A stretch of 64,000 nucleotides of DNA from Luteibacter yeojuensis (GTDB lineage: Bacteria > Pseudomonadota > Gammaproteobacteria > Xanthomonadales > Rhodanobacteraceae). The stretch is taken from positions 2,108,001 to 2,172,000 of the forward strand of contig NZ_JAAQTL010000001.1 of assembly GCF_011742875.1 (NCBI RefSeq), read 5' to 3'. Under the pieces are notes generated by a model, which ran no database searches, was not told where the DNA came from, and was given only the letters and a program-made list of their open reading frames with translations. Positions 1-64,000 of this stretch are shown here, piece by piece. Each line of letters opens with the position of its first letter. Positions within the stretch are counted from its first letter, which is position 1. Made by a program: the position numbers and the translations under genes.

Positions 1-158
1 AACGTCCACGCCGGCAGGTTCGAATACAGGGAAAGGGTGCCGAGATCGCCCGGCATCCCTTGCGTCGCCTTCAGCGCGGCCGCCCCCAGGGTTCCGCCGG
101 CAACCGCGAGCCCGGCGGGCAGGTACAACCGAAAAACCATGCGTCCCACGTACGACAT
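1..158 (-). CDS. Exported protein, N-terminal fragment (cut by window edge)
   Basis: This is the first 52 codons of a minus-strand gene that continues beyond the left edge. The start is chosen because ATG at 158 is preceded by a purine-rich GGGAGAAGGG ribosome site. The protein opens MSYVGRMVFRLYLPAG, followed by a hydrophobic Ala/Gly-rich stretch, which looks like a signal peptide or membrane anchor; the visible remainder includes GDLGTLSLYSNLPAW. Only 87 bp separate it from the upstream GH92 gene on the same strand, so it is probably the distal gene of the mannoside operon. I cannot assign a family from so short a piece; another exported glycan enzyme is a guess from context only. Confidence 0.6.
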   Translation of the reverse strand, partial: MSYVGRMVFRLYLPAGLAVAGGTLGAAALKATQGMPGDLGTLSLYSNLPAWT

Positions 159-245
159 GCGTATGCCCCCTTCTCCCTGCCGGATCCTCCCGGCGAGGGC
201 AGATTGTCGGTAAGGGGGTCTATCGATTGTGAACGGCGGGAGGCA

Positions 246-2681
246 TCAGGCTTTCGCGGGGCTCCCGAACGACGGCGGGCGGTCGGCGGCGGACTTGCCG
301 AACGATTCGTTCGGCGTGTCGCCCATGACGAACGACAGCGTGCCGCCTGCCGTGAGCTCCTTGTGCGAAATCCAGCTCTTCGTCCACGGCTGGCCGTTCC
401 AGGTCACCGACTGGATGTACGCGCGACCCGGCCCATTGTCCTTCGTCTCGATCACCAGCGTCCGGCCACCGCCGACCTTCAGTTCCGCGCGGTCCAGGAT
501 CGGGCTGCCGAACACGTAGTTCGTGCTCACTGGGTCCACCGCATACAGGCCCATCGCGCTCATCACGTACCAGGCGCTCATCTGGCCGCAGTCCTCGTTG
601 CCGGGAAGGCCGTCGGGTTCGGGCAGGTACATCGTCTCGAGCAGCATGCGGACGCGCGCCTGCGTCTTGTGATGCGTGCCGCTGTATGCGTAGAGGTAGG
701 GCATGTGGTGCCCCGGCTCGTTGCCGAAAGCGTACTGGCCCACCAGGCCGGCGATATCCGGCGGCGCATTGTCCGGCAGCGTCGGGTCGGCATTGAACAG
801 CGCATCGAGTTTCTTCTCGAACGCCTGCTCGCCACCGAACAGTGCCATGTAGTTGTAGACGTCGTGCTGGTTGAGGAAGGTGGCCTGCCAGGCGTTCGAC
901 TCGGTAAAGTCGCGCCAGCGCTTCGAATGCCCGATGGAGACCGGGTCGAACGGCTCGATCCAGCTGCCGTCCTCCGCGCGCGGACGCACAAACTGCTTTT
1001 CCTTGTCGAAGACATTGGCGTAGTTCTTCGACTGCTTGCGCAGCAGCTCGGCATCCTCGGCATGCCCTAGCGCGTCGGCCATGTGCGCCACCGCCCAGTC
1101 GTCGTATGCGTATTCGAGCGTCTTGCTGACCGCCTCGCCTTCCTTGTCGCTGGGGATGTAACCGAGCTTGCGGTAATAGGTCAGGCCGAAATAATCGTCC
1201 TGCATCGCACGCCGGCGGAACACCGGCCAGGCCTTCGCGTAATCGATGCCGGTGAAGCCCTTGGCCTGCGCTTCGGCGAGCACGACGGCGGAGTGGTAGC
1301 CGATCATGCACACCGTCTCGATACCCTGCAGCGGCCACACCGGTGCGCCGCTGGGGCTTTCCACCGCGTTGCGGACGATGCCGTCGACGAGGTCGGGCAC
1401 GCGCTCGGATTGGTAAAGCGTGAGCAGCGGATGCTCTGCGCGATAGGTGTCCCACAGCGAATAGGTGCTGTAATTGTGCCGCCCCTCGGGCAGCGTGTGC
1501 ACCGCCTTGTCCATGCCGCGGTAGCGGCCGTCGATGTCGCTGAAGACCGTGGGCGCGAGCATCGTGTGGTAAAGCGAGCTGTAGAAGGTACGCTTGATCT
1601 TGTCGGACGACGAGTCGATATGGATCTTCGAGAGCTCTCCTTCCCACTCGGCCTCGGCCGAGGCGCGCACCGCCTCGAAGTCCCAGCCGGGAATCTCGCC
1701 GTCGAGGTTGCGCATGGCGCCGTCGATGTCGACGCCGGAAATGCCGACCTTGACCAGCAGCGGCGCCGACGACGCCTTGTCGAAGTGCAGCGCGGCCTTC
1801 AGGTGGTCGCCCTTCGCGGCCGCCGTGCCGGCGGGCAGTGCCTTGTCGTCCTTGTAGAGCGTGACGCTCGCGACCGGACGGGACAGCTTCATCGCGAAAT
1901 AGATGACACGCCCGCTCGCCCACTGCCACACGCGACGACCGCCCACGAGGGTATCGTTGCCGACCAGCGTCAGCTCGGCATCCGTGACGTTCGTCGGCTT
2001 GTCCATCGCGTCCGCGAAGCCATGGGTCAGGTCGACGAGCAGGTGGGCATCGCCTTCCTTGCCGAAGGTGTAACGGTGCATGCCCGCGCGCAGCGTGGCG
2101 GTCAGCTCGGCGAGAATGTCGAAACGCGTGAGCTTGGCGCGGTAGTAACCCGGATGCGCCTGCTCGCCCGTGTAATGCGAGCGATAACCCTTCACGCCGC
2201 TCTTGTAGCCCTTCGGCGCCTTGTCGCCGCTGACCTTCTTCGCATCGAAGCGCGACACGTAGTTCACACCGTCGTAGTCGCGGTCGCCCGGCTGCAGCAG
2301 GACGGGTCCCATCGACGGCATGACGAGGAAGTCGAGCATGTCGCTCGCACCCGTGCCGGACAGGTGGGTATGCGAGAAACCCATGATCGAGCCGTCGCCC
2401 TGGTGGTAACCGGACGAGCCGTCCCACTGCGCGTTATACGTATCGGGACTCAGCTGGACCATGCCGAACGGCCGGGTCGCACCGGGAAACGTGTGACCGT
2501 GGCCGCCCGTGCCGACGAAGACGTCGACGTAACGCAGGACGCCCTCTCCGGCGGTGCCGCCGCCGGTAGAGGGCGCTTTCAGGCCTTCCTGCACGCCATC
2601 GGCCAGCGCGGTGAGGGAACCGAGCTGACCGATGGCCGTGACGGCAGCCATCCCTTGCAGAAAACGTCGACGGGTGACCAT
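246..2681 (-). CDS. GH92 alpha-1,2-mannosidase, Tat-exported
   Basis: Predicted exo-acting alpha-mannosidase of glycoside hydrolase family 92, calcium-dependent enzymes that remove alpha-1,2- (sometimes 1,3-) linked mannose from high-mannose N-glycans. The 811-residue length fits the family. Family marks include the N-terminal DVFVGTGGHGHTFPGAT segment, STYSLWDTYR, GNEPGHHMPYLY, and GNEDCGQMSAW near the C-terminus, which carries the expected catalytic acid Glu. The chosen ATG at 2681 has GGAG about nine bases upstream and starts a twin-arginine signal (TRRRFLQG), so export through Tat to the periplasm is likely; the frame stays open further upstream, but that part overlaps the previous gene and lacks signal character. 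It is the fourth gene of the receptor-GH2-GH125-GH92 operon and follows GH125 after about 13 bp. The GH92 call is firm; exact linkage preference is inferred. Confidence 0.93.
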   Translation of the reverse strand: MVTRRRFLQGMAAVTAIGQLGSLTALADGVQEGLKAPSTGGGTAGEGVLRYVDVFVGTGGHGHTFPGATRPFGMVQLSPDTYNAQWDGSSGYHQGDGSIMGFSHTHLSGTGASDMLDFLVMPSMGPVLLQPGDRDYDGVNYVSRFDAKKVSGDKAPKGYKSGVKGYRSHYTGEQAHPGYYRAKLTRFDILAELTATLRAGMHRYTFGKEGDAHLLVDLTHGFADAMDKPTNVTDAELTLVGNDTLVGGRRVWQWASGRVIYFAMKLSRPVASVTLYKDDKALPAGTAAAKGDHLKAALHFDKASSAPLLVKVGISGVDIDGAMRNLDGEIPGWDFEAVRASAEAEWEGELSKIHIDSSSDKIKRTFYSSLYHTMLAPTVFSDIDGRYRGMDKAVHTLPEGRHNYSTYSLWDTYRAEHPLLTLYQSERVPDLVDGIVRNAVESPSGAPVWPLQGIETVCMIGYHSAVVLAEAQAKGFTGIDYAKAWPVFRRRAMQDDYFGLTYYRKLGYIPSDKEGEAVSKTLEYAYDDWAVAHMADALGHAEDAELLRKQSKNYANVFDKEKQFVRPRAEDGSWIEPFDPVSIGHSKRWRDFTESNAWQATFLNQHDVYNYMALFGGEQAFEKKLDALFNADPTLPDNAPPDIAGLVGQYAFGNEPGHHMPYLYAYSGTHHKTQARVRMLLETMYLPEPDGLPGNEDCGQMSAWYVMSAMGLYAVDPVSTNYVFGSPILDRAELKVGGGRTLVIETKDNGPGRAYIQSVTWNGQPWTKSWISHKELTAGGTLSFVMGDTPNESFGKSAADRPPSFGSPAKA

Positions 2682-2694
2682 GCATTTGCTCCAG

Positions 2695-4119
2695 TTACAG
2701 GGTATCGGGGTGCTTGTCGGCGAGGTGGACCACCAGTTCGCCGAACAGCGTGTTGGCCCAGGCGAACCACGAACGCGTGAACGTCTTCGGGTCGTCCTGG
2801 TCGAAGGCCTCATGCATGAAGCCGGTGCCGGCGTGGGTGGTCTTCAGCCAGTGCAGGCACTGGCGGATCTCCGCCGCGTCGTCGGTGGTGAAGGCCTTCA
2901 TCATGATCGACATGGGCCAGATCATGCGCAGACCTTCGTGCGGGCCGCCGATGCCTTCGCCGGCGCTGCCCTTGAAGAAATACGGGTTGTCCATGCTCCA
3001 CACCTTCGCGCGGGTGCGCGCGTAACGCGCGTCGCGCGGCGTGCATTCAAGGTACGGCAACGCCAGGAGGCTCGGCACGTTGGCATCGTCCATGAACAGG
3101 CGATTGCCGTAGCCGTCCACTTCGTACGCCCAGTACTCGCCGGCCGGGTCCGGGATGGTGCCGTACTGCTCCACCGCGGCGGCAACCTCGTCGGCCATGG
3201 CGTTGCATTCCTTCGCGAAACCCTGGTCGCCATAGAACGTGGCGTGCATCTGTGCCAGGCGGCGCAGGGTGACGACGGCGAAGAGGTTTCCGGGGATGTT
3301 GAACGCGTACACCGTCGCGTCGTCCGACGGACGGAACATCTCGTGGATCATGCCCACCGGGCGCGTCGGCTGTCCGTAACCCTTCAGGAACTGGCTCTCG
3401 GTCGGGTTGGGCGACGGCCGCTGGAAATGGTACGGACCCGGGCCGTCCTTTCGCTGCTGTTCGCAGAAGGTGGTGAGGATCCGTCGCGTCGCCGCGCGCC
3501 AGGATTCGTCGAACGGTTCGCGGTCGCCCGTGGCCTGCCAGTAGCCGTGCGCGAGGCGCACCGGATAGCAGAGCGAGTCGATCTCCCACTTGCGCTCCGC
3601 CACGCCGGGGAGCATGGGCAGATCGGCCTGGGCCCAGTCGAGCTTGCTCGTGCCCTTCGGATCCGGCAGGAAGGCATTGGCGTACGGATCGATCGCAATG
3701 CAGCGGGCCTGACGGCGGATAAGGCCGCGAAACAGCTTGCGCAGCGCCTCGTCCTTGGCCACGAGCGGCAGGTACGGCCACACCTGGGCGGAGGAATCGC
3801 GCAGCCACATCGCATCGATGTCGCCGGTGACCACGAAGGTGTCCTCGTAGCCGTCGAGGCGGCCGACTTCCACCGTGGTGTCCAGCGTGTTCGGGAAGCA
3901 GTTCTCGAACAGCCAGGCCAGCTCGGGATCCCCGATCTTCTTCTTCGTCTTCGCGATCAGCGCTTCGACGGCTTTGCTGGTGAACTTGCGCTTGTCCACC
4001 GGCGGACGCTTGCTCGGGAAGCGCGAAGCGGCCACGGCGCTCATGCTGACGCCTCCGAGCATCGCCGCTCCCGGCACGAGCGAGAGCCACTTGACGAGGT
4101 TGCGGCGGCTTGGATTCAC
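2695..4119 (-). CDS. GH125 exo-alpha-1,6-mannosidase
   Basis: A 474-residue protein of glycoside hydrolase family 125 (formerly DUF1237), inverting exo-alpha-1,6-mannosidases acting on the alpha-1,6 arm of N-glycans. Recognisable segments are GDIDAMWLRDSSAQVWPYLP near residue 100, SLCYPVRLAHGYW in the middle and GEYWAYEVDGYGN toward the end. The N-terminus SRRNLVKWLSLVPG followed by an Ala/Gly-rich hydrophobic stretch looks like a Tat-type signal, so it probably acts in the periplasm. Its start overlaps the stop of the upstream beta-mannosidase by 4 bp (ATGA-type coupling), and the GH92 gene follows at once, so all three would be made together. Its activity complements GH92: alpha-1,2 residues removed first, then alpha-1,6. 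Family assignment is confident; periplasmic location is inference. Confidence 0.92.
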   Translation of the reverse strand: MNPSRRNLVKWLSLVPGAAMLGGVSMSAVAASRFPSKRPPVDKRKFTSKAVEALIAKTKKKIGDPELAWLFENCFPNTLDTTVEVGRLDGYEDTFVVTGDIDAMWLRDSSAQVWPYLPLVAKDEALRKLFRGLIRRQARCIAIDPYANAFLPDPKGTSKLDWAQADLPMLPGVAERKWEIDSLCYPVRLAHGYWQATGDREPFDESWRAATRRILTTFCEQQRKDGPGPYHFQRPSPNPTESQFLKGYGQPTRPVGMIHEMFRPSDDATVYAFNIPGNLFAVVTLRRLAQMHATFYGDQGFAKECNAMADEVAAAVEQYGTIPDPAGEYWAYEVDGYGNRLFMDDANVPSLLALPYLECTPRDARYARTRAKVWSMDNPYFFKGSAGEGIGGPHEGLRMIWPMSIMMKAFTTDDAAEIRQCLHWLKTTHAGTGFMHEAFDQDDPKTFTRSWFAWANTLFGELVVHLADKHPDTL

Positions 4120-6746
4120 GGCGTGGTCTCCTTCAGGGCATCGACAAGGGAACGTACGTTCACGACACGACGGAGCGCATCGACGTCTACCTTACCCTCG
4201 ATCGCGATGTCGATGCTCTCGCCCGGCAGCAGATCGAACGCGTTCTGCGCCAGGCGCACGTCGAGGTCACCCGTGTCGACCCACACGGCGCGCGCGAGAC
4301 GCTTCGCGGTTACCGTGAGGACCAGACCGTGCCCGTCGTCGCGCAGCGAGGTGGACAGTTCCGGCTTCGGCAACGCGAGGGTGCGCGCCGCGCCGAAATA
4401 CAGCAGATGGTGGGCCACGACCTTGCCCTGCTCGAGCAGGTCGAAGGACGCGACCGTCCGGCGCGGATCGGCCCCCTTCAGCAGCGTCGCGTCGTCCACC
4501 GTCACGGCCTTCGTGCTCGAAAGCGCGGCGGCACGGACCGGGCGGCTCGTCTCGCGCAGCAGCTTTCCGCGCATGTCGTACACGCGGGTGCGCAGCGTGG
4601 CCTCGAAATCCGCGGTGCGATCGGATACGGCGAACACGTCGGTCTTCCCGTCGCGGCGCAGCGGTACCACGTCCACCGGCGCGTAGAAGCGCTTCGCATG
4701 GAACTGCAGGGCCTTCCAGCGGTTGAAGTAGTCGACGCTGGCCCACGAGGCACCGGGCCACACGTCGTTCAATTGCCAGTAGAGCGAACCCATGCTGCGC
4801 GGACGGGCGCTGCGCAGGTGTTCGGCCGCAAGCTCGATGCCTTCGGCCTGCATCACCTGGCTCAGGTACACGAAGGACGGGAAATCCTTCGGTTCGCCGT
4901 ATTCCTGGCGGATGTAGAGCAGCAGGCGCTGGTTGCCGTCGCCATTGGCGAACTTCTGGTGGGCGCGCATCACCTTCGATTCGGGCTGCATGTCGTCCTC
5001 CTTCGCGAAGGCCTTGATCGTGGCCATCACGGGGAACGACTGCAGGCCGTATTCGGACTGGAAGCGCGGCGTCATGTCGAGGTAGTGCGAGATCGGTTCG
5101 GAGCCGGACCAGACCTTCCAGTAGTGGTAGTCGCCGTCGTTCTCGACGTTGGCGGGCCCCTCGTAGTCGGTGCTCGGGGAGCTCGCCCAATACGGCACCT
5201 GCGGGGAAAGATCTGCCACCACCTTGCGCAATGTCTTGCCGAACAGCTCGCGCATGCCTTCGTCGATGCGCTTCACCTCGTCGGCGTTCACGAACTTGCG
5301 GAAGTCCTGCCGGTCCGGCCAGTCGTCCCAGCCGGTCTGCACTTCGTTGTTGCCGGCCCAGAGCACGATCGACGGGTGGTCGCGCAGGCGAGTGACCTGC
5401 TCGACGGCCTCGATGCGGGCGTTCTCGCGAAAGGCGGGGTCGTACGGTGTGATGGCACCGCCGTACATGAAGTCCTGCCAGATCATGATCCCGAGGCGAT
5501 CGGCCGCCGCATAGAACGCGTCGTCCTGGTAGGTACCGCCGCCCCACATGCGCAACATGTTCATGTTGGCATCCTTCGCGGAACGAAGGACGGCCTCCAT
5601 CCGCTCGGGCGTCACGCGCGAGGGAAAGCTGTCGAACGGGATGAGGTTCGCGCCCTTGGCGAAGATCGGCACGCCGTTCACGACGAAGGCGAAACTCCGT
5701 CCCCACTGGTCTTTCTCGCGGCGCAGTTCCACCGTCCGCAGGCCGGTGTCCTTGTCGACGCGAGCGATCGTGGCACCGTCGGCGGAGACCTCGGCATGGA
5801 AGCGGTAAAGGTTCGGCTCGCCATAGCCCACGGGCCACCAGCGCTGCGGATGCGCGATGGCGACTGGCAGCGACACATGGTTTTCGCCCTTGGCGAGCGC
5901 CACGCTGCGCTCCTCGTGGCCGTGGCTGCCATCGGGCGCCGTCCAGTCCACCTTGAGCATCACGGGGCCGCTCTTGTCCGCGCGCAGGTCGAACTGCGCA
6001 TCGAGACGGGCGCTATCCGCGTCCACGTGCTGCTGGGCGACATGGAAGTCCGCGAGGCGCGTGGTGTCCCAGCTCTCCAGGCGCACCGGACGCCAGATGC
6101 CGAGGGTGACATAGCGCGGGCCCCAGTCCCATCCGTACTGGTAGTTCGCCTTGCGGACGTAGTTGGACGTCTGTTTGCCCTTCGGCTCGTCGCCGAAGGC
6201 GGAATCGAATTCGCCCGGAAGCGAATAAGGCTGCTTCATCAGCCAGGGGAGCAGCCGCGCGATGGGCGAGCGGAGGTGAACCTCCAGCACGTTGCCGCTC
6301 TTGCGCAGTACATCCCTCACCGGTACGCGCCAGCGACGGAACATGTTGTCCGTGACGAGCAGCTTCCTGCCATTGAGGGAGACGTCGGCGAAGGTGTCGA
6401 GGCCGTCGAAAACGAGATCGACGTGACCGCGCGCCAGGGTGGCCGCGTCCACGTCGAAGTCCAGCCGGTAGTCCCAGTCGGAAAGGCCGATCCATTGCAG
6501 GCCGGCCTCGTTGTCGCGCCAGAACGGATCCTGGATCCGCTTCAGCGCCAGCAAATCGGTCTGGACGGCTCCCGGCACATGGGCCGGGAGCCAGTCCTTC
6601 TTCAGTTCCTCGTGCGCATCCGCTTCCGTCCCTTGGGCGAGACGGAAGCGCCACCCGGAGGAGAGATCCCTCTCCCCCGGCGGGCTGGCGCTGGCCGCCC
6701 CGGCAAGAAGCCAGAACGCCAGGGCCAGCGACGCGCGGCGCATCAC
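4116..6746 (-). CDS. GH2 beta-mannosidase, exported
   Basis: An 876-residue glycoside hydrolase family 2 protein of the beta-mannosidase type, which would cleave the beta-1,4-mannose attached to the chitobiose core once the alpha-mannoses are gone. A cleavable signal peptide is visible (MMRRASLALAFWLLAGAASA). The N-terminal jelly-roll domain contains the FDGLDTFADVSLNG motif typical of the family. The retaining catalytic pair is present: acid/base Glu about residue 468 in WAGNNEVQTGW and nucleophile Glu about residue 565 in FQSEYGLQSF, a spacing of 97 that fits known beta-mannosidases. The start ATG overlaps the receptor gene's stop by 4 bp, and the end overlaps the GH125 start by 4 bp. Substrate specificity is inferred from family and neighbours. 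Confidence 0.92.
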   Translation of the reverse strand: MMRRASLALAFWLLAGAASASPPGERDLSSGWRFRLAQGTEADAHEELKKDWLPAHVPGAVQTDLLALKRIQDPFWRDNEAGLQWIGLSDWDYRLDFDVDAATLARGHVDLVFDGLDTFADVSLNGRKLLVTDNMFRRWRVPVRDVLRKSGNVLEVHLRSPIARLLPWLMKQPYSLPGEFDSAFGDEPKGKQTSNYVRKANYQYGWDWGPRYVTLGIWRPVRLESWDTTRLADFHVAQQHVDADSARLDAQFDLRADKSGPVMLKVDWTAPDGSHGHEERSVALAKGENHVSLPVAIAHPQRWWPVGYGEPNLYRFHAEVSADGATIARVDKDTGLRTVELRREKDQWGRSFAFVVNGVPIFAKGANLIPFDSFPSRVTPERMEAVLRSAKDANMNMLRMWGGGTYQDDAFYAAADRLGIMIWQDFMYGGAITPYDPAFRENARIEAVEQVTRLRDHPSIVLWAGNNEVQTGWDDWPDRQDFRKFVNADEVKRIDEGMRELFGKTLRKVVADLSPQVPYWASSPSTDYEGPANVENDGDYHYWKVWSGSEPISHYLDMTPRFQSEYGLQSFPVMATIKAFAKEDDMQPESKVMRAHQKFANGDGNQRLLLYIRQEYGEPKDFPSFVYLSQVMQAEGIELAAEHLRSARPRSMGSLYWQLNDVWPGASWASVDYFNRWKALQFHAKRFYAPVDVVPLRRDGKTDVFAVSDRTADFEATLRTRVYDMRGKLLRETSRPVRAAALSSTKAVTVDDATLLKGADPRRTVASFDLLEQGKVVAHHLLYFGAARTLALPKPELSTSLRDDGHGLVLTVTAKRLARAVWVDTGDLDVRLAQNAFDLLPGESIDIAIEGKVDVDALRRVVNVRSLVDALKETTP

Positions 6747-9388
6747 AGCTTGAAGCCCAACGTCAGCGTGTACGTGCGGCCGTTCTTGTACGAGTAGAGC
6801 GGCTGGCTCGGGCGATCGTCGTAGACCTGGTAGGTCTCGTCGAGCAGGTTGGTGCCGTCAAGCGAGATGCGCATGTGGTCGTTCACCTGGTAGCCGACGG
6901 AAGCGTCGAGTTCCCTGAAGATACCCGTGATCTGCTGCGTCTGCAGCGCGGCGATCGAGGTGAAGTACGACGAACGCCAGCTGTAGGTCACGCGGGCGCT
7001 CCACGGGCCCTGCTCGAAGAACGGCGAGAGGTTGAACGAGTTCTTCGAGTTGTACGGCAGCGGGAAGTCGTTGCTGGTGTCCGCGTCCGAGTAGGTGTAG
7101 TTCGCCAGCATACCGAAGCCGAGGCCGAAGTTCTGCTGGTAGGTCAGCGAGGCACCCTTCACCTTCGCCACGCCGGCGTTGATCGGCACCTGCATCTGGT
7201 ACACGTCGTCGCGGGCGTTGGTCAGGTTGTAGTGCGTCTCCAGCACCTGGGTGTTGAGGATGTAACCCGAGATGCGGCGGAAGAACAGTTCGGCGGCCAG
7301 CACGCTGTTCTCGGAGAAGTACCACTCGGCCGAGAAGTCGTAGTTGGTCGACTTGTACGGACCCAGCTCGGTATTGCCGCGCGAGCCGGTGAGGCTGCGG
7401 TCGTCGAGGGCCACGTACGGGGTCATCTGCTGGTAGCGCGGGCGGGCGATGGTCTGCGCGTACGCGAAGCGCAGCGTGAGGTCCTGCGCCACGTCATAGG
7501 CGATGTTCAGCGACGGCAGCCAGTTGTGGTACGCGCTGCGCTTGTTCACCGGCGCGTACGTGTCCGTGCCGACCGCGTTGAAGCCGTCCACCGTGTCGCG
7601 CGTGCGGAAGTAACGGACGCCGAGGTTGCCGCGGTAGTTGTCGCCGGCGAAATCGCCCTGGATGTAGAACGCGCGGTTCTGTTCCTGGATGGCGTAGGTG
7701 GCCTTCGGATCGATCGGCGCGCCGTACTGGTCGACGAGGGCGTTCACGCCGTCCTTCAGCGCGCCCTTGCCGATGGTGGTCCAGTTGGCCATGCTCGGCG
7801 TCGAGTTCAGGCCGCCGAGGAAGCCGTCCGGGGTCTGGCCACCGGCAATGTTGGCGAGCGTGACGTCGCCGAGGCCGAGATCGGCGACCGACGGGAAGCG
7901 CGAAGCATAGGCGTCCTGGCCGTTGTAGTGGTTGGTCGCCTTGACGCCCACTTCGATCTGGTTGAGCGGACCCCAGGCGACGTCGTGAGCGAAGTCGGCC
8001 TGGAAGTAGCGCTCGCGGTCGTACGTCGGCGCACGGCTATAGCCGACGCCGTTGAGGACGGCCTGGGACGGATCGTTCGGGAAGTGGTAGTTGATCTGCG
8101 GATGCTGGCCGACGAGGTTCCAGTCGTAACCGCCCAGGGTCTTCACCTGCGCGTTCCAGATGCCTTCGGAGCCGCCGGTCGAACCGGTGTAGCCGACCTG
8201 GCTCGACGCGGTCCAGCCATCGCCGTACCAGTCGGCACGCAGCTGCGCCGCACCGGTGTTCACCTTCGACTCGCGCTCGTAGCCGTCGAGGTAGGTCGGC
8301 GCGTTCGGGCCGTAGTTGGCGCTGGTGATCACGCCGTCGTTGACCGTGGCCGAGGTGGCGTAAGGCGCCGAACCCGACCAGTCGCCGTAGCGGCTCTGGT
8401 TGAAGTTGTCGAACTTCTCCGTGACGTACAGGCCGGTGAAGTTCAGCTCGAAGGCGTTGTTCGGCTTCCACTGGAGGCCCGTGGACACGCCGTCGCGCTT
8501 GCGCTTCTGCTGGAACCACGCGCTGTTGATGGCGGTCGGGTACACCGGCTGCTGGTCGGCCGGCACGACGCCCGGTGCGAACTGGTGGTCCGGATTGGTG
8601 TCGGTCGGGTCGTTCGCGCGCTGGTAGCCGAAGATCTCGGTGCCCTGGCGGTCGATGATGCGCTCGGAATGCATCAGCGAGCCGAGCACGCCGAAGGTGT
8701 TGTCCTTGTTCTTCCAGCTGTAGAACACCGAGGCGTTCGGCTTGCCGGTGTCGGCGCGGTCGTTGTAGCCGTAGCTGACGTTGCCGGTGAGCGTGTTCGC
8801 CTTCAGGTCCAGCGGACGGCGCGTGTTGACGATGACGGTGCCGCCGATCGAACCCTCGTCGATGTTCGCCTGCGGGGTCTTGTAGACCTGGGCGTTACCG
8901 ATGATTTCCGAGGTGAGCAGGCTGTAGTCGAACGAGCGGCTGTCCGGGTTGTTCGGGTCCGACGTCCAGTTGGTCGACGCGAGGGTCTGGCCGTTCAGGA
9001 GCAGGCGGTTCAGCGCCGGGTCCGTGCCCAGGATGCTGACCTTGTCGCCTTCGCCGAAGTTGCGGTCCACGCTGATGCCCGGCAGGTGCGAGAGCGACTC
9101 TGCCACATTGGTGTCCGGGAACTTGCCGACGTCTTCGGCCGAGATGGCGTCGACGATCGAGTCCGAGTTGCGCTTCAGGTCGAGCGACTTCTGCAGGCTC
9201 GCCCGGATACCCGTGACGGTGATGCCCTCGAGGCTTGCCGCGTCCTGGGTGCTGGCCTTGGCGTTGTCGTTCTTCTTCGCGGTGCTCGCGGCCGGTGCGG
9301 GCGTCGCCGCATCCTGAGCCATCGCGCTACCCGTGGCGAACAGCCCGGCCATGATGGCAAGGGAAAGTGCGCTAATACGGTGGTTCAC
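6743..9388 (-). CDS. TonB-dependent outer-membrane receptor of the mannoside operon
   Basis: An 881-residue TonB-dependent receptor of the Xanthomonas/Caulobacter carbohydrate type, expected to import oligosaccharides across the outer membrane. I chose the GTG at 9388 because an AGGAG site lies about seven bases upstream and it begins a clean signal peptide (NHRISALSLAIMAGLFATGSAMAQ). After an Ala/Lys linker comes a TonB-box-like ITVTGIRASLQKS, then the plug domain (VGKFPDTNVAESLSHLPGISVDR, residues about 80-200) with the GSIGGTVIVNTRRPL end-of-plug motif, and a beta barrel ending YTLTLGFKL. It is first in the operon; its stop overlaps the GH2 start by 4 bp. A 177-nt leader separates it from the predicted transcription start, leaving room for further control. 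Confidence 0.94.
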   Translation of the reverse strand: MNHRISALSLAIMAGLFATGSAMAQDAATPAPAASTAKKNDNAKASTQDAASLEGITVTGIRASLQKSLDLKRNSDSIVDAISAEDVGKFPDTNVAESLSHLPGISVDRNFGEGDKVSILGTDPALNRLLLNGQTLASTNWTSDPNNPDSRSFDYSLLTSEIIGNAQVYKTPQANIDEGSIGGTVIVNTRRPLDLKANTLTGNVSYGYNDRADTGKPNASVFYSWKNKDNTFGVLGSLMHSERIIDRQGTEIFGYQRANDPTDTNPDHQFAPGVVPADQQPVYPTAINSAWFQQKRKRDGVSTGLQWKPNNAFELNFTGLYVTEKFDNFNQSRYGDWSGSAPYATSATVNDGVITSANYGPNAPTYLDGYERESKVNTGAAQLRADWYGDGWTASSQVGYTGSTGGSEGIWNAQVKTLGGYDWNLVGQHPQINYHFPNDPSQAVLNGVGYSRAPTYDRERYFQADFAHDVAWGPLNQIEVGVKATNHYNGQDAYASRFPSVADLGLGDVTLANIAGGQTPDGFLGGLNSTPSMANWTTIGKGALKDGVNALVDQYGAPIDPKATYAIQEQNRAFYIQGDFAGDNYRGNLGVRYFRTRDTVDGFNAVGTDTYAPVNKRSAYHNWLPSLNIAYDVAQDLTLRFAYAQTIARPRYQQMTPYVALDDRSLTGSRGNTELGPYKSTNYDFSAEWYFSENSVLAAELFFRRISGYILNTQVLETHYNLTNARDDVYQMQVPINAGVAKVKGASLTYQQNFGLGFGMLANYTYSDADTSNDFPLPYNSKNSFNLSPFFEQGPWSARVTYSWRSSYFTSIAALQTQQITGIFRELDASVGYQVNDHMRISLDGTNLLDETYQVYDDRPSQPLYSYKNGRTYTLTLGFKL

Positions 9389-9571
9389 TTCGATCTCCTG
9401 GGGAAGGGGGTTCGTTTTTCGCGGAACGAACGCCGCCGCGCAGGCCGGAGCCCGCGTTCGCTTCGTTTCGTTCCGTTTGCTGCGTTCTGGCCCTGCGTCT
9501 TGCCGCGGCCGCCCTGCCTTGCCGGCACGGCCCCACCGCGATCCGCTCGTTGCAGTGGTATTACCGGGTTG

Positions 9572-9601
9572 ATTCTCCGAGCCAGCTGACAACGTTGTCA
9601 A
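9572..9601 (-). promoter_or_regulatory. Predicted sigma-70 promoter of the mannoside operon
   Basis: On the minus strand TTGACA (9601-9596) is a perfect -35 box, followed after 18 bp by GAGAAT (9577-9572), four of six matches to the -10 consensus. Transcription would start near 9565 and read into the TonB receptor gene after roughly 177 nt. The -35 box lies inside the palindromic operator at 9587-9600. Confidence 0.55.
9587..9600. promoter_or_regulatory. LacI-family operator palindrome TGACAACGTTGTCA
   Basis: A perfect 14-bp palindrome with the central CG typical of LacI-family operators. It overlaps the -35 element of the mannoside-operon promoter, the classic place for a repressor. As I recall it, the NagR box of Xanthomonas N-acetylglucosamine genes has the core TGACARCGYTGTCA, which this matches at every position. 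No LacI-family regulator gene is present in the window, so the repressor must be encoded elsewhere. Confidence 0.65.
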
Positions 9602-9617
9602 CTGATTTTTTAACTCG

Positions 9618-9645
9618 ATCTAAAGTCCATGTGAACACTTTAGAT
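9618..9645. promoter_or_regulatory. Perfect 9-bp dyad upstream of mannoside promoter
   Basis: ATCTAAAGT (9618-9626) and ACTTTAGAT (9637-9645) are exact inverted copies separated by 10 bp. The dyad sits 17 bp upstream of the predicted -35 box, where an activator would bind. Half-site length and spacing suggest a dimeric regulator; I do not recognise the motif. Confidence 0.4.
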
Positions 9646-9902
9646 GATTGATTACTTTGACATTTTCCGAAATTGCGAAATACTGCATTGCGGAAATTCT
9701 CAGGGGTGATTTGGATCGATCCACGCCAGGAGTCATTTTTACAAGAAGCCGCGTAAGCGGTTCTCCCCCGGGGAGTTTTCCAGGCCGTCCACACCGATCC
9801 GGAAGCGGATCGATCAACAATGCGTGAATGTTGCAGTGCAGCGAAAACGACCGCGATCTTCGCTTGGCCATGCGTGTCGTCCCCGTCGCCGATGGCCTCG
9901 GC
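9646..9902. other. Intergenic stretch with no recognised gene
   Basis: The stretch between the operator region and the hairpin repeat is relatively AT-rich near 9650-9740 and has no reading frame with a convincing start or family resemblance. An imperfect duplication of a TTTCCGAAATTGCG-like sequence around 9664-9700 is visible but I cannot interpret it. Confidence 0.4.
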
Positions 9903-9992
9903 TGCCGTAGGAGCCGCCATCCCGGCGAGAAGCGTACGGAGCGACGAAGCCGTGACGCAGGCCCCCTCGCCGCTATAGCGGCTCCTACGGCA
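9903..9992. repeat. REP-like hairpin repeat, copy 1
   Basis: Two inverted modules: TGCCGTAGGAGCCGCC on the left and GGCTCCTACGGCA on the right, the right arm containing CTCGCCGCTATAGCGGCTCC. The transcript would fold into a long hairpin with smaller hairpins in each arm. It lies between the 3' end of fadE and the mannoside promoter region. Five more copies occur in the window. Confidence 0.75.
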
Positions 9993-10097
9993 GGCGCGGG
10001 CAATGCGGCAAGCCGATTGAAATGGGCCGCGCTGGCGGGCCGCAGGCAAAAAAAGCCGCGATCGCTCGCGGCCTTTTCGTGTCGCCTGTCGCGATGC

Positions 10098-12569
10098 TTA
10101 CGCGGCGCGAACCGCCTTCGTCGCCTCGGCGTTGCGCACCACGTTCGCGCGCAGTTCCTCGCTGTCGAAGTCGTCGACCGAGATGAACTCGGCGACACCG
10201 TCGCGTACACGCTGCAGGAGCTCGCGCTCGGCGGCGGTGATGGCGCCGAGCTTCTCGGCTTCCACCAACTGCTCGTTGTACGTGTGCGCGCGCAGCTGGC
10301 CGCCCTTGAACGCCTTGAGGAACTTGCGCTCCACCGGCTCCGCCGCGATCACGTCCGGGAGGATCCGGTTCATGCGACCCACGGTGTTGTTCGCCGTCGG
10401 GGTGAGGTAGCTCCACGTGGTCAGCCGGTCGCGAGCCTCGCTCGGGGCGGTGATCAGCGCGGCCACGCGACGGCCGAGACGGTCCGACGGCGGCACCTCG
10501 CGGCGACCGAACGGGAACACCAGCGCGCGCAGGAGCCACGCGACCGGACGGACCGGGAAGTTGCGGATCACACCGTCCAGCGCCATCTGCATCTTCCACA
10601 CACACTCGTGGAAGGCCCAGGCCAGCAGCGGACGATCCGCCTCGGGGCGGCCGGTGTCCTCGTAGCGTTTCAGCATGGCGCTGGCGATGTACAGGTACGA
10701 AAGGGTATCGCCGAGACGGGCCGACAGCTTCTCCTTGAACTTCAGCTTGCCGCCGAGGACGCCCATCGACACGTCGGCACACAAGGCCAGCGCGGCCGAA
10801 TAACGGTTGAGCTTGCGGTAATAACGGCGCGTGTAGGCGTCGCCGGCCGTGTCGCCGATCTTCGCCGCCGTGACGCCGAGCACGAAGCTGCGCACCGCGT
10901 TGGAGACGCCGAAGCCGATATGTCCGAACAGGGCGTCATCGAAGGTCTTCAGGCGCTCGCGGTAATCCGCGATGTTCAGCGCCTGCATTTCCCTGAGGAC
11001 GTAAGGATGGCAGCGAATCGCGCCCTGGCCGAAGATCATGAGGCTGCGCGTCATGATGTTCGCGCCTTCCACGGTGATGGCGATCGGCACGCTCTGCCAG
11101 CCGCGGCCCATGTAGTTCTTCGGGCCGAGGATCACGCCCTTGCCGCCGTGCACGTCCATCGCGTCGGACGCGATCTGGCGGCACCATTCGGTGGCGTGGT
11201 ATTTCGCGATGGCGGAGGGTACGGCCGGCTTCTCGCCGCGATCCACCGCCGCGGCCGTAGCGCGCGACAGCGCCTGCGTGGCATAGGTGAGGCCGCCGAT
11301 GCGGGCAAGCGCTTCCTCCACGCCCTCGAAGCGGCCGATGGCCAGGCCGAACTGCTTGCGCATGCGCGCATAGGCGCCGGTAGCGGCGACCGCCATGCGC
11401 GAGGCGCCCGTGGCGTTCGACGGCAACGAGATGGCGCGGCCCACGGAGAGGCATTCGACCAGCATGCGCCAGCCCTGCCCCGCCATGTGCGGGCCGCCGA
11501 TCAGCACGGACAGCGGGACGAACATGTCCTTCGCGTGGATGGGGCCATTCTGGAACGGGGTGTTGAGCGGGAAGTGACGGCGTCCGATTTCCATTCCCGG
11601 CGTTTCGCGCGGAAGGAGGGCGAGCGTGATGCCGAGGTCTTCCTTGTCGCCCAGCAGCTTGTCCGGGTCGTACATGCGGAAGGCCAGGCCGACGATCGTC
11701 GCGACCGGCGCGAGCGTGATGTAGCGCTTGTCGAAGGTGAGGCGGATGCCGACGGTTTCCTCGCCGTTCCACATGCCTTTCGTGACGATGCCGAAGTCCG
11801 GGATCGAGGTGGCATCGGAACCCGCGTAGGGACCGGTCAGCGCGAAGCACGGGATCTCGCGGCCGTCGGCGAGACGCGGCAGGTAGTGGTTCTTCTGCTC
11901 GTCGCTGCCGTAATGCATCAGCAACTCGCCCGGGCCGAGCGAATTCGGCACCGCGACGGTGGAAGCCAGCGTCTGCGACATGCTGGAGAGCTTCTGCAGC
12001 ACGGCGGAGTGGGCGAGCGCGGAGAAGCCGAGGCCACCGTAGCTCTTCGGGATGATCATGCCGAAGAACTTGTTCTTCTTGATGAACTCCCAGACGTTCG
12101 GCGGCAGGTCGGCCAGCTCGTGGGTGATCTGCCAGTCGTCGATCATGCCGCAGAGTTCTTCCACGGGGCCGTCGAGGAAGGCCTGCTCTTCCGTGGACAG
12201 CTCCGGCTTCGGCTGGCGCAGCAGTTCCGACCAGTCCGGCTTGCCCGAGAACAGCTGCCCCTCGAAACCGACTGTGCCGGCTTCGAGCGCGGTCTGCTCG
12301 GTGTCGGAGAGCTTCGGCGTCACCTTGGCGAACATCGACAGCAACGGGGCGCTGATCTTCTTCCGGCGGAAGTCGACCATCAGCAGCGGCACCGCGACCA
12401 GGCCCAGGAGGACCAGGAGCACGACGGAGGTGACCGGCGCGCCGGCGAGGAAGCCCACGACGACGATCGTCGCCGCGGTCGCGATGGCCCACGTCTTCAG
12501 GGACGTGCGGTGGTAGGCACAGGCACCGGAGGCGATGAGCGCCGCCAGCACAACCAGGATCGCAGACAT
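10098..12569 (-). CDS. fadE: Acyl-CoA dehydrogenase FadE
   Basis: An 823-residue long-chain acyl-CoA dehydrogenase of the FadE type, catalysing the first, FAD-dependent step of beta-oxidation and passing electrons to electron transfer flavoprotein. Two N-terminal hydrophobic segments (residues about 1-22 and 28-65) anchor it to the membrane, as in Escherichia coli FadE (about 814 residues). The dehydrogenase core includes KKNKFFGMIIPKSYGGLGF, TVAVPNSLGPGELL and FALTGPYAGSDA. ATG at 12569 is preferred over the in-frame GTG three codons earlier because GAGGTG sits seven bases before it. An alpha/beta hydrolase gene lies just upstream on the same strand, so the two may be co-transcribed. The ETF and ETF-QO genes that would receive its electrons are also in this window, at 41.5-51.2 kb. 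Confidence 0.93.
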   Translation of the reverse strand: MSAILVVLAALIASGACAYHRTSLKTWAIATAATIVVVGFLAGAPVTSVVLLVLLGLVAVPLLMVDFRRKKISAPLLSMFAKVTPKLSDTEQTALEAGTVGFEGQLFSGKPDWSELLRQPKPELSTEEQAFLDGPVEELCGMIDDWQITHELADLPPNVWEFIKKNKFFGMIIPKSYGGLGFSALAHSAVLQKLSSMSQTLASTVAVPNSLGPGELLMHYGSDEQKNHYLPRLADGREIPCFALTGPYAGSDATSIPDFGIVTKGMWNGEETVGIRLTFDKRYITLAPVATIVGLAFRMYDPDKLLGDKEDLGITLALLPRETPGMEIGRRHFPLNTPFQNGPIHAKDMFVPLSVLIGGPHMAGQGWRMLVECLSVGRAISLPSNATGASRMAVAATGAYARMRKQFGLAIGRFEGVEEALARIGGLTYATQALSRATAAAVDRGEKPAVPSAIAKYHATEWCRQIASDAMDVHGGKGVILGPKNYMGRGWQSVPIAITVEGANIMTRSLMIFGQGAIRCHPYVLREMQALNIADYRERLKTFDDALFGHIGFGVSNAVRSFVLGVTAAKIGDTAGDAYTRRYYRKLNRYSAALALCADVSMGVLGGKLKFKEKLSARLGDTLSYLYIASAMLKRYEDTGRPEADRPLLAWAFHECVWKMQMALDGVIRNFPVRPVAWLLRALVFPFGRREVPPSDRLGRRVAALITAPSEARDRLTTWSYLTPTANNTVGRMNRILPDVIAAEPVERKFLKAFKGGQLRAHTYNEQLVEAEKLGAITAAERELLQRVRDGVAEFISVDDFDSEELRANVVRNAEATKAVRAA

Positions 12570-12593
12570 CGGTATCACCTCGTTACAGTCGGA

Positions 12594-13475
12594 TTAGCCA
12601 AGGGTATTCATGAAACCCGCGATCTCGCGCGTGAACGCGTCGTTCGCGTCGCCGGCCACCATGTGGGTGGCATCGGCAAGGGCCACGTGCCGCGCGTGCG
12701 GCACGAGGCGGAGGAACTCGTCGACGGTGTGGCTCGAAACCACGTCGCTGCGCGTGCCGGAGAGGAGCAGCACCGGTACCTTCACCCGCTCGGCGGCGGC
12801 GAACAGGCGCGGCTGGTAGCGCTCGCTTTCCTGGACCAGCCCGTCGAGCAACGCGGGATCCCAGTGCCAGCGGAGGCGTCCATCGGCATCCTGGCGCAGC
12901 AACGGCTTGAGCTGCGCCTCCGTCTTGCGCTCGCGGCGGTGCGGCAGGTACGCCTCGATCGCCGAAGCCGCCTCGTCGTAGCTCGCGAAACCTTGCGGAT
13001 GGGCGCGCATGAAGCCGAGGATACGTTCCACGCCGGCGGTTTCCCACCGCGGCGTGATGTCGACCAGGATCAGTGCCGAGAACGGCGCCCTGCCCTCCTC
13101 CGCCTCGCCGGCGGCGACCAGGCCGAGCAGCCCGCCCATCGACGCGCCGACCAGGACCGGCGGCCGCCCGTCCACGGAACGCGCCTCGGCACCCACGGCC
13201 AGCAGGTCGCCCACGAACTGTTCCATGTGGTAGTCGCCACGCGGCATGCGCTCGCTTTCGCCATGGCCGCGGGCGTCGAACGTCGTGGCGTCGAAACCTT
13301 GCGCGGCGAGGGCCCTGGCCGCGCCGTTCCAGGCGTGGCGTGTCTGCCCGAAGCCGTGCGCGAACAGCAGCGACGGCGAACGTTCGCCCTGCCAGCGCTG
13401 GGTGGCCAGGGCGAGCCCGTCCAGCGAGACCAGGCTCGTGCGGGCGGAGCGGACATGAATGGGATCGGCAACCAT
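12594..13475 (-). CDS. Alpha/beta-fold hydrolase
   Basis: A 293-residue alpha/beta hydrolase of unknown substrate. The nucleophile elbow GASMGG (catalytic Ser), the oxyanion-region LFAHGFGQTRHAWN and a late DATHMVAGDAND carrying the catalytic His are visible; LLLSGTRSDVVS probably carries the acid Asp. There is no signal peptide, so it should be cytoplasmic. ATG at 13475 (MVADPIHVRS) is chosen because the longer frame begins only with a TTG and runs into the divergent promoter region; its ribosome site is weak. It ends about 24 bp before fadE on the same strand and faces a divergent TetR regulator, an arrangement typical of a small regulated fatty-acid or ester catabolic unit. A thioesterase or esterase role is only a guess. 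Confidence 0.85.
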   Translation of the reverse strand: MVADPIHVRSARTSLVSLDGLALATQRWQGERSPSLLFAHGFGQTRHAWNGAARALAAQGFDATTFDARGHGESERMPRGDYHMEQFVGDLLAVGAEARSVDGRPPVLVGASMGGLLGLVAAGEAEEGRAPFSALILVDITPRWETAGVERILGFMRAHPQGFASYDEAASAIEAYLPHRRERKTEAQLKPLLRQDADGRLRWHWDPALLDGLVQESERYQPRLFAAAERVKVPVLLLSGTRSDVVSSHTVDEFLRLVPHARHVALADATHMVAGDANDAFTREIAGFMNTLG

Positions 13476-13511
13476 ACGGCCGAGTATGTGATGCCGGGAG
13501 GGGTGCGTCAA

Positions 13512-13523
13512 TACGCTGGCGTA
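13512..13523. promoter_or_regulatory. Candidate TetR operator (TACGC-TG-GCGTA)
   Basis: A 5+5 bp inverted repeat with 2-bp spacer in the 140-bp divergent region between the hydrolase and tetR genes. The position fits autoregulation plus control of the hydrolase-fadE unit, but short palindromes of this kind occur by chance. Confidence 0.25.
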
Positions 13524-13615
13524 CGGTCTGGTAAGCGCAGCCAAGTCAAGGTCTTATGCAGCAACCGCGATGCGACCCGGATTGCAAAGCCTCCCGTCTC
13601 GGCTACCATGCGCCG

Positions 13616-14206
13616 ATGAACGATGGTGCTAAGAACGAACGAGCCCGCCTTTCCGCCGAGGACTGGGAAGATGGCGCCCTGGCCCTCATCGCCGAGCAAG
13701 GGGTCGGCGCACTCGCCGTCGAGGCCCTGGCACGACGGCTCGGGGTCACGAAAGGCAGCTTCTACTGGCACTTCCGTACCCGCGAAGCGCTGCTCCAGGC
13801 GGCGCTTGAGCGCTGGGAGGAATATGGCGAACGCGAGGTGCTCGCCGAGATCGAGCGCATCCCCGATCCGCGCAAACGCCTGCCGGAGCTGTTCCGCCGG
13901 GTCGCCCACGAACTGCAGCCGCACCGTGTCTATGCCGCGCTGCTGAAGGCCCTCGACCATCCGCAGGTGGTGCCGGTGATGTCGCGCGTGTCCCAGCGGC
14001 GCATCGACTTCCTTACCCGCATGTACACGGAAGCCGGCCTGGCGCCCGTCGTGGCCCTGCATCGGGCACGGCTCACTTATGCGGCGTACGTCGGGTTCCT
14101 CCAGCTGAATTTCACCCTGGGGCTGCCGCGGCTTTCCCACGAGGAATTCGACGCCTATGTGGAACACATGATCGCGACGCTGACGCCCGAGAAATCAAAC
14201 GATTGA
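13616..14206 (+). CDS. TetR/AcrR family transcriptional regulator
   Basis: A 196-residue TetR-family regulator. The N-terminal helix-turn-helix is clear: DGALALIAEQGVGALAVEALARRLGVTKGSFYWHFRTREALL (residues about 18-60), with the GSFYWHF signature. The remainder is the ligand-binding and dimerisation domain. ATG at 13616 is chosen because the HTH lies at the usual distance and a weak TTGCAA-16 bp-TACCAT promoter (13582-13609) ends only seven bases upstream, suggesting a nearly leaderless mRNA. The gene diverges from the hydrolase-fadE pair, so it probably represses that unit in response to an acyl-type ligand; that is inference from position. Confidence 0.9.
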   Translation: MNDGAKNERARLSAEDWEDGALALIAEQGVGALAVEALARRLGVTKGSFYWHFRTREALLQAALERWEEYGEREVLAEIERIPDPRKRLPELFRRVAHELQPHRVYAALLKALDHPQVVPVMSRVSQRRIDFLTRMYTEAGLAPVVALHRARLTYAAYVGFLQLNFTLGLPRLSHEEFDAYVEHMIATLTPEKSND

Positions 14207-14293
14207 TCCTGAACGGTTGTTGCGCCGTACCTTGCCAATACCAGGACTCGCAAACTACTGTCTCCGCTTGCGTTTAACTGGAGACCACCACGG

Positions 14294-16084
14294 ATGCGTT
14301 CGCACGGCAGTTCACTGGAAGCATTGAATCGATGGGTCGACGACGTCGCCCGCCTCACCGAGCCCGCCGCCATTCATTGGTGCGATGGCTCGGATGCGGA
14401 GTACGCGGCGCTCGTCGAGACGATGCTGGCCAGCGGCGACCTCCTCCCGCTCGATCCCGAGAAGCACCCGCGCAGCTACCTGCATCGTTCGAGCCCTTCG
14501 GACGTGGCGCGCGTGGAGCACCTCACCTTCGTCTGTACGCCGGAGCAGGAAGACGCCGGTCCGAACAACCACTGGATGGCCCCGGCCGAGGCGCACGCGA
14601 AGATCGACGCCCTGTTCGCGGGCGCGATGCGCGGCCGCACGATGTATGTCATCCCCTACTGCATGGGTCCCATCGATTCGCCGATCGCGCGCTGCGGTGT
14701 CGAGATCACCGACAGCCCCTACGTGGTCGCCAACATGCGGATCATGACCCGCATGGGCGCGCAGGCGCTCGCGCGCATCGAGCGCGACGGCGTCTTCGTG
14801 AAGGGCCTGCATTCCACCGGCGACCTCGATCCGGAGCGCCGCTTCATCATGCATTTCCCCGAGGAACTTTCGATCAAGTCGATCGGCTCGGGTTACGGCG
14901 GCAACGCGCTGCTGGGCAAGAAGTGCCACGCCCTGCGCATCGCCAGCCACCAGGCGCGCCGCGAGGGCTGGCTGGCGGAGCACATGCTCATCGTCGGCAT
15001 CGAGAACCCGAAGGGCGAGAAGCACTACATCGCCGCCGCGTTCCCGTCGGCCTGCGGCAAGACCAACCTCGCCATGCTCATTCCGACCGAGGGCTACCGC
15101 CAGGCCGGCTGGAAGGTCTGGACGGTCGGCGACGACATCTGCTGGATGACCCCCGGGGAGGATGGCCGCCTGTGGGCGATCAACCCGGAAGCCGGCTATT
15201 TCGGCGTGGCGCCGGGTACCAGCGCCAAGACGAATCCTTCGGCGCTCGCCACCCTCGGCCACGACGCGATCTTCACCAACGTCGCCGTCACCGCCGACAA
15301 CCGCGCCTGGTGGGAAGGCCTGGGCGAAGGCGAGCCGGCGACCGACTGGCAGGGCCGTGCGTACGACCCGGCCAACGGCCCCGCCGCGCATCCGAACGCA
15401 CGCTTCACGGTGAGCGCGAAGCAATGCCCGAGCTGGGCGCCGGAATCCGAAGCGCCTACGGGCGTGCCGATCTCCGCGATCGTCTTCGGCGGCCGCCGCC
15501 CGTCGCTGGTGCCGCTGGTATTCGAGGCGAAGGACTGGGCGCACGGCGTACTGGTCGGTGCCGCGATGGGTTCGGAAACCACGGCCGCCGCCACGGGTGC
15601 GGTCGGCGTGCTCCGCCGCGATTCGATGGCGATGAAGCCGTTCTGCGGATACAACTTCGCCGACTATTTCGCGCACTGGCTGTCGTTCGACAAGCCGGGT
15701 GCGAAGCTGCCGCGCATCTTCCACGTGAACTGGTTCCGCAAGGACGACGAAGGCCGGTTCATGTGGCCGGGCTACGGCGACAACCTGCGCGTGCTCGACT
15801 GGATGATCCAGCGTGTGGAAGGTCTTGCGAAGGGCACCGAGACGCCCATCGGCATCCTCCCGGCGAGGGACGAACTCAACGTCGAAGGCCTCGACATGCC
15901 CCCCGGCGCGCTGGACGAACTGCTCCGCGTGGACGTGGAAGGCTGGCAGGAGGAACTCAGCGCCATCGGCCTGTACCTCGAGGGTTTCGGCGAGCGCATG
16001 CCGGAACGGCTGAAGGCCGAGCGCCTGCGCGTCAGCAAGGCGCTGGACGCGGCCGTGGCCCGGCCCAAGGCCAGCGTGGCCTGA
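14294..16084 (+). CDS. pckG: Phosphoenolpyruvate carboxykinase (GTP)
   Basis: A 596-residue GTP-dependent PEP carboxykinase, converting oxaloacetate plus GTP to PEP, CO2 and GDP at the entry to gluconeogenesis. Expected elements are all present: the substrate-binding [18 protein letters not shown], the P-loop [12 protein letters not shown], the metal-binding VGDDICWM and the GTP-binding region [11 protein letters not shown]...WPGYG...LDW. Length agrees with the family (about 600). A possible promoter is TTGCCA (14232) with TACTGT (14256). It is a single gene followed by a hairpin repeat. Sitting beside fadE, it fits growth on fatty acids, although no shared regulation is visible. Confidence 0.95.
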
Positions 16085-16100
16085 TCGTCGCGCCCCTCCT

Positions 16101-16183
16101 GTAGGAGCCGCTATAGCGGCGAGGGAACCTGCCTCGCCGCTTCATCGCTCCGTGGGGCTTCTCGCCGCTATAGCGGCTCCCAT
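16101..16183. repeat. REP-like hairpin repeat, copy 2
   Basis: GTAGGAGCCGCTATAGCGGCGAGG at the left (20-base core GGAGCCGCTATAGCGGCGAG) and its inverse CTCGCCGCTATAGCGGCTCC at 16161-16180. Each arm is itself a short hairpin through GCCGCTATAGCGGC. It follows the pckG stop by about 17 bp and precedes the sigma-factor gene. Confidence 0.8.
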
Positions 16184-16259
16184 ACGGACTGGACCGGCCC
16201 CGCAAGGGTCCTGCCCTTCCTTAAACCGTTTGTCCCCTGCCGGCATCCAAGCTGGCAAG

Positions 16260-16847
16260 ATGAACGCCCTATGCCTCGCCGCCACTTCCTTCATGCAGCC
16301 TGAGCTGCCCGCCGTCTCGTCGGACGACGACATCGTGCGCGCGGCAGTGGCCGGCGATCGCAAGGCCTTCGAAACCCTCTACCGGCGGCACGCCGACCGC
16401 GTCTACGGTGCCGTGCTGCGACTGGCCGCGTTCGACCACGCCCGGGCCGAGGACCTCACCCAGGAAGCCTTCGTGCGTGCCTGGCAGAAACTGGAAGGCT
16501 TCCGCTTCGAGAGCGCCTTCGGCACCTGGGTCTACCGCCTCGCGGTGAACGTGGCGCTCATGTCCATACGCGCCCGCAACGCGGATCCGGTGACCATCGT
16601 CGGCGACGAACAGCTTCCCGACATCACCGATACCGACAATCCCGTCCGCGCGTTCGAGCGCGAGGAACTGGAACAGGCCATCGCGGCATTGCCGCCGCGG
16701 GCTCGTGCCGTCCTCGTGCTGCACGACGTGGAAGGATGGAAACACGAGGAGATCGCCGTCGAACTGTCGATGGCGGTCGGTTCCTCGAAAGCGCAGTTGC
16801 ATCGCGCGCGCGGCCTGCTCCGCCGCGCGCTGGGAGACAAGCCATGA
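16260..16847 (+). CDS. ECF-type RNA polymerase sigma factor
   Basis: A sigma-70 family ECF factor of about 195 residues. Region 2 is seen in DDDIVRAAVAGDRKAFETLYRRHADRVYG...AEDLTQEAFVRAWQKLEGF and region 4 in LPPRARAVLVLHDVEGWKHEEIAVELSMAVGSSKAQLHRARGLLR, where the C-terminal HTH reads the -35 element. Two starts are possible, ATG at 16260 and ATG at 16293 (MQPELPAVSS); neither has a strong ribosome site, and I list the longer one. The stop overlaps the next gene's start (ATGA), so sigma factor and small membrane protein are translationally coupled, as for sigma/anti-sigma pairs. The signal sensed is unknown. Confidence 0.9.
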   Translation: MNALCLAATSFMQPELPAVSSDDDIVRAAVAGDRKAFETLYRRHADRVYGAVLRLAAFDHARAEDLTQEAFVRAWQKLEGFRFESAFGTWVYRLAVNVALMSIRARNADPVTIVGDEQLPDITDTDNPVRAFEREELEQAIAALPPRARAVLVLHDVEGWKHEEIAVELSMAVGSSKAQLHRARGLLRRALGDKP

Positions 16848-17260
16848 ACGAACTCGACTACCTGCGCCAGATGCGCTCCCTCAACCGCCCGGTCTCGCCG
16901 CGCCGCGACCTCTGGGCCGGCGTCGAGGCGCGCCTGGACGAATCCTCCGCCGCCTCGTCGCGCCGGCACCGGGCACGCCCCTGGCTGATGGCCGCGGCCA
17001 TCGCCGGCGTGGCGGTGCTGGGCGGCGGCATCGGCCTGCACCTGACGGCACCCGGCGGCGGCGAGAACGTCGCCGCCGGGACGCCGTGGAAACCCTCCGA
17101 CCCGCGCCTCACCGGTGCGGCGGTGGAACTCGACGCCGCGCGCATGGAGCTGACCCAGGCCATGCAGGATTCCCCCGATTCGGCCGCGCTGCAGCGCCTG
17201 CTGCTCCGTACCGAACGCCAGCGCGACCGTCTGCGCAACCTCGACAAGCAAGCCAGCTAA
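16844..17260 (+). CDS. Small single-pass membrane protein, putative anti-sigma factor
   Basis: A 138-residue protein with a soluble N-terminus (MNELDYLRQMRSLNRPVSPRRDLW), one transmembrane segment at about residues 46-64 (WLMAAAIAGVAVLGGGIGLHL) and a C-terminal region rich in Arg and Glu, probably helical and periplasmic. The size, topology and 4-bp overlap with an ECF sigma gene are those of an anti-sigma factor, but I see no ZAS zinc motif, so the role rests on context. GGGAG precedes the start at good spacing. The DUF4097-like gene follows after 24 bp. Confidence 0.75.
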   Translation: MNELDYLRQMRSLNRPVSPRRDLWAGVEARLDESSAASSRRHRARPWLMAAAIAGVAVLGGGIGLHLTAPGGGENVAAGTPWKPSDPRLTGAAVELDAARMELTQAMQDSPDSAALQRLLLRTERQRDRLRNLDKQAS

Positions 17261-17284
17261 TCGCGAACAGCCAGGAAATTCCCC

Positions 17285-18193
17285 ATGAAGACGCTCTATC
17301 TCACTCCCCTGCTGCTGGCGCTGTCGATCGGCGAGGCCTTCGCCTCCACGCCGATCAACCTGTCGAAAGACATCCGTCCCAACGCCCGGATAAGCATCCA
17401 GAACGTCAAGGGCGAAGTCACCGTCACCGCCTGGGACAAGAACCAGATCCAGGTCTCCGGCACCCTCGGCGACGGCGCCCGCCCGCTGGAACTCGAAGGC
17501 GACGAGCGCAATGTCGATATCCGCGTGGAAGGCGACGAGAAGAAGGGCCGCTGGTTCAGCTGGGGCAACGACTCGAGCATGCAGCCCACCATCCTGAACG
17601 TGCGCGTCCCCAAGAGCGTCGAGGTGGACATCAACGTGGTGAGCGCCCCCGTCAGCATCGACGGCCTCGACGGCGGACGGATCGACGTGGAATCGGTCAG
17701 CGGCCGCGTCCGCGCCAACCTGCGCTCGCCGAACGTGAGCATGCAGACGGTCAGCGGCACTATCGACCTTGCCGGCCATGTCGGCCGCGCCGACCTGCAG
17801 ACCGTCTCCGGCGACATCACCGCCCCCGGCGTGGGCGACAAGGTCGATGCGCAGACCGTGTCCGGCCGGATGACGATCGGCGGCGGTCCGTGGAAGGAAG
17901 CGAACTTCAGCACGGTCTCGGGCGATACCCAGGTCAACGGCGGCATCGTCGACGGCGGCAAGATCGACGTCGACTCGATGAGCGGCGACGTGCAGATCCA
18001 GCTGCCCGCCAGCACCTCCGCACGCCTCGAAGCATCCACCTTCAGCGGCGACCTGCGCAGCGACTGGGGCAACGCTTCGAGTGGCGAGGACGGCCCGGGC
18101 AAGGAACTGAAAACGACGATCGGCGGCGGCGAAGGCAACATCCACGTCGAATCGTTCAGCGGGGATGTGCGGGTCCGCAACATGAGCCGCTGA
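17285..18193 (+). CDS. Secreted DUF4097-like beta-repeat protein
   Basis: A 302-residue exported protein with a signal peptide (MKTLYLTPLLLALSIGEAFA) followed almost wholly by beta-strand repeats. The unit is marked by VSG or FSG roughly every 20 residues: VESVSGRVRANL, MQTVSGTIDLAG, LQTVSGDITAPG, AQTVSGRMTIGG, FSTVSGDTQVNG, DSMSGDVQIQLP, STFSGDLRSDW and ESFSGDVRVRN. This is the pattern of the DUF4097 (adhesin-like) family, expected to form a right-handed beta-helix-like solenoid. It is third in the sigma/anti-sigma operon, so it may be a target or a sensory partner of that system in the envelope. Molecular function is not known. A REP-like hairpin follows the stop. Confidence 0.85.
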   Translation: MKTLYLTPLLLALSIGEAFASTPINLSKDIRPNARISIQNVKGEVTVTAWDKNQIQVSGTLGDGARPLELEGDERNVDIRVEGDEKKGRWFSWGNDSSMQPTILNVRVPKSVEVDINVVSAPVSIDGLDGGRIDVESVSGRVRANLRSPNVSMQTVSGTIDLAGHVGRADLQTVSGDITAPGVGDKVDAQTVSGRMTIGGGPWKEANFSTVSGDTQVNGGIVDGGKIDVDSMSGDVQIQLPASTSARLEASTFSGDLRSDWGNASSGEDGPGKELKTTIGGGEGNIHVESFSGDVRVRNMSR

Positions 18194-18225
18194 GGCCAAC
18201 TAAATTGTGGGAGCCGCAGTAACCC

Positions 18226-18310
18226 TGTAGGAGCCGCTATAGCGGCGAGAGGAATTTACCTCGCCGCTTCATCACTCCATGGGCTTCTCGCCGCTATAGC
18301 GGCTCCTACA
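18226..18310. repeat. REP-like hairpin repeat, copy 3
   Basis: TGTAGGAGCC...GGCTCCTACA are the outer arms, each containing the GCCGCTATAGCGGC inner hairpin. A partial extra module (TGTGGGAGCCGC) precedes it at 18206. It lies between convergent genes, the DUF4097-like gene and the exported beta-rich protein. Confidence 0.8.
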
Positions 18311-18317
18311 AGGTAGG

Positions 18318-19259
18318 TCAGAGGTCCTGGTGATATTGCACATAGGGCGTACGCGACTGGTCCGGCTCGGGAAGCGCGGGACTGCTCGGCGCGTTGCCGG
18401 AAGACCATACGTTCTGCGCGCCGACCGACAGTTCGCCGCGCCAGGGCAGGCGCCAGGTGACGCCGAGGTCGATCGCGCTCCACCGGCGGTCGGGATTCAG
18501 CCCGTTCACCGTGGTGGCTTCGGGCTGCATCGTGCGGCCCGTGATCGAACCGGACAGCGGACCGCGGTCGACGCCGAAGCTCAACGCCTTCTGGTCGACC
18601 GAGCCGATGCCGAGAAGGTTGCCTGGAAGGAGACGGATACGGCCGATGCTGGCACCGAGGTCGATGCCGCTGCGCGCGCCCAGGTCGACGCGGCCATGGG
18701 CGTTGAGTTCGGTGCTGGACGACAATGCGCCGATCGGCAGGCCGGACGCGGTAGCCAGGCCTGGCAGCACGCGCGGCAAGGCGGCACCCGTACCGGACGG
18801 GCGGCTGGAACCGACGCCGACGCCCACGCTGTAGCCGGTGCCGCGGAACGTTGCGCCCACTTCGCTGCCGACGATACGCGGCGGCGCACCCGGCGAACTG
18901 CAACGGTCGCTCTTGATCGCCGAGGCCCCGCACGATTCCACCGAATTGATCCAGCCCTGGCCGCTGACGCTGGCATGGGCCTGGACACGCGGACCCAGGT
19001 CGTACTGGAGACCGCTGGAAAGGAAGGGACCGGCCCCGACCGGGTTGAGCGCCAACGGGCGGGCCTGGTCGGCACGGTCGTCGGCCTGGAGGCCGAGCGT
19101 GCGGCCGTCCCGGACCTGGCTGGCGCTATCCTTCTGGCCGCCCACATCCGCGTAGGCGCCCAGGAAGGGCGACGACGACGCGTCCGAATCCACCGGCACG
19201 ACCTGTCCCACCGCGGTCAGCGGCAAGAAAAGAAGCATGGTGAGTAAGGATCTGCGCAT
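18318..19259 (-). CDS. Exported beta-rich protein of unknown function
   Basis: A 313-residue protein starting MRRSLLTMLLFLPLTAVGQ, a good signal peptide; an upstream in-frame extension is rejected because the signal sequence would become internal. The mature part has many alternating polar/hydrophobic segments with Gly (VGVGVGSSRPS, GARSGIDLGASIGRIRLL, ELSVGAQNVWSSG), compatible with an outer-membrane beta-barrel or a secreted beta-structure. One Cys pair (ESCGASAIKSDRCSS) could form a disulfide. I do not recognise a named family. The gene is alone, convergent with the sigma operon, with an AT-rich possible promoter around 19320-19350. Confidence 0.7.
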   Translation of the reverse strand: MRRSLLTMLLFLPLTAVGQVVPVDSDASSSPFLGAYADVGGQKDSASQVRDGRTLGLQADDRADQARPLALNPVGAGPFLSSGLQYDLGPRVQAHASVSGQGWINSVESCGASAIKSDRCSSPGAPPRIVGSEVGATFRGTGYSVGVGVGSSRPSGTGAALPRVLPGLATASGLPIGALSSSTELNAHGRVDLGARSGIDLGASIGRIRLLPGNLLGIGSVDQKALSFGVDRGPLSGSITGRTMQPEATTVNGLNPDRRWSAIDLGVTWRLPWRGELSVGAQNVWSSGNAPSSPALPEPDQSRTPYVQYHQDL

Positions 19260-19526
19260 GGATAGTCTGTCGGCAGCGGCTGATATTCCCCGAGGCCCCG
19301 CCCTCAGCCTGCATCGGGGACGGCCAGGAGTGTATCCCATTTTACTTTTTACTAACACCCCTGGGAGGGCCTCTTCAGGAATCCAAACAGCTGCCGTTGA
19401 CCACCGTTAAGGGGCGACACGCCGTTTAGGCGCAGAGGTCCTGAGACCGGGCGTTCCGCGCCCCATCGCGCGGCCGCGACAACGCATATAGACTCAGCCA
19501 AAACACGACCGGAACCTCGTCAGGCG

Positions 19527-22421
19527 ATGACCTTCGCTCCATCCCAAAGCCCGACTCTGCAGGCGCCCGGTCACGGCGAGGTAGAGCCGTTGCAGGATGC
19601 GCTCGAACGGCTGCTCCGTGCCGCGGACGCCGAGTCGGTGCGCATCGAATGCGAGGCCTTCGTCCATTGCCTGCTCGCCGACGCGCAGGTGACGTGGCGC
19701 GCGGATGCCGAAGCGACCCCGGCGCGACCCGGCCTGCTCGAACTGGCGGTGGATCCGCAGAACGAACGCTGCCTCGAAGTCGCCGTGTCCGACGCCGATC
19801 TCGCCACCTGCGCCGACATGCTCTCGTGGCTCGGCCGCCTGGCCTCCGCGCGGCTGCGCCAGCTCGCCGAGACCGCAAACCTTTACGAAGCCATCTCGCG
19901 CCTCGCCCTCGCCGAGCGGCTCCAGCGCGCGCTCTACGCCATCGCCGAACAGGCGGGCGCCGAGCACAACATGAAGGACATGATGAGCGCGCTCCACGGC
20001 ATCGTGGGCAGCCTCATGTATGCCGAGAACTTCTTCATCGTCCTTTACGACGCGCAGAACCGCACGGTGCGCTTCCCGTATTTCGTGGATACCGAGGACC
20101 AGGACATCCCGGACCCGGAAGGCATCCGCGCCATCGAGGCGATCGAGAACACCCTGACCTGGCACGTGCTGCAGAGCGGACGCTCGATGATGGGCGCCAG
20201 CAGCGAGCTGGAAAAGAACCTCCCGGGCCCGCGCGTGAATATCGGCCCGCCCAGCGACGACTGGCTCGGCGTGCCGATGAAGCGCGGAGAAGACGTGGTG
20301 GGCGCGCTGGTGGTGCAGAGCTACCGCGACGACACGCGCTACACCGAGAACGACCGCGACCTGCTCACCTACGTGGCCCAGCACGTGCAGACGGCGCTGG
20401 AACGGCGCCAGGCGCACGAGGAACTGGAACGCCGCGTCACCACGCGCACGGCCGCGCTGCGCGAGGCCAACCGCGTGCTGCGCCAGCAGGTGCTGCAGCG
20501 CCAGCGCGGCGAACGCCTGCAGGCCGCCCTCTTCCGCATCGCGGAACTCGCCAACACCTCCGACAGCATCGAGAACTTCTACGCGGCGGTGCATCGCGTG
20601 ATCGGCGGGCTCCTGTACGCGCGCAACTTCTACATCGCGCTGCTCTCCGAGGACCAGAACAAGCTCACCTTCCCGTATTCGGTGGACGAACTGGACGGCG
20701 TGCGCGAACCGCGCGAACTCGGCCGCGGCCTCACCGAATACGTGCTGCGCAACGGCAAGGCGCTGCTCGCCGACCGCGACGAGATCGACCGGCTCAACCG
20801 CGACCAGGTGCTTTCCACCAGCGGCGCGCGATCGCTGCACTGGCTGGGCGTACCCCTGATCTGGAACGAGAAGTCGATGGGCGTGCTCGCCGTGCAGAGC
20901 TACACGCCCGAACACACCTACAGCGCGCGCGACCAGGAACTGCTGACCTTCGTCAGCTACCACATCGCCAACGCGCTGCAGCGCAAGTACACCACCGAGT
21001 CGCTGAAGCAGGCCTACGCCAGCCTGGAGCGACGCGTCACCGAGCGTACGCGCGCGCTGGCCCTCGCCAACCGCGACCTGCGCGAGCAGATCGCCGAACG
21101 CGAACGCGTGGAACGCCGGCTCAAGTACGAGACCCTGCACGACTCGCTCACCGGTCTGCCGAACCGCACCCTGTTGCTGCAACGGCTGGAGCAGGCGCTG
21201 AACCACTACCGCGAGAACCCCGGCGAACTGTTCGCCGTGCTGTTCATCGACCTGGACCGCTTCAAGGTCATCAACGATTCCGTCGGCCACCTGGTGGGCG
21301 ACGACCTGCTGTTCCAGGTAGGCGGCCGTATCCGCGCCTGCCTGAAGACGCGCGACGTAGTGGCCCGCCTGGGCGGCGACGAGTTCGCGGTGCTGGTCGA
21401 GGGCATCGTCGATCCGCACGCGGCCACCCATATCGCCGAGCGCATCATCGCCCAGCTGCAGACACCGTTCCGCCTGGGCGCGAAGGAAATCTTCACCTCC
21501 GCATCGATCGGTATCGCGCTGCCCACCCAGGACTACACACGGCCCGAGGAACTGCTGCGCGATGCGGACTCGGCCATGTACCGGGCGAAGGACGAGGGCC
21601 GCCACCGGGCCGCCGTGTTCGACGACCGCCTGCGCCGCGAGGCGCTGTCGCTGCTGGAACTGGAAGGCGACCTGCGCCGCGCGCTCACGCGCAACGAGTT
21701 CGTGCCGTTCTACCAGCCCATCGTCGAGCTGGAGAACGGACGCGTCGTGGGCTACGAGGCGCTGCTCCGCTGGCGCCATCCCGAGCGCGGGCTGCTGCCG
21801 CCGGGCGACTTCCTCGCCGTGGCCGAGGACACCGGCTGCTCGGAGGCGATCGACTGGCAGATCTTCGAACAGGTGACACGCCAGGCGCGCGCGCTCGTGG
21901 GTGACGACGGCTTCATCAGCATCAACGTCTCGGGCAGCCATTTCCGCTCGCCGGACCTCGACCAGCGCCTCCTCGACCTCCTGGCGGAGCACAAGGTGCC
22001 CGCGCGCTCGATCCGCGTGGAGGTGACGGAGCGGGCGCTGCTGGAGAATCCGGCGCAGGTCAAACGCATCCTCGAGAACCTGCGCGGGCACGGCGTGGGC
22101 ATCGCGCTGGACGACTTCGGCACGGGCTATTCGTCGCTGAGCTATCTGCACCAGTACCCGATCGAGACGCTGAAGATCGACCGCTCGTTCGTGATCGAAC
22201 TGCCGGCCGAGGACAGCGAGGCGCACAGCACCGCCGTGGTCCGCGCCATCCAGGCCCTGGCCGATTCGCTGCGCATGCAGGTGATCGCCGAGGGCATCGA
22301 GACCGAATCGCAGATGCGGGCACTTCGCCGCATCGGCTGCCGCTTCGGCCAGGGCTTCCTCTTCGCGCAGCCGGCTCCGGCCAGCAAGTGGCTTGGCTCG
22401 CCGTTGTCGCTGGACGCCTAG
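19527..22421 (+). CDS. GAF-GAF-GGDEF-EAL cyclic-di-GMP enzyme
   Basis: A 964-residue soluble protein with both synthesis and degradation modules for cyclic di-GMP. Order: N-terminal region (1-120), GAF-like domain (about 130-290), coiled coil with RRVTTRTAALREAN, second GAF-like domain (about 330-495), coiled coil with RRVTERTRALALAN, GGDEF domain (about 540-700) and EAL domain (about 715-955). The GGDEF motif is intact at about residue 614 (LGGDEFAVL). The EAL motif is intact at about 743 (YEALLRW), with the other metal and catalytic marks: INVSG, VEVTE, DDFGTGYSSL, LKIDRSF, AEGIE and QGFLF. By motif both activities are possible; which dominates cannot be told. There are no membrane segments, so sensing is cytoplasmic through the GAF domains. 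It is a single gene. Confidence 0.93.
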   Translation: MTFAPSQSPTLQAPGHGEVEPLQDALERLLRAADAESVRIECEAFVHCLLADAQVTWRADAEATPARPGLLELAVDPQNERCLEVAVSDADLATCADMLSWLGRLASARLRQLAETANLYEAISRLALAERLQRALYAIAEQAGAEHNMKDMMSALHGIVGSLMYAENFFIVLYDAQNRTVRFPYFVDTEDQDIPDPEGIRAIEAIENTLTWHVLQSGRSMMGASSELEKNLPGPRVNIGPPSDDWLGVPMKRGEDVVGALVVQSYRDDTRYTENDRDLLTYVAQHVQTALERRQAHEELERRVTTRTAALREANRVLRQQVLQRQRGERLQAALFRIAELANTSDSIENFYAAVHRVIGGLLYARNFYIALLSEDQNKLTFPYSVDELDGVREPRELGRGLTEYVLRNGKALLADRDEIDRLNRDQVLSTSGARSLHWLGVPLIWNEKSMGVLAVQSYTPEHTYSARDQELLTFVSYHIANALQRKYTTESLKQAYASLERRVTERTRALALANRDLREQIAERERVERRLKYETLHDSLTGLPNRTLLLQRLEQALNHYRENPGELFAVLFIDLDRFKVINDSVGHLVGDDLLFQVGGRIRACLKTRDVVARLGGDEFAVLVEGIVDPHAATHIAERIIAQLQTPFRLGAKEIFTSASIGIALPTQDYTRPEELLRDADSAMYRAKDEGRHRAAVFDDRLRREALSLLELEGDLRRALTRNEFVPFYQPIVELENGRVVGYEALLRWRHPERGLLPPGDFLAVAEDTGCSEAIDWQIFEQVTRQARALVGDDGFISINVSGSHFRSPDLDQRLLDLLAEHKVPARSIRVEVTERALLENPAQVKRILENLRGHGVGIALDDFGTGYSSLSYLHQYPIETLKIDRSFVIELPAEDSEAHSTAVVRAIQALADSLRMQVIAEGIETESQMRALRRIGCRFGQGFLFAQPAPASKWLGSPLSLDA

Positions 22422-22443
22422 TCGCCGCGGAACCGCCGGATTT

Positions 22444-22530
22444 CTGCAGGAGCCGCTATAGCGGCGAGGAAACCTCCCTCATCCGCTTCATGGCTTCGTA
22501 GGCTTCTCGCCGCTATAGCGGCCCCTACAG
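22444..22530. repeat. REP-like hairpin repeat, copy 4
   Basis: CTGCAGGAGCCGCTATAGCGGCGAGG at the left (core GGAGCCGCTATAGCGGCGAG) and CTCGCCGCTATAGCGGCCCC at 22506-22525. It lies between the convergent ends of the GGDEF-EAL gene and hslO. Confidence 0.8.
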
Positions 22531-22541
22531 GCAAGGGCGTC

Positions 22542-23462
22542 TTACTGCAGGGTGGAGGGCGCCGGCGGCGTCTCGACCTGGGTCAGCAGGCGCTCCGCGT
22601 CCACGCGGTCGAAGGTGTAGCGCATCGCGCAGAATTCGCAGATGACCTCGATCTCGCCCTCGCGATCGTTCAGCGTGGCCTCCACTTCCTTGCGGCCCAG
22701 CGCGCGCAGCATGCCTTCCACCCGCTCCTGCGAGCATGTGCACCCGAAAGCGAGCGGCTTCGGCTCGTAGAGCCGCACCGTCTCCTCGTGATAGAGGCGA
22801 TAGAGGAGTTCCTCGGGGCGCGTGGAGAGCATCTCGCTGGCGCTCAGCGTCGCGGTGAGATGGCCGACGCGGGTCCAGGCATCGTCATCGTCCTCGGCGG
22901 CGCTGTGTCCGCCCTCGCCCGGCACCGGCTGGAGCATCAGCCCCACCGCGTGCTCGCCGTCCGCGGCGAGCAGGATGCGCGCGGGCAACTGCTCGGAGCG
23001 CTCGAAGTAGTTCTCCAGCGCCTGTCCGATCGACGCGGTGTCGTCGAGCTGCACCACGCCCTGGTAACGGCCGCGCTCCGCATGGCCGATGGTGATGGCG
23101 AGCATCGCGTCCGGCAGGCTCGCGAGTTCCACGCGCGGCGGCAGCGCCTGCGCGTCGTAGCGGGCAAGGCCGCGAAGGCGTCCCTTGTCCGTGCACTCGG
23201 TGAACAGCAGGCGCAACGCTCCCTGGCTCTTGAACTCGAGGGACAGCGCGCCTTCGAACTTGATATTGCCCGTGAGCAGCGCGCTCGCGGCCACGGCCTG
23301 TCCCAGCGTGTCGCGCAGGGTGGCCGGATAGTCGGCGCGCGAGGCGATCTCGTGCCAGCTGGCGCCGAGGCGCACCAGCACGCCGCGCACACCCGCTTTC
23401 TCGAGCATGAAGCGGTGCAGCACGTCTTCGGACGCAAGGGTTTCGACGATCGAATCAATCAC
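22542..23462 (-). CDS. hslO: Redox-regulated chaperone Hsp33
   Basis: A 306-residue Hsp33, a cytoplasmic holdase activated by oxidation. The C-terminal zinc centre has both halves, CTC (in FGCTCSQERVEGML) and CEFC (in EVICEFCAMRY), matching the family CxC and CxxC arrangement whose disulfides form under oxidative stress. The N-terminal chaperone domain contains HEIASRADYPATLRDTLGQAVAASALLTGNIKFEG. The start is a GTG at 23462 preceded by AGGAG at seven bases. Length is near the usual 290-300. It is a single gene, divergent from mtgA. Confidence 0.94.
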   Translation of the reverse strand: MIDSIVETLASEDVLHRFMLEKAGVRGVLVRLGASWHEIASRADYPATLRDTLGQAVAASALLTGNIKFEGALSLEFKSQGALRLLFTECTDKGRLRGLARYDAQALPPRVELASLPDAMLAITIGHAERGRYQGVVQLDDTASIGQALENYFERSEQLPARILLAADGEHAVGLMLQPVPGEGGHSAAEDDDDAWTRVGHLTATLSASEMLSTRPEELLYRLYHEETVRLYEPKPLAFGCTCSQERVEGMLRALGRKEVEATLNDREGEIEVICEFCAMRYTFDRVDAERLLTQVETPPAPSTLQ

Positions 23463-23568
23463 GGCGGTCTCCTGGTGATCCGACGGAAGATGGGGACGCC
23501 CACGGGCACCGACAAGCCTGCCGCCGTCCTGGCCCTTATACTGCGCCTTCCTTCGTCATCGCGCCGCC

Positions 23569-24309
23569 ATGACTCCGACGCTCCGCTCGCCGCTACGCCG
23601 GATCGCCCGCCTGCTGGGCTTGCTGCTGCTCGCGTGGCTGGCGCTCTCCTGCCTTGTCGTGATCGCGCTGCGCTTCGTACCGCCCTGGACCAGCGCGACG
23701 ATGATGGAGCGCCGCATGGAAGCGCTCGTGAGCGGTGAGCGCGGCTTCGCCTTCCATCACCGCTGGGTGCCATGGGAGCGCATCTCGCCACAGGTGGGCA
23801 TCGCGATGATCGCGGGCGAGGATCAGAAATTCCCATACCACCACGGGTTCGACATCGATGCGATCCAGGACGCCATCGACGCGGCCGACGAAGGCAAGCG
23901 CCTGCGCGGGGCGAGCACGATCAGCCAGCAGGTGGCCAAGAACCTCTTCCTCTGGAACGGGCGCAGCTTCGTCCGCAAGGGCCTGGAAGCCTGGTTCACC
24001 GTCTTGATCGAGACGTTCTGGACGAAGCGGCGCATCCTCGAGGTCTACATGAACATCGTGGAGCTGGGCGATGGCGTCTACGGCGTAGGCGCGGCCAGCG
24101 AGGTCTTCTTCCACACCACGCCCGACCGCCTCGACATCGGCCAGGCCGCGCGTCTCGCGGCCGTGCTGCCCAATCCGCGCCGCTTCCGCGTCGACGCGCC
24201 CAGCCCCTACGTGCAGCGCCGCGCCGCCTGGATCGCCCGGCAGGCCGCGCAACTCGGCGGCCCTTCCTACCTCTTCCGTCCGGCGCCCGTCGCCGGCCGC
24301 ATTCGCTGA
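23569..24309 (+). CDS. mtgA: Monofunctional peptidoglycan transglycosylase MtgA
   Basis: A 246-residue GT51 glycosyltransferase that polymerises lipid II into glycan strands on the periplasmic face of the inner membrane. One N-terminal membrane anchor (residues about 13-36) precedes the catalytic domain, which shows AMIAGEDQKFPYHHGFD with the catalytic Glu, RGASTISQQVAKNLFLW, and KRRILEVYMNIVELGDGVYGVGAASEVFF. No transpeptidase domain follows, so it is the monofunctional type. A TATACT -10 hexamer at 23537-23542 suggests its own promoter. The GT2 gene follows after about 10 bp, so the downstream envelope genes may be co-expressed. Confidence 0.95.
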   Translation: MTPTLRSPLRRIARLLGLLLLAWLALSCLVVIALRFVPPWTSATMMERRMEALVSGERGFAFHHRWVPWERISPQVGIAMIAGEDQKFPYHHGFDIDAIQDAIDAADEGKRLRGASTISQQVAKNLFLWNGRSFVRKGLEAWFTVLIETFWTKRRILEVYMNIVELGDGVYGVGAASEVFFHTTPDRLDIGQAARLAAVLPNPRRFRVDAPSPYVQRRAAWIARQAAQLGGPSYLFRPAPVAGRIR

Positions 24310-24319
24310 GCCTTTGCCC

Positions 24320-25291
24320 ATGTCGTTCTCCCTCGCCATCGTCGTCCCCGCGTATAACGAGGCCCAGGTGATCGGCAGCTTCCACGCCCGCCTTGGCGCG
24401 GTGCTCGACGGCATCGACGCATCGGCGCGAGTCGTCTACATCGACGACGGCAGCAGCGACGACACCTGGCCGATGCTCGGCGCGATCGCGGCGCAGGACG
24501 CGCGGGTGGAGGCACTGCGCCTCTCGCGCAATTTCGGGAAGGAGGCGGCCATGACCGCCGGACTGGACGCGGTCGATGCGGACGCGGTCGTCGTCATCGA
24601 CGCGGACCTGCAGGACCCGCCCGAGCTCATCCCGGAACTCATTGCGCGCTGGCTCGACGGCCATGACGTGGTCTATGCGACGCGTGCCGAGCGCGCCGGC
24701 GAAACGCGGACGAAGAAAATCACCTCCGCGGCCTTCTATCGCCTCATGGAACGGCTGTCGGATACGCCGCTGCCGCGCGACACCGGCGACTTCCGGCTAC
24801 TTTCCCGCCGCGCCGTGGAAGCCCTGCGCGGACTGCGCGAACGACAGCGCTTCATGAAGGGACTGTTCGCCTGGATCGGCTACCGCCAGACGGCCGTGAC
24901 CTACTATCGCGACGCCCGCTACGCCGGAACCACGAAATGGAATTACTGGCGGCTGACCAATCTCGCGGTGGAAGGCATCACGTCGTTCTCGACCGCGCCG
25001 TTGCGCGCGGCCACCTGGCTCGGCGTTTCCGCCGCGGCCCTGGCCTTCCTCTATGGCGTCTGGGTCCTGCTCAAGGCCCTCGTCTGGGGCGACCCGGTGC
25101 GCGGCTATCCCACCCTGATGGTGGTGATCCTCTTCCTCGGGGGCGCGCAGCTGCTGGCGCTCGGCGTCATCGGCGAATACGTGGGACGGACCTACGCCGA
25201 ATCCAAGCGCCGCCCGCTGTACTACATCGAATCGCGCCACGGCGGCCTATTGCGTTCGGCTGATCGCGCCCCTCCCCGTACCCCGGATTAA
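24320..25291 (+). CDS. GtrB/ArnC-like GT2 membrane glycosyltransferase
   Basis: A 323-residue family 2 glycosyltransferase of the type that transfers a sugar from a nucleotide to undecaprenyl phosphate on the cytoplasmic face. The catalytic domain shows VVPAYNEAQVIGSF, the YIDDGSSDDTW nucleotide-binding loop, VVIDADLQDPPELIPEL with the DxD metal site and DTGDFRLLSRRAVEALRGLRERQRF. Two C-terminal membrane helices (about 235-257 and 268-292) and the tail GEYVGRTYAESKRRPLYYI fit GtrB/ArnC-like proteins. ATG at 24320 is preferred to the TTG two codons earlier. The formyltransferase-like and deacetylase genes follow in the same direction, echoing the glycosyltransferase, formyltransferase and deacetylase set of aminoarabinose synthesis, but the exact sugar is unknown. 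Confidence 0.9.
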   Translation: MSFSLAIVVPAYNEAQVIGSFHARLGAVLDGIDASARVVYIDDGSSDDTWPMLGAIAAQDARVEALRLSRNFGKEAAMTAGLDAVDADAVVVIDADLQDPPELIPELIARWLDGHDVVYATRAERAGETRTKKITSAAFYRLMERLSDTPLPRDTGDFRLLSRRAVEALRGLRERQRFMKGLFAWIGYRQTAVTYYRDARYAGTTKWNYWRLTNLAVEGITSFSTAPLRAATWLGVSAAALAFLYGVWVLLKALVWGDPVRGYPTLMVVILFLGGAQLLALGVIGEYVGRTYAESKRRPLYYIESRHGGLLRSADRAPPRTPD

Positions 25292-25344
25292 ACTACGGTC
25301 GACGCGCGGTGGGGGCCGCCAGCCTGACCGGGGAACAGCGATCC

Positions 25345-26148
25345 ATGCGCACCGTCCTGATGTGCCACGCGGAAGACGCTTTCGACCGCCGGGGTCTCGC
25401 CGCGTGGCTGGCCTCGTTCTCGGACCTCGCCGGCATCGTGCTGATCGAGGAAACCGGCACACAGAAGCGCGCGCGCGTCCGCCGCGAGTTCCGCCGCGTT
25501 GGCCCGTTGCGCTTCCTGGACGTGCTCGCGATGCGCCTGTACTACACGCTCCGGCTCGCGGCCGCCGACCGCGCCTGGCTGGACGAAAGCCTGGCGACTC
25601 TCCGCACCCGTTTCGGCGAAGCACCCGGTGTGCCCGAGCTTCGCGTGTCCAGCGCGAACGCCCCCGAGGTCGCCGCGTTCCTGAAAGACCGCGCGCCCGA
25701 TGTGATGATCGCCCGGAGCAAGCAGCTCCTGACGCGCCGGATCTACCGCATACCGCGACACGGCAGCCTGGTCATGCACCCCGGCATCTGCCCGGAGTAC
25801 CGGAATGCCCACGGCTGTTTCTGGGCCCTGGCGGAGCGGGACCTCGACCGCGTGGGGCTCACCCTGCTGCGCATCGACGCCGGCGTCGACACGGGGCCGA
25901 TCTATGGCTATTTCACGTACCCCTTCGACGAGGCGCGCGAATCGCATGTGCGGGTGCAATACCGCATGGTCCTCGAAAACCTCGACGCGCTGGCTCAGCG
26001 TATCCGGGAGGTCGCCGGCGGGCGCGCCCGGCCCGTGGATCTGACCGGACGGCGCAGCGGCGCGTGGGGCCAGCCCTGGCTCACTCGCTACCTCCGCTGG
26101 AAACGATCCGTCGCGGCGGCGCGGCCCGCCGCGGAGCCGGCGCCATGA
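25345..26148 (+). CDS. Formyltransferase-fold protein with altered active site
   Basis: A 267-residue protein with the formyltransferase Rossmann fold (as in methionyl-tRNA or sugar N-formyltransferases). The core reads LVMHPGICPEYRNAHGCFWAL and LRIDAGVDTGPIYGYF. Known enzymes use an Asn-x-His...Asp triad; here the His and Asp are present, but the position two before the His is Val (VMH), so the Asn appears missing. It may act on another substrate or be inactive. ATG at 25345 is chosen because GGGGAACAG lies upstream; the frame extends 12 codons further with no better start. Its stop overlaps the deacetylase start by 4 bp, so the two are coupled and probably act on the same glycan. Confidence 0.8.
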   Translation: MRTVLMCHAEDAFDRRGLAAWLASFSDLAGIVLIEETGTQKRARVRREFRRVGPLRFLDVLAMRLYYTLRLAAADRAWLDESLATLRTRFGEAPGVPELRVSSANAPEVAAFLKDRAPDVMIARSKQLLTRRIYRIPRHGSLVMHPGICPEYRNAHGCFWALAERDLDRVGLTLLRIDAGVDTGPIYGYFTYPFDEARESHVRVQYRMVLENLDALAQRIREVAGGRARPVDLTGRRSGAWGQPWLTRYLRWKRSVAAARPAAEPAP

Positions 26149-26960
26149 GCCTGGCCACGCTCATGTACCACGACGTGGTGTCCGGCGGCCGCTGGGACGA
26201 GAGCGGCTTTGCCGGCAGCGCGGCGGCCCATTACAAGCTCGATGCCGCGAACTTCCACGCTCACCTGGACGCCCTGCTCGCGGCCGGCGTGGCATTCGCC
26301 GAACCCGACGCCGTGGCGGCGGGAGGCCGCGAAGGCTGCCTGCTGACCTTCGACGACGGCGGCGCGAGCGCTTCCGCCGTCGGCAAGATCATGTCGCGGA
26401 GGGGTGTCCGCGGCTGTTTCTTCATCACTACGAGCCGCATCGGCACGCCCGGATTCGTCGGCGCGCGGGACCTGCTCGAGCTGCGCCGGGACGGCCACCT
26501 GATAGGCAGCCACTCGCACACGCATCCCGCGAACATCGCCCGACTCGACGCCCGTGCGCTGCACGAGGAGTGGCGGCGCAGCGTCGACATCCTCGAGCAG
26601 CTGCTCGGCGAGCCGGTGCACGCCGCCTCGGTCCCCGGCGGCTTCATGTCCCCCTCGGTGCGGAGCGCCGCCGAGGCCGCGGGCATACGCACCCTGTTCA
26701 CCTCGGAACCCACCACGCGCGCATGGCACACCGGCTCGTGCGCGATCCTGGGACGGTACGCGCTGCTCCGCGAATCGGCGCCGGGGACGGCGGTGGCGCT
26801 CGCCGCCGGGGGCGGTGCCCGGCTGCGGCAGTGGGCGGCGTGGAACGTCAAGAAACCGCTCAAGCGCTGGGCCGGCCCGGTTTACCGCTTCACCCGCGCG
26901 CAATGGTTGCACGGTCGCCTTTCATCTCATCGTGACCCCACCGCCGCGCCGCGAGAGTAG
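26145..26960 (+). CDS. Polysaccharide deacetylase family (NodB domain) protein
   Basis: A 271-residue protein of carbohydrate esterase family 4 / NodB type, removing acyl groups from amino sugars with a divalent metal. Motif 1 is TFDDGGAS (catalytic and metal Asp), motif 2 is SHSHTHP (two metal His), and motif 3 lies around VPGGFMSPSVRSAAEAAG. No signal peptide is visible, suggesting cytoplasmic action, perhaps on a lipid-linked sugar as with ArnD. It is translationally coupled to the formyltransferase-like gene (ATGA overlap). Together with the upstream GT2 gene it looks like a small pathway decorating a lipid carrier or envelope glycan; the substrate is not deducible. Confidence 0.88.
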   Translation: MSLATLMYHDVVSGGRWDESGFAGSAAAHYKLDAANFHAHLDALLAAGVAFAEPDAVAAGGREGCLLTFDDGGASASAVGKIMSRRGVRGCFFITTSRIGTPGFVGARDLLELRRDGHLIGSHSHTHPANIARLDARALHEEWRRSVDILEQLLGEPVHAASVPGGFMSPSVRSAAEAAGIRTLFTSEPTTRAWHTGSCAILGRYALLRESAPGTAVALAAGGGARLRQWAAWNVKKPLKRWAGPVYRFTRAQWLHGRLSSHRDPTAAPRE

Positions 26961-27007
26961 ACTGATCCCACCGCGGCGGCGGGCCGCGCCCATCCCGGGA
27001 GTCGAGC

Positions 27008-27436
27008 ATGCAGCAGGTCAAGCATCTCCTTGCAGCCAAGGGCAGTGCCGTCTATGCGGTCGCACCCGACGCGGCGGTCTACGAGGCCCTCGAGCAGATG
27101 GCCGAGAAGAACGTCGGCGCCCTGGCCGTGATCCGCGGCGACCAACTGGTCGGCATCATTTCCGAGCGCGATTACGCCCGCAAGGTGATCCTCAAGGATC
27201 GCACGTCGCGGGACACGCCGGTTGCGGAGATCATGACGGACAGCGTCGTCACGATCGCGCCCGATGCCACTGTGGACGAATGCATGCGGCTGTGCACCGA
27301 CAACCGCCTGCGCCACCTGCCCGTGCTCGATGGCGGGCGTGTCGTCGGCATCGTCTCGATCGGCGACCTCGTGAAAGCGACGATCTCCGAGCAGAAGGAA
27401 ACGATCAGCCAGCTCGAGAGCTACATCGTCGGCTGA
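27008..27436 (+). CDS. Two-CBS-domain protein
   Basis: A 142-residue protein made of two CBS motifs, one about residues 10-60 (YEALEQMAEKNVGALAVIRGDQLVGIISERDYARKV) and one about 75-130 (TIAPDATVDECMRLCTDNRLRHLPVLDGGRVVGIVSIGDLVKA). Such stand-alone pairs bind adenine nucleotides or S-adenosylmethionine and act as sensory modules. GGGAG precedes the ATG. Its last 16 bp overlap the 3' end of the convergent transporter gene. The partner protein is unknown. Confidence 0.92.
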   Translation: MQQVKHLLAAKGSAVYAVAPDAAVYEALEQMAEKNVGALAVIRGDQLVGIISERDYARKVILKDRTSRDTPVAEIMTDSVVTIAPDATVDECMRLCTDNRLRHLPVLDGGRVVGIVSIGDLVKATISEQKETISQLESYIVG

Positions 27437-28722
27437 TCGTCGCCCGCGGCATCCTTCGATTCCGGCGCAAGATCCGGCGACGTGGCGGCGCGCCTCGCCA
27501 CCTCGATGGCGAGGGCCGCGAGCCCCGCGCAGATCAGGCCGATGCCGGCAATGCCCACACCGACGGCACGCAGGCCCTGCAGGCCACCGGTGACCAGCAG
27601 GTCGCCGAAACGCCATACCGCCGTCTCGATGAAGTTCTTGCCCTTGTAGCGCGCCTCGCGCGGCATACGCGTGTACAGCGCGTCGACGGCGGGCTTGGAC
27701 ATACCGAAGGTCAGGCCGCGCGTGGCCACCTGCACGATGGCGATCAGGGGCACCGCGACGCCGAACAGCACCGCATCGCCGGGTCCGTGCGCCGCCAGCC
27801 AGACCAGCAGCGCGAGGTTCACCACCGACGGAAGCACCAGCGCCCACAGGGTGCCGAGGCCGCGCATCAGGAGCGGCGTCAAGGTCAGCTGCAGGAACGC
27901 CCCGAGGCCGTTGATCCACAGGTCGAGGTTGGCATAGAAGGCGGTGCGCGCGGCGTTGTCCACGAAATGGGTCTTCGTGTAATCGGCCATCAGTGCATAC
28001 GCCATGGTAGCGATGCCGTCGCTCAGCAGCATCAGCAGGGTCATGTAGCGCAGGAACGGCTGCGCGAATGCCGCCTTCGCGCCCTCGACGATCGAACCGC
28101 CCAAGGGAGCGGCGCCACCGCCATCCCTTGCGTCCTCCTGCGTGAACAACGCCAGCAGAGCGCCGAGCGCCAGCAACAGGGCGATCGCCGACACCACGAG
28201 CATCGCCGGCACGCCGAGACGCACGACGAGCAACCGGGTGAGCAACGGGCCGACCAGCGCGCCCGCCATGCCGCCGAAGGCGATGAAGGGGAACACGAGC
28301 CGGGCCTGCGCGCTGCGGTACACGTCCGCCATGAAGCTCCAGAAGAGCGACACCACGAACAGGTTGAAGACGCTCACCCAGACGAAGAACACCCGCCCGA
28401 GGGCGACCGCCCCGATCCGGTCCTGCGCCACGAAGGCCGGCACGAACGCGACCAGGCAGACGACGAAGGAAAGGTAGCTGCCCGTGAGCACCTTCCTGCG
28501 CGGGAAGCGCGCCACCAACCAACCGAACACCGGGGTCAGCGCCAGCATCACCACGAAGACGATGGCGTAGAACATCGGCAGCGACGACGATCCGGCGGCG
28601 CCGACGAGCTGGTCGCGCACGGGCCGCAGGACGTAATAGGAGGTCAATATCAGGAAAAAGGAGATGACGGACAGCGCGAGGGTCGTTCCCCGGCTGCGGG
28701 CAGCGTTCGATCGCAGGTTCAC
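27421..28722 (-). CDS. MFS transporter, NTP/NDP-exchanger-like
   Basis: A 433-residue polytopic membrane protein with about 12 predicted helices. The N-terminal SVISFFLILTSYYVLRPVRDQLVG closely resembles the start of the ATP:ADP antiporter (Npt/Tlc) branch of the major facilitator superfamily, with further similarity in FVWVSVFNLFVVSLFWSFMADVY. Free-living proteobacteria often carry such proteins, whose substrate is not settled. The gene converges with the CBS gene, their 3' ends overlapping by 16 bp, and starts 109 bp from the nearest start of the divergent serine hydrolase. A nucleotide substrate is a resemblance-based guess. Confidence 0.82.
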   Translation of the reverse strand: MNLRSNAARSRGTTLALSVISFFLILTSYYVLRPVRDQLVGAAGSSSLPMFYAIVFVVMLALTPVFGWLVARFPRRKVLTGSYLSFVVCLVAFVPAFVAQDRIGAVALGRVFFVWVSVFNLFVVSLFWSFMADVYRSAQARLVFPFIAFGGMAGALVGPLLTRLLVVRLGVPAMLVVSAIALLLALGALLALFTQEDARDGGGAAPLGGSIVEGAKAAFAQPFLRYMTLLMLLSDGIATMAYALMADYTKTHFVDNAARTAFYANLDLWINGLGAFLQLTLTPLLMRGLGTLWALVLPSVVNLALLVWLAAHGPGDAVLFGVAVPLIAIVQVATRGLTFGMSKPAVDALYTRMPREARYKGKNFIETAVWRFGDLLVTGGLQGLRAVGVGIAGIGLICAGLAALAIEVARRAATSPDLAPESKDAAGDDQPTM

Positions 28723-28881
28723 GATGGCCGGATGTCCGGTGGGGGCGGCGTGCGAAGCCTAGCATGGCGTCGCATTCCGTTCAGGGTCGTCAAGACGCCT
28801 CCGTTGTCGCGAGGCGGGAAGTAAAAGACAATGCCTGAAACCGGGGGGTTTCCGGTGCATCCCAATCCGTGGCGTCTGCTC

Positions 28882-30225
28882 ATGTCGTTTCGTTCCACGT
28901 CCCTGCTTGTCTGCTCGCTCGCGTGCGCCATCGCCGCTGCCCCGGCGCTCGCCGTCGCCCCACAGAACAATCCACAGAAACCGCCCGTCGTCCACGTCGA
29001 TCCGAGCGCGGCCAGGCTGCCCGCCGCACGGGTGAAGGAAACCGTCGAGAACTACAAGCGCTGGCTCGACGCCATCGAGGCGCGCGATGCCGCGCCGGCC
29101 GTCGTCACCGCCATCGTCGTCGACGACAAGGTCGTGTACGAGCGCGCCATCGGCTACGCCAACGCGAAGACGAAGGAGCCCGCGACGCCGGAGACGGTGT
29201 TCCGCCTGGCCTCCCTGTCGAAGGCGTTCGCCACCGGCGTCACCGCCGTGCTCGTGCGCGCCGGGTTCCTCAGCTGGGACACCAGGCTGATCGACACCAT
29301 TCCCTACTTCAAGCTCAAGGACATGCAGGCGGCCCAGCAGGCCACCGTGCGCGACATCCTGGGTCAGCGCCTCGGCCTGCCGCGCAACACGTACGACGCC
29401 CTGCTCGAAGCCGACGCCCCGTACGAAGAGCTGGTGCGCAAACTCGACGAAGTCGACATGTCGTGCAAGGTCGGCGCCTGCTACGGCTACCAGAACGTCG
29501 CCTTCAGCATGATCGGCGACGTGATCTTCGCCGAGACCGGCGACTATTTCTTCCGCCAGGTGGAGCGTCGCATCTTCACGCCGCTGGGCATGACCACCGC
29601 GAGCTACGGCCGCGACGCCCTCGAGTCGAGCAAGAGCTGGGCGCGGCCGCACCGCGGCAGTCCGCACCACTGGATTCCCTACGAGCCCAACGACAGCTAC
29701 TACCGCGTTGCCCCCGCGGCCGGCGTGAACGCGAGCCTGCGCGACATGGAACAGTGGTTGATGGCGCAGATGGGCGGACGCCCCGACGTGCTGCCCACGC
29801 CCCTGCTCGACGTGCTGCACGCGCCGGAGGTGGCGACACCCTCGGAGGAACGCTCGCAGCCGTGGCGGCGCGCGCGCCTCACCGATGCGCATTACGCGCT
29901 GGGCTGGCGCGTGTTCAAGTACGCCAACGAAGACCTGATCTACCACGCCGGCGCGGTGTCGGGTTACCGCACCATGATCGGGTTCTTCCCCAAGTACCAC
30001 GCCGGCGTGGTGACGATGTGGAACGCCGCCGGGCCCATGCCCGCCGGGCTGATGCCGATGGTGTTCGACAGCCTCCTGGGCCTGCCGCATGTCGACTGGG
30101 CGGGGGTGGACGGGTCGGCGCGCTCCGCGCCGGTGGCGAAGGCGAAGTCCGCTCCCATGAAGAAGGCCAAGGGCAAGGCGGCGACCCAGAAGAAGACCGC
30201 CTCGAAGAAAACGAAGAAACCCTGA
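28882..30225 (+). CDS. Beta-lactamase-fold serine hydrolase with Lys-rich tail
   Basis: A 447-residue exported serine hydrolase of the class C beta-lactamase/DD-peptidase fold. The signal peptide is MSFRSTSLLVCSLACAIAAAPALA; ATG at 28831 would add 17 residues before it and remains possible. Catalytic marks are SLSK (SxxK) after FRLA, YQN (YxN) in ACYGYQNVAFSM and HAG in IYHAGAVSGYRT. The last 29 residues hold 12 Lys and no acidic residue, forming a basic Ala/Lys tail like that of the MetJ-H1 fusion nearby. Such a tail may bind anionic surface polymers or DNA; this is inference. It could act on peptidoglycan peptides, D-amino-acid esters or other esters. A REP-like hairpin follows. Confidence 0.87.
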   Translation: MSFRSTSLLVCSLACAIAAAPALAVAPQNNPQKPPVVHVDPSAARLPAARVKETVENYKRWLDAIEARDAAPAVVTAIVVDDKVVYERAIGYANAKTKEPATPETVFRLASLSKAFATGVTAVLVRAGFLSWDTRLIDTIPYFKLKDMQAAQQATVRDILGQRLGLPRNTYDALLEADAPYEELVRKLDEVDMSCKVGACYGYQNVAFSMIGDVIFAETGDYFFRQVERRIFTPLGMTTASYGRDALESSKSWARPHRGSPHHWIPYEPNDSYYRVAPAAGVNASLRDMEQWLMAQMGGRPDVLPTPLLDVLHAPEVATPSEERSQPWRRARLTDAHYALGWRVFKYANEDLIYHAGAVSGYRTMIGFFPKYHAGVVTMWNAAGPMPAGLMPMVFDSLLGLPHVDWAGVDGSARSAPVAKAKSAPMKKAKGKAATQKKTASKKTKKP

Positions 30226-30237
30226 CCGGCCTCACCT

Positions 30238-30318
30238 CTGGGAGCCGCTTCAGCGGCGATGGGTGCCCGCGGAAGATTGCCCGCTGCCGCGGGATCGCCG
30301 GCATAGCCGGCTCCCACA
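30238..30318. repeat. REP-like hairpin repeat, copy 5 (divergent)
   Basis: TGGGAGCCGCTTCAGCGGCGAT at the left and ATCGCCGGCATAGCCGGCTCCCA at the right. The outer arms match the other copies, but the inner hairpins differ (GCCGCTTCAGCGGC, GCCGGCATAGCCGGC), with compensating changes that keep the stems. It lies between the convergent serine hydrolase and tonB genes. Confidence 0.7.
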
Positions 30319-30343
30319 GTGCCTCGCGCAGCACTGGAAAAGA

Positions 30344-30365
30344 AACGGCCCCTTGCGGGGCCGTT
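30344..30365 (-). terminator. Rho-independent terminator of the TonB gene
   Basis: On the minus strand, seven bases after the tonB stop, AACGGCCCC-GCAA-GGGGCCGTT forms a perfect 9-bp stem, followed by a T-rich tail (TTCTTTTCC). Confidence 0.75.
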
Positions 30366-30371
30366 GTCGTC

Positions 30372-31394
30372 TTACCTGCCGAGGTTGAACTGCAACCGTC
30401 GCCGCAGGGTCACCGCCATGGGTTCGCCGTTGCGCGTGGCCGGCTTGTATTCCCAACGGCTGACGGCGTCGATCGCGGAGCGGTCGAAGACATGCTTGGG
30501 CTGCGAATCGACCACCGTCACGTTCCCCACCGTGCCGTCGGTGCCCACGGTGAGTTCCACGTCCACCCAGCCTTCCTGGTTCGCGCGCATCGCCGCGGTC
30601 GGATAGCGAGGGCTGACCTGGCGGATGAGCACCGCGTCGCTGATCGCATCGGCCTGCGGAGCCGCCTGCCGGGCCGCGGGCGCCGCGGGACGTTCGGCTG
30701 CCGCGGCCGGCTGCTGGGCAGCGCCTGCAGGCGCCGCCTGTTCCTTCGCCGCCTGCAGGCGCTGCGCCTCGGCAGCCTGCTCTGCCTGCTGCTTCGCTGC
30801 CGCCGCCGCGTTCTGCTGTGCGAGCTGCTGGGCCTTCTGCGCGTCCAGCGCCTGCTGCTGTTCGCGATCCAGGGTCTTGCGCTGCGCGTCGAGCTTCGAG
30901 CGCAGGATGGTCAGCGTGTAGTTTTCCGGATCCGCCTTGGCGAGCAGGTCGATCTCGCGCTGTGCCTCGGTGAACTCACGCTGGTTGATCGTCTGCTCCG
31001 TGGCGGCCGCGCCATAGGAGAACGTCTCGCGAAGGGCGTCGGCGGCCACCTGGTTGCCCGGCTGCTTCTGCAACACCTTCATGTAGAACTCGAAGGCGTT
31101 GTTGCCGGCCGGCGCGACCAGGCGCTGGTCGTTCATCGCGGTGCGCGCCTCGGCCAGCAGCTGGTCGACGCTGAGGGCATCGACGTTGGCCGGCGGGGCC
31201 TCGCGCGACGCGGTGGCCTTCTGCGCCGATGGGGTTCCGGGTGTCATCCCGGCGGCCGCGTCGCGGTAAGGCTTGAAGATCAGGAACCACGCCGCGATGG
31301 CGAGAGCCACCACGATGACGACGACGGCGAGGGTCACGGGATTGACGGCGCCACGCTCAAGGCAGCGCGAAGAAAGGCGATGACGGTTATCCAT
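30372..31394 (-). CDS. Energy transducer TonB-family protein
   Basis: A 340-residue TonB-type protein. It has one N-terminal inner-membrane helix (VTLAVVVIVVALAIAAWFLIF, about residues 19-39), a periplasmic section with helical repeats (about 70-160), a long Gln/Ala coiled-coil linker (about 165-245) and a C-terminal TonB domain (VSPRYPTAAMRANQEGWVDVELTVGTDGTVGNVTVVDSQPKHVFDRSAIDAVSRWEYKPA). It lacks the Pro-Glu/Pro-Lys spacer of classical TonB, and no exbB or exbD is nearby, so it may be an accessory transducer or a TonB-domain envelope protein. It is monocistronic with its own terminator. It could serve receptors such as that of the mannoside operon, but no link is visible. Confidence 0.87.
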   Translation of the reverse strand: MDNRHRLSSRCLERGAVNPVTLAVVVIVVALAIAAWFLIFKPYRDAAAGMTPGTPSAQKATASREAPPANVDALSVDQLLAEARTAMNDQRLVAPAGNNAFEFYMKVLQKQPGNQVAADALRETFSYGAAATEQTINQREFTEAQREIDLLAKADPENYTLTILRSKLDAQRKTLDREQQQALDAQKAQQLAQQNAAAAAKQQAEQAAEAQRLQAAKEQAAPAGAAQQPAAAAERPAAPAARQAAPQADAISDAVLIRQVSPRYPTAAMRANQEGWVDVELTVGTDGTVGNVTVVDSQPKHVFDRSAIDAVSRWEYKPATRNGEPMAVTLRRRLQFNLGR

Positions 31395-31550
31395 GGCGGT
31401 TCGGAACGGACTCCGCTGGCGCGCGCCCCCAGATGGCTTGACGCGGAAGACCCCCCGTCCCCCGCAGCGCGATGTGGCGACAAGGTAACCGTAATGGCCG
31501 CGTGAATCCAGTTCGCCGCCCTAGGAGCTTTTCCCGCCCCCGAAACGAAC

Positions 31551-31612
31551 GACCCCGGCAAGGCCGGGGTCAAGTCTTCGAAGTGACTCCCCGCGCTGGG
31601 CACCGCGGGGAG
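31551..31612 (-). terminator. Two tandem hairpins after the metJ-H1 gene
   Basis: Two stems follow the gene on the minus strand: CTCCCCGCG...CGCGGGGAG (31612-31587, 8-base loop) and GACCCCGGC-CTT-GCCGGGGTC (31571-31551), the second followed by GTTCGTTTC, a moderate T-rich tail. The second is the likelier terminator; it would also work in reverse. Confidence 0.55.
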
Positions 31613-31650
31613 CTAATTCGCAAAACGTACTTTCTTATTGGAGGTGACGC

Positions 31651-32235
31651 TTACTTGGCCTTGGCGGCCTTGGTCGCGCGAACCACCTTGGCGGCGGCGA
31701 CCTTCTTCGAAGCAGCCTTGCGCGGCGAAGCCTTGCGCGCGGTCTTCTTGGCGGGGGCCTTACGGACGGCCTTCTTCACCGCCTTCTTGGCGGCGACCTT
31801 ACGGGTGGAAGCCTTGCGGACGCTCTTCTTCGCGGCAGCCTTCTTCGCCGGCGACTTGCGGGTAGCGGCCTTGCGGGTAGCGACCTTGCGGGTCGATGCC
31901 TTCTTGGCCGGCGACTTGCGGGCGGCCGTCTTCTTCACGGTCGACTTCTTGGACGCCTTGCGGGCGGATTTCTTGGCAGTGGATTTCTTGGCAGTGGCCA
32001 TGGTTCGTCTCAGCTCCTCATCAGTTGGCAGTGGTTGCCCAGTAAAAGCGTGGAGGAACGCTTCGACCAGCAGGTCGCTGTTCGTAGCGTGCCTCAAATT
32101 GTTCACCTGGCGGCGAGTACGTTCATCGGAAAGCAGGCGGAGCACATGCAGCGGAATCGAGACTGTGATCTTGCGAACCGACCCTGCTTTGGAACCATGC
32201 TCCACATACGGCCTGATGAATTTTCCTGTTTCCAT
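31651..32235 (-). CDS. MetJ repressor domain fused to histone-H1-like basic tail
   Basis: A 194-residue protein in two parts. Residues 1-77 are a MetJ-type ribbon-helix-helix repressor domain: FIRPYVEHG, then [36 protein letters not shown] and [20 protein letters not shown] line up almost residue for residue with E. coli MetJ. The DNA-contacting Lys and Thr of the beta strand (KIT) and the corepressor-pocket Phe-His (FLHAF) are kept. In place of the normal MetJ C-terminus, residues 79-194 are a tail of Lys, Arg, Ala, Ser, Thr, Val and Pro, with 47 of 116 residues basic and none acidic, containing H1-like PAKK and TRK repeats. The start ATG has GGGGAA upstream and a TTGACA-type promoter. An internal ATG at 32001 could make the tail alone. 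It probably binds DNA both ways; regulon unknown. Confidence 0.88.
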
Positions 32236-32261
32236 TCCGGGTTCCCCGTCAATTGACGCAA

Positions 32262-32290
32262 AAGCTATTCCTGAACATTTCCGCTGTCAA
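32262..32290 (-). promoter_or_regulatory. Predicted promoter of the metJ-H1 gene
   Basis: On the minus strand a perfect -35 TTGACA (32290-32285), a 17-bp spacer and a weak -10 TAGCTT (32267-32262). Transcription would begin about 20 bp upstream of the ATG at 32235. Confidence 0.5.
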
Positions 32291-32612
32291 TAAATTTTGG
32301 CACTAAATTGAAGACCTTGCGGACAGCGAGCGACGGATTCGACGGACCTCGGGAGGGATGTTTGAACGCATTCGCGACCAAGCCCGCACCGTTTCCGGTG
32401 TCGCGACAAAATACAGGCGACCGTCGAATGGGTTCAGTAAACATCATAAATAAAGGCATTTTTCGTTCCCGAAAAAAAACGAACGCGACGCGCGCCGACG
32501 CGCGCCGCCACATCTCGATCGCAGGCCGGGAGGCACCGAAGGAGGTCGATCCGGGGATGAACGAAGTTCGACTGAGGGGCAAAAAAAATTTCCCTCCCCA
32601 CCCCCTCCGGGC
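32291..32612. other. Intergenic stretch with no recognised gene
   Basis: Between the metJ-H1 promoter and the gcvH terminator. It is locally AT-rich (32430-32480) and has poly-A runs around 32474 and 32580. Reading frames exist on both strands (about 105 and 121 codons) but neither has a ribosome site, family resemblance or typical codon use. Confidence 0.4.
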
Positions 32613-32641
32613 AAAAAAAATGCCGGTCGAGGACGACCGGC
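32613..32641 (-). terminator. Rho-independent terminator of gcvH
   Basis: On the minus strand GCCGGTCG-TCCT-CGACCGGC forms a perfect 8-bp stem followed by eight T residues, 26 bp after the gcvH stop. A textbook intrinsic terminator. Confidence 0.9.
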
Positions 32642-32666
32642 ATCGGTTGAAGCTTGCCGAAGGGGA

Positions 32667-33062
32667 TCAGTGATCTTCGTTTTCGACGACCTCGGCGTAC
32701 CCGTCGGGCGAGAGCAGATTCTCGAGTTCGGTCTTGTCGGAGATCTTCAGCTTGAAGATCCAGCCGTCGCCATAAGCGTCCTCGTTGATCGTTTCCGGTT
32801 TGTCGTTGAGCTGTTCGTTCACCGCGATCACCTCGCCCGAAACCGGCGCATAGATATCCGAGGCAGCCTTCACGGACTCGACGACGGCGGTGCCGTTGCC
32901 GGCCTGCACCGAGCTGCCCACTTCCGGCAGTTCGACGTAGACCAGGTCGCCCAGCGACGACTGCGCGTGATCGGAGATGCCGACGGTGGCGGTGCCGTCG
33001 TCCTCGACGCGGACCCACTCGTGGGACTTAGCAAATTTCAGATCGCCGGGGATGTTGCTCAT
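32667..33062 (-). CDS. gcvH: Glycine cleavage system H protein
   Basis: A 131-residue lipoyl-carrier protein of the glycine cleavage complex, shuttling the aminomethyl group between P, T and L proteins in the cytoplasm. It begins [20 protein letters not shown], and the lipoylated Lys lies in [19 protein letters not shown]. Length is normal. The ATG at 33062 has GAGG eight bases upstream; the frame is open far upstream but without H-protein character. A TACAAT -10 hexamer lies at 33112-33107. gcvT is 1.5 kb away on the same strand but separated by an oppositely oriented gene, so the two need separate promoters. gcvP is not in the window. Confidence 0.95.
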
Positions 33063-33106
33063 GGGTCGGGCCTCGTTGTCTCGGTACGGGATGCAAGGAT
33101 GGACCG

Positions 33107-33112
33107 ATTGTA
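33107..33112 (-). promoter_or_regulatory. Candidate -10 element for gcvH
   Basis: TACAAT on the minus strand, five of six consensus matches, about 45 bp upstream of the gcvH ATG. No good -35 partner is visible (best is TTCTCC at 16 bp). Confidence 0.35.
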
Positions 33113-33344
33113 CCGGTAAGCGCGCCATGGAGAAGCCTCCGTGGCGAATGGGCGGACGGCGGCCCACCTGGTTCGCCGGCCAGGCATCGTGCGATTTCCC
33201 CACACGAACATGCGCATGCGCCTGCTGCGCGTCTCGGGCGCTGCTTCTAACTTGATGACGCGGCTTCGGTTCGATCCCGCATCCAGGGCAAGCCTTCCCC
33301 CCTAGAGACCTGCCCGGTACCCACACCCCATCAAGGAACATCAC

Positions 33345-34550
33345 ATGAAACGGATCCTCACGATCACACTGATCGGCGCCGCCCTGGCGGCCGCCTTCGC
33401 CTCCCCGCTGATGGCCGCGGACGTCGCCTCGGTCGCCGAAGCCCGTCGGGAGATCGCGCGAAACGTCGCCTCCCTCGTCAACGACCCGGGCTTCGACAAG
33501 GCACTGCGCGGGCAGCTGAGCAAGAACAAGGCCATGCTCAACGACGTACTGGTCGAGTACACCTCGGGCAACGCGAAGGCCAGGCAGGATGTCAGCGACA
33601 CGCTCCACGACCTCGACAGGCAGGCCATCCACCTGCGTGGCCTCGACGGTGCCCTCGACGCGCTGGTCGACCTGCGCGTGTCGGGCCCGGGCGACCGGCC
33701 GCCGGCAAGCATCCGCCAAACCTGGACCGGCACGTTCGTGAAGAACGAGGCGACCGGTCAGAAGGATCTCGTGGCCTACGATCCATCCGGCACCGAGCAT
33801 CGTTACCCGGCCGACGCGGCACCCGACGTGCCGATGCTCCTCGTGGAGTCGAAGAACAACGCGGCGACGGGTGCGGGCGTGCGGGTCATGAACGATGCCA
33901 TGCGCCGCGAAGGCTTCCAGTCGGGCACACGGCGGGCGACGGCCAAAGGCGCGGACGGCCAGGAGGACCTCACGATCCTCACGGACATCTACCTCACCGA
34001 CGACCGCGAGCCGATCACGGCGCTCGACGCCGATATCTTCGCCGTCGTCTCCGGCGTGGGCCCCGAGGGCAAGGCCGAGATCGTCAGCGTCGACCTGCCC
34101 TGGCTGGACCACGACAAGCGTTGGTACAACCCGCGCCAGGACCTGATCACCTGGCGGAACTTCGGTGCCAACTATGTCAACGTCCAGCTCTTCGAGGACG
34201 ATGGCGACACCAACTTCAAGGAGATGGTCACCACCGTCGTCGGCGCGGTCGGGGATCTGTCGCTGCTCGTCGCGCCGACGGCACCGCCCGCGCTCATCGT
34301 TGCCGGAGTCACCAAGATCGCGAACGAGATCATCAAGGTCCTGCCCGGAAAATGGTTCGAGAACTCGGCGGACTACATCGACTCCTTCTACGTGATCGAA
34401 CGCGGCAGCCACTTCACCCGCGAGAACCCCCTGGTCGGTGCGCGTGGCTGGGCGCAGATCGGCATCAGGCCCTACGTCGCCGCAGGCGGCTCCTTCAAGA
34501 CGTTCGTGGACAAGACCGAAACCGGGAAGGTCGCCGCGAAGAATCCCTGA
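33345..34550 (+). CDS. Secreted protein of unknown function (possibly DUF3103)
   Basis: A 401-residue exported protein. The signal peptide is [25 protein letters not shown] with an AxA-type cleavage site; AAGGAACATCAC precedes the ATG. A helical N-terminal half (about 25-110) is followed by a mixed region with [10 protein letters not shown] and [21 protein letters not shown], then a C-terminal part with conserved-looking acidic turns ([13 protein letters not shown]) and a hydrophobic helix ([22 protein letters not shown]). The overall pattern reminds me of DUF3103 proteins, but I am not certain. It is a single gene transcribed against its neighbours between gcvH and gcvT and followed by a strong terminator, which suggests later insertion into the gcv region. 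Confidence 0.75.
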
Positions 34551-34562
34551 CGCAAAAAGGAG

Positions 34563-34586
34563 GGGGCGGCCCGAGCCGCCCCTTTT
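34563..34586 (+). terminator. Bidirectional terminator between the secreted-protein gene and gcvT
   Basis: GGGGCGGC-CCGA-GCCGCCCC followed by TTTT on the plus strand; on the minus strand the same stem is followed by CTCCTTTTT. It can stop both converging transcripts. Confidence 0.8.
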
Positions 34587-34608
34587 CACGCCGAATGAAA
34601 TGTCTTCG

Positions 34609-35715
34609 TCAGTCGACGATGCCCGGCATCGGCTCGCCGTCGCGGACGAAGGGGAACTTCACCACGCGCACCGGCACTTCGCGGCCACGGATGTCCACGC
34701 GAACCTCGCCCAGTTCTCCGGCGGGCACGCGCGCGAAAGCGATCGATTTACCCAGCGTGGGCGCGAAGCCGCCGGACAGGATCTCGCCGTCGCCGGCGGC
34801 CGTGATCACCTTCTGGCCATGGCGCAGCACGCCCTTGTCGTCCATCACCAGGCCGACCATGGACCGCGGTACACCCGACGCCTTCTGCTTCTCGAGCGCC
34901 GCGCGCCCGATGAAATCGCGCCCCTCGTCGAGGGAGATCGTCCAGGCGAGCGCGGCTTCCCATGGGGTGACCGTCTCGTCCATGTCCTGGCCATAGAGGT
35001 TCATGCCGGCCTCGAGGCGCAGCGTGTCGCGCGCGCCCAGCCCAGCCGGCGCCACGCCCGCGGCGTGGAGCAGGTTCCACAGTTCCACCACGCGGGCGTT
35101 GGGCACCACCACCTCGAAACCGTCTTCGCCGGTATAGCCGGTACGGGCCAGGAACAGCGGCATGCCGTTCGGGCCTTCGACCTCGATGGCGGCGAACTTG
35201 CCCAGCTTGCGCGCCTTCTCGCGTACGTCCTCGGGAAGCAGGCCGATCAGCTTCTCGCGTGCGTTGGGGCCCTGCACGGCGATCATGCCGAACTCCGGGC
35301 GCTCGCGGACGGCGACGCCGAAGGCGGCGGCCTGCTTTGCGATCCAGGCCAGGTCCTTCGCCCGCGTGGCGGCGTTCACGACCAGCCGGAAGAAGTCCTC
35401 GCGGAGGAAGTAGACGATGAGGTCGTCGACCACACCGCCGTTCTCGTCGAGCATGCAGGTGTAGAGGGCCTTGCCCGGCTTCACGAGCTTGTCGACGTTG
35501 TTGGCGACCAGCTTGCGGAGGAACTCCCGCGTGCGCGCGCCGTCGAGGTCCACCACGGTCATGTGCGACACGTCGAACATGCCGGCGTCCTTGCGAACGG
35601 CGTGGTGCTCCTCGATCTGCGAACCGTAGGCGATCGGCATGTCCCAGCCCCCGAAATCGACCATGCGGGCACCCAGCTCGCGGTGGGTGGCGTTGAGTTC
35701 GGTCTTGTCGGTCAT
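34609..35715 (-). CDS. gcvT: Glycine cleavage system T protein (aminomethyltransferase)
   Basis: A 368-residue aminomethyltransferase that releases ammonia from the aminomethyl-lipoyl group of GcvH and makes 5,10-methylene-tetrahydrofolate. Family marks: [31 protein letters not shown] at the N-terminus, [23 protein letters not shown] in the folate-binding middle and [19 protein letters not shown]. Length is typical (about 365). The promoter is predicted at 35757-35786. It is on the same strand as gcvH but separated from it by an inverted gene. I see no glycine riboswitch in the roughly 40-nt leader. Confidence 0.95.
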
Positions 35716-35756
35716 CGGCGTACCTTGCTTGGGGTGGGCGGCGGGAACAGCCTCCC

Positions 35757-35786
35757 ATTATCGGGCCGCGGGGCCCGGAAGGCCAA
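35757..35786 (-). promoter_or_regulatory. Predicted promoter of gcvT
   Basis: On the minus strand TTGGCC (35786-35781), 18-bp spacer, GATAAT (35762-35757, five of six matches). The start site would be near 35750, giving a short leader. Confidence 0.5.
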
Positions 35787-35833
35787 CGTGGGCCAAGACA
35801 AGGCGGCACCGAGTCCTGCTAGCCTTCCCCTCC

Positions 35834-36976
35834 ATGGCGACGGCTTCCCTCCCCGGCTCGGCAACCTTGACCCGCGACGCGGCCGGCGCACGGCTGGCGC
35901 TGGCCGGCGACTGGACGCTGCCCCATTACCCGGCGCTGCAGCGGCGGGCTCTCGAACTGGCCGGCTCGATCGACGCCGCCGTCGCGATCGACATCGAGCG
36001 GCTCGGGGCGATGGACACCTCGGGCGCCTTCGTCATCGCCGAGCTGCTGGGAAGTTCGCGCACCCAGGCCCTTGCCCAGGACGAAGCGTTGCCGCCGGCC
36101 CGGCGGGCCCTCCTGAAAACGGTGGGCGACGCGATCGATACCTACTGCACCGGCGTGAAGCGTCCCCGGGACGCCGGGTTCGTCGTCCTGCTCGAGCGTA
36201 TCGGCAAGGCCATGGCATCGTTCTGGAAACAGACGGCGAAGCTCCTGGCCTTCATCGGCATCACCCTGCAGGGATTCATGACGACGGCCTGGCGGCCCAA
36301 CCGCTGGCGGGTGACCTCGCTGGTGTCGCACATCGAGCAGACCGGCCTCGACGCCGTGCCGATCCTCGCGCTGCTCTCCTTCATGGTCGGCTGCGTGGTG
36401 GCCTTCCTCGGTTCCACCGCGCTGGCGAGCTACGGTGCCAGCCTGTTCACGGTGGACCTGATCGGCTTCGCCTTCCTTCGCGAGTTCGGCGTGCTGCTCA
36501 CCGCCATCCTCCTGGCCGGACGCACGGCCAGCGCCTTCACGGCACAGATCGGCTCGATGAAGTCGCGCGAGGAAATCGACGCCATCCGCACGCTGGGCCT
36601 GGACCCGGTGGAACTGCTGGTGCTGCCCCGCGTGCTCGCCCTGCTGATCGCCCTGCCCCTGCTCACCTTCCTGGCGATGATCGCCGGCATCGTCGGCGGG
36701 GCGGTGGTCTGCATGGCGGTGCTCAAGATGTCGCCGTCGATGTTCCTCGCGATGTTCCAGGCCGACATGTCGCTTACCCAGTTCCTCGTCGGCATGGCGA
36801 AGGCGCCGGTGTTCGCTTTCATGATCGCGGTGATCGGCTGCATGGAGGGCTTCAAGGTCTCGGGCAGCGCGCAATCCGTGGGCGAGCACACCACCTCGGC
36901 GGTGGTGCAGTCGATCTTCGTGGTGATCCTGCTCGACGCGCTCGCCGCCCTCTTCTATATGGAGATGGGCTGGTGA
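35834..36976 (+). CDS. STAS-MlaE fusion: lipid ABC transporter permease
   Basis: A 380-residue permease of the MlaE family with an N-terminal STAS domain (about residues 10-105, with VAIDIERLGAMDTSGAFVIAEL). The C-terminal part is the MlaE membrane domain with about five helices (FLGSTALASYGASLFTVDLIGFAFLREFGVLLTAILLAGRTASAFTAQIGSMKSREEIDAIRTLGLDP is typical). It would move phospholipids or other lipids between inner and outer membranes with the next three genes. The start is placed at ATG 35834 because the STAS domain begins there; the frame upstream overlaps gcvT's promoter. Its TGA overlaps the GTG of the ATPase gene. In the E. coli Mla system the STAS protein (MlaB) is separate. Confidence 0.92.
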   Translation: MATASLPGSATLTRDAAGARLALAGDWTLPHYPALQRRALELAGSIDAAVAIDIERLGAMDTSGAFVIAELLGSSRTQALAQDEALPPARRALLKTVGDAIDTYCTGVKRPRDAGFVVLLERIGKAMASFWKQTAKLLAFIGITLQGFMTTAWRPNRWRVTSLVSHIEQTGLDAVPILALLSFMVGCVVAFLGSTALASYGASLFTVDLIGFAFLREFGVLLTAILLAGRTASAFTAQIGSMKSREEIDAIRTLGLDPVELLVLPRVLALLIALPLLTFLAMIAGIVGGAVVCMAVLKMSPSMFLAMFQADMSLTQFLVGMAKAPVFAFMIAVIGCMEGFKVSGSAQSVGEHTTSAVVQSIFVVILLDALAALFYMEMGW

Positions 36977-37752
36977 CCGAACGCGAGACCGTCATCGAAG
37001 TGCGCGGCCTGGTCAACCGTTTCGGCACCCAGACCGTCCACGACAACCTGGACCTCGACGTCTACCGCGGCGAGATCATCGGCATCGTCGGCGGCTCGGG
37101 CACCGGCAAGTCGGTGCTGCTGCGGACCATCGTCGGGCTGGTGCGGCCCCTCGCGGGCGAGGTGCGCGTGTTCGGGGAGAATCTGCTTTCCCTGCCCGCC
37201 GAACGCCGCTCCCGGGTGGAGCGCCGTTTCGGCGTGCTCTTCCAGAGCGGCGCGCTGTTCTCCTCGCTGACGGTGGCCGAGAACGTGGCCTTGCCGCTGG
37301 TGGAGCACGCCGGCCTGCCCCGCATGGACGCGCAACGGCTGGCAGGCGTGAAACTGGCGCTGGCGGGCCTGCCGGTGGATGCCGGCCGCAAGCCGCCTTC
37401 GCAGCTGTCCGGCGGCATGATCAAGCGCGCGGCGCTGGCCCGCGCGCTCGCACTGGACCCGGAAATCCTGTTCCTCGACGAGCCCACCGCCGGCCTTGAT
37501 CCGATCAGCGCCGCCGCGTTCGACAGCCTCATCGTCACCCTGCGCAACGCGCTGGGCCTCACCGTGTTCCTCGTGACCCACGACCTCGACACCTTGTACT
37601 CCACCTGCGATCGCGTCGCCGTCCTCTCGCAGCATCGCGTGCTCGCCGCCGCGCCCATCGACGAGGTGGCGCGTACGGACGATCCGTGGGTGCAGGCTTA
37701 TTTCAACGGACCGCGCGGCCGCGCGGCCACCCTCGCCGCCCACCGAGGCTGA
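36973..37752 (+). CDS. Mla/Ttg2A-type ABC transporter ATPase
   Basis: A 259-residue ATP-binding subunit. Walker A GGSGTGKS, Q-loop FGVLFQSGALF, signature LSGGMIKRAALARA, Walker B ILFLDEPTAGLDP and the switch His in LVTHDLDTLY are all intact. The FQSGALFSSLTVAENVALPL segment is characteristic of MlaF-like ATPases. The start is GTG at 36973, overlapping the permease stop (GTGA), so the two are translationally coupled. The MCE-protein gene follows after 5 bp. It energises the lipid transporter from the cytoplasmic side. Confidence 0.94.
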   Translation: MTERETVIEVRGLVNRFGTQTVHDNLDLDVYRGEIIGIVGGSGTGKSVLLRTIVGLVRPLAGEVRVFGENLLSLPAERRSRVERRFGVLFQSGALFSSLTVAENVALPLVEHAGLPRMDAQRLAGVKLALAGLPVDAGRKPPSQLSGGMIKRAALARALALDPEILFLDEPTAGLDPISAAAFDSLIVTLRNALGLTVFLVTHDLDTLYSTCDRVAVLSQHRVLAAAPIDEVARTDDPWVQAYFNGPRGRAATLAAHRG

Positions 37753-37757
37753 AGACC

Positions 37758-38696
37758 ATGGAAACGCGCGCCCATCACATCCTCATAGGACTGTTCACCG
37801 TCCTCGTCGTGCTCTTTGGCCTCGGCTTCGGCGTGTGGCTCGCCAAGGCGCATTCCGACCAGGAATGGAACTACTACGACGTGGTGTTCAACGAGGCCGT
37901 CACCGGCCTCTCCCGCGGCGGCGCGGTGCAGTACAACGGCATCCGCCTCGGCGACGTGATGCAACTGCGCCTGGACCCCGAAGACCCGCGGCGCGTGCTC
38001 GCCCGCATCCGTGTGGAGGGAGACACGCCGCTGCGCAAGGACACCCACGCCAAGCTCGCGCTCACCGGCGTGACGGGCGTGGCCATCATCCAGCTCTCCG
38101 GCGGCTCGCCCGGCAGCGCGCTACTCGTCGGCCGCGACGGGGAGGTGCCGGTGATCGTCGCCGACCCGTCCCCCCTCTCGCGCATCCTGTCCAACGGCGA
38201 GGACCTCATCACCAACATCAACCAGGCCGCGGCAAGGGCCAGCCAGCTGTTGTCGAAAGAGAACGTGCACGCCATCGAACGCACGCTCGACCACCTGGAG
38301 AAGACCACCGGCGTGATCGCCGACGAGCGCGAGGATATCCGTTCGCTGATCAAGGAGCTGGCCACGACCACGCGGCAGGCGAACGAAACCCTCGCCGAGA
38401 GCCGCGCGCTCGTGCACAACGCGAACGGCCTCGTCGAGGGCCAGGGCAAGGCCACGCTCGAAAGCGCGCAGCGGGCCATGGCCTCGCTGGAACATTCCAT
38501 GGCGACGATCGACCGCCTGCTGAACGACAACAACGATGCGATCAGCGGCGGCGCCGCCAGCCTCGGGCAGCTCGGACCGGCCCTGCACGAACTGCGCGAC
38601 ACGCTCGGTTCCCTGCGCTCGATCACCCGCCGGCTCGACGAGAATCCCAGCGGCTACCTGTTCGGCCGAGAAAACACCAAGGAGTTCACCCCATGA
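37758..38696 (+). CDS. MCE-domain (MlaD-like) lipid transport protein
   Basis: A 312-residue protein with one N-terminal membrane helix (ILIGLFTVLVVLFGLGFGVWLA) and a periplasmic MCE domain (about 40-120: YDVVFNEAVTGLSRGGAVQYNGIRLGDV...LTGVTGVAIIQLSGG). After it comes a long helical region (about 170-310), which in related proteins forms a tube or needle extending through the periplasm. It is longer than E. coli MlaD (183 residues), more like PqiB/YebT-family or Mycobacterium-type single-MCE proteins with helical tails. It would bind lipid at the periplasmic face of the permease. The lipoprotein gene overlaps its stop by 4 bp. Confidence 0.92.
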   Translation: METRAHHILIGLFTVLVVLFGLGFGVWLAKAHSDQEWNYYDVVFNEAVTGLSRGGAVQYNGIRLGDVMQLRLDPEDPRRVLARIRVEGDTPLRKDTHAKLALTGVTGVAIIQLSGGSPGSALLVGRDGEVPVIVADPSPLSRILSNGEDLITNINQAAARASQLLSKENVHAIERTLDHLEKTTGVIADEREDIRSLIKELATTTRQANETLAESRALVHNANGLVEGQGKATLESAQRAMASLEHSMATIDRLLNDNNDAISGGAASLGQLGPALHELRDTLGSLRSITRRLDENPSGYLFGRENTKEFTP

Positions 38697-39298
38697 GCCG
38701 CGCCCGCCTCGCCGCCCCGCTCTTCCTCGCGCTGCTGTCGGCATGCTCCATCCTGCCGAAGGCGGAGACGCCGCGCATTTATACGTTGCCCGCGGCACCG
38801 GGCGCGCGCCCCAGGGCGGCGGCTCCCGTGAACTGGGCCTTGCGTGTGGCCGCACCGAACGCGCCGCGCGCCCTGGAGAACTCGCGTATCGCCGTGGTGC
38901 CGGAGGCGAACACCATCACGGTCTACGCCGGCGCCCGCTGGGCCGACACGATGCCGAAGTTGTTTCGAGACCGGCTGGCCGACGGCTTCCGCGACAGCGG
39001 ACGCGTGTCCGCGCTCAGCACCGACGACAGCGACCTCGCGGCAGATTACGAACTGGGCGGCAAGCTCGGCGCCTTCCAGACCGAATACGTCGCAGGCAAG
39101 CCGGAGGTGGTCGTTCGCTACGACGCCGTCCTCGCCGATACGCACAAGCACCGCATCGTCGGCAGCCGCCGCTTCGAGGTGCACGAGGCCGTGGATGGCA
39201 AGGAAGTGCCGCAGGTGGTGGAGGCGTTCGGACGGGCGATGGACAAGGTGACAACCGAGGTCGTGGGGTGGACGGTGCAGACCGCTCCCGCGCGTTGA
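38693..39298 (+). CDS. ABC-type transport auxiliary lipoprotein (PqiC-like)
   Basis: A 201-residue outer- or inner-membrane lipoprotein. The lipobox LLSAC (Cys at about residue 19) follows a hydrophobic signal sequence. The mature protein has the ABC-type transport auxiliary/PqiC fold marks: PRIYTLPA near the start, ALENSRIAVVPEANTITVYAGARWADTMPKLFRDRLADGFRDSG in the middle, and YELGGKLGAFQTEYVAG. It ends the four-gene lipid-transport operon through an ATGA overlap. It probably bridges the MCE needle and outer membrane, as proposed for PqiC. A REP-like hairpin follows. Confidence 0.9.
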   Translation: MSRARLAAPLFLALLSACSILPKAETPRIYTLPAAPGARPRAAAPVNWALRVAAPNAPRALENSRIAVVPEANTITVYAGARWADTMPKLFRDRLADGFRDSGRVSALSTDDSDLAADYELGGKLGAFQTEYVAGKPEVVVRYDAVLADTHKHRIVGSRRFEVHEAVDGKEVPQVVEAFGRAMDKVTTEVVGWTVQTAPAR

Positions 39299-39307
39299 TC
39301 TGCGAAG

Positions 39308-39385
39308 TGCAGGAGCCGCTACAGCGGCGAAGGCAATCTTGCGACACCGTCGCGAGGTTTCCTCGCCGCTGTAGCGGCTCCTGCA
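39308..39385. repeat. REP-like hairpin repeat, copy 6
   Basis: TGCAGGAGCCGCTACAGCGGCGA at the left and CTCGCCGCTGTAGCGGCTCCTGCA at the right. The inner palindromes are GCTACAGC and GCTGTAGC where other copies have GCTATAGC; the changes compensate between the arms. It lies between the convergent lipoprotein and alkB-like genes. Confidence 0.8.
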
Positions 39386-39393
39386 GGATGCGA

Positions 39394-39942
39394 TCAGACC
39401 GTGATCCTCCGGAAGGTCAGGTTGATGCGTGGCCCGCTTACGCGCTTCCTCGCCGGCAGTTCGTGCTTGTAAAGACGCTGTGTCGCGCCGGCCATGCGCA
39501 GCAGGCTGCCGTGCCCCAGCTCGACTGCCACCGGCTCTCCTCCCGCTTTCGCGCGGAACCGGAACGTGCGTTCCGCACCGAGGCTCAAGGAAGCTATCAG
39601 CGGCTCCGGCCCCAGCTCCGCCTCGTCGTCGCTATGCCAGCCCATGCGATCGGTACCGTCGCGATAGAGGTTCGCGAGTACGCTGTTGAACGCGACGCCA
39701 CAGGCGTCGGCCACGCGATCGCGCAGCGCCAGCAGTACGGTCGTCCATGGATGCGGCACGAAGCGCGTGCCCGAATAGCGATACGCCGCGTCCTCGTCGC
39801 CTATCCATGCACTGAGCCGGGGCGAATCCACCAGGCGGCCGAACATCCGGATGCGATGGACTTCCCACGGCAAGCCATCGCGCAGATCCGCCAGCAGGCG
39901 GTCGGCTTCCCCGCGCTCCAGCCAGTGCGGCGCGAAGGTCAC
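39394..39942 (-). CDS. AlkB-like 2-oxoglutarate/Fe(II) dioxygenase
   Basis: A protein of about 182-196 residues of the AlkB family, which demethylates alkylated DNA/RNA bases by oxidation. The iron-binding HxD lies in GWHSDDE, the second His in YKHELPARK, and the 2-oxoglutarate-binding Arg region is RINLTFR at the C-terminus; NSVLANLYRDGTDRMGWH is typical. The start is uncertain. GTG at 39942 is the nearest standard start, but family alignment suggests that the residues SGDWSRIDLPGAD just before it belong to the protein, which would need a CTG start at 39984, at the amidase stop. It is on the same strand directly after the amidase. Confidence 0.85.
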   Translation of the reverse strand: MTFAPHWLERGEADRLLADLRDGLPWEVHRIRMFGRLVDSPRLSAWIGDEDAAYRYSGTRFVPHPWTTVLLALRDRVADACGVAFNSVLANLYRDGTDRMGWHSDDEAELGPEPLIASLSLGAERTFRFRAKAGGEPVAVELGHGSLLRMAGATQRLYKHELPARKRVSGPRINLTFRRITV

Positions 39943-39980
39943 GTCCGCACCGGGAAGGTCGATCCGGGACCAGTCGCCGC

Positions 39981-41381
39981 TCAGACGGGCTCCACCGGAT
40001 AGGCGGGTTCGGCGTCGAGCGACGACGCACAGACGCCGGCGAGTTCGAGAAGGCGCAGGTCCGACCCGCGGGCGCCGACCAGCTGCAAGCCGATGGGCAT
40101 GCCGTTGGGCAGCGTTCCCATCGGGATGCTGACGGCCGGGCAACCGGCAAGGCTGGCGAAGCCGCATAGATCCGCCTGCGACGACGGCACCGGGCCATCC
40201 AGGGGGAACGCGCCCTGCGGCGTCGTCGGGAGGACCAGCACGTCCACCTGTGCGAAGAGGCGACGCATCTTCAAGGTGGCCGCATCGAGGACCAGATCGG
40301 CGGCGGCGTAATCGGCCGCCGATTTCCTGCTCGCGAAATCGACCATGTGGCGGAATCCGGGGGAAACCGGATACGCCTCGTCGGCAAGTTCGGCGGCGAA
40401 CGTGTTGAGCATCTCCGCTTCCATCAGCAGCAGGCCGGCGCGGCGGGTCCGGGCGAAGTCCCAATCGGAAAAATCGACCGTGCGGCGCTCGCCCAATTCA
40501 CCCTTCAGCTTCGACAGGGCGTCCTCGAATACGTCGATGACGTCCTTCTCCACGCCCACCGCCGCCAGGTCGGGCAGGAAGCCGGCACGGAGATTGCCGG
40601 GCTCCCAGTCCGGTGGCGAGAAGGCAACGCGGCGGCGGCGCGAACGCGCGTCGTCCGCGTCGTAGCCGGCTAGCGTCTGCAGCAGGACGGTGAGATCGTC
40701 CACGCCGCGCGCCAGCAATCCCACCGCGTCGAGGCGCCGCGCCGCGGGGACGAGCCCGCGGGCCGAGATCTCGCCGTGCGTGGGTTTCAGCGCATAGACG
40801 CCGCAATAGCTCGCCGGCACGCGTACCGAGCCCAGCGTATCCGAACCGATGGCAGCCACGGCGAGGCCGGCGGCGACGGCCGCCGCCGCGCCACCCGACG
40901 AACCGCCCGCGGTGTAACCGAGGCGGTGCGGATTGTGCGTTGCGCCATGGAACGGATTGTTCGTGGCGAGGCCGAGCGCGCCTTCGTCCATGTTCGTCTT
41001 GCCCAGCAACACGGCACCCGAGGCACGCAGCCGGGCGACGACGTGGGCGTCCTGTTCAGGAACGATCGTGCGCCGACGCATGCCGGCGCGCGTGGGTACG
41101 CCGGCCACGTCGAAATTGTCCTTGATGGCCAGCGGCATGCCATCCAGGCGGCCGATCACGCCATCGCGGCGCCTGCGGTCCGCGGCCAGCGCCTGCTCCT
41201 GGATCAGCGAGACGCTGAAATCCACATAGGCGTTGAGCCGCGGGTTGAGGCGCTCCATGGCGCCCTGGTACACGTCCGAAAGGGACTGGGGCTGGACCCG
41301 TCCTATGGCAAGCCAGTGCAGGATCTGCAGCAGGGTGGCGCGGCGCATGTCGACATCGGCGACCGGCGGCATTGTGTTCAT
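39981..41381 (-). CDS. Amidase signature family enzyme
   Basis: A 466-residue amidase of the GatA/AtzF superfamily hydrolysing an unknown amide. The Ser-cisSer-Lys triad is visible: Lys in MPLAIKDNFDVAG, cis-Ser in the Gly/Ser loop YTAGGSSGGAAAAVAAG and nucleophile Ser in GSDTLGSVRVPASYCG. It is not the tRNA amidotransferase subunit by context: no gatB or gatC is near. There is no signal peptide. AAGGAG precedes the ATG at five bases; a possible promoter is TTGCGC-19 bp-CATAAT (41435-41405). It diverges from the ETF-QO gene and runs into the alkB-like gene. Confidence 0.9.
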   Translation of the reverse strand: MNTMPPVADVDMRRATLLQILHWLAIGRVQPQSLSDVYQGAMERLNPRLNAYVDFSVSLIQEQALAADRRRRDGVIGRLDGMPLAIKDNFDVAGVPTRAGMRRRTIVPEQDAHVVARLRASGAVLLGKTNMDEGALGLATNNPFHGATHNPHRLGYTAGGSSGGAAAAVAAGLAVAAIGSDTLGSVRVPASYCGVYALKPTHGEISARGLVPAARRLDAVGLLARGVDDLTVLLQTLAGYDADDARSRRRRVAFSPPDWEPGNLRAGFLPDLAAVGVEKDVIDVFEDALSKLKGELGERRTVDFSDWDFARTRRAGLLLMEAEMLNTFAAELADEAYPVSPGFRHMVDFASRKSAADYAAADLVLDAATLKMRRLFAQVDVLVLPTTPQGAFPLDGPVPSSQADLCGFASLAGCPAVSIPMGTLPNGMPIGLQLVGARGSDLRLLELAGVCASSLDAEPAYPVEPV

Positions 41382-41472
41382 GAACTCTCCTTGCGCTTGG
41401 GCCGATTATGAACGCGACAGGTGAAGATCGCGCAACCCTTGACGGGGCCTCGCGCACGTTTCAAACACCCAT

Positions 41473-41501
41473 TTGCCCCGTTACCGGCGAAACCGGACAA
41501 T
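41473..41501 (+). promoter_or_regulatory. Predicted promoter of the ETF-QO gene
   Basis: TTGCCC (41473-41478), 17-bp spacer, GACAAT (41496-41501). The start site would be about 20 bp upstream of the ATG at 41527. Confidence 0.4.
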
Positions 41502-41526
41502 ACAGGGTTGATTCCGCAGCCAGCCG

Positions 41527-43149
41527 ATGAGTGAGCCAGCCATGAGCGAACGCGAAACCATGGAATACGACCTCGTCGTCGTCGGGGCGGGCCCCGCCGG
41601 CCTCGCGTTCGCGATCCGCACGAAACAGCTCAATCCCGAGGTGTCGGTCTGCGTGATCGAGAAGGCATCCACGATCGGCGCGCAGATCCTTTCCGGGGCG
41701 GTGATCGAGCCGGCGCCGCTCGACCGCCTGCTCCCGGGCTGGCGCGACAATCCGCCGCCGATCTGCCAGCCGGTGACGAAGGACGAGTTCTGGTACCTGA
41801 CCGATCACACGTCAGGCATCAAGAGCCCGGTCACGCCGCCGCAGATGAACAACCACGGCAACTTCGTCGTGAGCCTCGGCGCGCTCTGCGCGTGGCTGGC
41901 ACCGCAGGCCGAAGCGCTGGGCGTGGACGTGTTCCCCGGCTACGCTGCCGCCGAGGCACTGTTCGACGAGAACGGTGCCGTCGCCGGCGTGCGCATCGGC
42001 GACATGGGCATCGCGCGCGACGGCACGCACAAGCCGGGGTACACCGAAGGCATCGACATCCGTGCGAAGGTGACCGTGCTGTCCGAGGGCTGCCGCGGCC
42101 ACATCAGCAAGGCGCTCATCAAGAAGTTCGACCTGGACGCCGACAGCGACCCGCAGACCTACGGCATCGGCCTCAAGGAGCTCTGGCAGCTTCCGCCCGG
42201 CCGCGGCACGCCGGGCAAGGTGGTCCACACGGTGGGCTGGCCGCTGCCTGGCGATGTCTACGGCGGCAGCTTCCTGTACCACCTCGACAAGGACCGCGTG
42301 GCGGTGGGCTTCGTGGTGGGACTCGACTACCCCGACCCGAACTTCTCGCCGTTCGAGGCGTTCCAGCAGTTCAAGCACCATCCGAACGTGAAGGGCCTGC
42401 TCGAGGGCGGCACCATCGTGTCCGCGGGTTCGCGCGCCATCATCGAGGGCGGCTACCAGTCCCTGCCGAAGGTGGAGATGCCGGGCGCGATCCTGATCGG
42501 CGATGCCGCCGGTCTCGTCAACGTGCCGAAGATCAAGGGCACCCACCAGGCCATCGCCTCCGCGATGCTCGCCGCCGAGCACCTGATGGCGACGAACTTC
42601 GATCCGGCGGGGTGGGATGCGAAGTTGCGCGGCTCCGCGGTCATGCAGGAACTGAAGAAGGTGCGCAACATCCGCCCCGGCTTCAACAAGGGCCTGTGGC
42701 GGGGCCTGGCCAACGCCGCATGGGAAACCGTCACCTTCGGCCGCTCGCCGTGGACGCTGAAGAACCATGCGGACTGGTCCGCGCTGGAGAAGCTCGACCG
42801 CTACGAGGCACCCACGAAGGACTACGTGGACCGCGCCCTCGCGCCGCGCGACCGCCTCGCCAGTGTCTACTTCGCCGCGACCGAGCACGACGAAGACCAG
42901 CCGGTACACCTGAAGGTGGCCGACACGAGCATCTGCATCGACCGCTGCACCACGGAATACGGAAACCCCTGCCAGCGCTTCTGCCCGGCGGGGGTCTATG
43001 AGATCGTGCAGGACGAGGCAGGGCGCCGGCTACAGATCAACGCGGCGAACTGCGTGCACTGCAAGACGTGCGATATCAAGGATCCGTACCAGATCATTAC
43101 CTGGGTGACGCCGGAAGGCGGGTCCGGGCCGAATTATCAGAATCTTTGA
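41527..43149 (+). CDS. Electron transfer flavoprotein-ubiquinone oxidoreductase
   Basis: A 540-residue ETF-QO, which passes electrons from electron transfer flavoprotein to ubiquinone at the membrane. The FAD-binding VVVGAGPAGLAFAIR opens the protein; GDAAGLVNVPKIKGTHQAIASAM is the second FAD motif. The C-terminal ferredoxin-like part (about 460-540) holds the 4Fe-4S cysteines in CTTEYGNPCQRFCPAGVYEI and NCVHCKTCDIKDPYQ. Two nearby starts exist, ATG 41527 and ATG 41542; neither has a strong ribosome site. Its partners etfB and etfA lie 6.3 kb downstream on the same strand, beyond three glycan genes. It would connect FadE and other dehydrogenases to respiration. Confidence 0.95.
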   Translation: MSEPAMSERETMEYDLVVVGAGPAGLAFAIRTKQLNPEVSVCVIEKASTIGAQILSGAVIEPAPLDRLLPGWRDNPPPICQPVTKDEFWYLTDHTSGIKSPVTPPQMNNHGNFVVSLGALCAWLAPQAEALGVDVFPGYAAAEALFDENGAVAGVRIGDMGIARDGTHKPGYTEGIDIRAKVTVLSEGCRGHISKALIKKFDLDADSDPQTYGIGLKELWQLPPGRGTPGKVVHTVGWPLPGDVYGGSFLYHLDKDRVAVGFVVGLDYPDPNFSPFEAFQQFKHHPNVKGLLEGGTIVSAGSRAIIEGGYQSLPKVEMPGAILIGDAAGLVNVPKIKGTHQAIASAMLAAEHLMATNFDPAGWDAKLRGSAVMQELKKVRNIRPGFNKGLWRGLANAAWETVTFGRSPWTLKNHADWSALEKLDRYEAPTKDYVDRALAPRDRLASVYFAATEHDEDQPVHLKVADTSICIDRCTTEYGNPCQRFCPAGVYEIVQDEAGRRLQINAANCVHCKTCDIKDPYQIITWVTPEGGSGPNYQNL

Positions 43150-43151
43150 GC

Positions 43152-45308
43152 ATGCGCATTCGCCTGGGATGGCTCGGCTGGTTGGTCATGGTGGCGGTCT
43201 GCATATGGCTGCCGTGGCATGCGCTTTTCGAAGGTAGCGGTCCGTTCGTTCGCCAGTTGTCGCGCTCACTGGCGTGGAAGAGCATCGCCGAGTGCCTGCT
43301 TTTGCTGGGCACCGTGTACGGAAGCCTCCGCCTGCGCAGGGGCGGGATCGTGCTGGCGGTGCTCTGCGCCGAGGTCTACGCGCGGCGGCACGGAGTGGAC
43401 ATCACGGTGCTGCTGCTCGCGGCGTATCTTGCCGGCCTTGCCGGACTGGGATGGTGCGCGGCCGCCGTCCTCCGCATGCCGCGTGTGCCCAGGCTCGACG
43501 CCCTGCTGCGTAACACCTTACTGGGCCTGGTTCTCTGGTCGGCGGCGATCTGGATCGCATCCTTGGCTGGCGCGGGCGGCCTGCCGGCCCTGCGGATGCT
43601 GGCAGTCTTCCTGCTCGGCGGCTCCGTCGCCATCGCGTTCTGGCGTTGGCGGAAACATATGCCGTTGCCGCGACCTCCCGCCGCGCGTGCCGACGCCTTC
43701 TTCGTCGCGCTCGTCGTGACGACGGTACTCATGCTCGCCGCGAAAGCGGCCGTGGCGGTCGACAGTGACGCCCTGTGGTATGGCCTCAACGCCGACCGGG
43801 TGCTCTTCGGCGACGGCGGGCTGTTCCACTCCCAGGGGCTGGTCGCCCACGTGCACTACTATCCGAAGCTGACCGAGGCGCTGCAGGCACCGTTCCTGGG
43901 GCTCGGGAGCGCCAGCCTCGTGACCGGTCTCAGCCTCGTCTGCTGGGTGCTCCTCGCGATCACCGCACGGCGGGTGCTCGAGGAATTGGACGTGAAGGGC
44001 CTCAGCGCCTGGTTCGGTGCCTTCTTCGCCTGCGCCGTTCCCGCTGTCGCCGCGTCGGCGGCCACTCCCAAGGGAGAGATCCTCGCCGCGTGGTTGTGCA
44101 TCCTGGGATTGCTGGCGGCCCTGCGTCTTCGCCACGGAGACGCGGAGCGTCACTGGCTCGGCATTGGACTGGCTGCGGTGCTGCTCGCACCGCTGGCTCG
44201 CCTGACGGTGGTCCCCTATGCCGCCGCCCTCTTCCTTTTCATCGTGGCGATCGCCTTGAGGCGACGCACGAGGCCTGACTGGCGCATCGGCCTCCCTGTC
44301 CTTTTCGCCCTGGCGGTTGCCTTCCTGGTCTGCCTGCGCACGTTCCGGCAGGCGGGTGTCGCCCTCGTCTCGCCCGACGTGCTGGTGAATCTGCAAGGCC
44401 TGTTGGGCTGGCATCTGCACGACGACATCGGACGCTACGAGCCGATCTTCCGTACCCCGTTCCCCGATGGCCTCCTCGACTCGCTCTTCGGACCCGCCGC
44501 GTACATCCACCAGGCGCTTTTCTGGATGGGCAACGGTTGGCTTCCATTGCTCGTCGCGGCCATCACGCTGCGTGGATGGCGCTGGATGCTGAAGCCGGCG
44601 CTGCCGTTCGTCCTTCTGCTCGGACTGTCGATGTACGTGCTGCTGTACGCCTATCGCTATGGTAACGACGGGGCCGACGGCAACTATTTCATCGTCCCGA
44701 TCGTCCTCCTTCATCTTGCAGCCTGGGTGGGCGTTTTCGGCACCGGTGAGGCGGAGCGGCCTTCCCGCGCCTTCGTCGCGGGTGTGGCTGCGATGACCGC
44801 TTTCTGCCTTTTCATGGTGGTGACGACCGCCAACTGGTTCCCCGGCACGGGGCGCCTCGACGCGCGGTTCGACAGGACGCCATTCGAGGAGCTGCGGACA
44901 CTCGCCGCGGCCCGCTTCCGCCACAGCCATATGGAATCCTTGACCGGGGTCCTGTCGCAATGGCCGGCGGGCACGCGCATGCTCGGCGACATGCCAGCGG
45001 ACGACGGCGGCTATTTTCCTGTTCGTTACGAATCGCTGGGTACGATCTCGTGGGCCCGCCCGCCTCTGATGGTGGACGAGGAGGCTATCGTCGGCCTTTT
45101 TCGCGATCACGACATCCGCCTGGTGGCGCTGAGCCACAATCCCGCGGCCGCCGTCGACGAGAAGGTGCGACCGGTGCTGGAAGACTTGGTCCGGCGCGGC
45201 CGGGCCCGTAAGCTGAACGTTGCCGGCGGTGTCGCCGACCTCTGGCAGCTGGGACCAGCCCCCGCAGCGGGCGAGCCCGGTAACATGGGCGGCCGGCCCC
45301 GGAGGTAA
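43152..45308 (+). CDS. Polytopic membrane protein, GT-C-like
   Basis: A 718-residue inner-membrane protein with at least 12 hydrophobic segments up to about residue 570 and a soluble C-terminal domain of about 140 residues. A conserved-looking acidic periplasmic loop (VDSDALWYGLNADRVLFGDGGLF, about 200-225) after the fifth or sixth helix resembles the DxD/ExD loop of GT-C glycosyltransferases that use polyprenyl-phosphate sugars, but I cannot assign a family. ATG at 43152 begins two bases after the ETF-QO stop; the longer frame overlaps that gene. The next two genes are glycosyltransferase fusions, so a role in surface polysaccharide assembly is likely. Confidence 0.8.
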   Translation: MRIRLGWLGWLVMVAVCIWLPWHALFEGSGPFVRQLSRSLAWKSIAECLLLLGTVYGSLRLRRGGIVLAVLCAEVYARRHGVDITVLLLAAYLAGLAGLGWCAAAVLRMPRVPRLDALLRNTLLGLVLWSAAIWIASLAGAGGLPALRMLAVFLLGGSVAIAFWRWRKHMPLPRPPAARADAFFVALVVTTVLMLAAKAAVAVDSDALWYGLNADRVLFGDGGLFHSQGLVAHVHYYPKLTEALQAPFLGLGSASLVTGLSLVCWVLLAITARRVLEELDVKGLSAWFGAFFACAVPAVAASAATPKGEILAAWLCILGLLAALRLRHGDAERHWLGIGLAAVLLAPLARLTVVPYAAALFLFIVAIALRRRTRPDWRIGLPVLFALAVAFLVCLRTFRQAGVALVSPDVLVNLQGLLGWHLHDDIGRYEPIFRTPFPDGLLDSLFGPAAYIHQALFWMGNGWLPLLVAAITLRGWRWMLKPALPFVLLLGLSMYVLLYAYRYGNDGADGNYFIVPIVLLHLAAWVGVFGTGEAERPSRAFVAGVAAMTAFCLFMVVTTANWFPGTGRLDARFDRTPFEELRTLAAARFRHSHMESLTGVLSQWPAGTRMLGDMPADDGGYFPVRYESLGTISWARPPLMVDEEAIVGLFRDHDIRLVALSHNPAAAVDEKVRPVLEDLVRRGRARKLNVAGGVADLWQLGPAPAAGEPGNMGGRPRR

Positions 45309-45314
45309 GTTCAC

Positions 45315-47396
45315 GTGTCGACCCCGATTTCCTGGCGCTACAAGCGCCTGATGAGCATGGCGCGACGCGTGCGTGCCAGTATCGCGCTGCGTGGATGGCG
45401 CGGGACGATCGGGCGGATTTCGCAGGATTTCGGGCGGCGGCCGGATGTGGACGATTCGTTGAGTCTGTTGCCGCTGGAGGCGGCGTTCTCGTCGCTGTCC
45501 CTGCCGACATCGAACACGCCCCGGGTGTCGATCGTCATTCCGGTGCATGGGAAGATCGAATACACCCTGGCCTGCCTGAGGTCGATAGCCAACTTCCCGC
45601 CGACCGATCCATTCGAAGTGATCGTGGTGGACGACGCCTCGCCGGACAACACCCCGGCCGTGCTGGCCGAAGTATCCGGCTTACGCTTGCTGAGCAACGA
45701 ACACAACCTGGGATTCGTCGGCAGTTGCAATGCCGGTGCGGCGGCGGCGCGCGGCGAGTACCTCGTTTTCCTCAATAACGACACTCAGGTCACCGCAGGT
45801 TGGACGGAAGCCTTGCTCCGATGCTTCGAGCTACATCCAGAAGCCGGTATCGCGGGAAGCCAGCTCGTATACCCCGACGGTCGACTGCAGGAAGCCGGTG
45901 CCTGGGTGTTCTCCGATGCGTCGGCCTGGAATATCGGCCGCTTTTCCTCGCGGAAGGATCCTTCGTTGCGTTATGCGCGCACCGTGGATTATGTCTCCGG
46001 AGCCTCGCTGGCCATACCGCGCGACTTCTTCCTGTCGCTGGGCGGCTTCGACATGCGTTACGCGCCGGGCTATTACGAGGATACCGACCTGGCGTTTGCC
46101 GCGAGGGCGGCGGGCCGCTCGGTCTGGTACGTGCCCGACAGCCTCGTGATCCATGCGGAAGGTGTCAGTTCTGCCGGAATCGTCGAAACGGGAATGAAGC
46201 GCTTCCAGGCCATCAACCAGGCGAAGTTCGCGGAGAAGTGGCGCGAGGCGCTGCGTCTGCAACCGGCTCCGGGAACGTCGCTGGAAATCGTGGACAGGCG
46301 ACGGCGGCGAGGCACCGTGCTCGTCGCCGATACAGTGGCACCGGATGCTTCCCGCGATTCCGGGTCGCTCCGGCTCATCGGCATGATGAAATTGCTGCTG
46401 GACGATGGCTGGCACGTTGTCTTCGCACCGGACGACGGACATGCCGACGAGCAGGTCATTCGCGAACTCGGCGGACTGGGCATCGAACTGCTCATCAAAC
46501 CTTGGGTAAGCAGCCTTCCGTCATGGCTGGCCGCCAACGGCAAGGACCTGCGCGCCGCCATCCTCTGCCGTCATACGGTAGCGGGGCAGTACGCGAGTTT
46601 CGTTCGACGTCACGCGCCGGAAGCGAAGCTGGTCTTCGACACAGTCGACCTGCACTTCCTGCGCGAGGAACGCGCCGCGGAACGAAGCGGCAACGGCGCG
46701 CTCGCCCGTCAGGCGGACGCCACCCGTCGCCATGAATTCGATCTTATCGAGAACGCGGACACGACGTTCGTCGTAAGCGACTACGAGCGCGAACTGCTGG
46801 CTCGACTGCTGCCGACGGCACGCGTGCAATTGCTGTCCAACATCCACGAAGTGTACGGACGCGAGGCCGGTTTTGCCGGGCGACGCGACCTGCTCTTCGT
46901 GGGCGGCTATGGCCACCCGCCCAATGCCGACGCCATGCGCTGGATGGCGCAGGAAATCCTGCCCGCCCTGCGCCGGGTCGATACCGACGTACGGATCCTC
47001 GTCGCCGGCGACGTGCCGGACAGCGAAAGCCGGGCATTATCGGAGGCGGGTCTGGACATACTCGGGCGGGTGCCCGACCTTGCGCCGCTCATGAATTCGG
47101 TACTGGCCTCGATCGCTCCGCTGCGTTTTGGCGCTGGTGTCAAAGGCAAGGTGAACATGGCGATGAGTCACGGCCTACCGGTCATCGGCACCACCATCGC
47201 TGTGGAAGGTATGCGCCTCGCCCACGACACGGACGTGCTGGTCGCGGATACGCCCGATGCGTTCGCGGATGCTTATCGACGACTTCGCGACGACGAGGCA
47301 CTCTGGCTGCGCGTCTCCGAAGACGGCCTCGAGAACGTACGCACGCACTTCTCCGCGGAGGCGGCGAGGGAAGCCCTGCGGGGAGCCATCGCCTGA
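45315..47396 (+). CDS. Two-domain glycosyltransferase (GT2-GT4 fusion)
   Basis: A 693-residue fusion. Residues about 65-310 are a GT2 (GT-A) domain: VSIVIPVHGKIEYTLACLRSI, VIVVDDASPDNT, FLNNDTQVTAGW (acidic metal site) and YYEDTDLAFAARAAG. Residues about 330-690 are a GT-B domain of the GT1/GT4 type: TVAPDASRDSGSLRLIGMMKLL at its start and LFVGGYGHPPNADAMRWMAQEILP and APLRFGAGVKGKVNMAMSHGLPVIGTTIAVEGM at its end. One protein could thus add two successive sugars. The start is GTG at 45315, with an ideal GGAGGT eight bases upstream. It sits between the polytopic membrane gene and the WbsX-RgpF gene, which follows after 2 bp. Confidence 0.9.
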   Translation: MSTPISWRYKRLMSMARRVRASIALRGWRGTIGRISQDFGRRPDVDDSLSLLPLEAAFSSLSLPTSNTPRVSIVIPVHGKIEYTLACLRSIANFPPTDPFEVIVVDDASPDNTPAVLAEVSGLRLLSNEHNLGFVGSCNAGAAAARGEYLVFLNNDTQVTAGWTEALLRCFELHPEAGIAGSQLVYPDGRLQEAGAWVFSDASAWNIGRFSSRKDPSLRYARTVDYVSGASLAIPRDFFLSLGGFDMRYAPGYYEDTDLAFAARAAGRSVWYVPDSLVIHAEGVSSAGIVETGMKRFQAINQAKFAEKWREALRLQPAPGTSLEIVDRRRRRGTVLVADTVAPDASRDSGSLRLIGMMKLLLDDGWHVVFAPDDGHADEQVIRELGGLGIELLIKPWVSSLPSWLAANGKDLRAAILCRHTVAGQYASFVRRHAPEAKLVFDTVDLHFLREERAAERSGNGALARQADATRRHEFDLIENADTTFVVSDYERELLARLLPTARVQLLSNIHEVYGREAGFAGRRDLLFVGGYGHPPNADAMRWMAQEILPALRRVDTDVRILVAGDVPDSESRALSEAGLDILGRVPDLAPLMNSVLASIAPLRFGAGVKGKVNMAMSHGLPVIGTTIAVEGMRLAHDTDVLVADTPDAFADAYRRLRDDEALWLRVSEDGLENVRTHFSAEAAREALRGAIA

Positions 47397-47398
47397 GC

Positions 47399-49429
47399 AT
47401 GCCCGTGAACGAAACGATCCGCTCCCTGGTTTTCCGCAGCCTGCGCATGGGCTTCCGCCTCGCCCCGCTATCGCCGGCGACGCGCGACCGTTGGCGCCGG
47501 AAGTTCCTTGAGCGCCATGCCGATCTTGTTCCCGACGGACCGCGTGGAAGGAGTGGCGGGGCGTCGGCGCATCGTGCCTTCGATCATGCCGGACATCGGG
47601 CCATCGATTACATGGCGCCACAACCCGGCGTACTGCCGCGCGTACTGCCCGCTACCGTCGTCGCCTTCTACCTGCCCCAGTTCCATCCGATCCCGGAGAA
47701 CGACCTGTGGTGGGGTACGGGCTTCACCGAATGGAAGAACGTGGCACGCGCCTTGCCGCAGTTCGAAGGACACCTGCAGCCCCGCTTGCCGGGCGAACTC
47801 GGGTTCTACGACCTGCGTCTGGCCCAGACGATGCGGGACCAGATGACGCTCGCCCGCGAGCACGGCATCTCCGCGTTTTGTACTTACTTCTATTGGTTCG
47901 CGGGCAAGACCCTGCTCGAAGCGCCGCTGCGTGCGTGGCTCGCCGACCCTTCGATGGAACTGCCGATCTGCCTCTGCTGGGCGAACGAGAACTGGTCGCG
48001 CCGCTGGGACGGACGGTCGGAGGAAATCCTGATCGGCCAGGATCATGGTCCAGAGGACGATCTGGCTTTCATCGCGCATGTCGCCGATTACCTGCGCGAC
48101 CCGCGCTATCTACGCGTCGAAGGCAAGCCCGTATTGCTCGTGTACCGACCGGGCCTGTTGCCGGACGCGGCTGCCACTGCGGCACGCTGGCGCGCATGGT
48201 GCCGTGACGCGGGTATCGGCGAGATTCATCTCGCCTACGTGCAGAGTTTCGACAACGTCGATCCTCGCGATATCGGTTTCGACGCGGCCGTTTCGTTCCC
48301 GCCGAACAATACGTCTCTCGAACCCGTGACCGCCCGGCGAACACTGATCAACCCGGACTACGCCGGGCAAGTCCTCGACTGGCGCGAACTTGCCGTTATC
48401 GGTCCCGATCCTGCCTACCGCCTCTATCCCGGCGTGAACCCGGGGTGGGACAACGAGGCGCGGCGCAGCGGACGAGGCCGCACGTACGTGCATGCGAGTC
48501 CGGCGCGTTATTCGACGTGGCTGCGCGAGAGCGTGGATGTCGCACGCCGGCGATCGCCCGATGCACCATTGGTCTTCGTTAATGCCTGGAACGAATGGGC
48601 GGAAGGTGCGGTGCTGGAGCCTGATGCGCTGCGTGGCCACGCGTGGCTGCAGGCCACGCGCGCCGCACTTGCTCCCCTGCCGTCCGATCCGGCGCCCTGC
48701 GCCGTGGTGCATGCATGGCACGTGGACCTGCTTGCCGAGATCGTCGGTGCATTACGCGACACGGGCATCGCATGGCGCATCGTCGTGACCACGGTGCCGG
48801 AGCGCGAACGGGCTGTCGGGGCCGAACTTGCGCGGCTTGGGGTCGATGCCGAGGTCGTCGTACTGCCCAACCGGGGACGAGACGTGCTGCCCTTCCTGAA
48901 GGTCCTGGCACGCCTGTCGCTCGACGGCACGCGGATCGTACTGAAGCTGCACACCAAGCGAACCGAACATCGCGCCGACGGTGATCGCTGGCGTCGCGAA
49001 CTCCTGGCGACGCTGACGGCACCCGATCGAGCAACGCGCCTCCTCGAAGCCTTCCAGCGAGACACCGGCCTGGGGGCCATCGCGCCGGACGCGCACGCCC
49101 TGAAGCTGGCCGGCTACGTCGGAGCGAACGCGGCCTGGATGGCCCGGCTGGACGACCGCATGGGCCGCAAGGAACGCCGCGAAGACCGCTTCATCGCCGG
49201 GAGCATGTTCTGGGCACGCGTCGACGCCCTCCGTCCCCTGCTCGAGATGGACCTGTGCGACTGGGAGTTCGAGGAAGAGGCCGGCCAGGTCGACGGCAGC
49301 CTGGCCCATGCGCTGGAGCGCATGGTCGCCCTGGCGGTCTCCGAGCGTGGCTTGCGCACGGTGGAAGCCAACGACGTGCTGGGTGAGCCGGCATCCATCC
49401 AGTTCAGGTACGCGGAACCCTCGCCTTGA
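47399..49429 (+). CDS. WbsX-like / RgpF-like glycan synthesis fusion protein
   Basis: A 676-residue protein with two polysaccharide-synthesis domains. Residues about 85-430 are a WbsX-type (GH99-like) domain: VVAFYLPQFHPIPENDLWWGTGFTEWKNV, FCTYFYWFAGKTLLEAPL, LPICLCWANENWSRRWDG and VFVNAWNEWAEGAVLEPD. Residues about 440-660 resemble the rhamnan-synthesis F (RgpF) domain: AVVHAWHVDLLAEIV, VVLPNRGRDVLPFLKVL, VLKLHTKRTEHRADGDRWRRELL and FIAGSMFWARVDALRPLL. Such fusions occur in O-antigen and capsule loci, often with rhamnose-containing polymers. It is the third of three consecutive glycan genes inside the ETF region. Precise reaction unknown. Confidence 0.9.
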   Translation: MPVNETIRSLVFRSLRMGFRLAPLSPATRDRWRRKFLERHADLVPDGPRGRSGGASAHRAFDHAGHRAIDYMAPQPGVLPRVLPATVVAFYLPQFHPIPENDLWWGTGFTEWKNVARALPQFEGHLQPRLPGELGFYDLRLAQTMRDQMTLAREHGISAFCTYFYWFAGKTLLEAPLRAWLADPSMELPICLCWANENWSRRWDGRSEEILIGQDHGPEDDLAFIAHVADYLRDPRYLRVEGKPVLLVYRPGLLPDAAATAARWRAWCRDAGIGEIHLAYVQSFDNVDPRDIGFDAAVSFPPNNTSLEPVTARRTLINPDYAGQVLDWRELAVIGPDPAYRLYPGVNPGWDNEARRSGRGRTYVHASPARYSTWLRESVDVARRRSPDAPLVFVNAWNEWAEGAVLEPDALRGHAWLQATRAALAPLPSDPAPCAVVHAWHVDLLAEIVGALRDTGIAWRIVVTTVPERERAVGAELARLGVDAEVVVLPNRGRDVLPFLKVLARLSLDGTRIVLKLHTKRTEHRADGDRWRRELLATLTAPDRATRLLEAFQRDTGLGAIAPDAHALKLAGYVGANAAWMARLDDRMGRKERREDRFIAGSMFWARVDALRPLLEMDLCDWEFEEEAGQVDGSLAHALERMVALAVSERGLRTVEANDVLGEPASIQFRYAEPSP

Positions 49430-49444
49430 TCCCCGAGGAGCCCC

Positions 49445-49465
49445 GACCCGCTAGAATGGCGGGTC
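49445..49465 (+). promoter_or_regulatory. Dyad with embedded TAGAAT upstream of etfB
   Basis: GACCCGC-TAGAATG-GCGGGTC is a perfect 7-bp inverted repeat whose loop is a good -10 hexamer (TAGAAT, 49452-49457). The start site would fall about 30 bp before the etfB ATG. The dyad may be an operator over the -10 element, or a hairpin ending the upstream glycan genes. No clear -35 box (TTGATC at 20-bp spacing is too far). Confidence 0.4.
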
Positions 49466-49494
49466 GCAATACCTAATTCATGTGAGGACCTTCG

Positions 49495-50241
49495 ATGAAG
49501 ATTCTGGTCGGCTACAAGCGCGTCGTGGACTACAACGTCCGCATCCAGGTGAAGCCCGACGGCACCGGCGTGGTCACGGACGGCGTGAAGCTCTCCGCCA
49601 ACCCGTTCGACGACATCGCCCTCGAAGAGGCCCTGCGCCTGCGCGAGAAGGGCGTGGCTGAAGAAGTGGTGGTGGTGGGCATCGGTCCCGCGGACCTGAC
49701 CGCCCATCTGCGCAACGGCCTGGCCATGGGCGCCAACCGCGCCATCCATGTGCAGAGCACCGATGCCGTGTCGTCCCTGACCGCCGCGCGAACCTTCCTC
49801 AAGCTGGTCGAGAAGGAACAGCCGGGCCTGGTGATCCTGGGCAAGCAGGCCATCGACGACGACGCCAACCAGACAGGCCAGATGCTTGCAGCCTTATGGG
49901 ACCGCCCGCAGGCCACGTTCGCCAGCAAGGTCGAGATCGCCGACGGCAAAGCCACGGTGACCCGCGAGGTGGACGCCGGCCTGGAGACGATCGAGGCCGA
50001 CCTTCCCGCCGTGATCACGACGGACCTGCGTCTGAACGAGCCGCGCTTCATCAAGCTGCCCGACATCATGAAAGCCAAGTCGAAACCCATCGACGTCATT
50101 GAGTTGGGTTCGCTGGGTGTCGACGCCGCCGACCACATCAAGACCACCCATTACACCGCTCCCGCCAAGCGCAGCAAGGGCGTGATGGTGAAAGACGCCG
50201 CCGAGCTCGTCGCGGCCCTCAAGCAAAAGGGCCTGCTGTAA
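49495..50241 (+). CDS. etfB: Electron transfer flavoprotein beta subunit
   Basis: A 248-residue ETF beta subunit, which with EtfA carries electrons from acyl-CoA and other dehydrogenases to ETF-QO. Typical segments: MKILVGYKRVVDYNVRI at the start, NPFDDIALEEALRLREKG, GKQAIDDDANQTGQMLAALW (AMP-binding region) and DLRLNEPRFIKLPDIMKAKSKP, the recognition-loop region. GAGG precedes the ATG at seven bases. etfA follows 22 bp downstream. Confidence 0.96.
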   Translation: MKILVGYKRVVDYNVRIQVKPDGTGVVTDGVKLSANPFDDIALEEALRLREKGVAEEVVVVGIGPADLTAHLRNGLAMGANRAIHVQSTDAVSSLTAARTFLKLVEKEQPGLVILGKQAIDDDANQTGQMLAALWDRPQATFASKVEIADGKATVTREVDAGLETIEADLPAVITTDLRLNEPRFIKLPDIMKAKSKPIDVIELGSLGVDAADHIKTTHYTAPAKRSKGVMVKDAAELVAALKQKGLL

Positions 50242-50263
50242 GGCAGCCGACCGGAGAATCGAC

Positions 50264-51202
50264 ATGACCAAGATCCTCGTTATCGCCGAACACCTGGACG
50301 GCAAGCTCAATGCCTCGACCGCTCGCGCCGTTAGCGCCGCCGCCGCCGTCAAGCCGGAAGCCATCGACGTCATCGTGTTGTCCGATGCACCCGAGGCCAT
50401 CGCCAACGAAGCCGCGAAGATCGACGGTGTGGCCAGGGTGCTCACCGTCGCGCGCGCGGAGAACGCGCATCCGTTGGCCGCCGTTCTCGCCCCGCAAATC
50501 GCCAAGGCTTCCGCGGGTTACAGCCATGTGTTCGCTCCCTCCACCACGTTCGGCAAGGACATCGCCCCGCGCGTCGCCGCCCTGCTCGGCGTGTCCCAGG
50601 TCAGCGATGTCATGACCGTAGAGGGCCCGCACAGCTTCACGCGCCCGATCTACGCCGGCAACGCCATTGTGACGGTGGAGGTGGATGCATCGTCCACGGT
50701 CGTCGCGACGATCCGCACGGCTTCCTGGCCGGCGGCCGCCATGAACGGTTCGGCCGCGGTCGAGGCGCTTGCCCTCGACGTCGCCTTACCTTCGTACACG
50801 CGCTTCGTGGGTCTGCAGCAAGGCAAGAGCGACCGGCCCGACCTGCAGGGCGCCCCGAGGGTCGTCTCCGGTGGCCGCGGCGTGGGTTCGAAGGAGAACT
50901 TCGAGATCATCTACAAGTTCGCGGACAAGATCGGTGCCGCCGTCGGCGCCTCCCGCGCCGCCGTCGATGCGGGCTACGTACCGAACGAGATGCAGGTGGG
51001 CCAGACCGGAAAGATCATTGCCCCCGAGCTTTACATCGCCGTAGGCATCTCGGGCGCGATCCAGCATCTCACCGGGATCAAGGATGCCGGGACGATCGTG
51101 GCGATCAACAAGGACGGCGAAGCGCCTATTTTTGAGATTGCGGATATCGGTCTGGTTGGGGATCTGTTCAAGATACTGCCCGAATTGGAAGCTTCGCTCT
51201 AA
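50264..51202 (+). CDS. etfA: Electron transfer flavoprotein alpha subunit
   Basis: A 312-residue ETF alpha subunit. The C-terminal FAD-binding domain is clear: [85 protein letters not shown]. The GGAGAATCGAC ribosome site fits the ATG. It ends the etfBA unit and marks the conserved left border of the variable O-antigen locus; in Xanthomonas the same region lies between etfA and metB. Confidence 0.96.
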
Positions 51203-51215
51203 CCTTGCCGCTTGC

Positions 51216-51303
51216 ACCGGGTGGCCACCTGATGTGGATTTCCTGCATGAGGCATCCAGGGTGGCGGAATCAGCTGATTCCCGCCTCTTGGTCGCCACCC
51301 GGT
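51216..51303. repeat. Nested inverted repeat (MITE-like) after etfA
   Basis: Outer arms ACCGGGTGGC (51216-51225) and GCCACCCGGT (51294-51303) are exact inverses. At the centre lies GAATCAGCTGATTC (51267-51280), a perfect 14-bp palindrome extended by GGCG and CGCC with one bulged base. It differs from the REP-like family. It may be the etfA terminator or a small mobile-element remnant at the locus boundary. Confidence 0.5.
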
Positions 51304-51540
51304 CTCACCAACGGCGAGAATAGAACTCCCCCGTATGCTGCTTCGCCGCCCGACGAGAATGGCTTGCTGCGCAAGCCCGCTACGATCCGTGCAAGCAAGC
51401 CAGAGCGGCCGAACCGAACGGGACCAGCCGATGGCGCGACGAGGATTGCCTGTCGAGAAGCCGATTAGCCGACAAATTAGCTGGTAGAATCGAGGGTTAA
51501 CCAGCTGCTGCCAAACTGGCGCTCGCCGAAGGAACCGCTC
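51304..51540. other. Noncoding left border of the O-antigen locus
   Basis: No recognisable gene; an 87-codon frame across it has no ribosome site or family resemblance. GC falls through this stretch. TAGAAT near 51486 is a possible -10 element for the acyltransferase operon. Confidence 0.4.
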
Positions 51541-52599
51541 ATGCACCGGGAAAACAACTTTGACGCCGTCAGGCTTCTAGCGGCGGCGACTGTAATCTTC
51601 GGTCATGCCCATCCACTGAGCCAGACTGCAGGCCCCGCGCTTTTGGGGAATTCCGTGCAGGCCCTCGCTGTGAAGATATTCTTTGTCATCAGTGGCTACC
51701 TGATCTGCACGAGCTGGATACTTGATCCACGACCGACTCACTATCTTAGAAAGCGGGCGCTGCGAATTTTCCCCGCACTCTTTGCAATCTGTGTCCTGAC
51801 AGTATTCATTGCCGGCCCCCTGATGACCACACTGTCTCTGGGGGAGTATTTCGGTTTTCGCCATACTTATAGCTATTTTCACAACGTGCTCCTGAGGCCG
51901 GTTTATGACCTGCCAGGGCTGTTCGCAAACAACGCCTATCCCATCGCGGTCAATGGATCGCTTTGGAGCCTTCCCATCGAGTTTTCGATGTATTTGTTGC
52001 TCCCGGTTTTGCTAGTCGCAGGCAGGCTTATAAACAAGAAAGTGGTGATCGTCCTTGCAACGGCCTTGTTGTGCGCACTAAACCTGAACTTCGTTCGCAT
52101 CTCACCCCCGCAGGCTCATCCGGTCTTTTACGGAAGCGACCTTATAAGCGCACTCGATGTCGCGCCGTACTTCCTCATTGGCGCAACCATCAAAATTTGC
52201 AATCTCGACCGATTTCTCGATCCCGTCATGGCACTTTTCCTCGCCATTCTGGTGGCCTTGATTCCTCCTGCTGCTGCTGCGACGTCGGAACTTGCTCTAT
52301 TCCTCTTGCTGCCCTATTGCACTTTGTCATTGGCGATGTCATCGCACCGGTTTCTTTCCAAGGCTGGTCGCTTTGGAGACTTCTCGTACGGGTTGTACCT
52401 CTATGGGTTCCTCGTTCAGCAGTCAGTAAATCATTTCACCCAGAATACACTTACCGCACTGCAGAACGCACTCGTAAGCCTTCCCATCGCCTTGGCGCTG
52501 GCGGCGCTTTCGTGGCATTACATTGAAAAGCCGATGCTATCTCTCAAACCCCGCCCCCGCATGGATGACCTGAAAATTTCTCTTGAGGAGACCAAGTGA
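51541..52599 (+). CDS. Acyltransferase 3 family membrane O-acyltransferase
   Basis: A 352-residue membrane protein of the acyltransferase-3 (OafA-like) family, which O-acetylates sugars of surface polysaccharides. It begins NNFDAVRLLAAATVIFGHAHPL, with the catalytic-site His of the R..A...V...H pattern, followed by FFVISGYLICTSWI and YLRKRALRIFPALF, all typical, and has about ten membrane helices. AAGGAA lies eight bases before the ATG. It is the first gene of the plus-strand O-antigen operon and has clearly lower GC and less biased codon use than etfA, indicating transfer. The next gene overlaps its stop (TGATG). Confidence 0.92.
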   Translation: MHRENNFDAVRLLAAATVIFGHAHPLSQTAGPALLGNSVQALAVKIFFVISGYLICTSWILDPRPTHYLRKRALRIFPALFAICVLTVFIAGPLMTTLSLGEYFGFRHTYSYFHNVLLRPVYDLPGLFANNAYPIAVNGSLWSLPIEFSMYLLLPVLLVAGRLINKKVVIVLATALLCALNLNFVRISPPQAHPVFYGSDLISALDVAPYFLIGATIKICNLDRFLDPVMALFLAILVALIPPAAAATSELALFLLLPYCTLSLAMSSHRFLSKAGRFGDFSYGLYLYGFLVQQSVNHFTQNTLTALQNALVSLPIALALAALSWHYIEKPMLSLKPRPRMDDLKISLEETK

Positions 52600-53660
52600 T
52601 GACCACCTGCCTAGTCACCGGAGGCGCCGGCTTCATAGGTTGTGCAATTTCCCATGAGCTCGTAAAGAACTTCGACAAAGTCATTGCCGTGGATAACCTG
52701 CATCCGCAGGTTCACAAGAAGAGAGAGCGGCCAGAGAACCTGGCAAGGGAAGTAGTCCTCCACTTCGGGGATGTGACAGAACCGAATATGTGGCAGGAGT
52801 TACTCGCGGATATCCAGCCGGACACGATTATTCACCTTGCGGCCGAGACCGGAACCGGACAATCCTTGACGGAAGGATCGCGTCACGCAAGTGTCAATGT
52901 TGTCGGCACGACTCAGATGCTCGATGCGCTGGCGCGGTACGAGATACGTCCGCAAAGGTTTGTGCTGTCTAGCAGTCGCGCTGTCTATGGCGAGGGTGCA
53001 TGGGCAAACGCCGAGGGAATGAACATTTACCCGGGACAGCGGTCCTCCGCGATGCTCGAGTCTGGAACATGGGATTTTCCTGGCCTGCGTGCGCAGCCGT
53101 TCAGCGCGGACACAACCCATCCAGCCCCCACGAGCATCTACGGCGCAACCAAACTCGTCCAAGAGCACATTCTGAACGCGTGGGCGCTATCGTTCGGCTC
53201 CTCAGTAAACATCGTCCGCCTGCAAAACGTCTTCGGGCCAGGACAGTCTTTGACGAATCCTTACACAGGGATCGTTTCCCTCTTCGCTCGCCTCGCCAAG
53301 TCCGGAAAAAGCATCCCCGTTTATGAAGATGGGGCCATGCTGCGAGATTTTGTGTTCATCGATGACGTCGCGCGTGCCATCGTCAGCGCCGCGTTGACAG
53401 AACGAACCGGGGTCCTTGCAGACATCGGCACCGGAGCCTCTCTGTCCATTGCGGACATTGCCAGAATCACCGCCGATATCTACAACGCACCCGCGCCTCA
53501 TATTACTGGCCAGTACCGGAACGGTGATGTTCGTCACGCTGCATGCCGGATTCACCTCGCCGCTCAGCAACTCGGGTGGACTCCTGCTGTCACAGCCGAA
53601 GAGGGTATCAGGCGCCTTTGCACCTGGATCGACAACTTGAACGAGATAGCGACCGCATGA
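52599..53660 (+). CDS. NAD-dependent sugar epimerase/dehydratase (SDR)
   Basis: A 353-residue extended short-chain dehydrogenase acting on a nucleotide sugar. The NAD-binding [18 protein letters not shown], the DVTEPNMW segment, HLAAETGTGQSL and the catalytic pair in SIYGATK (Tyr-x3-Lys) are present, with SSSRAVYGEG before it. NVFGPGQSLTNPYTGIVSLF is the substrate-binding part seen in GalE/WcaG-like enzymes. Its start overlaps the acyltransferase stop and its end overlaps the GT2 start. It provides an activated sugar for the O-antigen; which one cannot be told. Confidence 0.9.
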   Translation: MTTCLVTGGAGFIGCAISHELVKNFDKVIAVDNLHPQVHKKRERPENLAREVVLHFGDVTEPNMWQELLADIQPDTIIHLAAETGTGQSLTEGSRHASVNVVGTTQMLDALARYEIRPQRFVLSSSRAVYGEGAWANAEGMNIYPGQRSSAMLESGTWDFPGLRAQPFSADTTHPAPTSIYGATKLVQEHILNAWALSFGSSVNIVRLQNVFGPGQSLTNPYTGIVSLFARLAKSGKSIPVYEDGAMLRDFVFIDDVARAIVSAALTERTGVLADIGTGASLSIADIARITADIYNAPAPHITGQYRNGDVRHAACRIHLAAQQLGWTPAVTAEEGIRRLCTWIDNLNEIATA

Positions 53661-54604
53661 ATTTCGGTAAGCCGCCAGTACACAGCGCAGGACATATCCG
53701 GGTCCACTCTGTTCTATACGGTAACGAACTGGACCGGATCATTACGACCGTCAAGCATCTGAATCGTGCAGCAGACCTGGCCATTGCTGCCGGTGCCGCT
53801 GAATCCGTCACTTTAATTTACGGCGACAGCTCACCACACCCTCTATTTTCTGACGAAGATGTCGCACGTCTTAAGAGTGAGTGCTATGCCATCGCCAACA
53901 TCGAATATCACTTCTTCGACTCCAACCTCGGCTCTGCATTGGGTCATAACACACTCCTCGCGGCAGCCGCCAACTCGCTAACGGCAGGCGTGGCGGTAGA
54001 TAGCGTGTTGATCATGAACCCCGATGTCATGTTAGCACCCGATGCATTGATCGAATTGGCTCGCCCGCTTTTCGACACCAAGGTTGCGATGGTCGAGGCA
54101 CGCCAGCTGCCGATCGAACATCCAAAGGAATACAACCGATCTACAGGGGAGACCGGCTGGGCCACCACAGCCTGCGCCCTCATTCCCTTTGCCGTTTGCC
54201 AGGAATTGGGCGGCTTCGATAACGAGTCCTTCTTCCTCTACTGCGATGATGTTGATTTTTCCTGGCGGGCTAGGATTGAAGGTTACAAGATCATCTACCA
54301 ACCTTCAGCCACCGCCTTCCACGATAAGCGACTCGACAAGAGGGGGCGCTGGGCTCCTACGCACTCTGAGCGCTATTACTCTGCGGAGGCCGCGCTCCTT
54401 ATGGCGCATAAGTATTCGCGCCCAGGGATCTTGAAGGATCTACTCAAGCAATTCGCAGACTCACCGGAGGATCACATCCGGCTTGCAGCAGCAAATTTCT
54501 TGCAGCGTAAGGAGGAAGGACGCCTGCCCGCTCCGATAGATCCCGGTCACAAGGTTTCGGTCTTCGATGGCCCCTTCTACACTAAACACCGATTCGAGCT
54601 CTGA
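53657..54604 (+). CDS. GT2 glycosyltransferase (rhamnosyltransferase-like)
   Basis: A 315-residue family 2 glycosyltransferase similar in pattern to WbbL-type rhamnosyltransferases. Visible parts: HSVLYGNELDRIITTVKHL at the start, NLGSALGHNTLL, SVLIMNPDVMLAPDALIEL (acidic metal site), ELGGFDNESFFLYCDDVDFSWRARIEGYKI with the catalytic-site acidic cluster, and ATAFHDKRLDKRG. ATG at 53657 overlaps the preceding stop (ATGA). dTDP-rhamnose could come from the rml genes at the right end of the window, though rmlC and rmlD are not visible here. Confidence 0.88.
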   Translation: MNFGKPPVHSAGHIRVHSVLYGNELDRIITTVKHLNRAADLAIAAGAAESVTLIYGDSSPHPLFSDEDVARLKSECYAIANIEYHFFDSNLGSALGHNTLLAAAANSLTAGVAVDSVLIMNPDVMLAPDALIELARPLFDTKVAMVEARQLPIEHPKEYNRSTGETGWATTACALIPFAVCQELGGFDNESFFLYCDDVDFSWRARIEGYKIIYQPSATAFHDKRLDKRGRWAPTHSERYYSAEAALLMAHKYSRPGILKDLLKQFADSPEDHIRLAAANFLQRKEEGRLPAPIDPGHKVSVFDGPFYTKHRFEL

Positions 54605-54605
54605 C

Positions 54606-56456
54606 ATGGCCCTGTACGAGAATCCATTTCATCACGACAACGTTTACGGACATGTTGTCACGCTCTTATCGAAACATACGGCCGGAGCAACTGGGCTACA
54701 TCTCGATTTTGGCTGCAACGTTGGGCCGATTGCCGAATCGATCCGTGACGACCTTGCCCGCGAGTACATCGGTTTCGATATCGATGAAGACGCTCTCCAG
54801 ATTCTACGGGGGCGCGGTTTCGATGCACATCGGGCCGACCTTACTAGGGTCGAAGAAACCGAACAGCAGATTCTGAAGCTTGTAGCCGGCCGAAGCGTAG
54901 CATCTATTTCCATTATTGATACGCTTGAACACCTCCCCAATGGCCCTGATGTACTCTCGATGCTTCGTCGCATCGCAGCTTCTCACAACGCCTCCCTGGT
55001 GACATCCGTACCCAACGTTGCGCACAGAGACGTCGGATTCAAGCTGGCTTTCGGAAAATGGGACTACACCCCTAAAGGGTTGCTCGACTATACGCACGTG
55101 CATTTCTTCACGGAAGATGGGCTGCGTGCAATGATGAACCAAGCCGGCTGGCACGAAACTGCCTCCCATGATGTCTTCGTGGAGATCAGCGACCAACACT
55201 TTCCAGCTAACCACCCAGCCATCGCTACATCGTCGTCTCTTCACCGATTCCTGGGCACATTGCGAGCCTCCATCGATTCGAATGATCGGGTGAACCAGTT
55301 CATTCGGCTCTGGCTTCCCGGCCCATCCAAAGGACGGGGGCATGTCAGACATGAGGAAGCCAAGCCGCGTCCGTTTCTCACTGTAGTGACGCGAACGCAA
55401 GGCCGTCGACTGGACACGCTGCGAGATGTCTTATTGTGTCTTTCGGCACAGTCCGATCCGGATTTCGAAGTCTGCGTCATTGGTCACAAGCTCACCGAGA
55501 GTGGGCGCCTTGCTGTCGAGCGAATTATCGAGGACACAAACTCCGACTTACGACACCGCATACGACTAATCAAGATAGATTCCGGCAATCGTACGCGACC
55601 GCTCAATGTCGGCTTTCGCGAAGCGCGGGGAGAATACGTCGCGATCCTCGACGACGACGATGTTGTTCTCGGCCACTGGGTTGAAGAATTCAAAAAGCTG
55701 GCTGACAAGGCGCCGGGCACTGTATTGCGCGCCGCGAACGTCGCGCAGTTGTGGCAACCCGTGCGGACCAGCGTAGGGACTCAGGCCGTTAGGGCCGTGG
55801 GATCGCCTCGGCTTTGCTACCCAACTAAGTTTGACTACCTCGACCATCTGATCGAAAACGCAACCCCGCCAGTGTCATTGGCATTCCCGCGTTCCGCTTT
55901 TGCCGATCTCCGCATCGAGTTCGATGAATCGCTAACAACTACCGAGGACTGGGATTTTCTGATGCGTACGGTGGCCGTCTGTGGCACCTCATCATCAGAC
56001 GAAATCACATCGATTTATCGGCAGTGGGATGGTGCCGAGTCATCCTTCACGGTGCATACCAAACAGGAATGGTTAGACAATCATCACGCCATATGGCGAA
56101 AACTCGACGCAATTCCGTTGCTTCTTCCGGAGGGTAGCGCGGCGAAGATACGTCGACTTCTTTCAGATTATCATGCGAGACACGGCGGACGACGCGGCCC
56201 CGCCCCGGATGCTCTCCATGAGACAGAACAGTACGAGGATTGCCTGCGCGAGGAGATTCACGGGCTACTACATAGCCGGTCCTGGCAGATCACCGCTCCA
56301 TTGCGATTCATCAGCATAGTTCTTGGGCGACGCAATGGGTTTCCGATGCTTTGGGCCATGAACGGCCAAGAGCTCGAAGCCACCAAGACGGCGATACTCA
56401 CCTCGCGCTCCATGCGCGTGGCTGCCAAGATAAAGCGGCTCTTAGCGAGACGCTGA
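54606..56456 (+). CDS. Methyltransferase-GT2 fusion protein
   Basis: A 616-residue fusion. Residues about 15-200 form a class I SAM-dependent methyltransferase (LHLDFGCNVGPIAESI as the SAM motif, YIGFDIDEDAL, SIIDTLEHLPNGPDVLSMLRRI, FFTEDGLRAMMNQAGW). Residues about 265-510 form a GT2 domain (FLTVVTRTQGRRLDTLRDVLLCLSAQ, RTRPLNVGFREARGEYVAILDDDDVVLGHW with the acidic metal site, TTEDWDFLMRTV). ATG at 54606 is one base past the previous stop. In ABC-dependent O-antigen systems methylation of the non-reducing end often stops growth, so this could be the chain terminator; that is inference. GC is low as in neighbouring genes. Confidence 0.88.
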   Translation: MALYENPFHHDNVYGHVVTLLSKHTAGATGLHLDFGCNVGPIAESIRDDLAREYIGFDIDEDALQILRGRGFDAHRADLTRVEETEQQILKLVAGRSVASISIIDTLEHLPNGPDVLSMLRRIAASHNASLVTSVPNVAHRDVGFKLAFGKWDYTPKGLLDYTHVHFFTEDGLRAMMNQAGWHETASHDVFVEISDQHFPANHPAIATSSSLHRFLGTLRASIDSNDRVNQFIRLWLPGPSKGRGHVRHEEAKPRPFLTVVTRTQGRRLDTLRDVLLCLSAQSDPDFEVCVIGHKLTESGRLAVERIIEDTNSDLRHRIRLIKIDSGNRTRPLNVGFREARGEYVAILDDDDVVLGHWVEEFKKLADKAPGTVLRAANVAQLWQPVRTSVGTQAVRAVGSPRLCYPTKFDYLDHLIENATPPVSLAFPRSAFADLRIEFDESLTTTEDWDFLMRTVAVCGTSSSDEITSIYRQWDGAESSFTVHTKQEWLDNHHAIWRKLDAIPLLLPEGSAAKIRRLLSDYHARHGGRRGPAPDALHETEQYEDCLREEIHGLLHSRSWQITAPLRFISIVLGRRNGFPMLWAMNGQELEATKTAILTSRSMRVAAKIKRLLARR

Positions 56457-56530
56457 GGTACGCGTTCCGGTGCGGAGGCGCCGGAACCGAAGATATTGCG
56501 GTGGATACCGCTCAAGGGGGGGGAGACAAA

Positions 56531-58561
56531 TTGAAGGCGAGTGTTAGGCGAACGGCCATCTGGGCAGCTGTGCAAGTGTGCGTATTTGCTGCTACATGGC
56601 TCCTTGTTCTCAAGGTGGACCCCTACGTCTCCGTAGGAACGTCTTTGGCCATTCAGTCAGTGAATGCGCTCTTCGTGGCATTGCTGGCGGTCGCATTATC
56701 CGCAACGACGGGACGAGCCCTTTTTGCGATTCTTATCGCGGGCGGCTTTCACGCACTTCTCGTTTACGCTGATCGCGTCAAATCTTCTGTCCTGCATGCG
56801 CACGTCATTTATGCGGACTCGCACATTGTTCCGATGCTCTTGTTGGACCCTTCGCTTGTCTTTGGGTTCATCGTCAAGTCGCCTTGGCACGCTGTAATCG
56901 GCCTCACCGTAACCGTCGCCACTCTGGTATTCGCTTGGAAAGGGCATAAGCTCAGAGCACCCGCGGTCGCGCGCCTGCTTGTCACCGTCGGTTCTCTCGC
57001 AATCTTTGCCACATTCCTCTTTTCTGCGCGAGGCATAGCACCGACTGATCCCCAGTGGAATGTATTTCAGCAAACCGACGAGACACCTCTCTATGGGGTA
57101 ATGGCGAACATCGTGTATGGCATGCGCGCCTCGGCCCCGGTGGCACCACCAGGTGATCCGAACAGTCAACAAAGACTAATTTCTTCGCTGCCTATTCGGA
57201 ATGCAGAGGCCAAATTAACTCGAGCGAATACCATTACGCCGGATATCGTTATCGTCCAGAGCGAGTCCCTATTCGATCCGTCAACACTATGTGGTACGCA
57301 TGACGACAGTCAGTTGCCGGCAATCACCTCGGGGCGTCACGGCGATCTTATGGTGCCTGTGTTCGGCGGGCGGACGTTACAGACGGAGTTCGAGACGCTT
57401 ACTGGGCTTCCGGTCGCGATGTTCCCGAATGCTAACTTCTCCTACCTGGATCTGATTCCGGGCTCCCTGAATGCCCTGCCTCGCGAACTCAGCCGCCTGG
57501 GTTACCGAACCATCGCCATTCACCCAAACGACCGGAATTTCTGGAGACGTAGCTATGCATTTCCCGCGATGGGCTTCGATTCATTTATCGACATACGTTC
57601 ATTTTCAGGTGTCGACGTGGGCGCCGGAGGGCATGTAACTGATAAGGCTCTCATGACGGCAGCATTATCCGAGATTGATGCAGATAAGGGGCCCTCGTTC
57701 ATCTTCGTCATCACCATGGAAAACCATGGGCCATGGGGTGGCCATGGCACAAGCGAACTGGATGACTACACAGGAAGAGCTCAGGAGGCGGACGCAGCAT
57801 GGCGGAACCTAACAGAGCAATTAGCGAAACGCGGAAGACCCGCAATCGCTGTTTTGTATGGGGACCATCTACCGGGGCTGCCCGAAACATATTCGTCGCG
57901 ATGCTTCAAGGACGGCCAGCCACCTGAGCGGCATATGCCGCCTGTAGCTGTCTGGTCCAACATCCCAGGCGATGACCGGCCACCGCCGACAGCTAGCTTC
58001 CTCATACCCGGTTGGATTCTCGATACGGCGCACCTGCCACGGTCGCAGCTCTTCGCAATTAACGGAGCTATCGGCCTGATCGCAGAGCAAGACGGGATGG
58101 CGGCAGTTGACCGATTGAAGACTGATTACGCAGCTTCTGCGTGGAATTGGCTCAGGAACTCCGATCCGGTGCTGCACTCACGCGCACCGCTCAAGCCCAA
58201 CGCAATCGCAAAGATGCTCACTCACTCGCTCGTCAAGGGACATCGGGGATCCTGGACCCCCCAAGACCTCCTGATTGACGCCACCCCGACCCCCGATGCA
58301 GCCGTCGTTCTACAACTGGACGGAAAGACCAGAAGCATCACTTTCCGGCCATACCCGGGCTCGAGCTCCTGCGACGAAACCGATCCTATTGAGGTAAGGG
58401 TCGACGGGCGCGTAGTCGGGCGGATAAGGGGCGCTCCCGGAGCTAACCTAGCAACAATAAATACCACCGACGCCTCGAAATTGTCACTCATGAGCACCCC
58501 AGAGTCAGGTGTAGCGAAGTGCCAGAGCACCGTAATTCGAGTGGTACAAGTGGACAGGTAG
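56531..58561 (+). CDS. LtaS/MdoB-like phosphoglycerol transferase (sulfatase fold)
   Basis: A 676-residue membrane enzyme with four or five N-terminal helices (about 1-165) and a periplasmic sulfatase-fold domain (about 220-560). It resembles lipoteichoic-acid synthase and MdoB. The metal Glu lies in IVQSESLFD, the nucleophile Thr would be in FGGRTLQTEFETLTG (LtaS has a matching T-x3-EF pattern), and ITMENHGPW and LYGDHLPGLPE supply metal ligands. The remaining 100 residues look like a beta-rich add-on. I chose TTG at 56531 because GGGGGGAGA lies just before it; GTG at 56501 is an alternative. It probably adds glycerol phosphate or a similar group to the O-antigen or lipid A core. Its stop abuts the wzt stop. 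Confidence 0.85.
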   Translation: MKASVRRTAIWAAVQVCVFAATWLLVLKVDPYVSVGTSLAIQSVNALFVALLAVALSATTGRALFAILIAGGFHALLVYADRVKSSVLHAHVIYADSHIVPMLLLDPSLVFGFIVKSPWHAVIGLTVTVATLVFAWKGHKLRAPAVARLLVTVGSLAIFATFLFSARGIAPTDPQWNVFQQTDETPLYGVMANIVYGMRASAPVAPPGDPNSQQRLISSLPIRNAEAKLTRANTITPDIVIVQSESLFDPSTLCGTHDDSQLPAITSGRHGDLMVPVFGGRTLQTEFETLTGLPVAMFPNANFSYLDLIPGSLNALPRELSRLGYRTIAIHPNDRNFWRRSYAFPAMGFDSFIDIRSFSGVDVGAGGHVTDKALMTAALSEIDADKGPSFIFVITMENHGPWGGHGTSELDDYTGRAQEADAAWRNLTEQLAKRGRPAIAVLYGDHLPGLPETYSSRCFKDGQPPERHMPPVAVWSNIPGDDRPPPTASFLIPGWILDTAHLPRSQLFAINGAIGLIAEQDGMAAVDRLKTDYAASAWNWLRNSDPVLHSRAPLKPNAIAKMLTHSLVKGHRGSWTPQDLLIDATPTPDAAVVLQLDGKTRSITFRPYPGSSSCDETDPIEVRVDGRVVGRIRGAPGANLATINTTDASKLSLMSTPESGVAKCQSTVIRVVQVDR

Positions 58562-59926
58562 CTAGGCAGTTCGGGAGAGACTGATCCTATGCATGGGAAT
58601 GCCGATCAGGCCGGTACTGACGCTGGAGGAATGACTGGTTAAGATCAGGGCGTCGTGCATCCATTGATGCACGATGTGGGATTGCTGACTGCCATCGGAA
58701 ACGGCGATCGATATCGAATATTCGCCCGCTGGCAGTACCGGCATTCGGAAGTCGAATCGAGCCACCCACGCATCTGACGCTTCCGCCTGTACTCGCTGAT
58801 CTACGTACGACAGATAGGTGTTGTCACCGAACAGAGAGATTCCCTGTTTATTTCGGACGAGGAATCCAACAATAAGGTTGGACAGTCGTTCCTTGACACG
58901 TATTGCTACAACCAATGATACCGCCTCGCCTCCTATCACCACGCGAAGGGGAGAGCCGCGGTCGTCCAGCAATTTTGCACCAGTGACCTTTGCCCCCCCC
59001 TTGCCAAAATTCTCGGCTGTTTCATTGAACTGGATCACTTCCAGGTCATTTCGAAGATTCGAATGAAGAATGAAGTCGCGTCGTGTATCGATGAAATCGT
59101 CCATAGAAGACAGTCTCTCGCCGTTATCCGCGATGTCTTTGCTCCACGACTTTTCCGCTACCGCCAGCTGCTCGTCGCCACCCTGATCACTTCTATACAT
59201 ATCCGCGAGGTAGGCTTCGGTAACTTGCTTCGGGTTTGCGTCGAGGCGAACCCTCCCGTCATGCAGCCAGATTGCACGATCGCACAATGCCGTTACAGTC
59301 GTACTGTCATGGCTGACAAAGAGCAATGTCCCCCCACGCGCTTTGAATCCATGCAGGAAACGCATGCATTTCTGCACGAAATACGCGTCGCCAACAGCCA
59401 AGGCCTCGTCGACTACCAAGACATCCGCATTTACATGTGCGATAACTGCGAAGGCCAAGCGCATGAACATGCCGCTTGAATACGTCTTGACGGGCTGATC
59501 AATGTATTCCCCAATGTCGGCGAATGCTTCGATATCGCCGTATCGAGCGTCAACCTCATCTTCCGAGAGGCCTAGGATCTGGCCACTCATGTAGACGTTT
59601 TCCTTGCCAGTGAACTCCGGATTGAAACCCGCGCCAAGCTCCAATAGCGCAGCCACGCGACCATGCACCCGGCTAGTTCCAGCCGAGGAGTCAAGCGTCC
59701 CACACAAAATCTGCAACAGAGTAGATTTCCCGGACCCATTGCGACCGATCAGGGCAACCGTCTCACCTCGACCCACGGAAAACGATATGTCCCGGAGAAC
59801 GACGTGCTCACGGAAAAAATTTCGCCGTCCACGGAACAGCATTTGCCACAAACGGTGCGCCGGGCTCTCGTAAATCGAGTAACTCTTGCAGAGCGAGGTA
59901 ACCTCGATAGCGATATCAGACAACAT
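58562..59926 (-). CDS. wzt: O-antigen ABC transporter ATPase Wzt with C-terminal binding domain
   Basis: A 454-residue ATP-binding subunit exporting undecaprenyl-linked O-antigen. The ATPase part (about 1-255) shows Walker A IGRNGSGKST, the Wzt-type loop LLELGAGFNPEFTGKENVY, signature YSSGMFMRLAFA and Walker B VLVVDEALAVGD. A C-terminal extension of about 180 residues (from about 270) has the beta-sandwich pattern of Wzt_C domains (VTGAKLLDDRG, VRVKERLSNLIVGFLVRNKQG, LPAGEYSISIAVSDG), which in E. coli O9a binds the capped end of the glycan. ATG at 59926 overlaps the end of wzm by 11 bp. Its stop lies exactly next to that of the convergent phosphotransferase gene. Confidence 0.93.
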   Translation of the reverse strand: MLSDIAIEVTSLCKSYSIYESPAHRLWQMLFRGRRNFFREHVVLRDISFSVGRGETVALIGRNGSGKSTLLQILCGTLDSSAGTSRVHGRVAALLELGAGFNPEFTGKENVYMSGQILGLSEDEVDARYGDIEAFADIGEYIDQPVKTYSSGMFMRLAFAVIAHVNADVLVVDEALAVGDAYFVQKCMRFLHGFKARGGTLLFVSHDSTTVTALCDRAIWLHDGRVRLDANPKQVTEAYLADMYRSDQGGDEQLAVAEKSWSKDIADNGERLSSMDDFIDTRRDFILHSNLRNDLEVIQFNETAENFGKGGAKVTGAKLLDDRGSPLRVVIGGEAVSLVVAIRVKERLSNLIVGFLVRNKQGISLFGDNTYLSYVDQRVQAEASDAWVARFDFRMPVLPAGEYSISIAVSDGSQQSHIVHQWMHDALILTSHSSSVSTGLIGIPMHRISLSRTA

Positions 59927-60749
59927 CAGCAAAGCCGTTCTTCGTGCGCCAGAACCACCAAAATCCCGTAGTACATATTGATATCGCTGCAAAGGAATAC
60001 CAAAGCAATCCAATCCAATCCGGCCAGTTGCCACTTAGCGTGATCAAGCGCAACTGTGTTACAGGAAACGTAAGCGGGTTGATGGACAGCCATGGCCTGA
60101 ATTGCAGGGGAACCAGGTCGATTGGAAATAGTATCGGACTAAGGTACATCAAGAGCATCGTGAGGATCCCAGTCACCTGCGCAAGGTCCCGAATGAACAC
60201 CCCTAGAGATGATAGGAACAATATAACGCCATATGTCAGCACAAGAAATGGAAGAAGGACGAGAGGGACGGCAATCCATGTGATAGGCACTCCGCCGCCG
60301 AACCATAATTCGCCTGCTGCAAGAATGAGCAATGACACCAGCAGATTGATCGCCGCACTTCCTAGTACGACCCCCGGGAGCAGCTCAAGCGGAAAAACGA
60401 CCTTTTTTACGTAGTTCGAATTTTGCAATATCAGAAGAGGTGAGCGGTTGATGCACTCAGCCAGGAATGTGAAGAGTATCAACCCTGAAAAAAGTACCAA
60501 GGTGAAGTTTCTTCCACCAACACCCCACTTCGCGTTAAGAACAATGCCGAATACGAACGAGAACACGACCAGGAGAGATAGTGGGTTGAGCAGCGCCCAA
60601 AAGATTCCCAACACCGATCCTTTGTATCGGATCCTGACATCACGGTCCACTAATCGCGCATAAAGCGAACGATTGGCGAAAATGGAAAGGAAGCCGCCTG
60701 TGAGATACCAGATCACACCTGCACGACGACGCTCAGGGATAGGCATCAT
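59916..60749 (-). CDS. wzm: O-antigen ABC transporter permease Wzm
   Basis: A 277-residue permease of the ABC-2 type with six helices, forming the channel through which finished lipid-linked O-antigen crosses the inner membrane. Family marks: YARLVDRDVRIRYKGSVLGIFWALLNPL near the N-terminus, ILQNSNYVKKVVFPLELLP, and MYLSPILFPIDLVP with NPLTFPVTQLR. Its start overlaps the metB stop by 4 bp and its end overlaps wzt by 11 bp, so metB-wzm-wzt form one operon. A Wzm/Wzt pair implies the ABC-dependent rather than the Wzx/Wzy pathway; no wzx or wzy is visible. Confidence 0.94.
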   Translation of the reverse strand: MMPIPERRRAGVIWYLTGGFLSIFANRSLYARLVDRDVRIRYKGSVLGIFWALLNPLSLLVVFSFVFGIVLNAKWGVGGRNFTLVLFSGLILFTFLAECINRSPLLILQNSNYVKKVVFPLELLPGVVLGSAAINLLVSLLILAAGELWFGGGVPITWIAVPLVLLPFLVLTYGVILFLSSLGVFIRDLAQVTGILTMLLMYLSPILFPIDLVPLQFRPWLSINPLTFPVTQLRLITLSGNWPDWIGLLWYSFAAISICTTGFWWFWRTKNGFADVV

Positions 60750-61909
60750 CGGAGTGCGGCATCCAACTCGTCACGCAGGTCATCGACGTCCTCGGTTCCG
60801 ACAGAAAGGCGCACCAAGCTGTCGCTGATGCCCAGTCGACGCCGCGTGACTGGCGGAATGGAAGCGTGCGTCATGATCGCAGGATGCTCAATCAGACTTT
60901 CGACCCCGCCCAATGACTCAGCCAGGGCAAACAATTTGCATCTTTCCAACATCCTTCGAGCCTTTCGGAGCCCGCCGCCCACCTCGATGCTGATGATTCC
61001 GCCGAAGCCGGTCATCTGCTTGCGTGCGAGAGAATGCTGGGGATGGCTCTTAAGTCCGGGGTAGATCACGCGCGACACCCCTGGGTGCCTTTCGAGCCAA
61101 GATGCCAAAGCCAGTGCGGATTGACAGTGCGCCTTCATGCGCAGATGCAGCGTCTTGAGACCCCGCAGCGCCAAGAAGGAATCGAATGGCCCGGCAACCG
61201 CTCCAGTGGAGTTCTGTAAGAATGCCATCTCTTCGGCCAACTCACGCTTCGCGGCCACAACCAAACCGCCAACAATATCTGAATGCCCATTGAGATATTT
61301 CGTCGCGGAATGCAGCACGAGGTCAGCACCGTACTCAATTGGGCGCTGTACGAGGGGCGATGCAAAAGTGTTATCCACCACAAAGACTAATTTATGCTTG
61401 CTGGCAAACGCCCCAACTGCCTCAAGGTTCACCAGCTTAAGCATCGGGTTGGTCGGTGTTTCCGCCCATATCATCCGTGTATTGGGGCGTAGGGCGGCCC
61501 GCAAAGCCTTGGCATCGTTTAAGTCGACAAAGGAGAAATCGAGCCCAGCAGATCGGCGGCGTACCTTGTCGAACAGCCGGAAGGTGCCACCGTACAGATC
61601 GTCCATCGCTATGACATGGCTGCCCGAGTCGAGAAGATCGAGCACCGTAGCTGCTCCGGCGAGGCCCGACGCGAACGCAAAGCCGGCCACACCTCCTTCC
61701 AGGTCCGCAACGCAGCGCTCATATGCCATTCGCGTCGGATTCTGGGTGCGGGAATATTCATATCCCCGGTGGCGCCCCGGGCTCTCCTGTACATAGGTCG
61801 AGGTGGCATAGATCGGCACCATAATGGCGCCGGTCGATGGGTCCGGCTGCTGCCCCGCGTGGATAGCCCTGGTCCCCAGTCCTAGGGGCTTTGAACGTTT
61901 CATTGACAT
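60746..61909 (-). CDS. metB: Cystathionine gamma-synthase/lyase (PLP enzyme)
   Basis: A 387-residue PLP enzyme of the Cys/Met metabolism family. It opens [32 protein letters not shown]; the Schiff-base Lys lies in [17 protein letters not shown], and [12 protein letters not shown] and [11 protein letters not shown] are typical. It would make cystathionine from cysteine and an activated homoserine (synthase) or cleave cystathionine (lyase); sequence alone does not decide. The name follows the Xanthomonas LPS-locus border gene. A second ATG two codons in (61903) is nearly as good, with AGAGG nine bases before it. It is first in the metB-wzm-wzt operon, so methionine metabolism and O-antigen export share a transcript. 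Confidence 0.93.
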
Positions 61910-61955
61910 AATCCTCTACAGACGGGCGGGAGCCGGTGAATGGAATCGGGGCAGT

Positions 61956-61984
61956 ATCTTAGTGGACACCTGCTCACAGTTTAA
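61956..61984 (-). promoter_or_regulatory. Predicted promoter of metB-wzm-wzt
   Basis: On the minus strand TTAAAC (61984-61979), 17-bp spacer, TAAGAT (61961-61956, four of six). A TTAAC-ATTTC-GTTAA dyad (61981-61995) overlaps the -35 side and may be an operator. I found no tandem AGACGTCT-type met boxes here. Confidence 0.4.
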
Positions 61985-62090
61985 CATTTCGTTAAGTGCT
62001 ATTTGGAGGGGTCCGCCGTTCAGCATAAAAAAGATCTATAGGCGGTCCCGGCATGTCAAAATCGGACCCTTTACAGTCTCGGACCGTGGC

Positions 62091-63136
62091 ATGAGAACTT
62101 TGTTGGTCACCGGCGGTGCCGGCTTCATCGGCGCGAACTTTGTGCTTCAGGCCGTAGCCGACGGTCTGCATGTGATCAACCTCGACAAGCTGACCTACGC
62201 AGGCAACCTGCAGACGCTTCAGTCCATTGAGAATGATCCCAAACACAACTTCGTGGAAGGCGACATCGGCGACCGTGACGTCGTCATCCACCTTCTGACA
62301 GAGTACCGTCCCGATGCGGTCGTCAACTTCGCTGCGGAGAGCCACGTAGACCGTTCCATCGACGGCCCGGCGGCATTCATCGAAACCAATGTCGTGAGCA
62401 CGCTTGGTTTGCTCGAAGCGACCCGCGACTACTGGCGTGGCCTGAAGGACGCGGACGCCGGAGCTTTTCGTTTCCTGCACGTCTCCACCGACGAAGTATA
62501 TGGTTCGCTGGGTGCCGAGGGCTATTTCACGGAATCCACACCCTACGCTCCCAACTCGCCCTACTCGGCATCGAAGGCCGCCTCCGATCACCTGGTTCGC
62601 GCCTTCCATCATACCTATGGCCTGCCGGTCCTGACGACCAACTGCTCGAACAACTACGGGCCGTACCAGTTTCCCGAAAAGCTGATACCGCTGGTCATCC
62701 AGAAAGCGCTCGCCGGGGAGGCCCTCCCGGTCTACGGCGACGGCATGAACGTGCGTGACTGGCTGTTTGTCGAAGACCACTGCAGCGCCATCCGTCGCGT
62801 GCTCGAGGCTGGCCGGGTGGGCGAGACCTACAACATTGGCGGCAACTCCGAGCGCGCGAACATCGTGGTCGTCAAGACCATCTGCGCGATCCTCGACGAG
62901 GTCGCGCCGCTGGCCGACGGCCGGGCACATGAGAGCCTCATCACCTTCGTCCGCGATCGCCCCGGTCACGACCGCCGCTACGCGATCGATGCGAGCAAGC
63001 TGAAGAGCGAACTCGGCTGGACCCCGGCCCACACCTTCGAAGCCGGCATCCGGGCCACGGTCCAGTGGTACCTGGACAACAAGCCATGGGTGCAGGGCAT
63101 CCTCGACGGCAGCTACAAACTGGAGCGACTCGGCGC

Positions 63137-63140
<4 letters not shown>
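62091..63140 (+). CDS. rmlB: dTDP-glucose 4,6-dehydratase
   Basis: A 349-residue extended SDR that converts dTDP-glucose to dTDP-4-keto-6-deoxyglucose, the second step toward dTDP-rhamnose. NAD-binding [56 protein letters not shown] (catalytic acid-base pair) and [14 protein letters not shown] (Tyr-x3-Lys) are all intact, with [13 protein letters not shown] near the C-terminus. The start is ATG 62091; the open frame upstream lacks similarity. Codon use returns to the high-GC pattern of the chromosome here. rmlA overlaps the stop by 4 bp. Confidence 0.96.

Positions 63141-64000
<860 letters not shown>

Follow-up and report, generated by a model that had tools for sequence, protein, structure and literature searches.

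The SAM-dependent repressor MetJ (PF01340; PDB entry 1cma and others) is among the closest described relatives of the protein treated here. The two share the repressor core and tandem MET boxes before metX and differ in what follows the core: canonical MetJ has a C-terminal region of its own, whereas here there is a basic tail of 116 residues with an embedded second start. A short MetJ that shares the core and also lacks the canonical C-terminus is found in two related families (f9 and f12 of our sample), with neither the tail nor the frozen codons described below. Lysine- and alanine-rich repeats without acidic residues are also seen in HC2 and other histone H1-like bacterial proteins (PF07382, NF038053), with the difference that the present tail scores under the curated cut-offs of these families and is joined to a repressor that precedes it. 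In HupB and HupS, HU proteins whose tails are rich in lysine, a folded domain that binds DNA is likewise combined with an H1-like tail; that domain is HU, in contrast to the ligand-controlled, site-specific repressor found here. To our knowledge no embedded start has been noted for HupB or HupS. In-frame internal-start isoforms of bacterial genes provide an N-terminally truncated product from one frame. The short product predicted here resembles them in this, but it would constitute a distinct module from a different class of protein, and its start region is frozen family-wide. MetJ, HC2-like proteins, lysine-tailed HU and internal-start isoforms are thus each known; a description of MetJ, an H1-like tail and an embedded start in combination was not found in those parts of the open-licence literature that were searched.

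The gene lies in the window, a stretch of 64,000 nucleotides of the Luteibacter yeojuensis genome (contig NZ_JAAQTL010000001.1, positions 2,108,001 to 2,172,000). This organism belongs to the Rhodanobacteraceae, a family of mostly soil bacteria. The features of the locus, in positions of the window, are as follows.

32667..33062, minus strand: gcvH-like upstream neighbour, assigned by eye, with a match in 93 of 114 family loci
32285..32290, minus strand: -35-like promoter box of metJ, TTGACA, which all 114 loci have in the 100 nt upstream
32262..32267, minus strand: TAGCTT, -10-like box 17 nt after TTGACA, assigned by eye
31651..32235, minus strand: full-length MetJ-H1-like fusion of 194 residues (open reading frame, profile matches, family alignment)
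32005..32235, minus strand: MetJ ribbon-helix-helix core, residues 1-77 (profile match, PDB alignment)
31984..32049, minus strand: embedded translation start region, with synonymous sites frozen from GCTTTTACTGGG through tail codon six
32014..32019, minus strand: Shine-Dalgarno-like GAGGAG within the MetJ code
31999..32001, minus strand: internal ATG, the first tail codon
31651..32001, minus strand: basic H1-like tail, residues 79-194, identical to the predicted free 116-residue product from the internal ATG

The frame of the fusion is uninterrupted over its 194 codons from ATG to stop. Residues 3-89 match the Pfam MetJ profile (PF01340) with an E value of 2.1e-38 and 130.7 bits (cut-off 25), and the NCBIfam MetJ equivalog model gives 135.7 bits (cut-off 110). 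Alignment to the PDB sequence of E. coli-type MetJ shows identity at 55 of 75 positions for residues 3-77 and at 44 of 51 for residues 20-70, with 37 residues at the functional positions agreeing throughout. Beyond residue 77 agreement falls to 3 of 15 aligned residues, i.e., the canonical C-terminal region is missing. The Lys and Thr of the KIT motif, which we take to be the base-reading residues of the strand, are kept, as are the residues that presumably line the SAM pocket. The match of residues 1-77 to MetJ, with KIT strand and corepressor pocket, had been pointed out in the preliminary description, and the alignment bears it out. The same holds for the replacement of the MetJ C-terminus by a tail with 47 Lys or Arg: counted from Met79, the 116 residues include 36 Lys, 11 Arg, 34 Ala and no Asp or Glu, with three PAKK and four TRK repeats.

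The label H1-like as applied to this tail refers to its composition only (Lys/Ala-rich, no acids). Membership in the HC2 family was considered and rejected, with 21.4 bits against PF07382 (cut-off 40) and 27.9 bits against NF038053 (cut-off 80). A profile search of the host genome gave no further match that could be a second, normal MetJ; the fusion is the sole MetJ match. The core is filed as MetJ and the whole protein as a MetJ variant, and the named database relatives are annotated as MetJ, met-regulon regulator or transcriptional regulator. An AlphaFold monomer model (one run, 18 sequences) had a mean pLDDT of 50.6, which is low confidence, and was set aside. Elsewhere in the window a serine-hydrolase-like protein (28831..30225, plus strand; assigned by eye) likewise ends in a short lysine-rich C-terminal tail, ...KKAKGKAATQKKTASKKTKKP.

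The fusion is a fixed trait of the family. A MetJ match was obtained in 117 of 117 sampled Rhodanobacteraceae genomes. Three of these (G055, G107, G111), where the gene is cut by contig ends, were excluded from codon counts, and in all 114 loci with a readable junction, from 26 genera, the tail is attached in frame. An identical in-frame fusion at every readable locus rules out a frameshift or an assembly error as its source, an objection that the preliminary description had itself raised. In a sample of the order, MetJ was found in 42 of 151 genomes (25 Rhodanobacteraceae, 11 of family f9 and 6 of family f12). The 17 MetJ of f9 and f12 (L039-L049, L065-L070) are short and tail-less, the canonical C-terminus also being absent; they stop soon after the core (one f12 ending, for example, is ...LPTDEELARPE), and inspection by eye of up to 420 nt downstream of these genes revealed no H1-like frame. 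Attachment of the tail is therefore not general in the Xanthomonadales; it is seen in the Rhodanobacteraceae and not in f9 or f12. A class sample had MetJ in 3 of 274 genomes, one of them the window's own. According to the comparative study PMC4239095, none of its four Xanthomonadales genomes has a listed MetJ, and SamR is proposed for them; the Rhodanobacteraceae differ from those four in having MetJ, and with respect to that account the known range of the repressor is widened.

In a MetJ tree built on 70 columns, with few forks resolved, the family sequences form one side of a 97/97 branch, and the tail most likely arose once. Perhaps it joined a MetJ that was already short; the canonical C-terminus is possibly dispensable, because the 17 tail-less proteins of f9 and f12 lack it too. 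The window's genome also contains a stand-alone lysine-rich gene (L003) whose product starts with MATTRKSAAKK, much like the tail, and an origin of the tail by fusion with such a gene is therefore plausible. In the product of another lysine-rich gene of this genome (L004), acidic residues occur in the N-terminal part and the long remainder is H1-like.

All 16 scorable loci have tandem MET boxes upstream of metX, directly before TTGAC and with 0-3 mismatches of 16, compared with 5-7 mismatches in a control of one shuffle per locus. The scan covered 30 loci; the motif that sets the frame was found in 16, and the other 14 were not scorable. Since MET boxes precede metX in every scorable locus, the MetJ half of the fusion probably still represses. 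A rise of MetJ protein together with a fall of methionine enzymes, reported for the proteome of a Rhodanobacter strain (PMC12146267), fits a working repressor. The idea that the repressor has simply been turned into a nucleoid protein does not agree with the MET boxes at metX or with the retention of base-reading and SAM-pocket residues.

MET-box sites also occur elsewhere. A site with up to 3 mismatches lies within 300 nt before metJ in 46 of 114 loci, compared with none in 114 single shuffles; the metJ of the window itself is not one of the 46. The first base of these sites is 147-191 nt before the start codon, about 100 nt or more above the conserved TTGACA, and they are perhaps a sign of autoregulation from a second promoter. 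The genome of the window has 10 MET-box sites (two overlapping) versus 2 with the pattern reversed, and among them only the metX site is at an evident methionine gene as judged by eye. MET-box-like sites were seen in this genome before two exopolysaccharide-type genes (L268, L269) and before a leuA-like gene adjoining a thrC-like gene (L273), all assigned by eye, and overlapping sites occur in an intergenic stretch (L264).

The joint between the core and the tail is strongly constrained at synonymous sites. It was surveyed in 114 loci from 26 genera of this G+C-rich family (65% in the window). The codons GCT TTT ACT GGG CAA CCA CTG CCA ACT GAY GAG GAG CTN AGA CGN, followed by ATG GCN, are near-invariant, and several are otherwise rare. 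For example, at the AGA position all 107 Arg are coded AGA versus 5% in the remaining MetJ code; CCA is used in 113 of 114 loci (16% elsewhere in the MetJ code), and ACT and GGG in 112 of 114 each (12% elsewhere for either). Some 66 nt are frozen, from 48 nt 5' of the internal ATG onward, a stretch that takes in 14 codons before the joint and several after it. Its upstream edge is sharp, the two preceding codons (Leu, His) being variable. The same is seen past the ATG, where ACT codes for Thr in 63 of 90 cases (tail body 11%) and AAA for the second Lys in 76 of 78 (tail body 10%). The ten letters CCACTGCCAA occur at 32025..32034 and at 31988..31997 (minus strand), flanking the internal ATG.

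With each of the 26 genera represented once, the 14-codon element has a pairwise codon identity of 0.86 versus 0.51 for the 61 preceding codons, and no other 14-codon stretch exceeds 0.59. When one aberrant genome (G006) is omitted the element has 0.89, a value reached by 0 of 20,000 position permutations; these ignore kinship, which is equal for all positions of the gene. Isolated codons elsewhere can be conserved too: AGC for Ser, located nine codons upstream of the reference His, reaches 0.92. The constraint is absent from 19 outgroup metJ genes (17 tail-less and two canonical), and GAGGAG alone is also present in two of the six tail-less f12 genes. In public genomes, among the matches listed (at least 119 stretches), 117 lie in metJ with Met following, one is cut upstream and one downstream; an occurrence of the element outside metJ was considered and dropped.

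What the joint codons contain is a putative translation start, overlooked in the preliminary description. In 92 of 113 genes GAGGAG pairs best of all sites with the anti-Shine-Dalgarno sequence, and in the other 21 a different 9-mer does better. GAGGAG is followed by the internal start codon after 12 nt in most loci and after 9 nt in 11 (eight of genus g14, three of g6); a spacing of 12 nt is longer than optimal. The tail opens with ATG in 113 of 114 loci and with GTG in the remaining one. Met makes up 0.16% of the 10,097 codons of the tail body, and at the joint it is constant although the residue before it varies (T, D, I, A or absent). The second tail residue is Ala in 111 of 113 genes, with GCG never used, and Met-Ala begins the tail in 120 of the best 120 of 1380 database proteins. 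Ala as second residue favours Met removal. With a start signal so well conserved inside the joint codons, the tail is probably produced on its own as well.

A search of 233 family genomes, with a gap of N{0,5} in the pattern and the sequence context of the matches checked in part, found the exact element with ATG in 217. The 16 others include seven with near variants that have the ATG (G010, G011 and five more), one cut just behind the element, one with a MetJ fragment only, and six with no MetJ match and an assembly completeness of 79-93%. This leaves G006 as the lone real exception, with GAT GAC GAG CTG AAG CGC GTC GTG GCC at the joint. It has the consensus codon at 39 of 61 positions outside the element and at 5 of 14 within it, and it branches inside the family part of the MetJ tree. 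In this genome the element and the ATG seem to have degenerated in parallel, but as GTG remains this is only suggestive. Replacement by another H1-like gene in G006 was considered and dropped, HC2-like matches being present in each of nine compared genomes.

RNA folding was computed for 25 loci with 60 random synonymous recodings each. In all 24 element-bearing loci the local fold is weaker than the average of the recodings; in G006 it is not. Openness from the Shine-Dalgarno site to the ATG is modestly raised, with a median of 27% of recodings equally open or more over the 25 loci, and is at least 0.90 in two of the 24 element-bearing loci. The effect is too weak for openness to be the full reason for the frozen codons.

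An unlikely alternative, though one to be taken seriously, is that the fusion is the only product and that the joint is bound by a small RNA, an RNA-binding protein or a transcription factor, the ATG then belonging to the bound site or surviving as a relic of the fusion event. The extent of the frozen stretch and its sharp upstream edge would suit a bound site, as would the weakness with which openness accounts for the stretch. No Rfam family reaches its cut-off in the window; the segment that holds the gene (L001) gave six matches up to E 5, all below gathering scores, and the joint was dismissed as a known RNA family. Nor does the genome have a further copy of the 20-nt core within 3 mismatches. 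A relic would leave unexplained why Met-Ala is kept amid changing neighbours, why the Shine-Dalgarno sequence is strong and why element and ATG decayed jointly in G006. A binding partner could also coexist with an internal start. A frozen stretch that begins 48 nt before the ATG exceeds the usual length of a ribosome-binding site, and because it is longer than start signals need, a further RNA- or DNA-binding function at the joint is possible.

Two further readings concern translation of the fusion itself. Ribosomes might pause at the Shine-Dalgarno-like site and the rare codons, which would give MetJ time to fold before the basic tail emerges. The position at the domain border, GAGGAG and the rare AGA, CGA and CCA codons are what would be expected of a pause, but pausing needs neither an ATG, nor Ala as second residue, nor frozen codons up to 48 nt upstream, and this reading is held to be very improbable. 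Still less credit can be given to programmed frameshifting at the same site, by which a tail-less MetJ like that of the related families would be released. A stop in the +1 frame within five codons after GAGGAG is present in 109 of 114 loci, and judging from its conservation a tail-less MetJ is functional in those relatives. This stop is absent in the other five loci, however, and since it follows from CTR-AGA it is probably a by-product; no recoding signal (a slippery run with an in-frame stop) was seen, and the conservation of the ATG would go unexplained.

The likely explanation of the locus is that metJ of the Rhodanobacteraceae encodes two proteins in one frame, the MetJ-H1 fusion and a free H1-like protein of 116 residues. 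A single mRNA from the TTGACA promoter would be read from two starts. From the first ATG the repressor would be made, its core recognising MET boxes and SAM acting as the corepressor; in this way the fusion probably keeps methionine genes repressed, while its H1-like tail probably adds non-specific DNA contacts. From GAGGAG and the internal ATG, the tail would be made as a small free protein that probably binds DNA like other H1-like proteins and may have a role in nucleoid compaction. With a shared mRNA, the supply of the H1-like protein would track that of the methionine repressor.

A wider proposal, put forward tentatively and with rather less confidence than the existence of two products, is that a SAM-responsive MetJ and a free H1-like nucleoid protein from one frame couple methionine/SAM status to nucleoid organisation via a single mRNA, and that the fusion may seed the H1-like protein at MET boxes. 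If both products are made, metJ of the Rhodanobacteraceae would offer a simple example of a local, ligand-controlled regulator linked to a nucleoid protein, and of a single annotated gene that conceals a second product.
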